Shown one piece after another: positions 1 through 35,111 of a stretch of DNA of 35,111 nt. The DNA comes from Candidatus Zambryskibacteria bacterium RIFCSPLOWO2_01_FULL_39_39. GTDB lineage: Bacteria; Patescibacteriota; Minisyncoccia; Phycocordibacterales; WO2-35-19. Numbering within the stretch: position 1 is the first letter of the stretch; each line of letters begins with the position of its first letter. The notes beneath the pieces are model-generated. The model was given only the letters and a program-made list of their open reading frames with translations, did not search any database and was not told the origin of the DNA. The DNA lies in the NCBI GenBank assembly GCA_001823925.1, contig MHWB01000005.1:1-35111 (forward strand). The letters run 5' to 3'. A program made the position numbers and the translations under genes.

Positions 1-51
1 AAGCGCGCCCTTGGCGCGACGGAATCATTAGCATTACCACATTAGTCGAGC

Positions 52-316
52 GTGGTGGATAATTTTGAAAAATGAGGAACGTGGAGCGTACACTTAGCTC
101 TCTTTGTTTTCAAAATAAGTTCGTGCAAAGTTCATTAATACACCACAAAGCGTTAAGAAAATGCAAACTGCTTTGCATTTTTAGCTTTTGGAAGGCGCAG
201 TGATGTTTTTGTTTGAGCAGAGCGAAAGGCAAAAACCGCGAGCCGGGGTCGCGAAAAATTTGAGTCAGCAAATTTATTTGTGACCACCAAACGAAATCAA
301 AATTATCCCTGACCAC
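52..316. repeat. Element bounded by imperfect inverted repeats
   Basis: GTGGT plus GGATAATTTTGA at 52-68 is complementary to TCAAAATTATCC at 297-308 followed, after three unpaired bases, by ACCAC at 312-316. The roughly 265-bp interior is AT-rich and holds a smaller hairpin (GTTTTTG at 205-211 with CAAAAAC at 230-236). A minus-strand ORF of 68 codons inside has no SD and no recognisable family and is probably spurious. It could be a small non-autonomous mobile element or a large palindromic intergenic repeat. No target-site duplication was recognised. Bases 1-51 hold nothing I can identify. Confidence 0.4.
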
Positions 317-319
317 AAC

Positions 320-348
320 TTGACAGAAGCCGTCTCCTATGCTAAGGT
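320..348 (+). promoter_or_regulatory. Promoter of the 424-951 gene
   Basis: TTGACA at 320-325, a 17-nt spacer, then TAAGGT at 343-348 preceded by TG at 340-341 (extended -10). It lies just outside the inverted-repeat element and about 75 bp upstream of the start codon. Confidence 0.6.
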
Positions 349-423
349 AGAGCAGGACTCAACTGAGCTATTGTGGCTCAAAACAAGCACATTCCAAATC
401 CAAAACAGAAGGAGACAGGGCAA

Positions 424-951
424 ATGACAACGACCCAAGAAACAGGTATGCGACTGCAGGAGTGGGCGGAAACTCACCAACCAGCGGAAACTCTGATCTA
501 CAAGAACGGCTATTGGGATCAGATCATTTTTGTTCGGGACGCAATCACCCCACTTCTCGCCAAAACGGACGAAGAATACAAAGAGATTCAGGCTGGCATG
601 AAGGCGATTTCCGAGCACACATCAAAGTCCGTGCGTCTGCCCGTTTTCCGGGTGGAGCTCGCGGACGGCACCGCGTTCACGATGCGGTATAACTTCTACG
701 ACTGGAAAGTGTCTGTGAGCTCGCCCCGCGACGTCGAGGCCGACTTTATGGGTCTCTTCAATCCGAACGAGCACGTCCACGAGGTCTACTGCGAGGGTTT
801 CCCGAAGGGGCTGGTCTACGGCCCGTACGCTGAGAACAAGCGTCAGTTCACCATCGAACTGCCGTCGGGTAACTACCACCTCTTCACGTTTTTCTGGATC
901 TTTGCTCATCAAGTGCTGGGTATCCAGAACAAGGATGGGCGCGGCGCATAG
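424..951 (+). CDS. Hypothetical protein, GC-rich orphan (175 aa)
   Basis: I do not recognise the family. The start at 424 is chosen because AAGGAG (409-414) lies 9 nt upstream; the frame is open for 17 more codons upstream without an SD. The product is soluble-looking, without signal peptide or membrane segment, rich in aromatic residues and with several acidic patches. The gene stands alone between its own promoter and a strong terminator, so it is probably monocistronic. Base composition is unlike its neighbours: 34 of 60 bases are G/C at 661-720, against 23 of 60 at 2221-2280 in hisS. Codons end often in G or C. This suggests recent transfer or a different selection regime. Function unknown. 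Confidence 0.75.
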   Translation: MTTTQETGMRLQEWAETHQPAETLIYKNGYWDQIIFVRDAITPLLAKTDEEYKEIQAGMKAISEHTSKSVRLPVFRVELADGTAFTMRYNFYDWKVSVSSPRDVEADFMGLFNPNEHVHEVYCEGFPKGLVYGPYAENKRQFTIELPSGNYHLFTFFWIFAHQVLGIQNKDGRGA

Positions 952-983
952 GCGCAATGCCTGCTCGATCCGGCCGATCAACA

Positions 984-1019
984 GGCGCACGACCTTCGGG
1001 TACGTGCGCCTTTTCTTTT
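984..1019 (+). terminator. Intrinsic terminator with UUCG loop
   Basis: GGCGCACG (984-991) pairs with CGTGCGCC (1003-1010). The inner ACC/GGT pairs close a C(UUCG)G tetraloop, and TTTTCTTTT follows. It terminates the orphan gene before the hisS promoter. Confidence 0.85.
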
Positions 1020-1085
1020 ACCACGACCAGTGAACGAAGCCATGAAGTTTCAAGCCACCACTAAACTCGGAGAGAAAAACAAAGC

Positions 1086-1114
1086 TTTTCAATTGGTTCC
1101 AACTTTTGTATACT
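1086..1114 (+). promoter_or_regulatory. hisS promoter
   Basis: TTTTCA (1086-1091), 17-nt spacer, TATACT (1109-1114). The predicted transcription start near 1121 leaves a leader of only about 7 nt before the ATG at 1128, too short for an SD. Confidence 0.5.
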
Positions 1115-1127
1115 ATGTCCACATAAT

Positions 1128-2423
1128 ATGTTTGGCATTGGGGACAAAAAAATATCGACCGAGAGCTACAAAGGAGTGCGGGATTTTTATCCAGAAGATC
1201 AGGCTATTCAAAATTATATTTTTAATATAATGAGATCTGTGGCCGAGTCTTGGGGCTATGTAGAGTATAATGCGTCTGTTTTAGAGCCCCTATCTCTTTA
1301 TAAATCCAAATCAAGCGAAGAAATCGTAAGCGAACAAATCTATTCTTTTACTGATCGGGGCGATCGAGAAGTGGCACTTCGCCCAGAGATGACCCCCACT
1401 CTGGCAAGGATGATTGCCGGCAGGATTCAAGAACTGCCCGCTCCTATTCGTTGGTATTCTATTCCAAACCTTTTCAGATATGAGAAGCCCCAAAGGGGAC
1501 GTCTGCGTGAGCATTGGCAACTCAATATGGATATCTTTGGGGTCTCGGATTTTCTGGCTGAAGTGGAGATTGTCTCGGTGGCTTTCAATATTATGAAAAA
1601 GTTTGGCGCCAAGGACCAAGATTTTCAAATAAAAATAAACAGCAGGGATTTTTTGGACGATGTTTTTAAAAAAATAAATATAGATGAAGGTCAGAGACAA
1701 TTTGTATATCGTCTTTTGGATAAAAAAGAAAAAATGTCGGATGATAGTTTCAGACATTCACTTATAACACTCATTGGAGAAAAAAGAGCCGAAGAGCTTT
1801 TGGAAAATCTTTATTTTGGCGAAGGGCTTTTCACCATGATGAACGAAAGTCTATCGGCCAAACGTTTAAATCATACTATTCAAATGTTAAGGAAAAATGG
1901 TGTTTCCAATTTGGTATTTGCTCCGACACTTACTCGCGGATTTGATTATTATACTGGTACTGTTTTTGAAGTTTTTGATACCAACAAAGAAAATCCACGC
2001 TCTCTTTTTGGGGGTGGCAGGTATGATAATTTGGTTTCCGCTTTTACCAATCAGTCTGTCCCCGCCCTTGGTTTTGGTATGGGGGATGTGACCGTCAGGG
2101 ACTTTTTGGAGACTCACAAATTATTACCCAAAATAAATTCTACTACCAAACTTTATATTTGCGTGGCACCCGAGGTGAATATGGAAGAGGTATATAAAGT
2201 GGCGGGCACTCTTAGAGAAGGAGGTATAAATGTGGCTGTCGATATTTCAGGCAAAAAACTTTCGGACCAACTAAAATCGTTAGATAAAAGGAACATCTCT
2301 TATGTTTCAACTATTGGTGAGGAAGAATTAAAAAATAATAAGTTTACCATTCGTAATACTGAAACTCGTGAAGAAAAAAGCGGAGGGATCGAAGAGATTA
2401 CAAGTTTCCTAAAAAATATTTAA
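1128..2423 (+). CDS. hisS: Histidine--tRNA ligase
   Basis: Class II aminoacyl-tRNA synthetase that charges tRNA-His in the cytoplasm. The 431-residue product has the usual family length. Visible landmarks are the N-terminal GVRDFYPED segment, motif 2 (RYEKPQRGRLREHWQ), the histidine-binding APTLTRGFDYYTGTVFE segment and motif 3 LFGGGRYDNL, followed by a C-terminal anticodon-binding domain (roughly residues 335-431) ending with the family-typical ISYVSTIGEEEL region. The ATG at 1128 is used because it begins the conserved N-terminus and lies directly behind a promoter. No SD precedes it. The exonuclease gene follows after 4 nt, so the two are probably cotranscribed. Confidence 0.97.
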   Translation: MFGIGDKKISTESYKGVRDFYPEDQAIQNYIFNIMRSVAESWGYVEYNASVLEPLSLYKSKSSEEIVSEQIYSFTDRGDREVALRPEMTPTLARMIAGRIQELPAPIRWYSIPNLFRYEKPQRGRLREHWQLNMDIFGVSDFLAEVEIVSVAFNIMKKFGAKDQDFQIKINSRDFLDDVFKKINIDEGQRQFVYRLLDKKEKMSDDSFRHSLITLIGEKRAEELLENLYFGEGLFTMMNESLSAKRLNHTIQMLRKNGVSNLVFAPTLTRGFDYYTGTVFEVFDTNKENPRSLFGGGRYDNLVSAFTNQSVPALGFGMGDVTVRDFLETHKLLPKINSTTKLYICVAPEVNMEEVYKVAGTLREGGINVAVDISGKKLSDQLKSLDKRNISYVSTIGEEELKNNKFTIRNTETREEKSGGIEEITSFLKNI

Positions 2424-2427
2424 TTAA

Positions 2428-3006
2428 GTGAAAAAACTTGTTTTTGATATAGAAACCTCAAATATTTTTCAAGAAGTGGGAAGCAACGATCCAGTTGACC
2501 TTAGTATTTCGGTTATCGGTATTTACGAATATGAAGGAGACAGGTATAGCACTTTTTTGGTAGAAGAATTTGGCAAACTTTGGCCAATCATTGAAAACGC
2601 AGATATGCTCATCACATTCAATGGTGATCATTTTGATATCCCCTTGCTCAACAAATACTATTCTGGCGATTTATTTAAAATCAAAAGTCTTGACCTCTTA
2701 AAAGAGATGCAAAAAGTAGCCGGCAGAAGGATGAAGCTAGACCAAATCGCCGAAGGGACTTTGGGTATAAATAAAAGCGGTCACGGATTGGATGCAATCA
2801 AATGGTGGCGAGATGGAGAGGTGGAAAAGGTCAAAAAATACTGTTTGGATGATGTCCGCATTACCAAAGACTTGTACGAATATGCCCTCAAAAACAACAA
2901 ACTTATTTTCAAAGAAGGTCCAAATCTAAATGAAGTCAAACTAGACTCTTCTCTTTGGGAAACTTTGCCCGAATCTCCCACCCTAAACTATACCTTGCCT
3001 TTTTAA
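2428..3006 (+). CDS. Predicted 3'-5' exonuclease, RNase H-like (DEDD) fold
   Basis: Product of 192 aa beginning with GTG four bases after the hisS stop. KLVFDIETS near the N-terminus carries the first two acidic residues (DxE) of the DEDD superfamily. NADMLITFNGDHFDIPLL supplies the second motif with Asp, and YCLDDVRITKDLYEYA the last Asp of a DEDDy/h-like motif. This matches the YprB-like/RNase H-like exonuclease family (DNA polymerase-type proofreading fold) found as a free-standing protein. It probably acts on DNA or RNA 3' ends, but the substrate cannot be read from the sequence. There is no SD, so translation may be coupled to hisS. Confidence 0.85.
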   Translation: MKKLVFDIETSNIFQEVGSNDPVDLSISVIGIYEYEGDRYSTFLVEEFGKLWPIIENADMLITFNGDHFDIPLLNKYYSGDLFKIKSLDLLKEMQKVAGRRMKLDQIAEGTLGINKSGHGLDAIKWWRDGEVEKVKKYCLDDVRITKDLYEYALKNNKLIFKEGPNLNEVKLDSSLWETLPESPTLNYTLPF

Positions 3007-3023
3007 GTAACTTTTGTTTTAAT
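2995..3023 (+). promoter_or_regulatory. Promoter for the two tiny genes at 3046-3440
   Basis: TTGCCT (2995-3000), 17-nt spacer, TTTAAT (3018-3023) with TG at 3015-3016. It overlaps the end of the exonuclease gene. Confidence 0.5.
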
Positions 3024-3045
3024 GTGGAGGGTTTAGAACATTATT

Positions 3046-3231
3046 GTGGTCTTCATGGATCCGTGTCAATCGGACAGACTATACGATGAATATACTAATA
3101 TTCATCGTGAGTTTGATAACACGATGAGCAAATTGAAGATAAGAAGGAGCCCATTCAAGGAGATACACGAAAAGATAGAAAGGTTAGAAAACCAAGAAAA
3201 ATCGCAAAGTTTCGGTTGCAGGTTTCCATAA
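3046..3231 (+). CDS. Hypothetical small protein (about 61 aa)
   Basis: Unrecognised, strongly charged and probably helical: the middle is rich in Lys, Arg and Glu. The start is uncertain. GGAGGG at 3026-3031 is a good SD but lies 14 nt from the GTG at 3046 and farther from the ATG at 3055; an ATT at 3040 in the same frame would be best placed. It shares a promoter with the DUF1328-like gene 41 nt downstream. Confidence 0.5.
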   Translation: MVFMDPCQSDRLYDEYTNIHREFDNTMSKLKIRRSPFKEIHEKIERLENQEKSQSFGCRFP

Positions 3232-3272
3232 CAAATTGGAAAACTTTAAGAAAGTGAAGAAGGAGAAAGATT

Positions 3273-3440
3273 ATGGTGCATTATACGGTTCTGTTTTTGA
3301 TCATCGCGCTTATTGCAGCATTCGTCGCATTTTCTGGCTTAGTGACAGCTCCGGTCGCTGGAGTGGCTGAGTTCCTGTTTGCTCTGTTTCTGGTCCTGTC
3401 GCTGATCAGTTTGATTACTGGGCGGAGAGGAAACATCTAA
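3273..3440 (+). CDS. DUF1328/YtjA-like small membrane protein (55 aa)
   Basis: A gene too short for many gene callers. AAGGAG at 3260-3265 lies 7 nt upstream of the ATG. The product has two hydrophobic segments, about residues 5-24 (VLFLIIALIAAFVAFSG) and 31-49, joined by a short loop and ending with GRRGNI. The arrangement and the LIIALIAA...FSG..TAPVAGVAEFLF pattern match DUF1328 (YtjA), a family of roughly 55-residue inner-membrane proteins of unknown function in many bacteria. It is followed directly by a terminator, so it ends the two-gene cassette begun at 3046. Confidence 0.8.
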   Translation: MVHYTVLFLIIALIAAFVAFSGLVTAPVAGVAEFLFALFLVLSLISLITGRRGNI

Positions 3441-3465
3441 CCGTCCTCCCTATTATGAGAAAAAC

Positions 3466-3494
3466 ACCGAGTGGTACATCCTCTCGGTTTTTTA
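3466..3494 (+). terminator. Intrinsic terminator
   Basis: ACCGAG (3466-3471) pairs with CTCGGT (3483-3488), followed by TTTTTTA. It ends the 3046-3440 cassette. Confidence 0.75.
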
Positions 3495-3571
3495 TTTAAA
3501 TACGAAGGTGTGCCCTGTTTGTATAAAATTTATGGTATTATTCAGCTAGTTATTAAATCAATATAATATAC

Positions 3572-4276
3572 ATGTCTAATAAATTATCACTGCCGATATC
3601 GATCGTTATTGCCGGGCTTTTGATTGCCGGTGGTATTTATCTAAACGGCCGGATTGCCGTAGAGAGTCCGACGGTCGTCCAAAAGCAACAAGCAAAATCA
3701 CAAAATCTCTCTGGCGTCATCCGTCCCATAGATGCAAACGATCATGTATTGGGTAGTGCCAATGCTAGAATTGTAATAGTTGAATATTCCGATACTGAAT
3801 GTCCGTTTTGCAAAAATTTCCACAACACAATGAATTCTATTATGCAGGAATATGGCAAAGATGGAAAAGTATCTTGGGTCTATAGGCATTTTCCTATCAC
3901 TGAATTGCATAGCAAAGCTTTGAAAGAGGCAGAAGCGCTTGAGTGCGCTGGCGAGCTTGGTGGCAATACTAAATTTTGGGAGTATGCAAATAAGATTTAT
4001 GAAATAACCCCTTCAAACAATAATCTTGATCCAAAGGAGCTTGTAAGTATTGCTACCAGTGTAGGACTTTCTTCTACCACCTTCAGCACCTGTCTTGAGA
4101 GTGGACAGTATGCCCCCCGAGTAAATCTTGATGTTTCCAATGCTCAAGAAATCGGTGCCGCCGGTACTCCATATAGTGTAGTTATAGATACCAAAAAGGG
4201 TGAGTATTATCCACTGGAAGGCGCTTACCCTTATGCCCAAGTCAAATCAGTGATTGATCTTATTTTAAGCTCTTAA
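3572..4276 (+). CDS. Membrane-anchored DsbA-like thiol oxidoreductase
   Basis: Product of 234 aa. Residues 5-25 form a hydrophobic signal anchor, followed by a short linker and a thioredoxin-like domain from about residue 52. The active site is CPFC (Cys77, Cys80) in EYSDTECPFCKNFH, and the cis-proline pair is Thr199-Pro200 (GAAGTPYSVV). Two extra cysteines (in EALECAGEL and FSTCLES) lie in the inserted helical domain, as in DsbA/BdbD-type proteins. The likely role is forming or isomerising disulfides in exported proteins outside the membrane. No SD is seen; TATAAT at 3562-3567 lies immediately upstream, so the mRNA is probably leaderless or nearly so. Its 3' end overlaps the convergent helicase gene by 17 bp. 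Confidence 0.9.
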   Translation: MSNKLSLPISIVIAGLLIAGGIYLNGRIAVESPTVVQKQQAKSQNLSGVIRPIDANDHVLGSANARIVIVEYSDTECPFCKNFHNTMNSIMQEYGKDGKVSWVYRHFPITELHSKALKEAEALECAGELGGNTKFWEYANKIYEITPSNNNLDPKELVSIATSVGLSSTTFSTCLESGQYAPRVNLDVSNAQEIGAAGTPYSVVIDTKKGEYYPLEGAYPYAQVKSVIDLILSS

Positions 4277-7196
4277 ATCTACAATACTCACAATTTTTGT
4301 CAGGACAGGTTTGATTCAATAGAGAGCCAGACCAGACTGATTCTAAGAGGGAGTTTATTTCTCTTTTTACCCTCTCTACATCACTTTTCGAGACTTCCAG
4401 ACTTATAATTGGACACCTACTTTTACTGTCTGGTTTTATGAAAGCCAAAGCAAGTTCTATTTCTTTGTTTTTAAATTTATTATTTTCTTCTAAAAGTATT
4501 TTGTAAAAAATAAGTTGACGGAAATAATTCCCATCAGAATTTTTGGTATCCCCTTTTATTTCGTTTATACTCTTGCCTGTCGTAGTCTTATAATCAAAAA
4601 CAAACAATTTATTTTCTTGTTCTATGAGTGCATCTAATTTGCCGTGGAGCTTTATATTTATCTTCTCTCCTTTATTTTTCTCGTGTTCAAAGATAGTTTC
4701 AAACCATTTTTCTATATATATTTCTCCTTGTGTTCCAAAATGATTCTCTAGTTCGCTTACGACTATAGGAGCGTTTTCTAAGAGCTCCTTCTGTATAGCT
4801 TCTTTTTCAAACTTTGGGAGTAGGGAATCATTGAAGTATTCTTTTATTACAGTTTTTAGTGTTGTTTCTTTTTCTTTTATACTCTTGTTTTTATTCTGCC
4901 ACACTCTCGCTATTGCATTATGCATCGCATTACCCTTTTCAGAACTTGCATTTGGCGCTTCAGGAATCTTCATTATGCTTTTATAAAAAAATTCACTCTG
5001 GCATTTTATAAAATGATTTAAGGCAGTTACAGAGAGGCCATTTTCAAGTAAAACATTTTTAGAATATTCTAGAAGTTTCTCTAAATCTTTTGATCTTATA
5101 CTCTCTAATGTTTGGACATTTTGTTTATCTTCTATTCTTTTTATTTCTTTATGCAGGATGTGTTTCTTATCTAACTCATCGAGAAATCGTAATGGTGTAA
5201 CTACCTCACCTTCCGCACCTTCTTTTGAAAGGCTTATGGTTATATGCCTTTTAGCTCTAGTAAGGGCCACATAAAAAAGTCTTCTTTCGTCCCTTATATC
5301 ATCATCCCCTTCTTTTTCTTTGGGTAGTATAAAGAATTCTCCACGCACTTTCCTTATCCAGCTTTCTTCGGTGGCAAAAGGTATGAAGACATAATCAAAC
5401 TCCAAACCTTTGGAAGAGTGAGCTGTCATGATATTTATTTTCTCATCACTTCTGCTGGTATGGATTTTTATTGATCTCTTTTCTGCCGACTTTTTATATT
5501 CAAGAAGTGAGACCAGAAGTTTTGAGGGAGCGTATATTTCAGCAGAAATAGTAACTTCTTTTGCAAGAGAAAATATACCCCGCCAGACTTCTGTCGCTTC
5601 TCCGTTCTTTATCATTATGTCTGTCAGGCCAGATAAGTCAGAAATAAGAGTAATGTATTCTAAAGTTCCCACCTCATTTATCTTTTCTTTTAGTATTTTT
5701 ATTTGAGGTATTTCTTTTTCTATTTCCTCTGTTTTCCCAGCTTTTAAAAGTTTTATAAATTCTATTTGTTTTTTAAAATCAAGATTCCAAAGTCCTAGAC
5801 CAATAGTTTTTATTAAGGATTCTATTTTACTTGGATCAGATAAAAACTCTGCAAGTTCAAAAAAAAGTATACCTATGGGGTGACTAAATATATCTACTCC
5901 CCTCTCGGCAGAAGCTTTTATATTGTTTTTCTCTAATATAGAAAGTAGCTCTGTGATTTCTTTGTTTTTCCGGACTATGATGGCTAGCGTACTTTCCTTG
6001 TCTTCTTTTTGGATTTCTTTTATTCTCTCTACCAAGAAGTTCATCTCTGTTTTTGTATCTGGAGAGTCTATTATCTCCACTGGTTTTTGATCTTTGTTTT
6101 TTCCAGCTTCTAGTTTTATACGTAGATTGAGGTGTTCTCCTTCTTTGTAATTTTCCTCTATCATTTTAAAGGAAGCGTCTAAAATAGCTTGATGCGATCT
6201 ATAGTTGCTTTCTAGATTTATAACTTTCATACTTTGCCATAATTTTTCAAAGAACAAAAAGTTTTGTACCGAGGCTCCTTGGAAGCGGTATATCGCTTGC
6301 TTTTCATCCCCCACCACAAAAAGATTGGGACTTTCAAAAAAGTCGGCAATAGTTTTTATGATGAGGTTTTGGGCATCATTTGTGTCTTGATGTTCGTCTA
6401 CTAGAATGTATAAAAATTTTTCTTGTAAAAGTTGTAATAATAACTTGTTTCTCTTTAGGGCAAAAACTAATTCAAATAAAAGATCGTCAAAATCTATTTT
6501 TTTATCTTCTTTTTTCTTTTCCTCATACTTTCTATAAACTTTGGCAAAAATAACTGTCTTCTCGCATTTTTCTATTCTTTTTAGAGCTTCTGCTTTTAGA
6601 CTTCCTTTACTTATACCTCTGGTAGAGACAGAATTTTCATCATTTTTTATTCTTTCTATTTCTTCTTTTGCAAAACTTTCTAATATTTCCGGAGTCCACG
6701 CCTCTTTCTTTGCTTCTGCTATTGTCTGTAAAATTTTGTACACATAAAAGTCTGGTTCTCCTAAAGGTCTCAACTTATTGAACTCTTTCTGCTTTAATAT
6801 TTCTCTTACCATACTTTCGGCTTCTATTTCTGTAATTTGTCGGCTTTTGGAAAGGTTTGGAAAGTGATCTTCAAATTCTCTTATGACAGAGACGGCGAAA
6901 GAGTGAAATGTATGAATTCTTACTTCATCTGCTCTGGAGCCTATAATTTCTCTAAGTTTTATTTTTATGTTTTTAACCCCCACTTCTGTAAATGTGAGAG
7001 CTAGTATTCCAGAGACTGGCGTGTCTGTCTCTTTAAGTATATTTGCAATTCGCAGTGTAAGGATAGTGGTCTTGCCGGTCCCTGGGCCGGCAATCACCAT
7101 CACCGGGCCTTCTATGGTATCCACGGCCTCTTTCTGCTTTCTATTGAGCCTAGAGTATTGCCTTGTAAACTCCTGATTAATTTCTTTGCTTATCAT
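4260..7196 (-). CDS. UvrD/PcrA-type DNA helicase with C-terminal RecB-like nuclease domain
   Basis: Product of 978 aa. Superfamily 1A helicase motifs: Walker A GPGTGKTT at residues 37-44, motif II VDEHQDTN near 265 (His replaces the usual Phe/Tyr), motif III-like FVVGDEKQAIYRFQGA, and late motifs TAHSSKGLEFDYVFI and RRLFYVALTRAK. The last 250 residues form a PD-(D/E)XK domain (PDDEXK_1/RecB family): KLDALIEQENKLFVFDYKTTTGK carries the catalytic D...DxK. One cysteine (FIKCQSEFFY) before the nuclease plus three at the end (CPDKNCEYC) resemble the split 4Fe-4S cluster of AddB/Cas4-type nucleases. It probably acts in double-strand-break end processing, as a single-chain analogue of AddA. The ATG lies 7 nt after a TATAAT, suggesting a leaderless mRNA. 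Confidence 0.93.
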   Translation of the reverse strand: MISKEINQEFTRQYSRLNRKQKEAVDTIEGPVMVIAGPGTGKTTILTLRIANILKETDTPVSGILALTFTEVGVKNIKIKLREIIGSRADEVRIHTFHSFAVSVIREFEDHFPNLSKSRQITEIEAESMVREILKQKEFNKLRPLGEPDFYVYKILQTIAEAKKEAWTPEILESFAKEEIERIKNDENSVSTRGISKGSLKAEALKRIEKCEKTVIFAKVYRKYEEKKKEDKKIDFDDLLFELVFALKRNKLLLQLLQEKFLYILVDEHQDTNDAQNLIIKTIADFFESPNLFVVGDEKQAIYRFQGASVQNFLFFEKLWQSMKVINLESNYRSHQAILDASFKMIEENYKEGEHLNLRIKLEAGKNKDQKPVEIIDSPDTKTEMNFLVERIKEIQKEDKESTLAIIVRKNKEITELLSILEKNNIKASAERGVDIFSHPIGILFFELAEFLSDPSKIESLIKTIGLGLWNLDFKKQIEFIKLLKAGKTEEIEKEIPQIKILKEKINEVGTLEYITLISDLSGLTDIMIKNGEATEVWRGIFSLAKEVTISAEIYAPSKLLVSLLEYKKSAEKRSIKIHTSRSDEKINIMTAHSSKGLEFDYVFIPFATEESWIRKVRGEFFILPKEKEGDDDIRDERRLFYVALTRAKRHITISLSKEGAEGEVVTPLRFLDELDKKHILHKEIKRIEDKQNVQTLESIRSKDLEKLLEYSKNVLLENGLSVTALNHFIKCQSEFFYKSIMKIPEAPNASSEKGNAMHNAIARVWQNKNKSIKEKETTLKTVIKEYFNDSLLPKFEKEAIQKELLENAPIVVSELENHFGTQGEIYIEKWFETIFEHEKNKGEKINIKLHGKLDALIEQENKLFVFDYKTTTGKSINEIKGDTKNSDGNYFRQLIFYKILLEENNKFKNKEIELALAFIKPDSKSRCPIISLEVSKSDVERVKREINSLLESVWSGSLLNQTCPDKNCEYCRFKSLK

Positions 7197-7202
7197 TTGG
7201 CT

Positions 7203-7211
7203 ATTATAACA
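7203..7211 (-). promoter_or_regulatory. Extended -10 promoter of the helicase gene
   Basis: On the minus strand TGT then TATAAT (7208-7203). The expected transcription start falls on or next to the A of the ATG at 7196. No clear -35 is visible. It is divergent from the promoter at 7231-7259. Confidence 0.5.
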
Positions 7212-7230
7212 AATAAAAACTACGGAGAGT

Positions 7231-7259
7231 TTGCTTTATTCTTTGACTCATGCTATAAT
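7231..7259 (+). promoter_or_regulatory. Promoter of the 7279 gene
   Basis: TTGCTT (7231-7236), 17-nt spacer, TATAAT (7254-7259) with TG at 7251-7252 (extended -10). Confidence 0.7.
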
Positions 7260-7278
7260 AGGGAGTAGGAGAAACGTC

Positions 7279-7512
7279 ATGAAAAAGTTCTTTTTTGGAA
7301 TTAAGGAATGTTTTGCCTATGTGGCAGACGATTATCATCTGTATTGTGTGAATAAAGAAATTGAGTCTCTGAATTTTGAGCTCGATCAGGCTGTTGGTCT
7401 TAGAAAACAGATCATTAGTATCGAGCTGGGTCTCGCAACTGAGGCGTGCAAAGAAATTCTGGGTCGCATCAAGGCGCGTGATGCTCGACATGAGAAAGTA
7501 GCGACTCGTTAG
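7279..7512 (+). CDS. Hypothetical small protein (77 aa)
   Basis: Unrecognised. The ATG at 7279 is chosen because TAGGAG (7266-7271) precedes it at normal spacing; the frame extends 16 codons upstream, into the promoter, without support. The product starts MKKFFFGIKECF and then forms a charged, probably helical chain with three cysteines and a basic end (RIKARDARHEKVATR). It has no signal peptide or membrane segment. It is a monocistronic cassette with its own promoter and terminator. Confidence 0.7.
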   Translation: MKKFFFGIKECFAYVADDYHLYCVNKEIESLNFELDQAVGLRKQIISIELGLATEACKEILGRIKARDARHEKVATR

Positions 7513-7540
7513 AGATGAAGTCCTCCTAATCCCACAGACA

Positions 7541-7576
7541 CGGGGAGTGTGCCAGTTGGCACCCCGGGTTTTTTTA
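7541..7576 (+). terminator. Intrinsic terminator
   Basis: GTGCC (7549-7553) pairs with GGCAC (7558-7562). An outer GGG/CCC pairing is possible, and T(7) follows. It ends the 7279 gene. Confidence 0.75.
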
Positions 7577-7589
7577 TAAATTCTAAAAT

Positions 7590-7618
7590 TTGTATTTTAA
7601 TTTTGGTTGTGGTATAAA
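7590..7618 (+). promoter_or_regulatory. Promoter of the 7639 gene
   Basis: TTGTAT (7590-7595), 17-nt spacer, TATAAA (7613-7618) preceded by TG (extended -10). Confidence 0.55.
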
Positions 7619-7638
7619 CTACATAGAGGTATTCAATC

Positions 7639-7953
7639 ATGGCAAAGTCTCTCAGACATCTTCGCGGAGTATTTAGGTTGGTTTACAAAAATATGTGGTT
7701 TGGTCGCCCCAAGTTTGCTTTAGCCGCGACTATTCTATTCGCGATGTTAACAATACTCAATTGTTTTATGTTGTCGATCGAAATTTCTTACCCTGTAGCA
7801 ATTGTGAACGTTTCCTTTGCTACACTACTTTGGTTTGTTGTACTGCCCCTATTTATAACGCGTGTAGATTGTAATCGCGATCCAGAGAGGATGAATAGAT
7901 TAGTCGAGACTATACCCGAATTTTATGATGGTTATAGATTTTGGCTCAAGTAG
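7639..7953 (+). CDS. Hypothetical small membrane protein (104 aa)
   Basis: No recognised family. AGAGGT at 7625-7630 precedes the ATG by 8 nt. A basic N-terminus (about residues 1-25) is followed by two hydrophobic segments, about 27-47 (FALAATILFAMLTILNCFML) and 52-74, then an acidic, tyrosine-containing C-terminus. By the positive-inside rule both ends are probably cytoplasmic. Promoter and terminator enclose it as a single-gene unit. Confidence 0.7.
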   Translation: MAKSLRHLRGVFRLVYKNMWFGRPKFALAATILFAMLTILNCFMLSIEISYPVAIVNVSFATLLWFVVLPLFITRVDCNRDPERMNRLVETIPEFYDGYRFWLK

Positions 7954-7954
7954 A

Positions 7955-7979
7955 AGGGGAGTTTTTCTCCTCTTTTTTA
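7955..7979 (+). terminator. Intrinsic terminator
   Basis: AGGGGAG pairs with CTCCTCT around a TTTTT loop, followed by a T run. It ends the 7639 gene just before the convergent rpoD stop codon. Confidence 0.8.
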
Positions 7980-7989
7980 TTGTAAAAAT

Positions 7990-9213
7990 TTAAAAGAAAT
8001 GTTGGAGGCGTTTGATTTTGTCGTGTTGGCGCATTTTTTCCAATGCTTTGGCTTCAATTTGACGGATACGCTCACGGGTAACGCCAAATTCTTTACCCAC
8101 ATCTTCTAGTGTATGGTAGACACCATCAAGAAGTCCATTTCTCATTTCTATTATTTTTTTCTCTTTTGGTGGTAAGTCAGCCAAAATTTCTTGGAGCTGG
8201 TCGCGAATGATGCGACGATTTGACTCTTGATCTGGAGCAACTATTTTGTCATCGGCCACAAAATCACTCAAAGTTGATTTGCTATCACCCTCTTCTCCGA
8301 CAGGGCTCTCTAGAGAGACAGTGCCTTGATCAATCTTTTCAATCATATAAATTTTCTCCGGATCCAAGTCCATCTCAACAGCGATTTCTTCTGGCAGAGG
8401 GTCTCTGCCCAAGTCTTGGGAGAGTCTTCTGACCACTTGTTTGTATTTGGCGATGGTTTCTACCATATGGACTGGTACGCGAATGGTCCGCGACTGATCA
8501 GCAAGCGCCCTTGTGATCGCTTGTCTGATCCACCAAGTGGCGTAAGTTGAAAACTTATAACCTTTAGTATAATCAAATTTATCAACCGCTTTAAAAAGCC
8601 CCAAATTTCCTTCTTGGATAAGGTCAAGTAAAGTTAAATCCGAACTTCGGCCAACATACTTTTTGGCAATAGAAACTACTAGGCGGAGGTTGGCTCGAGC
8701 TAAAATATTTTTGGCTTCTCCGTCTCCATTTAATATTCTTTTGGCTAACTCCTTTTCTTGGCCACCTGAGATAAGTGCGTGTTGGCCGATCTCTTTGAGG
8801 TACATTTGGATGGAGTCATAAGATGCCTCATCTTTAAGGTGCTCCTTACTTTTTCCTAAAGCCGTCTCATCCAAAAGTCTTCCACCTTCTATGATATCGA
8901 TATCGGCTGTGGCACATTCGTCGTAGATTGTTTCAAGTAAAAAGACATCTTCTTCAATAGTTGGAAACTCCTTTAATATTTCATCATAAGTAATAAAACC
9001 ACGTTCTTTACCCTTGGCGATGAGTAGAGCTTTTTTAGCGCTAGCCTCAGTAGAGGTTTTTTTGGAATTTCTTTTTACCAATTTTTTACTGCTACTCTTC
9101 GCTTTGGATTTTGTCTTTTTTGAAGTTTTTTTAAAAGAGATCTTTGTCTTTTTATTTTTTTTAATTTTACTTGCCTTTCTTTTTTTATTTGTTTTGTGTA
9201 TTTTTTTGGCCAT
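7990..9213 (-). CDS. rpoD: RNA polymerase primary sigma factor (sigma-70)
   Basis: Product of 407 aa, the housekeeping sigma factor. Region 1.2 ([16 protein letters not shown]), region 2 ([29 protein letters not shown] then [17 protein letters not shown]), region 3 ([17 protein letters not shown]) and region 4.2 helix-turn-helix ([20 protein letters not shown]) are all intact. A short region 1.1 lies at about residues 65-110. The first 60 residues form an unusual Lys/Ser/Thr-rich tail, nearly free of acidic residues, resembling a disordered nucleic-acid-binding extension. It lies 9 nt after dnaG, in a cluster like the classical macromolecular synthesis operon but here joined to rpoBC. The + strand promoters found in the window (TTGnnn/TATAAT) fit recognition by this sigma. 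Confidence 0.97.
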
Positions 9214-9222
9214 TTTTAATAA

Positions 9223-10764
9223 TTAGTTGTTAAATGTTTTAATACTTTTTTGAATATTTTCTAATTCTACTTTTAGTTTTTTTTCTTCCACTTCTGAAAT
9301 ATCTTTCTCATCAAGAGTGATCAGTATTTGTTGAAGTCTTTGTTTCAAATTTTTTAACTCTATCTTTTTTGAAATATCTTCTTTGGTTTTTATTAAATCA
9401 ATTTCCATGCCGTATCTTTCTACTTCAAACATTAAAGCTTCTTTTTCATCTTTAAACTTATCAGATATTTTGATAATTTCAAAATCTTCGATCTCAGCTT
9501 TTATCTTTTTCAAGTCATTCCAAATAGTTTCTTCAGTCACTTGCATCTTTTGAGCAATTTTTTTTATAAACTGTGATTTTTCTATATCACTTTTTATAAT
9601 ATTGGCGAGAGGCAAAACATTTTTTAAAATTTCTCGAGTCAAGTCTCTACCCTCATTTTCTCTTACCGCTTTGTTTAATATGAAATCTGTGAAGTGTTCA
9701 GATTTTTTGAGGGCATCTTTCCATTTTTCTTCATCTTCTTTGATAATTGAAGCTGGGTCTTCTCCTTTAGGTAAAGAGGCGATCTTTACTTCCATTCCTA
9801 AAGATAATGCAAGCGTAGCCGCCCTCTTAGAGGCCTTCTCTCCTGCTTCGTCAGAATCATAAGCTATAACTACCCTATTTGAAAGCTTTTGTACTTTCTT
9901 CAAATGCATTTCAGTCAAGGCTGTACCTGAAGAAGCTACAGTATTTAAGACGCTCGCCTGATGAGACATTATAAGATCCATCTGTCCTTCTACCAAGACA
10001 GTATAATCCATTTTGCGAATATAATTTTTGGCGATGTTAAACCCATGCAGTACTTCTGATTTGTAAAATAATTTAGTTTCTGGCGAGTTTAAATATTTTG
10101 GAGTTTTTTCATCTTCCTGTATGGCTCTACCTGAAAAAGCGATGACTCGCCCTGCACTATCACAAAGCGGAAACATTATTCTGTTTCTGAAGGTGTCGTA
10201 GTATTTTTGCTCACCCTCCACCTTTTTTATGAGTCCAGCCGAAAGCATTTCTTCTTTGGTAAACTTTTGGGCGGTTAAATAGTCGTGCAAATTTCGCCAA
10301 CCATCTTTGGCAAATCCTAATCGCCATTTTATTATTGATTCTTTAGTCAGTCCCCTTTTTTCTAAATATTTCAAGCTCTCTTTATTTTCAAGCAGTTCTT
10401 TTTCAAAAAATTTAGTGGCTTCTTCCATTATTTCAAAGAGCCGATCTTTGACTTCGGGTTTCTCCTTAGCTTCCCCTTTTAAGTTTTTTAATTCTATCCC
10501 GGCCCTATTTGCCAAAGTCTCTAGAGCTCCTTTAAAATCTAGACCTTCAAATTTTTCTACAAAAGAAAAAATATCACCCTTTTCCTGACAGCCGAAACAA
10601 TAAAAGGTCTGCCTCACTGGTGAGATAAGAAAGCTTGGCGTCTTTTCGTTATGAAATGGACACTTGGCTTTGAAATTAACACCAGCCTTTTCTACTTTAA
10701 TATATGAAGAAATAACATCTACAATGTCCAATTTTTCCTTTATTTGTTCTACATTTGTAGACAT
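9223..10764 (-). CDS. dnaG: DNA primase
   Basis: Product of 513 aa that makes RNA primers for replication. The CHC2 zinc-binding domain is visible as Cys35, His38, Cys56 and Cys59 (KCPFHNEKTPSF and FYCFGCQEKGD). The catalytic core includes SGRAI and the Toprim motif VLVEGQMDLIMSHQA near residue 255, followed by YDSDEAGEKA. The protein is somewhat shorter than typical DnaG (near 600 aa). The shortfall lies in the C-terminal helicase-interaction part, which is Lys/Glu-rich and coiled-coil-like here. It starts 3 nt after the rpoC stop and ends 9 nt before rpoD, so all four genes are probably cotranscribed. Confidence 0.97.
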   Translation of the reverse strand: MSTNVEQIKEKLDIVDVISSYIKVEKAGVNFKAKCPFHNEKTPSFLISPVRQTFYCFGCQEKGDIFSFVEKFEGLDFKGALETLANRAGIELKNLKGEAKEKPEVKDRLFEIMEEATKFFEKELLENKESLKYLEKRGLTKESIIKWRLGFAKDGWRNLHDYLTAQKFTKEEMLSAGLIKKVEGEQKYYDTFRNRIMFPLCDSAGRVIAFSGRAIQEDEKTPKYLNSPETKLFYKSEVLHGFNIAKNYIRKMDYTVLVEGQMDLIMSHQASVLNTVASSGTALTEMHLKKVQKLSNRVVIAYDSDEAGEKASKRAATLALSLGMEVKIASLPKGEDPASIIKEDEEKWKDALKKSEHFTDFILNKAVRENEGRDLTREILKNVLPLANIIKSDIEKSQFIKKIAQKMQVTEETIWNDLKKIKAEIEDFEIIKISDKFKDEKEALMFEVERYGMEIDLIKTKEDISKKIELKNLKQRLQQILITLDEKDISEVEEKKLKVELENIQKSIKTFNN

Positions 10765-10767
10765 ATT

Positions 10768-13700
10768 TTAATTCCCTTGATCCAATTTTTGTTGCAATTC
10801 TTTGATCATCTTGTATTTTTCGCTACCCACAAAGCCGGAGCCGGCTGGGATAAGTCTGCCGATGATGACATTTTCTTTGAGGCCTGCGAGTTCATCTTCG
10901 GTACCACGCAAAGCATTTTGGATAAGCATACGAGTGGTGTGCTGGAAGGAAGCGGAAGAAAGGAAGCTCTTTCGAGAAAGAGAAACTTCGGTAATACCCA
11001 AAAGTAGGGCCTCTGCCTTGGCCTCCTCTTTACCGGAGGCTTTGATGACTTCATTTTCTACGAGAAAATCAGTGTGAGAGACAATATCTCCTTGAGAAAA
11101 TCTGGTGTCCCCCGGGTGTTTGATTTTTCTTCTACCAAACATTTGTTTAATAATGATCTCAATGTGTTTGCGCGAGACCGGCTCTCCCTGAAGCTCGTAG
11201 ATTTTTGTTATTTCGTGAATGATGTAGTTTTGGGTTTTTTCTTTGCCGGCATATTTGAAAAGTTCATCGAGGTCAACCGAGCCATCGGTTAACAAATCGC
11301 CCTTATTTATTTTGTCGCCTACCGAAACCAAGATCATTCGGTGGTAGTTTACCGGATACTCGGTATTGGTTTTTGTTTTTGATTTTTCTCCTTCTTCTGG
11401 CAATATTATTATCACTTTGTCTTTGCCATCTATTTTTATTTCACTGACTACCCCGTCTACTTTTGCGACCATGGCTGGGTTTTTAGGTAATCTATTTTCA
11501 AAAACCTCTTCTACTCTAGGCAATCCAGAAGTGATATCACCACCTACTTGAGCCGCTCCTCCGGCGTGGAAAGTACGCATTGTAAGCTGGGTACCCGGCT
11601 CACCGATGGCTTGAGCCGCTACAGTACCGACCGCTTCTCCGAGTTCTACTATTTTATTTTTACCCAAATCAGCTCCATAACAGTGGATGCAGACTCCGTC
11701 TAAAGTTTTGCAGGTCAAAGGTGATCTCACCAACAAATCTCCAATACCAGCCGTTTCTATTTTAGCGGCATCATCGCGAGAAATAAAATGATTTCTCTTA
11801 AATAATAAGTTTCCTTCCTTATCTTTTAAATCTTCTGCCAAAAATCTTCCCTTGGCTATTTTAGCTATGGACACTTCCATACCAGAAGATGTTATTTTGG
11901 AGATGGTTATACCTTCACGGCTACCGCAATCTTCTTCTACGATGAGGCAATCTTGGGATACGTCAAATAGTTTTCGAGTCAAATATCCGGCTTTGGCGGT
12001 GTTTAGGGCTGTGTCAGTCAAACCTTTTCTGGCACCGTGAGTAGTGATGAAATATTCTATAGGAGTGAGACCTTCTTTGTTTGAAGAAATTATGGGAAAG
12101 TCAATAGTTTCTCCGGCCGTGTTTACAATGAGACCTTTCATACCAGCCATTTGAGTGAGCTGACCGATGGAGCCTCTAGCCTCCGACTTGATCATATAAT
12201 AGACTGGATTAGAAATGTTTAAAGAATTTTGAACCGCTTTTTGAACTTTATCTTTGGCTTCAGTCCAAATTTCTATATTTTTAACTCTCTTCTCATTTTG
12301 AGAGAGCAGACCGTTGTAGTATTGATCTTCGATAGTTAGGACTTTGTTTTTTGCCGTTTCTATTATTTCTGTTTTTTCTTTTGGCACCAAAACGTCCTCC
12401 ATGCTGAAGGTTATGCCAGATTTGGTGGCATGATCAAATCCAAATGATTTTATTTTATCCATAATTGTAGGAATTGATTCAATGCCGTATTTTTGCGAAA
12501 GATCTTCAATGATTTCCATCAGTTTCTTTCTGTCTATTTCTGTATTTACATAAGAATAATCGTTTGGCAACACAGAGTTAAACAGAAGCCTGCCAATAGT
12601 TGTCTCAAATATCTCATTGTTAAATTTATTGTATTTTGGAGAATCAGTACCCAAGACTTTAATCTTGGCTCGGAAATCAAGTACTCCAAAATCAAAAGCG
12701 GTGATGGCTTTGTTGGGATTTGGGAAAAGCATGCCCTCACCTTTTTCTCCAACCATTTCTTTAGTGGCCCAATAACAACCGAGGATTATATCTTGCGGTT
12801 TGTTGGATATAGTAGAGTTGCCGCTACCGGGCTTTAAGATATTTCTATCTGAAGCCATAATCATTTTTGCTTCTAGTTGAGCTTCTGGAGAAAGTGGCAC
12901 ATGGACCGCCATTTGGTCACCATCAAAGTCTGCGTTAAAAGCGTTACAAACCAATGGGTGTACCTGGATAGCATTACCTTCTATAAGGATTGGTTTGAAT
13001 GCTTGAATACCTAATCGGTGGAGAGTGGGCGCTCTGTTTAAAAGCACGTATCGGTCTTTGATAACTTCTTCCAAAATTGCCCACACTTCTGGTATTTGGT
13101 CATCTATAAGGCGACTTGCTCCGCGTACGTTGTAAGCGAGTTCTTGTTTTAGAAGTTGGGAAATAACAAATGGTTTGAAAAGCTCAAGCGCCATGTGTTT
13201 CGGAAGTCCGCATTGGTGCAATTTAAGATCTGGTCCGACTACGATTACTGATCTTCCTGAGTAGTCAACTCGTTTACCTAAAAGATTTTGACGGAAAAGT
13301 CCCCTCTTTCCTTTGAGGTTATCGGCAAGAGATTTGAGCTCTCTAGATTTATTTGATTGGCTTGTTGCTTGCTGGCTGTTGTTGTGTCTAATAGAATTAT
13401 CTATAAGCGCATCTACCGCTTCTTGTAAAATTCTCTTTTCGTTTCTCAGAATTATATCCGGAGCGCTGATTTCTTTTAATTTTTTCAATCGATTATTTCG
13501 GTTGATGACCCTTCTGTAAAGATCATTGACATCAGAGGTGGCATATCTACCACCATCCAATGGCACCATCGGTCTCATGGCTGGAGGGATAACGGGGATT
13601 CTTGTGAGAAACATCCATTCTGGTCTGGTACCTGATTTAATCATTGATTGAATCAAAGATAATCTTTTTGCAACCTTAACTCCCTCAATAGATTTTGATT

Positions 13701-14430
13701 TCTCAAGCTCTTTTCTAACATTTTCTTCTAACTTGTTTAAATCTAAACTTCTAAATATATTGTAGATCGCCTCTGCCCCTATTTCTGCCTCAAAAAATGT
13801 TCCATATTTTACAGAATAGTTGTGATATACGACCTCATCAATCACTTTTCCTTCCACGATACTTTCAATTTCCTTTTTTCTTTGGAGAAGTTTTTCTTTT
13901 AATTCGTCTTTTTCTTTTTCTTCAGTTATGTTTTTGATTCTTGATTTAAATTCAGCGTCCAAGTCGCGCAAGATCGCCTGCTTCTCTTCGCTAGAAACTT
14001 TGGTTACGATATAACCGGCAAAATAAATAACCTTTTCTACATCAGCAGAAGTAGTCCCAAGTATTAAAGCGATACGGGAAGGCATACTTTTAAGAAACCA
14101 GATATGGGCAACTGGCGCTGAAAGGTCGATATGTCCCATTCTCTCTCTCCTTACAACCGAACGAGTGATCTCCACACCGCATTTTTCGCAGACAATACCT
14201 TTGTATCTGATGCCCTTGTATTTACCACAGTAACACTCATAATCTTTGTCTGGACCAAAAATTTTTTCATCAAAAAGACCGTGGCGCTCGCTACGTTGGG
14301 TACGATAGTTTATTGTCTCGGGCTTTGTAACTTCCCCAAATGACCAATCTTTGATTGATTCTGGAGAAGCCAGTGAAAGCTTTATCATGTCAAAATCTAC
14401 TATTCCATTTGAATTTTTATTTTGCATCAT
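10768..14430 (-). CDS. rpoC: DNA-directed RNA polymerase subunit beta'
   Basis: Product of 1220 aa. The N-terminal zinc finger has the cysteines of YECYCGKYK and CEKCGVEITR. The active-site Mg-binding motif NADFDGDQM lies near residue 500. The bridge-helix/trigger-loop region is represented by TAKAGYLTRKLFDVSQD and GEPGTQLTMRTFHAGG. The second zinc site has DCGSREG and GVCIHCYGADLG. The C-terminus (GLKENVIIGRLIPAGSGF) is complete. It starts with two successive ATGs, 2 nt after the rpoB stop, without an SD; translation is probably coupled to rpoB. Confidence 0.98.
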   Translation of the reverse strand: MMQNKNSNGIVDFDMIKLSLASPESIKDWSFGEVTKPETINYRTQRSERHGLFDEKIFGPDKDYECYCGKYKGIRYKGIVCEKCGVEITRSVVRRERMGHIDLSAPVAHIWFLKSMPSRIALILGTTSADVEKVIYFAGYIVTKVSSEEKQAILRDLDAEFKSRIKNITEEKEKDELKEKLLQRKKEIESIVEGKVIDEVVYHNYSVKYGTFFEAEIGAEAIYNIFRSLDLNKLEENVRKELEKSKSIEGVKVAKRLSLIQSMIKSGTRPEWMFLTRIPVIPPAMRPMVPLDGGRYATSDVNDLYRRVINRNNRLKKLKEISAPDIILRNEKRILQEAVDALIDNSIRHNNSQQATSQSNKSRELKSLADNLKGKRGLFRQNLLGKRVDYSGRSVIVVGPDLKLHQCGLPKHMALELFKPFVISQLLKQELAYNVRGASRLIDDQIPEVWAILEEVIKDRYVLLNRAPTLHRLGIQAFKPILIEGNAIQVHPLVCNAFNADFDGDQMAVHVPLSPEAQLEAKMIMASDRNILKPGSGNSTISNKPQDIILGCYWATKEMVGEKGEGMLFPNPNKAITAFDFGVLDFRAKIKVLGTDSPKYNKFNNEIFETTIGRLLFNSVLPNDYSYVNTEIDRKKLMEIIEDLSQKYGIESIPTIMDKIKSFGFDHATKSGITFSMEDVLVPKEKTEIIETAKNKVLTIEDQYYNGLLSQNEKRVKNIEIWTEAKDKVQKAVQNSLNISNPVYYMIKSEARGSIGQLTQMAGMKGLIVNTAGETIDFPIISSNKEGLTPIEYFITTHGARKGLTDTALNTAKAGYLTRKLFDVSQDCLIVEEDCGSREGITISKITSSGMEVSIAKIAKGRFLAEDLKDKEGNLLFKRNHFISRDDAAKIETAGIGDLLVRSPLTCKTLDGVCIHCYGADLGKNKIVELGEAVGTVAAQAIGEPGTQLTMRTFHAGGAAQVGGDITSGLPRVEEVFENRLPKNPAMVAKVDGVVSEIKIDGKDKVIIILPEEGEKSKTKTNTEYPVNYHRMILVSVGDKINKGDLLTDGSVDLDELFKYAGKEKTQNYIIHEITKIYELQGEPVSRKHIEIIIKQMFGRRKIKHPGDTRFSQGDIVSHTDFLVENEVIKASGKEEAKAEALLLGITEVSLSRKSFLSSASFQHTTRMLIQNALRGTEDELAGLKENVIIGRLIPAGSGFVGSEKYKMIKELQQKLDQGN

Positions 14431-14432
14431 AT

Positions 14433-17400
14433 TTATGAATTATTAGTATCCTTGGCTTCTCCGCTCGCCCTAACGGGTCCTATTTTTTTGCCACTCTTCA
14501 AAAGTTCTATATTTAAGGATAAACCCCTTAGGTTGCTAACCAATACATTGAAGGCGGCGGGCAAGTTTTCTCCAGTAATCCTCTCTCCTTTGACGATAGA
14601 ATCAAAAGCGGCGCTCCTACCTATGATGTCATCTGATTTTATGGTGAGCATCTCTCTTAGAGTATAAGCGGCTCCATGACCAAGCAAGGCCCAGACTTCC
14701 ATCTCTCCAAATCTTTGACCTCCACCCTGAGCCTTACCACCCAAAGGTTGCTGTGTGATGAGAGAGTAAGGTCCGATAGATCGCATATGTATTTTATCTT
14801 CTACCATGTGGTCAAGTTTCAATATATACATATAGCCGATGGCAGTCTCTTGCTTAAAGGCCTCTCCGGTGCGCCCGTCATAAAGTTGTACTTTACCATT
14901 TTCATTAAAACCGGCCTTCTTTAATTCTTCTTTTATTTCTCCATCAGTCGCTCCAGCAAAAGTAGGTACGATGGCTTGATAACCCAAAGTTTTGGCAGCA
15001 AGTCCCAAATGCATTTCCAATATTTGACCCAAGTTCATTCTTGAGGGCACGCCCAGGGGTGTAAGTATTATATCTACTGGTGTCCCATCGGCAGTGTAAG
15101 GCATATCTTCAATTGGCAATATTTTAGAGATAACCCCTTTGTTGCCGTGTCTACCCGCCAACTTGTCTCCAACAGAAACATTTCTTACCTGAGCTATTTC
15201 TATATGAATTCTTTTTATAATACCTGATTCTAGTTTGTCGCCTTTTTCTCTGGAGAATACTTGAACATTTATTATCCTCCCCTTTTTGCCACCACCCACT
15301 CTTTTAGAAGTATCTTTAACATCTCTGGATTTTTCTCCAAAAAGAGATCTGAGTAGTCTTTCTTCTGGGGTGAGCTGGCTTTCTCCTTTGGGGGTGATTT
15401 TACCAACCAAAATGTCTCCCGGATTTACTTCTGCTCCCACTCTTACTACTCCGTCTTCTGCCAGATTTTTCAATTTATTTTCCCCAACATTAGGAATATC
15501 ACAAGTGGTGATTTCTGGTCCCAATTTGGTATCTCGGACATTTACTACCACTTCGTCAATGTGGATGGTGGTAAATTTATTTTCTTTTACAAGTCTTTCT
15601 GAAAGAATGATAGCATCTTCATAGTTTGCTCCAGACCAAGATAAAAAGGCAATTAAGATATTTTGACCCAAAGCCATCTCTCCTTGCACAGAAGTTAAAG
15701 TATCGGCGAGGACTTCTCCTTTTTTTACATGACTTCCCACGTTTACTATAGGTCTTTGGTGGAAACAAGTGGAACTGTTAGTTTTGGCAAAATTGATAAG
15801 TCGGTAAGATATTTTTTTACCTTTGTCGTCAGTGATTTCTATAGAGGATCCATCAACTTTTGAAACTATTCCAGCATTTGAAGCAATAATTAATCTACCA
15901 GTGTCTCTCATAGCAGGACCTTCAATGCCAGTGGCTACTAAAGGCGCTTCTGGTTCAACGCATGGAGTTGCTTGTTTCTGCATACTTGATCCCATGAGGG
16001 CGCGACCAGCATCATCGTGGTCTAGAAATGGTATAAGTGAAGTAGCTACCGAAAAGGCTTGATTGGTGGCGACATCCATATAATCAATTTTTGCTTTTGG
16101 AACCAAGTCGGGTTTGTTATTTAAACGAGCCTCTACCATTTTTGGTTTGATATGTCCCTCGGCATCTATTTCTATGGCGGCATGAGCGATAGCAAATTTT
16201 TCTTCCTCTAAAGCATTCAAGTATTCTATTTCGTTAGTTACTTTGCCGTCTTTAACTTTTACATAAGGAGTTTCTATCATTCCAAATTCGTTGATCCGAG
16301 CATAAAGGGCCAAGTGAAGGATTAAACCAATGTTTGGTCCTTCTGGGGTTTGGATAGGGCAAAGTCTGCCATAATGTGAGGGGTGGACATCGCGGACCTC
16401 ATAACCCGCTCTGGATCTGTTAAGTCCTCCCGGTCCCAAAGCAGAAAGTGTTCGCAAATGTTCAATCTCAGCCAAAGCATTTTCTTGGGCCATAAATTGG
16501 GAAAGCTGGTTGGTGGTGAAAAATTCTTTGAGTCGGGCTTGCAGTGGTTTTGGAGTTATAAATTGAATAGGCAAAGTCATATCGGTGTCCACCGTAGACA
16601 TCCTGTTTTGCATATTTCGTTTGATTTGAGCCATGCCGATACGGAATTTTTGTTGCAAAAGCTCGCCTACATACTTGACTCTTCTACTACCTAAATGGTC
16701 TATATCGTCCTCAATAGATCCCGGGGTGGTATTTAAATGAATAATGTGATTTACCACCAGTCTCAGATCTTCTAGATTTAAAGTCCTTCTATCAGAGCCC
16801 TTGCCGGAAGTAGGTAAATTGAATCTAGAATTAAATCTAAATCTACCAACTTTCTGAAGGTCATATCTGTCAACATCAAACAAATTTTTCAAAAATTCTT
16901 TGGCATTTTCAGCAGTAGCCAAATCACCATCTCTTAATCTTTTGTATATTTCAACGTAAGATTCTTCTACTGTTTTGGCATGATCTTTGGCCAATGATTT
17001 TTCCAAATATTCTTTAGCATTTGGGTTGTCTTTGAAGAGATCAAAAATTTCCGAATCAGTTTCAGCGCCAAAAGCTCGCAAAAGTGAGGTAACGGGGAAC
17101 TTTCTTTTTCTATCAATACGGACATAGATAGCCTTATCAACATCGGTTTCGATTTCAATCCAAGCGCCGCGAGCTGGTATTATCTTTACTCCAAAAAGAG
17201 ATTTTCCTTTTGATTCTAACTTAGTGAAAAATACTCCAAATGATCTTGCAAGTTGTGGGACGATCACTCTCTCGACGCCACTTATAATGAATGTGCCATG
17301 AGGAGTCATCATTGGGAAATCTGCCATAAAGATTTCCTGTTCTTTCTCTGTACCCATGGTTTTGTTGGTCAGGCGGACTCTGGCCTTGAGTGGCGCTTCG

Positions 17401-17648
17401 TAGTAGATCTTTTTCTCCTTGGCGTGGTACTCGTCATATTTTGGTTTTTCCAATTCAAAACTTAAAAACTCAAATTTGAATTTTTTACCAGAAGTATCAT
17501 TGATCACAGTGAATTCATCAAAAACTTCTTTTATACCTTTCTCAATGAGCCACTCAAAAGAATGCACCTGATCTTTGGCCAAATCAGGTATTTGGATAAG
17601 TGGCTTTTTAAATTTACTAAAATATTTTTTAGGTAATACAGTTTCCAT
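14433..17648 (-). CDS. rpoB: DNA-directed RNA polymerase subunit beta
   Basis: Product of 1071 aa, near the short end for bacterial beta subunits. Conserved blocks include GPGGLNRSRAGYEVRDVHPSHYGR, PIQTPEGPNIGLI, GRHGNKGVIS and the C-terminal GGKAQGGGQRFGEMEVWAL. The rifampicin-pocket segment near residues 380-405 reads QLSQFMAQENALAEIEHLRT. Relative to E. coli this has Ala at 516, Glu at 518 and Thr at 529, substitutions compatible with natural rifampicin insensitivity. There is no SD: the ATG follows an A/T-only stretch. It heads the rpoB-rpoC-dnaG-rpoD cluster and is expressed from the promoter at 17860-17888 through a leader of about 200 nt. Confidence 0.98.
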   Translation of the reverse strand: METVLPKKYFSKFKKPLIQIPDLAKDQVHSFEWLIEKGIKEVFDEFTVINDTSGKKFKFEFLSFELEKPKYDEYHAKEKKIYYEAPLKARVRLTNKTMGTEKEQEIFMADFPMMTPHGTFIISGVERVIVPQLARSFGVFFTKLESKGKSLFGVKIIPARGAWIEIETDVDKAIYVRIDRKRKFPVTSLLRAFGAETDSEIFDLFKDNPNAKEYLEKSLAKDHAKTVEESYVEIYKRLRDGDLATAENAKEFLKNLFDVDRYDLQKVGRFRFNSRFNLPTSGKGSDRRTLNLEDLRLVVNHIIHLNTTPGSIEDDIDHLGSRRVKYVGELLQQKFRIGMAQIKRNMQNRMSTVDTDMTLPIQFITPKPLQARLKEFFTTNQLSQFMAQENALAEIEHLRTLSALGPGGLNRSRAGYEVRDVHPSHYGRLCPIQTPEGPNIGLILHLALYARINEFGMIETPYVKVKDGKVTNEIEYLNALEEEKFAIAHAAIEIDAEGHIKPKMVEARLNNKPDLVPKAKIDYMDVATNQAFSVATSLIPFLDHDDAGRALMGSSMQKQATPCVEPEAPLVATGIEGPAMRDTGRLIIASNAGIVSKVDGSSIEITDDKGKKISYRLINFAKTNSSTCFHQRPIVNVGSHVKKGEVLADTLTSVQGEMALGQNILIAFLSWSGANYEDAIILSERLVKENKFTTIHIDEVVVNVRDTKLGPEITTCDIPNVGENKLKNLAEDGVVRVGAEVNPGDILVGKITPKGESQLTPEERLLRSLFGEKSRDVKDTSKRVGGGKKGRIINVQVFSREKGDKLESGIIKRIHIEIAQVRNVSVGDKLAGRHGNKGVISKILPIEDMPYTADGTPVDIILTPLGVPSRMNLGQILEMHLGLAAKTLGYQAIVPTFAGATDGEIKEELKKAGFNENGKVQLYDGRTGEAFKQETAIGYMYILKLDHMVEDKIHMRSIGPYSLITQQPLGGKAQGGGQRFGEMEVWALLGHGAAYTLREMLTIKSDDIIGRSAAFDSIVKGERITGENLPAAFNVLVSNLRGLSLNIELLKSGKKIGPVRASGEAKDTNNS

Positions 17649-17859
17649 AATTAATTTATGTTTTAATAAAAATTATTTAAAATTTAAACACACAAACAAA
17701 CACACCCCAAGTGCTTGGGGATCTTCATTATCTCCGTTTTTTAACTATTTATTTTTTTATAAGTCAAACCAGAGAATTCGCTTGTAAAATATAGCTGTTT
17801 TCGGATGTAAACAGCCCACCATTGACAAGCCACAACTCAATCAATCAATAGTAAACTCT
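17649..17859 (-). other. rpoB 5' leader with stable hairpin
   Basis: About 205 nt between the predicted start of transcription and the rpoB ATG, unusually long for this window. It contains the palindrome CCCCAAGTGCTTGGGG (17705-17720) followed, in the transcribed direction, by a T/G-rich stretch. It also has a CTGTTT/AAACAG hairpin near 17795-17815. The first could act as a weak attenuator. No ORF was recognised. Confidence 0.4.
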
Positions 17860-17888
17860 AGTATAGACGCACGCTCAAAATCTGTCAA
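17860..17888 (-). promoter_or_regulatory. Promoter of the rpoB-rpoC-dnaG-rpoD cluster
   Basis: On the minus strand TTGACA (17888-17883), exactly 17 nt, then TATACT (17865-17860). The -35 is a perfect match to consensus. Confidence 0.8.
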
Positions 17889-17917
17889 GTAAGTCAATAA
17901 GACCTGTGGATAGCTTA

Positions 17918-17960
17918 ACAAAAAAAGCTCGAGCTATCCCGCGTGTGTTGGCTCAAGCCC
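17918..17960 (-). terminator. Intrinsic terminator of the 17988 gene
   Basis: On the minus strand GGGCTTGAGC (17960-17951) pairs, with some G-T pairs, with GCTCGAGCTT (17934-17925), and a T run continues. It separates the small gene from the rpoB promoter. Confidence 0.65.
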
Positions 17961-17987
17961 ATGTAATGTAATGGTCGATAACAAGAA

Positions 17988-18179
17988 CTACTGGGAAGTT
18001 TGGAGATACTTCTTGATTGCTTCTTCATCCAATGCTCCTTCCTTTTCGAAGATCTTGCGGCCAAGGGTTGTCAAACTCATCCTCCTTTTGTTGGCCGTGT
18101 TTTGAAGCAGTGTTGCCAGTTCATCTGATATAGACATGAGATACCGTTTGCCATTAAATTTTAACAAAAGATTAGTCAC
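17988..18179 (-). CDS. Hypothetical small protein (63 aa)
   Basis: Unrecognised. GTG at 18179 is chosen because AAGGAG lies 5 nt upstream; the ATG five codons earlier overlaps that SD and is less likely. The first part (NLLLKFNGKRYLMSISDELATLL) looks like a beta hairpin followed by a helix. The basic middle (NKRRMSLTTLGRKIF) could fit a small nucleic-acid-binding or ribbon-helix-type protein, but no family can be asserted. It is a single-gene unit with its own promoter and terminator. Confidence 0.7.
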   Translation of the reverse strand: MTNLLLKFNGKRYLMSISDELATLLQNTANKRRMSLTTLGRKIFEKEGALDEEAIKKYLQTSQ

Positions 18180-18199
18180 AATGTCTCCTTCCACTCAAA

Positions 18200-18227
18200 A
18201 TACTACCTAGATCTTAAAAAATTGCAA
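18200..18227 (-). promoter_or_regulatory. Promoter of the 17988 gene
   Basis: On the minus strand TTGCAA (18227-18222), 16 nt, TAGTAT (18205-18200). It begins immediately after the GH15 remnant. Confidence 0.5.
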
Positions 18228-18229
18228 TA

Positions 18230-18322
18230 CTACTTTCCCGCTCTAAGTAGAGCGACGATGAAGAGAGACTCGGCCCAGCCGAGGGGTGAGAAGCGAATAC
18301 TTGGAGCATCCGCAAGACTCAT
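18230..18322 (-). pseudogene. GH15 C-terminal remnant (partial duplicate)
   Basis: A 30-codon reading frame ends PLGWAESLFIVALLRAGK and then a stop. The intact GH15 gene upstream ends PLGWAESLFIVALLKSGK. The DNA is related but diverged, and the rest of the gene is missing. This is a leftover of a second GH15 gene, or of a tandem duplication followed by deletion. Between it and the intact gene lies the AT-stem hairpin at 18317-18365. It is not expected to be functional. Confidence 0.7.
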
Positions 18323-18365
18323 TGAGAATTTTTATGAGCAAAGCGCAATAAAAAGTCCAATGAGT
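18317..18365. repeat. AT-stem hairpin with GAGC-AGCG loop
   Basis: ACTCATTG (18317-18324) pairs with CAATGAGT (18358-18365), and TTTTTAT (18329-18335) with ATAAAAA (18348-18354). The loop is GAGCAAAGCGCA. Similar hairpins occur at 205-236 and 32294-32335. Confidence 0.6.
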
Positions 18366-18397
18366 GGACAGCTTCTGTAAGAAGGGTTGTCGCTGGG

Positions 18398-19513
18398 TTA
18401 TTTGCCAGACTTTAACAGGGCAACAATAAATAAAGATTCTGCCCAACCCAAAGGCACGTTTTCATTAGGCCTATCAGAGTCGGAGTAATAGAGTTCGGGG
18501 ATCTCGCCTTTATAAATTGTTGCCATACTTTTTTCTAAATATTCTTTGGCCATTTTTATATCATTATTTCCTTCCGATTCCCCCCTTAATGTAAGGGGGG
18601 CTAGGGGGGTTATTCCAGAAGAATGTGAGTGAGTTATTGCAAATTGATTATAAATAATAGAAAGCCAAGGGAAGCCAAAACACCATTCGGCCTCTTCGCT
18701 CACATTATCTTCGTTTTTATTATAGTATCTGTCGTTTTTGTATCTTATAACACCCCTGTCTCTCTCTAAATGATATTCTAAATGCCTTACAATATCTCTC
18801 CCAGTATTTTCCGGAATAATATTGAATGGATAGATAAGAGAAAGTAGAGCCAAGTCCGTAAATTTACTTCTTGATTCTCTGGGTAGAAGTTTACTTAAAG
18901 ATTCTTCACCTTTTTCTATAATTTCAGGAGGGATTTTAACTAAGCCGGTTTTAGATATAGATCGCAATCCAGCCACGCAGGCCCCAACTGAAGAGGCGTG
19001 CACTTCCTCATATTCTTCCCAGACGCCATTGTCTGGGTCGTGCCAGTACTCTATTGACTTTAAGTAATCCACTAAAATTTGTAGCACTTCTTTTTCTTCT
19101 TCACTCTCAACGATCTTTATATCCTTCTGTTCTAAATCCCCTATTTTAAAAAGTATCGCCCCGATAGCGTCATTTTGTTTGTTGCCCCACTCCTCCCAAA
19201 ATTCCTCAAATGTTTCTGGATTATAGCGAGCGTGAATATATTGGAAGGTCTGATAAGGTTTGTTTTTAACCGCCCAACTTATTTTATCTTTATGTTTTAC
19301 AAAAATAGTGAGGAGCGCCTTCCAAACTTTTTTGACGGTGTCCAAATCACCCACTTCTTCAAATGCCAAACAGGTATAAAAATTGTCTCTTAGCCATGCC
19401 TTATTGTATCCAGTGGAAACATCGGATCGTGAAGCTAGAAACAGGCCACTCTTTGACTGCAGGGCACGGATATTATCAAGATGTTTTTCTAAGATGTCTT
19501 TATTAATTTCCAT
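18398..19513 (-). CDS. Glycoside hydrolase family 15-like protein (glucoamylase/phosphorylase-kinase type)
   Basis: Product of 371 aa with an (alpha/alpha)6-barrel signature. KAWLRDNFYTCLAFEEVGD matches the first conserved GH15 block, HDPDNGVWEEYEEVHASSVGACVAGL the catalytic-acid block, EAEWCFGFPWL a substrate-site block, and PLGWAESLFIVALL the C-terminal block. There is no signal peptide, so it is cytoplasmic and probably acts on alpha-glucans or trehalose-like substrates. Residues 301-315 (ITPLAPLTLRGESEG) are encoded by an inserted palindromic repeat that keeps the frame. Two small genes (19603-20088) lie upstream in the same orientation. A partial second copy of its C-terminus lies downstream. 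The exact substrate is unknown. Confidence 0.85.
   Translation of the reverse strand: MEINKDILEKHLDNIRALQSKSGLFLASRSDVSTGYNKAWLRDNFYTCLAFEEVGDLDTVKKVWKALLTIFVKHKDKISWAVKNKPYQTFQYIHARYNPETFEEFWEEWGNKQNDAIGAILFKIGDLEQKDIKIVESEEEKEVLQILVDYLKSIEYWHDPDNGVWEEYEEVHASSVGACVAGLRSISKTGLVKIPPEIIEKGEESLSKLLPRESRSKFTDLALLSLIYPFNIIPENTGRDIVRHLEYHLERDRGVIRYKNDRYYNKNEDNVSEEAEWCFGFPWLSIIYNQFAITHSHSSGITPLAPLTLRGESEGNNDIKMAKEYLEKSMATIYKGEIPELYYSDSDRPNENVPLGWAESLFIVALLKSGK
18575..18612 (-). repeat. Palindromic repeat, in frame inside GH15 gene
   Basis: 38 bp. A stem of CCCCCTTA and TAAGGGGG with loop CAT is preceded by a second C-run. It is nearly identical over its whole length to 27546-27583 on the + strand. 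It adds 15 codons to GH15 without breaking the frame. Confidence 0.85.
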
Positions 19514-19529
19514 AATTAATATTTTTCCT

Positions 19530-19605
19530 TACCCCCTACCCCTCTCCAAAGGAAAGGGGTTTTCGGACACCCTTCCACTTTGGGGAAGGGCTGGGGATGG
19601 GGTTA
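19530..19605. repeat. Inverted pair of palindromic repeats
   Basis: Two copies of the same C-run/stem type lie head to head between the GH15 gene and the 104-aa gene: 19530-19560 (+ orientation, CCCCTCTCC/GGAAAGGGG-type stem) and 19570-19605 (- orientation, CCCTTCC/GGGAAGGG-type stem). The TAA beginning the second copy is the stop codon of the upstream gene. Confidence 0.75.
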
Positions 19606-19917
19606 TTCTCCTAAAATGTTTTTTTCATATAATCTCTTTGCTTCAGAGAGCATATCTTTAAGATATGGCCTTTTGTTTTCCATGAGTTCCGCAAGCAGAG
19701 GATAATTTTTCTTGGCTTCAGCGTATAAAGAGATTACTTTTTCTTCTTCTTTAAAAAACTCAAGCATCTTGAGTGATAACTTTTCTTCGTAATACTTTTT
19801 ATCATCATCAATACCCTTGCCTCTGATACTTTCTACAATCTCTTTGGCAATATCGGTCTCAGTTTGCGCTTGGGCAATCAAAAAATCTATTGCGTCTTTA
19901 ATTGGATTTTTGCTCAT
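19603..19917 (-). CDS. Hypothetical helical protein (104 aa)
   Basis: No recognised family. The product is charged and predicted to be almost entirely alpha-helical (for example KKYYEEKLSLKMLEFFKEEEKVISLYAEAKK), without signal or membrane segments. No SD precedes the ATG. It starts 3 nt after the stop of the 55-aa gene, so the pair is cotranscribed, probably with GH15. Its stop codon is supplied by a palindromic repeat, so the original C-terminus may have been changed by the insertion. Confidence 0.65.
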   Translation of the reverse strand: MSKNPIKDAIDFLIAQAQTETDIAKEIVESIRGKGIDDDKKYYEEKLSLKMLEFFKEEEKVISLYAEAKKNYPLLAELMENKRPYLKDMLSEAKRLYEKNILGE

Positions 19918-19920
19918 GTA

Positions 19921-20088
19921 TTAAATTCTATTTCCAAAATTTTCAAAATAAGGGTTTTCTGCAAGTCGCTCTAATACTTTAGCTAGTTCTGTATCAAAAG
20001 TCGCTTTAACAGATTGCTCTGCTTTTTGAGTTTTCTCTAGTACTCCATTTTTAACTTCGGGAGTTTGAGGCAATATATTTCCTTCCAT
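19921..20088 (-). CDS. Hypothetical small protein (55 aa)
   Basis: A short gene upstream of the 104-aa gene in the same strand, with 3 nt between stop and next start. The product is hydrophilic, Glu/Lys-rich in the middle and ends ENPYFENFGNRI. The ATG at 20088 is used here. A TTG five codons later has GGAAGG upstream at SD distance and is an alternative start. The tight spacing supports it as real. No family recognised. Confidence 0.55.
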   Translation of the reverse strand: MEGNILPQTPEVKNGVLEKTQKAEQSVKATFDTELAKVLERLAENPYFENFGNRI

Positions 20089-20204
20089 ATTTTTTAGTTA
20101 AAATAATAAAATTATTACTTTAATTCTACTACCCTATTTTTAAAAATGCATCCACAGGGGTTTTTACAAATTTTTATGATAAAATTATTTAGGAGTAGTT
20201 TTTT

Positions 20205-20380
20205 ATAAACCAAAAGAGAAGTCCATCTTGGTGAGCTTGCAAATCACTTGTGGTGAGCGTAGTCGAACCATAACGCATTTCTCTTTTGGCTTAACTTAAT
20301 TCTTCTCTGCACGTGTGGGGAAGAATTAGTTGGGTCGCAAAGACCGTCTCGGTATCCATCGGGGCGGTTTTTGTGTTTTT
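20205..20380 (+). ncRNA. Candidate structured RNA with terminator
   Basis: No SD-led ORF is seen here, yet three stems follow one another: CCAAAAGAGAA (20210-20220) with TTCTCTTTTGG (20279-20289), TAATTCTTC (20297-20305) with GAAGAATTA (20320-20328), and a terminator (20343-20372). The first loop contains GGTGAGCGTAGTCGAACCA, which resembles a common intergenic repeat type, so part of the structure may be a repeat insertion. An extended -10-like sequence (TATGATAAAAT) lies upstream at 20175-20185, without a clear -35. The terminator stands before the separate promoter of the next gene, which supports an independent transcript. No known RNA family matched. Confidence 0.4.
20343..20380 (+). terminator. 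Intrinsic terminator
   Basis: ACCGTCTCG (20343-20351) pairs with CGGGGCGGT (20360-20368), including two G-T pairs. TTTTTGTGTTTTT follows. Confidence 0.75.
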
Positions 20381-20390
20381 AATGAAGCAT

Positions 20391-20419
20391 TTGCTAAAAA
20401 TTTTGAATTATTCTAATAT
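20391..20419 (+). promoter_or_regulatory. Promoter of the 20438 gene
   Basis: TTGCTA (20391-20396), 17-nt spacer, TAATAT (20414-20419). It is followed by a short leader with a perfect GGAGGT. Confidence 0.55.
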
Positions 20420-20437
20420 CCAAATTGGAGGTAACCC

Positions 20438-20926
20438 ATGGGATTACTTTGGAACTTTGATAACCCGAATTTATTGAAAGCATTTTTCTCTGTGATTTTG
20501 TACGATCTCGCAAAATGTGCAAAAAAGAATGGTGAGCATAGCCTTTTCCAAATAGAAGAAGACGTGTCCTATCTTTCTGGTGTCTTGACTGCTGGATTTA
20601 ATGCTACAAGGATAGACTTTTGTAAGCCATCGTATCTGCACGTAGAGCCGATTTCGTTTATGACCAACAACTTTGACAGACTCGAGCCCATCTTGGCTAG
20701 AGATATTGCGGACAGTGTAGTTATTGGTCTTGCTCTCTACAATCGTTTACCTAATATGCTTAGTCGTTGTGATTTTGCTGTACGCACATCCTATCTTTAT
20801 AGGCATACGGCTGAAGTTTATCCAGATGATTCTCTACGTCCCGCTCTTCGTTCTATTTCAGAAAATTTTGGTGTGTGGGCTGACCTCCTCCCATCTCTCT
20901 CAAAGAGTGTCTCCCTTGTTATTTAA
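20438..20926 (+). CDS. Hypothetical protein (162 aa)
   Basis: No recognised family. A strong SD (GGAGGT, 20427-20432) precedes the ATG. The protein appears mainly helical with hydrophobic stretches (AFFSVILYDLAKCAK and ADSVVIGLALYNRL) that are too short or mixed to be confident membrane spans, so it is probably soluble or peripheral. Five cysteine, tyrosine or histidine-rich positions near the middle have no obvious metal-site spacing. It has its own promoter and terminator. A 14-bp direct repeat (TATTTAAGTATATT) spans the stop codon and its 3' flank. Confidence 0.75.
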   Translation: MGLLWNFDNPNLLKAFFSVILYDLAKCAKKNGEHSLFQIEEDVSYLSGVLTAGFNATRIDFCKPSYLHVEPISFMTNNFDRLEPILARDIADSVVIGLALYNRLPNMLSRCDFAVRTSYLYRHTAEVYPDDSLRPALRSISENFGVWADLLPSLSKSVSLVI

Positions 20927-20951
20927 GTATATTTTATTTAAGTATATTCTT

Positions 20952-20986
20952 GCTCACCCCCCACAAGCTCAGGGTGGGCTTTTTTA
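20952..20986 (+). terminator. Intrinsic terminator
   Basis: GCTCACCC (20952-20959) pairs with GGGTGGGC (20972-20979), followed by T(7). It ends the 20438 gene. Confidence 0.8.
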
Positions 20987-21001
20987 TAAATTAAAAAATA
21001 C

Positions 21002-21030
21002 TTGAAGTCAAATGAGGTTTATGATAGTCT
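21002..21030 (+). promoter_or_regulatory. Promoter of the candidate ncRNA
   Basis: TTGAAG (21002-21007), 17-nt spacer, TAGTCT (21025-21030) with TG at 21022-21023. The expected start is at about 21037, exactly the first base of the closing helix of the predicted RNA. Confidence 0.6.
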
Positions 21031-21036
21031 AGTCGT

Positions 21037-21300
21037 GGACTGGAGAACCCCGGAGAGTTGGAGGAAAAGGTGGCATCCTACTACTGGAGTACCATTGGCT
21101 CGGACTCGGCAATGCCAAATCGATTCGTCGTTAGTGTGGGAGCATAAACCTCTGGCACGAGGTAGAAAGCTTCACGTGCAGCATTGACGGCGATAGATAC
21201 CCTGTCGTCTTAGGGGCATAAGTTGAGTCAGGCGGGGCTGATTACTTCAACTCCTCCAGTCCGTCGATCCTTTCGGTACCACACCGAGAGGATTTTTTTT
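21037..21300 (+). ncRNA. Candidate structured noncoding RNA, about 260 nt
   Basis: The predicted transcript begins GGACTGGAG (21037-21045), which is perfectly complementary to CTCCAGTCC at 21254-21262, just before the terminator. This forms a closing helix around about 208 nt. Internal hairpins include ACCTC/GAGGT near 21150-21165, TTGGC/GCCAA around 21092-21115 and GTTGA..CAG/CTG..TCAAC near 21222-21252. The only ORFs are a TTG-led 61-codon frame that starts inside the promoter and a 25-codon GTG frame after GGAGG at 21060-21064. Neither has a recognisable product. It does not show the conserved blocks of RNase P RNA, tmRNA or SRP RNA. The isolated position argues against a riboswitch. This is inference from structure; family unknown. 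Confidence 0.6.
21269..21300 (+). terminator. Intrinsic terminator of the candidate ncRNA
   Basis: CCTTTCGGT (21269-21277) pairs with ACCGAGAGG (21283-21291) around a 5-nt loop. A and T(8) follow. Confidence 0.85.
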
Positions 21301-21358
21301 ATGTGATTTTTCTTATGGAACCTTTCGTACGAACAAGGTATCACTTTCACGATGAAGA

Positions 21359-22084
21359 TTACTTCTTTTTTCGGCTACGCCATTCGATAATTTTAGCGTG
21401 GTGGCCACTTATGAGAACCTTTGGGACTCTGTATTTTTTGCTTTTGTAAGTAAGAATTTCCGGGCGTGTGTAGACCTCTCTAGATGAGACTCTATTTTCT
21501 TCTACCGACTCTATTTTACCCAAAACTCCCGGAATCCTACGGGCAATCGTATCTATTATTACCATTGCGGGTAGCTCGCCACCCGTAACGACGTATGGCC
21601 CGATTGATAAGTCTTCAACTTTTATTTTATATAAATCTTTTGTTATCTTTTTTACTCTTTCATCTATTCCCTCATATCTGCCACAAATTATCACTACATC
21701 TTTAATTTTTTTTGCAACTTTTTCTGCATAAATATTATCAAACTGTTTACCACTTGGAGAGAGCCAGATAATAAGAATATTTTTGAGAGTCCCTCTCCTT
21801 TGCAAGGAGAGGGATTTAGGGTGAGGTAGTGCCTTCTCTACCGCCTTTACCACCGACTCTGCTTCTAAGACCATCCCCGGCCCCCCACCAAAAGGTCTCT
21901 GGTCTACCCTTCTGTATTTACTTTGTCCCGCCGTAGCTTTATGCGAAGGAGGAGCTTTTGTAAAATCTCTTGGGTTATAAAATTTAACTCTTATTTTTTT
22001 ATCGAGAATAGCTCTTCCTATAATCGACGAGTTTATGTATGAGTCCAAGCTTTCCGGAAATAATGTAATGATATGAAAAGTCAT
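21359..22084 (-). CDS. trmD: tRNA (guanine-N1-)-methyltransferase
   Basis: SPOUT-class methyltransferase that adds m1G37 in tRNAs and so prevents frameshifting. Length 241 aa. Family blocks: ITLFPESLDSYINSSIIGRA at the N-terminus, RPFGGGPGMVLEAE (residues 63-76), the knotted SAM-binding segment IICGRYEGIDERV, and SIGPYVVTGGELPAMVIIDTIARRIPGVLG. Residues 87-102 (PHPKSLSLQRRGTLKN) interrupt the linker between helix and strand and are encoded by a palindromic repeat inserted in frame. It sits downstream of rpsP and khpA in the usual order, but rimM is absent and a terminator-like hairpin separates it from khpA. There is no SD. Confidence 0.95.
   Translation of the reverse strand: MTFHIITLFPESLDSYINSSIIGRAILDKKIRVKFYNPRDFTKAPPSHKATAGQSKYRRVDQRPFGGGPGMVLEAESVVKAVEKALPHPKSLSLQRRGTLKNILIIWLSPSGKQFDNIYAEKVAKKIKDVVIICGRYEGIDERVKKITKDLYKIKVEDLSIGPYVVTGGELPAMVIIDTIARRIPGVLGKIESVEENRVSSREVYTRPEILTYKSKKYRVPKVLISGHHAKIIEWRSRKKK
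21788..21826 (-). repeat. Palindromic repeat, in frame inside trmD
   Basis: TCCCTCTCCTT (21790-21800) pairs with AAGGAGAGGGA (21804-21814) around TGC, followed by a TTAGGGTGAGG tail. It has the same stem-plus-tail layout as the other C-rich repeats in the window. Confidence 0.8.
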
Positions 22085-22101
22085 AAATTAAATAATAACA
22101 T

Positions 22102-22142
22102 AAAAACAAAACTGCGTCTAGTTGGCGCAGTTTTGTTTTTTA
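22102..22142. terminator. Bidirectional intrinsic terminator between khpA and trmD
   Basis: A 15-bp perfect stem: AAAAACAAAACTGCG (22102-22116) with CGCAGTTTTGTTTTT (22126-22140). T-rich tracts lie in both directions. It would terminate or attenuate the rpsP-khpA transcript before trmD. Confidence 0.8.
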
Positions 22143-22157
22143 AGATTTGTTTTTTGA

Positions 22158-22481
22158 TTATTCGAGCTTGAGATCTTGCATCACATCATCCATTGATTTC
22201 ATTTGGTCTGACTGGGTAGGTTCACTTTTTCTACCTCCTTCTGGTTCATTGATTTTAAGATTGACTCTGGCATTGTTTTTCATACCAACTACTCGAAGCA
22301 ATATTCTAATTGCTTTGGCGGTATTGCCACTGCGTCCTATAATTTTGCCCATATCTTCTGGGTGGACATCAAGGCTCAAGAGTACTCCCATCTCATCTAC
22401 TGTACGAGTGATCTTTACAGACTCTGGGTGGTCTGCTAATCCTTTCACTACAAAATCCAAAAATTGTGCGTCGTTTTCCAT
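22158..22481 (-). CDS. khpA: KH-domain RNA-binding protein KhpA
   Basis: Product of 107 aa. A single type II-like KH domain carries the GxxG loop in MGKIIGRSGNTAKAIR (residues 44-59; GRSG at 49-52). Family members (KhpA/YlqC) are RNA-binding proteins, often partnering KhpB/Jag, and are encoded between rpsP and rimM/trmD, as here. A C-terminal tail of about 25 charged residues (EPEGGRKSEPTQSDQ...) extends beyond the domain. No SD is seen; the start codon follows rpsP by about 45 nt. Confidence 0.92.
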   Translation of the reverse strand: MENDAQFLDFVVKGLADHPESVKITRTVDEMGVLLSLDVHPEDMGKIIGRSGNTAKAIRILLRVVGMKNNARVNLKINEPEGGRKSEPTQSDQMKSMDDVMQDLKLE

Positions 22482-22526
22482 TTCAGTTTAATAAGTTAAT
22501 AATTTCTTCCCTACTGCTCAATTATA

Positions 22527-22961
22527 TTATACCGGAGTCTCTAGAGCAACTTTTTCTGCCTCTGGTTCGACGGCAGTTTCTTCGGCTGAAGTTTCGGCAA
22601 TTTCTTCTTTCCCCCTAACTTCTTCGGCTGGTTTTTTCCCGACGCTTTCGGTCGGGACTCTGACTCCTTCGGACGTCGGAGCTGAAACTATTGGGGATTT
22701 TTTAGGTAAAACATTTATCTTTTTTCCTGCTATTATTTTTCTTTCAACAAAAATATTATGGACAGTGTCCGACAACTTTGCTCCGTTTGCTATCCAGTGT
22801 TTTACTCTTTCTGTCTTAAACTCTGCCTTCTCTCCCCTTCGAGCGTCATAGGACCCAAGTATTTCCAAAAACTTACCGCTCTTAGGGCCATTTTTGGAAT
22901 CAGTCAAAACAAGCCGGAATACCGGCTCGTGTTTTCTACCCACTCTTTGAAGTCTAACCAT
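22527..22961 (-). CDS. rpsP: 30S ribosomal protein S16 with extended C-terminus
   Basis: Small-subunit protein. MVRLQRVGRKHEPVFRLVLTDS and FLEILGSYDAR match the S16 family, whose core is about 80 residues. The start at 22961 is preferred to an ATG two codons upstream because it gives normal spacing from AGAGGT and fits the family's N-terminus. The 144-aa product has a tail of about 55 residues rich in Glu, Ala and Val. Part of that tail (SAPTSEGVRVPTESVGKKP) is encoded by two adjacent GC-rich hairpins: CCCGAC/GTCGGG at 22638-22656 and CTCC/GGAG at 22664-22681, which look like repeat DNA. The tail is probably disordered. Confidence 0.95.
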   Translation of the reverse strand: MVRLQRVGRKHEPVFRLVLTDSKNGPKSGKFLEILGSYDARRGEKAEFKTERVKHWIANGAKLSDTVHNIFVERKIIAGKKINVLPKKSPIVSAPTSEGVRVPTESVGKKPAEEVRGKEEIAETSAEETAVEPEAEKVALETPV

Positions 22962-23006
22962 TAACATAACCTCTAAACCTTATCAAAATAGCCCAAATTA
23001 GTCAAA

Positions 23007-23270
23007 CTATTTATTTCCGCCAAACGGCATTTGTGCTCGTAGGTTTTCTATCATTTCTTCTAGTTCTGCTATGGGTATTTCAGGATTTTTTCCATTATCT
23101 GTGTCTTCTCTAGCTTTTTTTAGTTGCTCGTTTAAACGTTTCAATTGCATTCCCATATCTACACCTTCCTGATCTTCACCAGCAAATTCACCCGTGCTTA
23201 TTGGGTTAGCAATATGTCCTGCGCCGTCAGTGTTTTTTGACCCTTCACTTTTTCCATTAAAAAATCCCAT
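23007..23270 (-). CDS. Hypothetical protein (87 aa)
   Basis: No recognised family. A Gly/Ser/Asp-rich N-terminal half (SEGSKNTDGAGHIANP) is followed by a helical, charged C-terminal half (MQLKRLNEQLKKAREDTD and LEEMIENLRAQMPF), probably a short coiled coil. There is no signal peptide or SD. It lies immediately upstream of rpsP on the same strand and may be cotranscribed with it. It is divergent from glycerate kinase. Confidence 0.7.
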   Translation of the reverse strand: MGFFNGKSEGSKNTDGAGHIANPISTGEFAGEDQEGVDMGMQLKRLNEQLKKAREDTDNGKNPEIPIAELEEMIENLRAQMPFGGNK

Positions 23271-23351
23271 AAATTTATTTTATTTAATAATATTCAAATT
23301 ATACCACAATAAAGTTTTCCACCATATTATCATGTTTAAGGGCGTCCGAGA

Positions 23352-23360
23352 TGTTAAAAT
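23352..23360 (+). promoter_or_regulatory. Extended -10 of the glycerate kinase gene
   Basis: TG at 23352-23353 and TAAAAT at 23355-23360. The expected transcription start near 23367 lies about 3 nt before the GTG start codon, so the mRNA would be essentially leaderless. No good -35 is seen. Confidence 0.4.
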
Positions 23361-23369
23361 GAAAGTAAG

Positions 23370-24647
23370 GTGTCTATTATTTTAAATAAAGATGAGCTCT
23401 TGGAATCAAACTCCAAGCTTCGTCGAGATGCGCTTCAAATCTTAGAGGCGGGTTATTCGGCTATTAATACAGAAAAAATCTTGCGAAGTCAGATAACTTT
23501 GGAAGAAGGCGGCGCGTTGTGTATAGAAAATACCGGCTTTCAATGCTCGTTTTATGAACGCATCTTTTTTGTCGGTATTGGTAAATGTGCTTTTGAAGGA
23601 GCAGAGGTAATTGAAGATATTTTGGGAGACCAGCTAACAGACGGCGTGGTCATAGACGTCAAAATCGGTTCTTTGAAGAAAATAAGATGCTATCAAGGTA
23701 CTCACCCCTATCCGTCAGAGGCCAATGTTTTTGCTACCAGAGAGATTTTAGAAATGATAAAAGGAGTAACCGAGAGAGATTTGGTTTTGGTTTTGATTTC
23801 TGGTGGAGGTTCTTCCCTTTTGTGCCAGCCACACAATATTAGTGTTGAAAATTTAATTGAAATTACCAAGACGCTAACCCAAAGAGGGGCTGATATTTTT
23901 GAGCTTAACACTGTTAGAAAGCATCTTTCTTTGGTCCAGGGAGGGAACTTGGCAAAACTTTGTTTCCCTTCTCAAGTGGTCTCACTTATTTTTTCGGATG
24001 TTTTAGGAAATGATATTTCTATGATAGCTTCTGGTCCGACGATAATAGATACCACTAGTAAAGAAGATGCAGGAAAAATTTTAAAGAAATATGAAATTCA
24101 AAATTACGAAATTACAGAAACCCCCAAAGACCAAAAATATTTTGATAATGTAAAAAACGTATTGGTTTGTAGTAATCAAAATGCGCTGATTGCAATGAAA
24201 TCAAAAGCAGAAGAATTGGGTTTCAATACATCAATTGAGACAGAGAAACTCTCGGGGGACGCAAGTGAAGTGGGAAAAGAATTGGCCACAAAAGAGATAA
24301 GAGCAAAGACGTGCTTACTTTTTGGAGGAGAAACTACGGTTAAAATAATGGGTGAAGGTGGAATGGGCGGGAGAAATCAAGAGATGGCACTTTCGGCCTT
24401 GCCACTTATCAAACCAAATTCTGTTTTGATTTGCGCCGCTTCGGATGGGTGGGACAACACCCCCCATGCTGGGGCGCTAGTCGATAGTGAACTTTTTGAA
24501 AAAGCAAAAAATTTAAATTTATCTCCAGAAAAGTTTTTGGCCAAAAGTGATAGTTACAATTTTTTTAAACAGGTTGAAGATGGCGCTTTATGCACAGGTA
24601 GACTCGGGAGCAATGTCTCCGACTTGTATATAATGTTGTATGAATAA
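23370..24647 (+). CDS. Glycerate 2-kinase (MOFRL family)
   Basis: Product of 425 aa in the DUF4147/MOFRL glycerate-kinase family (GckA type), which phosphorylates D-glycerate to 2-phosphoglycerate. Visible blocks are FVGIGKCAF, GTHPYPSEAN, LVLISGGGSSLLCQP (nucleotide-binding glycine-rich segment), LNTVRKHLSLVQGGNLA, SDVLGNDISMIASGPT and the C-terminal MOFRL block GGETTVKIMGEGGMGGRNQEMAL...ASDGWDNTPHAGALVD. A GTG start at 23370 is proposed; it begins MSIILNKDELL and has no good SD. PEP synthase follows after 31 nt on the same strand. Enolase, which uses its product, lies farther downstream. Confidence 0.92.
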   Translation: MSIILNKDELLESNSKLRRDALQILEAGYSAINTEKILRSQITLEEGGALCIENTGFQCSFYERIFFVGIGKCAFEGAEVIEDILGDQLTDGVVIDVKIGSLKKIRCYQGTHPYPSEANVFATREILEMIKGVTERDLVLVLISGGGSSLLCQPHNISVENLIEITKTLTQRGADIFELNTVRKHLSLVQGGNLAKLCFPSQVVSLIFSDVLGNDISMIASGPTIIDTTSKEDAGKILKKYEIQNYEITETPKDQKYFDNVKNVLVCSNQNALIAMKSKAEELGFNTSIETEKLSGDASEVGKELATKEIRAKTCLLFGGETTVKIMGEGGMGGRNQEMALSALPLIKPNSVLICAASDGWDNTPHAGALVDSELFEKAKNLNLSPEKFLAKSDSYNFFKQVEDGALCTGRLGSNVSDLYIMLYE

Positions 24648-24678
24648 TAAAAACTATTTAAATTAAAAATAATAAAAA

Positions 24679-27090
24679 ATGGAAGAAAAAGATAAAAAAT
24701 TTATTCTTTGGTTTGATCAAGTTGGAATCCAAGATGTCACATTAGTTGGTGGCAAAAATGCTTCTTTGGGAGAGATGTATGCCACTTTGGTGCCCAATGG
24801 TATCAGAGTGCCAAACGGTTTTGCAGTAACCGCTCATGCCTACAAATATTTTATTGAAAAAGCAGAACTCACTCCTTTTATTGAAGAGAAACTTAAAAAT
24901 CTGGATACTGGAGACGTCAAAAGTCTCCAAAAAGTCGGCAAACTTATAAGAGAGAAGATTGTTAAAGCAGAACTGCCAGATGATTTAAAAAAAGAAATAG
25001 GAGAAGCTTATAAAAATCTATCTATGGCCTATGGTATGGAGGAAGCTGATACGGCGGTGCGCTCTAGTGCGACAGCCGAAGATTTGCCCGGCGCTTCTTT
25101 TGCTGGAGAGCACGAAACTTATTTAAATGTGGTGGGTGAAAAAAACGTCTTGCAAGCCACCAAAGAAGCCATGGCCTCTTTGTGGAATGATAGAGCGATT
25201 TCTTATAGAGTGGACAAAGGATTCAATCATTTTGATGTAGCCTTATCGGTGGGAGTACAAAAAATGGTGCGCTCCGATAAAGGATCTTCTGGGGTAATGT
25301 TTACCATAGATACAGAGAGTGGCTTCAAAGATGTGGTAGAGATAGATGCTTCTTGGGGTTTGGGTGAAATGGTAGTACAGGGTAAGGTAACTCCAGACGC
25401 ATATTTGGTTTTTAAACCGACTTTAAATATAGGTTTTCCGGCAATCATCAAAAAAACAATTGGTTCTAAAGAAAACAAAATGATTTACTCTGCTTCTAAA
25501 GAAAGTCCAGTTAAAGAAGTGGAAGTAGCCGAAAAATATAGAAATATTTTTGTTTTAAATGAAGAAGAAATCTTGACTTTGTCTCGTTGGGCACTAGAGA
25601 TTGAGAGACACTATACCGAAAAAGCTGGTAAGGAAACCCCAATGGATATGGAATGGGCAAAGGATGGAATAACAAATGAATTATTTATTGTCCAAGCTAG
25701 ACCAGAGACAGTTCAGTCCGAAAAAAAGCATTTGACCATAACCGAATATTCCATTTCCACTAAAAATGATCCAATAGTCGATGGTATTGCCGTTGGCACC
25801 AAGATAGCTTCGGGCAAGGTGCGCGTCATCACTGATGTTAAAAAATTAAATGAATTTGAAAAGGGCGAGATTTTGGTAACTGAAATAACCGATCCAGATT
25901 GGGAGCCAATTATGAAAATCGCTTCTGCTATTATTACCGAAAAAGGTGGTAGAACAAGTCACGCCGCGATAGTCTCTCGTGAGCTTGGTATTCCAGCCGT
26001 TATCGGTACTGGTAACGCACTTTCCAAATTAAAAACCGGAGATATGATAACAGTAGACACTTCTAGTGGTACTACAGGCAAAGTTTTTGAAGGAAAGCTT
26101 GAATGGCAAGAAAAGGTGCACGATATCACGACACTACCAGAGACCAAAACTAAAGTTTGTATGAACATCGGCTCACCCGAATCAGCCTTTATGTATTCAT
26201 TTATTCCAAACAAAGGAGTAGGACTTGCTCGCGAAGAATTTATAATTGCCTCTTCTATCAGAGTCCACCCAAATGCTTTGTTAAACTTTGATAAATTAGA
26301 CTCAAAATTAAAAAACAAAATTGAAAAAGTTACCTTAGGTTATGAGGACAAAGTCGCTTTTTATGTTGATAAGTTGGCAGAAGGTATCGGCCAAATCGGC
26401 GCCGCCTTTTGGCCAAATGATGTTGTGGTAAGGTTCTCAGATTTTAAAACCAATGAATACGCAACCTTGTTGGGTGGTGAAGATTATGAGCCAAAAGAAG
26501 AAAATCCAATGCTCGGTTGGCGTGGCGCATCTCGTTATTATGATCCCAAATTTAAAGAGGCTTTCAAACTTGAGTGTAGAGCTTTCAAAAAAGTGCGTGA
26601 GCAGTTTGGATTAAAAAATATTGTGGCTCTGATTCCATTTTGCAGAACTCCAGAAGAAGGCAAAAAAGTTTTGGATATTATGAAGGAAGAAGGTGTGGGT
26701 AAAGGTGATGATGGATTTAAGGTTTATGTGATGTGCGAAATACCTTCCAATGTCTTGCGGGCTGATGAATTTTTAGATATTTTTGACGGCTTTTCTATTG
26801 GCTCCAATGATTTAGCCCAACTTACTTTGGGACTAGATAGGGACTCTGGCATTGTCGCCTCTATTTCAAACGAAAATGATCCGGCGGTCAAAAATCTAGT
26901 AGCTATGGCAATCCAAAAATGTCGCGAGCGAGGCAAATACATTGGCTTTTGTGGCCAAGCGCCAAGCGATTACCCCGACTTCACCCGCTTTCTCGTCCAA
27001 AACAAAATTGATGCTATCTCCTTAAACCCCGACTCCGTTATCCCTATGATTTTGGCAATTGCCGAAGAGGAGGGGAAGTTGGGTAATTAA
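24679..27090 (+). CDS. ppsA: Phosphoenolpyruvate synthase
   Basis: Product of 803 aa that interconverts pyruvate + ATP and PEP + AMP + phosphate. The N-terminal ATP-grasp domain (VGGKNASLGEM, VRSSATAEDLPGASFAGEHETYLN), the mobile phosphohistidine domain with His428 in GGRTSHAAIVSRELGIPAVIGTG, and the C-terminal PEP/pyruvate barrel with FWPNDVVVRFSDFKTNEYATLLGG, CEIPSN, SIGSNDLAQLTLG and the catalytic Cys758 in GFCGQAPSD are complete. Length is normal for the family. In an organism lacking pyruvate kinase it could run in the ATP-yielding direction, which is inference. No SD precedes it and it is probably cotranscribed with glycerate kinase. Confidence 0.97.
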   Translation: MEEKDKKFILWFDQVGIQDVTLVGGKNASLGEMYATLVPNGIRVPNGFAVTAHAYKYFIEKAELTPFIEEKLKNLDTGDVKSLQKVGKLIREKIVKAELPDDLKKEIGEAYKNLSMAYGMEEADTAVRSSATAEDLPGASFAGEHETYLNVVGEKNVLQATKEAMASLWNDRAISYRVDKGFNHFDVALSVGVQKMVRSDKGSSGVMFTIDTESGFKDVVEIDASWGLGEMVVQGKVTPDAYLVFKPTLNIGFPAIIKKTIGSKENKMIYSASKESPVKEVEVAEKYRNIFVLNEEEILTLSRWALEIERHYTEKAGKETPMDMEWAKDGITNELFIVQARPETVQSEKKHLTITEYSISTKNDPIVDGIAVGTKIASGKVRVITDVKKLNEFEKGEILVTEITDPDWEPIMKIASAIITEKGGRTSHAAIVSRELGIPAVIGTGNALSKLKTGDMITVDTSSGTTGKVFEGKLEWQEKVHDITTLPETKTKVCMNIGSPESAFMYSFIPNKGVGLAREEFIIASSIRVHPNALLNFDKLDSKLKNKIEKVTLGYEDKVAFYVDKLAEGIGQIGAAFWPNDVVVRFSDFKTNEYATLLGGEDYEPKEENPMLGWRGASRYYDPKFKEAFKLECRAFKKVREQFGLKNIVALIPFCRTPEEGKKVLDIMKEEGVGKGDDGFKVYVMCEIPSNVLRADEFLDIFDGFSIGSNDLAQLTLGLDRDSGIVASISNENDPAVKNLVAMAIQKCRERGKYIGFCGQAPSDYPDFTRFLVQNKIDAISLNPDSVIPMILAIAEEEGKLGN

Positions 27091-27095
27091 AATTA

Positions 27096-27130
27096 TATAA
27101 AAAAAGCCACCACATGATTGGTGCGGGGCT
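27096..27130 (-). terminator. Intrinsic terminator of the 27190 gene
   Basis: On the minus strand AGCC and ACCA (27130-27119, with a CCGC bulge) pair with TGGTGGCT (27112-27105), followed by a T run (27104-27098). The plus-strand side has no T run, so it does not serve the PEP synthase gene. Confidence 0.7.
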
Positions 27131-27189
27131 TGAATGACCGTTTGACCAAAGTAGAGAGCCGAGCATTTGGAATAAATCTCGTCTGGAGT

Positions 27190-27408
27190 TTAGCCCCAAA
27201 CAATTTTTCCGACTTGCGGAGGACGCAAGCCAACCTTATAGGAAAGATCAATGAAGAAGATCCTGTCATGAACAAAGCGATCTCGAAGCATTTGGATTTC
27301 TACTGAGTTCGTTGTACCATTCTCGATCTTCTGAAAGATTTTTACTCCTTGCTCAATGCTAAGAGGCCAAATCTTTCTAAGTTTGAGCCACTGAGACTTC
27401 AAATTCAT
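27190..27408 (-). CDS. Hypothetical small protein (72 aa)
   Basis: Unrecognised. A strong SD (AAGGAG) lies 6 nt before the ATG. The product is basic, with a helical N-terminal half (LKSQWLKLRKIWPLSIEQGVKIFQKI) and an Arg/Asp-rich middle (MLRDRFVHDRIFFIDLSYKVG). There is no signal peptide. It sits convergent to PEP synthase and carries its own promoter and terminator, like the other orphan cassettes. Confidence 0.7.
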   Translation of the reverse strand: MNLKSQWLKLRKIWPLSIEQGVKIFQKIENGTTNSVEIQMLRDRFVHDRIFFIDLSYKVGLRPPQVGKIVWG

Positions 27409-27427
27409 AGGGTTCTCCTTCCTCCCA

Positions 27428-27456
27428 CATTAAACACTATTTCAAAAAAATTGCAA
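27428..27456 (-). promoter_or_regulatory. Promoter of the 27190 gene
   Basis: On the minus strand TTGCAA (27456-27451), 17 nt, TTAATG (27433-27428) preceded by TG at extended -10 distance. Confidence 0.5.
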
Positions 27457-27475
27457 GGGTTTTAAAATTTCAAAA

Positions 27476-27495
27476 TGTAGCGATTAATCGCTACA
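27476..27495. repeat. 20-bp perfect palindrome
   Basis: TGTAGCGATTAATCGCTACA is fully self-complementary. It is the first of four palindromes packed into 27476-27664, a region without a gene. Confidence 0.8.
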
Positions 27496-27511
27496 AATTA
27501 CAACACACACC

Positions 27512-27540
27512 AAAGTGTCAAAGGGCGCCTTTGACACTTT
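27512..27540. repeat. 13-bp perfect hairpin
   Basis: AAAGTGTCAAAGG (27512-27524) pairs with CCTTTGACACTTT (27528-27540) around GCG. The following TTTTAAT gives weak terminator character. Confidence 0.75.
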
Positions 27541-27545
27541 TAATC

Positions 27546-27583
27546 TAACCCCCTTAGTCCCCCTTACATTAAGGGGGAAATCG
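27546..27583 (+). repeat. Palindromic repeat, same family as in GH15
   Basis: Stem CCCCCTTA (27559-27566) with TAAGGGGG (27570-27577), loop CAT. It matches 18575-18612 on the other strand almost base for base. Confidence 0.85.
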
Positions 27584-27621
27584 CGCAACAATTTTATTAA
27601 ACAGATGAATAATAAATGGCG

Positions 27622-27664
27622 GTCACCTCCTCCTTAAGGTAAGGAGGAGGCTGGGAGGAGGTTA
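27622..27664 (-). repeat. Palindromic repeat, diverged copy
   Basis: On the minus strand a CTAACCTCCTCC-type tail is followed by a CCTCCTCCTTA/TAAGGAGGAGG stem, the same layout as the GH15 copy with C-to-T changes paired by G-to-A changes on the other arm. Confidence 0.75.
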
Positions 27665-27674
27665 GAAATTATTG

Positions 27675-27704
27675 TTGTGAGAAAATATAAAACTGCGTTA
27701 TAAT
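27675..27704 (+). promoter_or_regulatory. Promoter of the dehydrogenase-enolase operon
   Basis: TTGTGA (27675-27680), 18-nt spacer, TATAAT (27699-27704). The expected transcription start falls on the ATG at 27711, so the mRNA would be leaderless. Confidence 0.6.
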
Positions 27705-27710
27705 AATGTC

Positions 27711-28712
27711 ATGAACATTTTATATCTACACAAAGAGGAATGGGAGAAAGAATATGTAAACGGTCATTTGACTGGACACAACACGTATTTCTCTAAAAGT
27801 TTTGAAGAAACTCCAGTTGATATTTTAAACTCCATAGAGATTCTTTCCATTTTTGTGTCGCATAAGTGTGGCGTAGAAGAGATAGCCAAACTTCCAAATC
27901 TCAAGCTTATTGTCGCTCGTTCTACTGGTTTTGATTATGTAGATGTCGGCGCAGCGAGAAGTAAAGGTATTGAGGTGGCCTATGTCCCCTCTTATGGTGA
28001 AAATACAGTGGCCGAATTTGCTTTTGCGCTCCTCCTTGCAATTTCAAGGAAAATTCCAGAAGCTCATGAGCAAGTTACAGAGACTGGATCTTTTACCCAG
28101 AGCTCTCTTTGCGGATTTGATTTAAAAGGTAAAACGATTGGGGTTATAGGTACCGGTCGGATTGGCACAAATGCTATAAAGATGGCCAAAGGTTTCAATA
28201 TGAATGTAGTAGCTTATGATCCATTTCCAAAACAAAATTTGGAAGAAAAATTAGGTTTTCGTTATGTTGGATTTGAAGAGCTTTTAAGTTTGTCAGATGT
28301 TATTACTTTGCACGCAATGCTCTCGGATAGCACCCGTCATATGATAAATGAAGAAAGTATTAAGCATATCAAACGTGGAGCAGTGCTTATAAACACCGCT
28401 AGGGGCGGGCTTGTCCAAACTTCTGCTTTGGTCAAAGCTTTGGAAGAAGACATCATCTCTGCCGCTGGACTCGATGTTTTGGAGGAAGAGGGTGATATGA
28501 ATGATGAGATGAATCTCTTAAATGATTCACATCCAAAATTAGAGGAGTTAAAAAATGTCTTGGCAAACCATTATCTTATAAATCACCCCAAGGTCATTGT
28601 TACTCCTCATATTGCTTTCAATACTACCGAAGCTATCCATCGCATTTTAGATACCACCATAGAAAATATAAACGCATTTGCTTCAGGTGAAGTTAAAAAC
28701 AGGGTGCCTTAA
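27711..28712 (+). CDS. D-isomer-specific 2-hydroxyacid dehydrogenase (D-lactate dehydrogenase-like)
   Basis: Product of 333 aa. The NAD-binding Rossmann motif GVIGTGRIGT lies near residues 144-153. The catalytic triad is Arg231 (NTARGG), Glu258 (GLDVLEEE) and His300 (VTPHIAFNT). VARSTGFDYVDV and VPSYGENTVAEFAFALLLAISRK match the D-LDH branch of the family. The likely reaction is pyruvate to D-lactate with NADH. Hydroxypyruvate to D-glycerate is also possible and would feed the nearby glycerate 2-kinase. Enolase follows after 6 nt, so the two form an operon. No SD, probably leaderless. Confidence 0.9.
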   Translation: MNILYLHKEEWEKEYVNGHLTGHNTYFSKSFEETPVDILNSIEILSIFVSHKCGVEEIAKLPNLKLIVARSTGFDYVDVGAARSKGIEVAYVPSYGENTVAEFAFALLLAISRKIPEAHEQVTETGSFTQSSLCGFDLKGKTIGVIGTGRIGTNAIKMAKGFNMNVVAYDPFPKQNLEEKLGFRYVGFEELLSLSDVITLHAMLSDSTRHMINEESIKHIKRGAVLINTARGGLVQTSALVKALEEDIISAAGLDVLEEEGDMNDEMNLLNDSHPKLEELKNVLANHYLINHPKVIVTPHIAFNTTEAIHRILDTTIENINAFASGEVKNRVP

Positions 28713-28718
28713 AGTAAA

Positions 28719-29993
28719 ATGTCTAGCATTACCAAAATCAAAGCAAGGGAAATATTGGATTCACGTGGCGATCCCACCTTGGAAGTTGACACTACCGTAG
28801 ATAATAATTTTTTTGGCAGGTTTAGTGTGCCTAGTGGCGCGTCTAAAGGCAAATATGAAGCGTTGGAAAAAAGAGACGGAGACAGAGCCCACTTTGAGGG
28901 CAAAGGGGTAAAAAAATTAGCCGAGAGGTTGGAACAAGAAATTGCTCCTAATATTTTAAATAAAGATTTTAACCAAAATTCAATTGATCATTTTTTGATA
29001 GAGACAGATGCTACAACTAATAAATCAAATTTGGGCGCCAATCTTATTTTGGGGGTCTCAATGTCTTTTGCTAAAGCCGAAAGTTCTAAATTAAATATCC
29101 CTTTTTATAAATACATAGCTTCACTGGTGGGTAATACCTCACTTACTCTGCCCATCCCAATGGTAAATATTATAAACGGCGGAATGCACGCTGATAGTGG
29201 GCTAGATATTCAAGAATTTATGATTGTGCCACTCCTTGCCAAGAGTTTCACTGAGTCTCTAGAAAACTGCACCAAAGTTTTTTGGCATCTGAAAAGTATT
29301 TTAAAAGAAAATAATTTAAGTATAGCGGTTGGAGATGAAGGAGGTTTTGCGCCCAAACTAGGCTCCCATAATAAAGCTTTGGATTTTATGATGCAGGCCA
29401 TAGAAAAGGCAGGATTTAAAGCGGGCTTTGATTTTGGTGTCGCTTTAGACTGTGCTGCCTCTGAATTTTACAATCCGTCAGCTGACGGAAATAAATATCT
29501 CTTAAAATCAGAAGACGGGGAAATGAACAGTGATGAGCTTTCTAATTACTATGAAAATTTGATAAAGAATTACCCGATTATTTCCATAGAAGATCCTTTT
29601 GCTGAAGATGATTTCCAAGCGAGTGCTTCTTTTGTTAAAAATTGGGGCGACAAACTTATGGTGGTTGGAGACGATTTGTTTGTTACTAATATAAAAAGAT
29701 TGGAAGAAGGAATAAAACAAAAATCAGCAAATAGTATTTTGATTAAACTAAATCAAATAGGCACTCTGAGCGAAACTCTGGGTGTCATAAGTAGAGCTAA
29801 AGAGGTTGGTTGGAAGACCATCGTATCTCATCGCTCTGGAGAGACCGAAGATACTTCCATTGCTCATTTGGCAGTGGGTACAGGAAGTGGATATGTAAAA
29901 ACTGGCTCTGTGAGTCGTGGTGAAAGGACTGCTAAATACAATGAGCTTTTGAGAATAGAAGAAGAGATTACGAGTGATTATACAAAAGTTTAA
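28719..29993 (+). CDS. eno: Enolase
   Basis: Glycolytic enzyme that converts 2-phosphoglycerate to PEP. Length 424 aa. Family blocks are KAREILDSRGDPTLEVD, NIINGGMHADSG, VGDEGGFAPKLGS (catalytic Glu), SIEDPFAEDD, GDDLFVTN (metal ligand), ILIKLNQIGTLSE (catalytic Lys), VSHRSGETED and YVKTGSVSRGERTAKYNELLRIE. The first mobile loop reads PSGASKG where most family members have PSGASTG. The gene is probably translated from an mRNA shared with the dehydrogenase. Its 3' end overlaps the convergent sigma-factor gene by 26 bp. Confidence 0.97.
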   Translation: MSSITKIKAREILDSRGDPTLEVDTTVDNNFFGRFSVPSGASKGKYEALEKRDGDRAHFEGKGVKKLAERLEQEIAPNILNKDFNQNSIDHFLIETDATTNKSNLGANLILGVSMSFAKAESSKLNIPFYKYIASLVGNTSLTLPIPMVNIINGGMHADSGLDIQEFMIVPLLAKSFTESLENCTKVFWHLKSILKENNLSIAVGDEGGFAPKLGSHNKALDFMMQAIEKAGFKAGFDFGVALDCAASEFYNPSADGNKYLLKSEDGEMNSDELSNYYENLIKNYPIISIEDPFAEDDFQASASFVKNWGDKLMVVGDDLFVTNIKRLEEGIKQKSANSILIKLNQIGTLSETLGVISRAKEVGWKTIVSHRSGETEDTSIAHLAVGTGSGYVKTGSVSRGERTAKYNELLRIEEEITSDYTKV

Positions 29994-30480
29994 GTTTGGC
30001 AAGTCCGCGGTGTACTTGCACGGCCATACTATTTCTTGACTCTCCCGTGATAAGCGACATCTCTTGGAGTGAGAGGTCTTGCACATATTTCATACGCATT
30101 ATCTTTTGAAATTTTAAAGGTAGTTTTCCTATCAAGAGAATTGCGGCTCGTCCATCTAAAATATTGAAAAGACCTTTAGAATCATCTATGCTCGGTTCGA
30201 AACCTTTTTCAAGAAGAACATCTAAAGAAGTTGTTTTGTGTTTTCTATATTCATCTATAATAAGATTATTCAAAATATGATAAAGGAAAGCTTTCATCAT
30301 TTCAATTTTGCCTCCTTTTACGAGGTATATCCAAGTTTTCATAAAAGTATCTTGCACCAAGTTCTCACCAGTAGCATGGTTGTGTACTTTAAAAAATGCG
30401 TGTGAATTAAGCCCCCTCTCAAAATCTTGGTGGGCCACAGAGAGCACTCCTTGTAGTTGTGTTTCTTGTTTTGAAGTCAT
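29968..30480 (-). CDS. ECF-type RNA polymerase sigma factor
   Basis: Product of 170 aa from the ATG at 30480; a GTG- or ATG-led frame runs 8 codons further upstream to 30504, without an SD. Region 2 is visible as ENLVQDTFMKTWIYL and FLYHILNNLIIDEYRKHKT. Region 4 is LPLKFQKIMRMKYVQDLSLQEMSLITGESRNSMAVQVHRGLAKLK with a helix-turn-helix. No anti-sigma gene lies next to it. Instead a PAS protein is encoded divergently, 178-202 bp away, and a secreted protein follows, making these candidate targets or partners. Confidence 0.88.
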   Translation of the reverse strand: MTSKQETQLQGVLSVAHQDFERGLNSHAFFKVHNHATGENLVQDTFMKTWIYLVKGGKIEMMKAFLYHILNNLIIDEYRKHKTTSLDVLLEKGFEPSIDDSKGLFNILDGRAAILLIGKLPLKFQKIMRMKYVQDLSLQEMSLITGESRNSMAVQVHRGLAKLKLLYNHS

Positions 30481-30504
30481 ATAAATTAAGCCGAGCGGAA
30501 CCAT

Positions 30505-30681
30505 GTCTTATTACATAAATATTACGGCGATAGTACGTTTGTGGAGATATGTCTATATTCCTACGTGTATAATTTCGCTAGTATGGCGATTTTGATTACA
30601 CCGATATTACAGTAATTGTAGCACATAATTGTTTAATTTACATTTGTAATGATTTAGTCTTGGAAACGGCCTTATCTGTAT
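30505..30681. other. Divergent intergenic region, ECF sigma and PAS genes
   Basis: AT-rich spacer with several short inverted repeats. TGGAAACGGCCTTATC at 30661-30676 matches TTGAAACGGCATTATT at 31301-31316, upstream of the peptidoglycan-binding gene, at 13 of 16 positions. GGAAAC resembles ECF -35 elements, but the distance to the PAS start codon is too short for a standard arrangement. Confidence 0.35.
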
Positions 30682-31281
30682 ATGAAAACAAATAAAAAGA
30701 ATGTGGGAGGGACTCCTGATTTGACTAGGGTTGAGCTCGTTGAGTATTTAAGTAAAGAATGTTGGAAATATATTAAAACGGTGGCAGATATTGTACGCGA
30801 GCCGATTTTAATCCTTGATAAAGATCTACATGTTATGGCTGCCAATGAGTCATTTTATAGGATGTTCCAGGTAGAAATGAGAGACACCGAAGGTAAATTT
30901 ATTTATGAACTTGGAAATGGCCAATGGAATATCCCCTCATTGCGAAAATTACTTGAAGATATTTTGCCTAAGAATACCTTTTTCAAGGATTTTGAAATTA
31001 CTCACGAGTTCCCTTTTATTGGACGAAAAGTGATGATTTTAAATGCTCGCCAGATCCATACTGTAGATAATGGTAATCCGCCATTATTGCCACCTATTAT
31101 ATTTCTTGCTATAGAAGATGTCACTGTGATGATGGTTGTCGCCGAGACACTGGCTATTCAAGTAAAGGAGCTTGCATCTAAAAATGCGGAACGAACAGAA
31201 AAATTAGAAATTCACATTGAAGAATTAAAAGAAGAAATAAACGGACTCAAAAACAAACCATTAACTCAAATTATTATTTAA
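30682..31281 (+). CDS. PAS-domain sensor protein without output domain
   Basis: Product of 199 aa. A PAS domain spans about residues 35-155: VREPILILDKDLHVMAANESFYRMF, then ELGNGQWNIPSLRKLLEDILPKNTFFKDFEITHEFPFIGRKVMILNARQI. This matches the PAS subtype found next to CheR/histidine-kinase proteins. The final 45 residues form a Glu/Lys-rich coiled coil (ASKNAERTEKLEIHIEELKEEINGLK) that normally leads into a kinase, but here the protein stops. It is cytoplasmic, with no membrane segment. It may sense redox or small ligands and act by dimerisation with another protein, possibly the divergent ECF sigma. That link is inference from position only. Confidence 0.85.
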   Translation: MKTNKKNVGGTPDLTRVELVEYLSKECWKYIKTVADIVREPILILDKDLHVMAANESFYRMFQVEMRDTEGKFIYELGNGQWNIPSLRKLLEDILPKNTFFKDFEITHEFPFIGRKVMILNARQIHTVDNGNPPLLPPIIFLAIEDVTVMMVVAETLAIQVKELASKNAERTEKLEIHIEELKEEINGLKNKPLTQIII

Positions 31282-31300
31282 TTGTGTAATGCATCTACAC

Positions 31301-31316
31301 TTGAAACGGCATTATT
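31301..31316 (+). promoter_or_regulatory. Repeated GAAACGGC motif upstream of the surface-protein gene
   Basis: TTGAAACGGCATTATT lies about 100 bp before the 31418 start codon. A near copy precedes the PAS gene. It is a candidate ECF -35/operator; the rest of 31282-31417 holds only a short GGCTA/TAGCC hairpin. Confidence 0.3.
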
Positions 31317-31417
31317 AGAGGAAGACATTTAAAGTGGAAATGTGTATTAGGGTCGATCATGTGGCTAATTCCACTAGCCTTCAATTTAGTCTCTTATATT
31401 AATCTAAACAAAATAAA

Positions 31418-32119
31418 ATGAATAAAATAATTAATTTAAAAAATGTATTGCATAAAAATTTTCTCCACATAGGGATGATAACTGCAATATTTTCGATCGC
31501 GTTCCTTTTCGGGTTTTCTAGTGTTTATGCTGCGATAACCAGCCAGTTGGATTTTGGTTCAACGGGTTCTAATGTTACCGAGCTTCAAACATATTTAGCA
31601 AAGAGCGCCAGTATCTATCCTTCTGGTCTAATTACTGGATACTTTGGCCCACTTACACAAGCGGCTGTGCAAAGATTTCAGACTGCCCAAGGCATAGTCT
31701 CTGCTGGGACGCCTGAAACTACTGGCTACGGCCGAGTAGGACCAACCACAATGGCAAGAATAAATTCTCTTCTGGGCTCCGGTGGTGGCCAAACTTATTG
31801 GGACACGGTACCAACTTTGAGCAGTCCTTCCGTTCAACGCAATAGTACTAATGCCACCATAACTTGGACAACCAACGAACCTACTCAAGGTCAAGTGTAT
31901 TACAACACTTTGCCTCTCGTCTTCAACGAAGCAACTGGTCCTCGACAGCAACCATATGTAAGTGGCGCCTATTCTACAGATAATGGTGGTCTTATAAGCC
32001 ACTCGATCACCATTGTAAATCTCCAGCCAAATACTACCTATCATTTCTTGACACGAGCAGTTGATAATGTAGGAAATATGAGTATGACATGGCCTAGTAG
32101 TTTTACTACCAATCAATAG
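31418..32119 (+). CDS. Secreted peptidoglycan-binding protein with FN3-like domain
   Basis: Product of 233 aa. A signal peptide is clear: basic N-terminus, hydrophobic core at about residues 17-37 (IGMITAIFSIAFLFGFSSVYA) and a probable cleavage after AYA-type VYAA. Residues 45-120 form a PG_binding_1 domain (GSTGSNVTELQTYLAKSASIYPSGLITGYFGPLTQAAVQRFQ). After a GSGGGQ linker, residues 130-233 resemble a fibronectin type III/purple-phosphatase-like beta sandwich (ATITWTTNEPTQGQVYY, LQPNTTYHFLTRAVDNVGN). It is probably attached to the cell wall and exposed. There is no SD; the start codon lies in an A-rich stretch. Confidence 0.9.
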   Translation: MNKIINLKNVLHKNFLHIGMITAIFSIAFLFGFSSVYAAITSQLDFGSTGSNVTELQTYLAKSASIYPSGLITGYFGPLTQAAVQRFQTAQGIVSAGTPETTGYGRVGPTTMARINSLLGSGGGQTYWDTVPTLSSPSVQRNSTNATITWTTNEPTQGQVYYNTLPLVFNEATGPRQQPYVSGAYSTDNGGLISHSITIVNLQPNTTYHFLTRAVDNVGNMSMTWPSSFTTNQ

Positions 32120-32150
32120 TCGCAAAACTATATTTGATTGAGTAAGTCAA

Positions 32151-32190
32151 CAAAAAATCACCCCGCAAAAGCTTGGGGTGATTTTTTGTT
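32151..32190. terminator. Bidirectional intrinsic terminator
   Basis: AAAAAATCACCCC (32152-32164) pairs with GGGGTGATTTTTT (32175-32187). It serves the surface-protein gene on + and the tRNA transcript on -. Confidence 0.9.
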
Positions 32191-32220
32191 ATGTTTTTGA
32201 GATTTTTAAGTAACGTGCTG

Positions 32221-32293
32221 TGCGCGCGCCAGGGATCGAACCTGGGACCCCACGAGTATCAGTCGAGTGCTCTACCAGCTGAGCTACGCGCGC
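32221..32293 (-). tRNA. tRNA-Ile (anticodon GAT)
   Basis: A 73-nt cloverleaf. Acceptor stem GCGCGCG/CGCGCGC, D arm GCTC..GAGC with GG in the loop, anticodon loop CTGATAC (GAT at 34-36), variable loop of 5, T arm CCAGG-TTCGATC-CCTGG, discriminator A. The anticodon stem has one U-U mismatch (28-42). CCA is not encoded. It lies downstream of 16S on the same strand, as tRNA-Ile often does, but a gene and two terminators intervene and no 23S follows. Confidence 0.95.
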
Positions 32294-32335
32294 AAAATTT
32301 TAATGAGCGAACAAAGTGAGCAACTATAAAATTTT
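32294..32335. repeat. AT-stem hairpin with GAGC loop
   Basis: AAAATTTTA (32294-32302) pairs with TAAAATTTT (32327-32335). The loop reads ATGAGCGAACAAAGTGAGCA then ACTA. It abuts the tRNA 5' end. A further imperfect hairpin (CGTGC/GCACG-type) follows to about 32365. Confidence 0.6.
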
Positions 32336-32401
32336 AGCGTCCCGAGTGCTAATGCACGAGGGGCTGCGAAATTTACCTTTAAAATATACCAGAAAAATGT
32401 A

Positions 32402-32464
32402 AAAAATAAAACCCCGTGAGGAGATCTGCCAACTGGTGCGTTGACAGACCCTCTACTCACGGGG
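32402..32464 (-). terminator. Long-stem intrinsic terminator of the 32501 gene
   Basis: On the minus strand CCCCGTGAG (32464-32456) pairs with CTCACGGGG (32420-32412), with an inner GTTGGCAGATC-type stem, followed by TTTTATTTTTT. Confidence 0.85.
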
Positions 32465-32500
32465 CCGGCCGCACCCGTTGCACACCCTCTGCGGCCAAGG

Positions 32501-32737
32501 TCAAGAATATGGTTCCATGACTCGTTTTACCCGAATTCGTCCTTCTTTTTGGGCAGACACTTTGCCGACCGCCCAAATAATGAGAGACATGATGCCCCAA
32601 ATACTGAGGAGGACGCAACCAGTTTGGGCAGACTGGTAGAAAATCTCAACCTCACTTTCTTTGGTATAGACTGCTGCGGCTAGGGCAATCAAGCCTAGCC
32701 AAAATGCTACCAATCTCAGAAATTTGAGTGGAATCAC
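32501..32737 (-). CDS. Hypothetical small membrane protein (78 aa)
   Basis: Unrecognised. GTG at 32737 is chosen because AGAGGT lies 6 nt upstream; an ATG 16 codons earlier lies inside the promoter. Two hydrophobic segments, about residues 5-22 (FLRLVAFWLGLIALAAAV) and 38-56 (GCVLLSIWGIMSLIIWAVG), are followed by a basic tail (KVSAQKEGRIRVKRV). It is a single-gene cassette placed between the 16S and tRNA-Ile genes. Confidence 0.7.
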   Translation of the reverse strand: MIPLKFLRLVAFWLGLIALAAAVYTKESEVEIFYQSAQTGCVLLSIWGIMSLIIWAVGKVSAQKEGRIRVKRVMEPYS

Positions 32738-32756
32738 TTTTTCACCTCTGCTCTCT

Positions 32757-32785
32757 ATTATATCACAATCACTAAATAAATGCAA
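32757..32785 (-). promoter_or_regulatory. Promoter of the 32501 gene
   Basis: On the minus strand TTGCAT (32785-32780), 17 nt, TATAAT (32762-32757) with TG at extended -10 distance. Confidence 0.7.
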
Positions 32786-32799
32786 GCTAAATTGTGGAC

Positions 32800-32833
32800 A
32801 GCAAAAAACCCCTTAGGTTAGGGGTTTTTTGCT
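32800..32833 (-). terminator. Terminator after 16S rRNA
   Basis: A 14-bp perfect stem AGCAAAAAACCCCT/AGGGGTTTTTTGCT with a 6-nt loop. It follows the 16S trailer and would separate 16S from the downstream small gene and tRNA. Confidence 0.75.
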
Positions 32834-33014
32834 TAACTATTCTTTGTTTTGTTCCGTTCTTACTCGCCTTAGTTTTAACGACGGCGGGCCTGTCGATTAT
32901 TTGTCTTTCCAAACTGTCAAACAGTTTAAGGTATCTGTTAAACCATTATGCACGCAATTGCGGTGCACAATAACGACTCGTTCACCCTTCGTACCGAAGC
33001 ACGAAGAGATCTAC
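32834..33014 (-). other. 16S rRNA 3' trailer
   Basis: No ORF or RNA gene recognised. It contains stable hairpins: CTTCGT/ACGAAG near 32992-33011, a TTATTGTGCAC/GTGCATAATG stem near 32943-32973, and AAACTG/CAGTTT near 32917-32933. These may be processing sites. It has no CCUCC sequence. Confidence 0.4.
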
Positions 33015-33378
33015 ACCTTGAAATATTCCACGACCAGCTTCCGCTAGCCGTGCCTTGTTACGACTTAGTCCTTGTCATTGAGTTTACCTTAGTCCCACTT
33101 ACATGAGCCTTTGGGTACTCCCAACTTCCTTGACTTGACGGGCGGTGAGTACAAGACTTGAGAACGTATTCACCGCGGTATAGCTGACCCGCGATTACTA
33201 GCGATTCCAACTTCATGAGGTCGAGTTTCAGCCCTCAATCCGAACTGGGGCCACTTTTTAGGATTAGCTCAAGCTTACGCTGTTGCGACCCGTTGTAGTG
33301 ACCATTGTATTATGCGTGTAGCCCAAGGCATCAGAGGGACATGCTGACCTGGCGTCATCCTCGCTTCCTCCCAGCACT

Positions 33379-33512
33379 CAAGTAGGAAATCTCATTCAAA
33401 AATTATTTCTAAAAATGCACGGATAAAATTCTGCTGAATTTTTCCTCGTGCTCACGCCAGTCGCGCTCGCAAGGCATTTTTATAAACAATTTTTGATTCA
33501 ATTTCTGACCTT
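33379..33512 (-). other. Expansion of 16S helix 39
   Basis: CCCAGCACT and AGTGCTGGG (33370-33378 and 33513-33521) pair as the base of a helix that normally closes with a short loop. Here 134 nt intervene and can form a long AT-rich helix (33386-33418 with 33474-33505), capped by a GC-rich part with GAGC and GAGCACGAGG. There are no group I core motifs, so it is more likely retained in the rRNA or cut out by RNase III-like processing. Confidence 0.65.
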
Positions 33513-34022
33513 AGTGCTGGGTGGTCTCGTCTGACACTTGTAACAGACAACGAGGGTTGCGTTCGTTACCCCACTTAAGGGAACAATTCAAATCACGAAC
33601 TGACGACGGCCATGCATCACCTGTCTAGATGTCCTTGTGAGACTGCTGAGTTTCTCCAGCATTCATCTAGATTTCTAGCCTTGGTAAGGTTTTTCGTTTG
33701 TCATCGAATTGAACCGCATAATCCACCGCTTGTGCAAGTCCCCGTCTATTCCTTTGAGTTTTAATCTTGCGATCGTACTACCCAGGCGGATCGCTTAACG
33801 CGTTAGCTTCGCCTCTCAGAGGGTCGATACTCCGAAAAGCCAGCGATCATCGTTTAGGGCGTAGACTACTGGGGTCGACAATGTTACTTCGTCGCGTCAG
33901 ACGCGACGAGACACAATCATTTCTGTTGTGTTCTGCATATCGCTATGCAGTCCGGACTATATCTTCACCCCGTAAGACAATTTCTCACGGGGGTTCGGCG
34001 TATAGTCTCTGAGGGGAATTTA

Positions 34023-34259
34023 CTACTGAGGCACCACTATATCTGTGGTTTGTTCTTCTTGGTCTACCCTAATGACTCGAGTGACCGTGTAAAGCAGTCT
34101 GACGTCTGAAAACATCACACATGTTCTGTCCATGTCTTCTTTCCATTCGGGAAATGCTCGATTTTTAAAGTCGTCATCTCCCTCTGCAAAGACCGGATGT
34201 TCTGCAAAGAATCGTCCTCCATTATTTGTACAAAGCATTTGAATTTTGTATCGCTTCAC
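34023..34259 (-). CDS. Intron-encoded hypothetical protein (78 aa)
   Basis: GTG start at 34259 with AGGAGG 6 nt upstream. The protein begins KRYKIQMLCTNNGGRFFAEH and is acidic in the middle (EGDDDFKNRAFPEWKEDMD), ending in a beta-rich stretch (RLLYTVTRVIRVDQ). It has no homing-endonuclease motif that I can see. It lies just before the P7 strands and probably occupies a peripheral loop of the intron. Function unknown; a maturase-like or passenger role is possible. Confidence 0.6.
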   Translation of the reverse strand: MKRYKIQMLCTNNGGRFFAEHPVFAEGDDDFKNRAFPEWKEDMDRTCVMFSDVRLLYTVTRVIRVDQEEQTTDIVVPQ

Positions 34260-34312
34260 TTTAACCTCCTAAAATTCTTCCCTGCTGGTTGTCCGCAGCG
34301 GACACATTTTTA

Positions 34313-34531
34313 CTACATTTTTATTTCTCGCCGAACGACCTCAAATAATTTTTTTGGTCGACAGTATCTAAAACTTAGATCTGTATCACTATAAGGATGA
34401 GTTTTTGAGTCAGTCACATGTTTTTTTACATGTGTTAGTGCTCTATTGTCATTCTTAGCTTTGAATTGATGGGTTTGTTCTGATCTTCCTCTAGATTGAG
34501 GATGATCACAAATCAACTCATACATTGGCAT
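34313..34531 (-). CDS. Intron-encoded hypothetical protein (72 aa)
   Basis: The ATG at 34531 is chosen because AAAGGAG lies 7 nt upstream; the frame extends 33 codons farther without an SD. The product is basic, with Cys/His positions (ELICDHPQSRGRSEQTHQF, then HVKKHVTDSKTH) and a KKLFEVVRREIKM end. The His/Asn pattern does not fit an HNH nuclease with confidence. Function unknown. Confidence 0.55.
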   Translation of the reverse strand: MPMYELICDHPQSRGRSEQTHQFKAKNDNRALTHVKKHVTDSKTHPYSDTDLSFRYCRPKKLFEVVRREIKM

Positions 34532-35111
34532 CTTAATTCTCCTTTTGTAGTAGTGTCGCATACGCCGGATATTCCAGCATACAGCCAAATTCATCCCGTT
34601 GAACGCTATGCGTTTTTTCGGGGTTTTCAATTCCGCATTACTGCGGAAAGAGACGCTGTCACGTGGCCACCTAGTGGTTTTACGTGACGTTCATCTAATC
34701 CCATTCGCTACCTACGCTTTCGTGTTTCAGTGTCAGGAATGCGCCAGTAAATTGCCTTCGCTTTTGGTGTTCCCCATGATATCAACGGATTTCACCCCTA
34801 CTCCATGAGTTCCATTTACCTCTCACACCCTCTTAGTCTTACCGTTTCCCTCGCATTTTCCCGATTGGGTCGGGAGCTTTAACGAGAGACTAATAAAACC
34901 ACCTACACACCCTTTACGCCCAGTGATTCCGGACAACGCTTGGGGCCTCTGTATTACCGCTCCTGCTGGCACAGAGTTTGGAGCCCCTTATTCATGACTA
35001 GATCAATAAACTTTCTTAGTCATAAAAGGTTTTTACGTCCCGAAGGACTTCATCAACCACGCGGCGTCGCTCCGTCAGGCTTTCGCCCATTGCGGAAGAT
35101 TCTCGACTGCG

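Follow-up and report, generated by a model that had tools for sequence, protein, structure and literature searches.

Several described bacterial RNAs resemble the candidate RNA of this study, hereafter RNA-B. Orphan intergenic sRNAs are likewise stand-alone units with a promoter, a structured body and a Rho-independent terminator, and 6S RNA (RF00013), at ~200 nt, is a similarly closed rod interrupted by internal loops. RNase P RNA (RF00010) and tmRNA (RF00023) share with RNA-B the character of long, closed and structured RNAs, and the RNA of type III toxin-antitoxin systems adjoins a small ORF, as RNA-B adjoins an orphan one. In the literature, our searches turned up nothing about structured RNAs in this bacterial group.

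RNA-B lies in a window of 35,111 nt, the whole stretch of DNA analysed here, which corresponds to contig C5 in a genome of 800 kb. It is flanked on one side by an orphan ORF (20438-20926) and on the other by trmD (21359-22084), a convergent gene whose product matches Pfam PF01746. The initial annotation had proposed an undescribed ncRNA of ~260 nt at this site. A promoter motif, an island of elevated GC, closed ends, a terminator and the lack of an ORF or an Rfam match all speak for that proposal, whereas the lack of a homologue in the genomes searched speaks against it. On balance, we lean towards reading RNA-B as a lineage-specific, stand-alone ncRNA gene of ~260 nt that resides in an accessory insert.

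Architecture and predicted promoter of RNA-B

The body of RNA-B (21037-21264, + strand), a predicted structured ncRNA of 228 nt, was delineated from its fold, shuffled controls, GC content and the lack of a coding signal, and it has a single copy in its own genome. Its two ends are joined by the closing helix P1, in which the 5' strand GGACTGGAG (21037-21045) is perfectly complementary to the 3' strand CTCCAGTCC (21254-21262), as initially noticed, with pair probabilities of 0.96-1.0. A second helix of 9 bp, P2, formed by GAGTTGGAG (21055-21063) and CTTCAACTC (21245-21253) with a pair probability of 0.74, stacks within P1; it abuts P1 directly on the 3' side and is separated from it on the 5' side by the nine-base bulge AACCCCGGA. 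The interior folds into several hairpins, also as annotated, including a long one (21125-21193) of 13 pairs and two inner helices, with pair probabilities mostly of 0.9-1.0, and a small one of four pairs (21201-21214; 0.90-0.96). A terminator scan located the expected intrinsic terminator after the closing helix (21266-21300), composed of a 12-bp stem (21266-21294) and a T run. All these elements are on the + strand. We propose that the transcript would fold as a single closed domain, with P1 and P2 locking its ends, and that transcription would end at this terminator.

RNA-B has a GC content of 53.5%, compared to 38.8% for the whole genome and 32% for the DNA just upstream. The codon score of the 61-aa frame at 21002-21187 is negative, and stops interrupt the remaining frames, in agreement with the earlier view that no ORF in this region is convincing.

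The extended -10 element TGnTAnnnT is a common promoter form upstream of tRNA genes throughout this genome. Among 44 upstream regions, which comprise those of tRNA genes and RNase P RNA and include RNA-B and its neighbour RNA-A themselves, 21 contain it, whereas in intergenic DNA the expectation is ~0.08 per 60 nt. Upstream of RNA-B, the TAGTCT at 21025 carries a TG extension and fits this form, giving the probable promoter element TGATAGTCT (21022-21030, + strand), the end of which is 6 nt from 21037. The initial annotation had instead invoked a -35/-10 pair with a start at about 21037. This pair is weak, with the -35-like hexamer TTGAAG (21002-21007, + strand) lying 17 nt before TAGTCT, and a strict sigma-70 scan found no promoter for RNA-B, whereas the extended -10 is like that of the tRNA promoters. 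Scored by a matrix built from tRNA and RNase P sites, TTTATGATAGTCTAGTC reaches 8.3, which is above the median of the tRNA upstream regions (6.6); a score as high as that of RNA-B is attained by 4.3% of 60-nt intergenic blocks. Judged from these motifs, a promoter for RNA-B is moderately supported, on the grounds of the extended -10 rather than of the -35/-10 pair, and transcription from it would most likely start near 21037.

Stability of the fold compared to chance

With RNA-B taken at its exact ends, comparison with shuffled sequences gave a fold z between -3.4 and -4.5, and the fold is strand-specific, with a z of ~-3.4 on the + strand versus -1.7 on the - strand. A 9-nt end complement arose in 17 of 20,000 shuffles (p ~1e-3), and the energy of the end duplex was matched in 2 of 3,000. 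The inner 160-nt windows of RNA-B are ordinary (z ~-0.3 to -0.9), and its excess stability is located in the long-range pairing of the ends.

The genome-wide background weighs against this. At three of the 139 terminators with room upstream, that of RNA-B being one of them, a complement of 9 nt or more lies at least 150 nt upstream; at the two others it is as long as that of RNA-B or longer, and one of these two probably overlies an uncalled protein gene, as read from its sequence. In addition, a fixed 230-nt window upstream of the RNA-B terminator has a z of -2.06 and ranks 40th among 126 terminator-upstream stretches. The earlier assertion that the closing helix is unlikely by chance is therefore upheld by the shuffles but tempered by the terminator counts and the modest z rank, and it holds only moderately.

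These figures bear on the main rival explanation, in which RNA-B has no function and is foreign or decaying DNA of higher GC content, with an end complement that arose by chance and a terminator that serves something else. Such DNA would account for the modest z rank and for the similar complements at other terminators. It sits less easily with the two consecutive 9-bp helices, the well-spaced promoter motif and the terminator that coincide with the ends of RNA-B, with an end-duplex energy so seldom matched in shuffles, and with a stability confined to one strand. We regard a non-functional RNA-B as possible but not probable.

The insertion downstream of trmD

In the window, a small ORF and trmD are 1,271 nt apart, compared to ~46 nt in the congener G001, ~116 nt in G005, ~320 nt in G003 and ~300 nt in G007; in the latter two, RNA-A occupies this space. 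The extra DNA downstream of trmD, which accommodates both the 162-aa orphan ORF and RNA-B, is an insertion that is absent from the relatives. In the congener G006, the same place (L006 2200-2740) is taken by another orphan ORF, ~112 aa long and separately terminated, which indicates that the genus varies at this site downstream of trmD. Since the insertion is lacking in relatives, the ncRNA gene that we favour would probably be accessory rather than housekeeping; the same absence also counts in favour of a stretch devoid of function.

Between trmD and the start of the small ORF, several congeners retain the element GCATCCACA, which is found at 20140-20160 of the window, L003 1480-1497, L004 1441-1456, L005 1260-1270 and L008 1258-1268. 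This element may belong to a promoter or a regulatory site.

The initial annotation had called for a search of related genomes with a covariance model, which was run over a sample of the order and the phylum and revealed no homologue at any level sampled, be it genus, order or wider phylum. Specifically, blastn found none of RNA-B in 60 relatives, and the whole insertion gave nothing matching RNA-B in 397 genomes of the order; a single-sequence covariance model, R1, found no homologue in these 397 genomes and 380 others of the phylum, bringing the combined scope to ~780 genomes. In two essentially complete congeners, neither cmsearch with R1, covering ~1.0 of 1.1 Mb, nor unfiltered nhmmer (--max) found RNA-B; nhmmer returned only weak matches at E 6-11, the top one within a protein gene, and RNase P RNA and tmRNA were recovered there. 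A distant blastn against phages and plasmids gave only a 26-nt AT-rich match, and an exact-pattern search of viral and genome collections yielded no homologue, its seven pattern matches on viral contigs having no R1 match.

As positive controls, the genome's own RNase P RNA and tmRNA, each used as a single sequence, found their congener counterparts at E 1e-13 to 1e-47. Because these controls were found and RNA-B was not, RNA-B lacks the conservation that a housekeeping RNA would show in this genus. The lack of a homologue also leaves no alignment in which to seek covariation. Among the sequences searched, RNA-B shows no conservation, which would be the chief sign of a functional RNA, and this result, too, lends weight to the possibility of non-functional DNA.

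Upstream of the orphan ORF lies RNA-A (20204-20376, + strand), a three-hairpin RNA ending in a terminator, with a z of -8.0 and a strong extended -10 scoring 12.9. It is conserved beside trmD in two congeners, and its coordinates elsewhere are L008 1326-1500 and L005 1327-1495. A blastn comparison with G007 revealed 79% identity across the promoter and hairpin 1. Among congeners, the position and shape of hairpins 2 and 3 are maintained while the sequence differs. A model of hairpin 1 has matches in three of the eight genus members and, beyond the genus, weak ones at E 0.04-0.08, and its pairs are so nearly invariant that they provide no covariation evidence. RNA-A has nothing above chance in Rfam. 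Of the two RNAs at this locus, RNA-A is the better-supported new one.

The orphan ORF (20438-20926, + strand) comes with a ribosome-binding site and a terminator of its own. It has no match in Pfam, NCBIfam, PHROGs or PADLOC and no homologue in the genomes, viruses or phages searched, and its AlphaFold model is uninformative (pLDDT 37). The ORF and RNA-B are the sole genes found in the extra DNA, lie on the same strand and both lack homologues, which would fit a functional pair resembling an RNA-protein toxin-antitoxin or a defence cassette. Such a pair is improbable: the two have separate terminators, RNA-B is downstream and contains no tandem repeat units, none of the toxin or defence families matches the ORF, and no complementarity above chance links it to RNA-B. 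A type III toxin-antitoxin system, characterised by tandem RNA repeats ahead of a ToxN-like toxin gene, was rejected as a candidate, as RNA-B has no repeats and follows an ORF that is without a Pfam or PADLOC match. A looser arrangement, in which an undescribed accessory RNA gene and the orphan protein make up a small cassette inserted at the variable trmD-downstream site of a streamlined genome and the structured RNA binds protein, is doubtful, though less so than a toxin-antitoxin or defence pair.

Relation to known RNA families

Searches of Rfam at the gathering and permissive (E 10) thresholds gave only chance sRNA and miRNA matches at RNA-B, in line with the initial suggestion of an undescribed ncRNA. 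The models of RNase P RNA, tmRNA and signal recognition particle (SRP) RNA likewise have no match at the locus at E 10, in keeping with the reported absence of their consensus blocks. The genuine RNase P RNA is at G000:C1:21445-21796 (121 bits), and the genuine tmRNA, for which neither cmscan nor ARAGORN gave a match at RNA-B, is at G000:C8:40359-40787.

None of the eight genus genomes matches the bacterial SRP RNA models or the 6S model. For SRP RNA (RF00169, RF01854), this may indicate that the RNA is very divergent or absent in the genus, to judge from these model searches. The vacancy would leave room for RNA-B as a very divergent SRP RNA, but RNA-B has no SRP match at E 10, is absent from the relatives and showed no GNRA-capped Ffh-binding motif, for which a scan of intergenic DNA also gave no convincing site; this identity is scarcely credible. 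A very divergent 6S-like RNA, which would trap RNA polymerase through a closed rod with internal bubbles, would suit the length and closed-end rod shape of RNA-B and the lack of a recognised 6S RNA elsewhere in the genus (none at E 1). It is nevertheless very unlikely, given that RNA-B has no 6S match at E 10 and no counterpart in relatives, where a housekeeping RNA should be as findable as RNase P RNA and tmRNA. Without a 6S or SRP match and absent from relatives, RNA-B is a poor candidate for either.

For the accessory ncRNA gene that we favour, the predicted fold points to a role. The complementarity of RNA-B to RNA-A, the ORF mRNA and the trmD mRNA is not above chance, which argues against a simple antisense action on any of them. 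As RNA-B is also mostly paired, with only short loops exposed, it would more likely be a compact RNA that binds protein or provides a scaffold, a mechanism that we infer together with the protein partner. If transcribed, RNA-B would illustrate how very small bacterial genomes can gain RNA genes of their own lineage, whether these arise there or are acquired; with no homologues to study, it opens no general question alone.

Compared to the described systems, RNA-B is distinct in several respects. RNase P RNA and tmRNA are encoded elsewhere in the genome, and their models do not match it. Unlike type III toxin-antitoxin RNA, it has no tandem repeats, is downstream rather than upstream of its ORF, and neighbours an ORF that matches no toxin family. 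Unlike 6S RNA, it has no Rfam match, is not conserved in the genus and possesses an asymmetric, branched interior. Compared to the orphan intergenic sRNAs, RNA-B lacks a family-defining homologue, is longer and almost fully paired, and is closed by a long-range helix.
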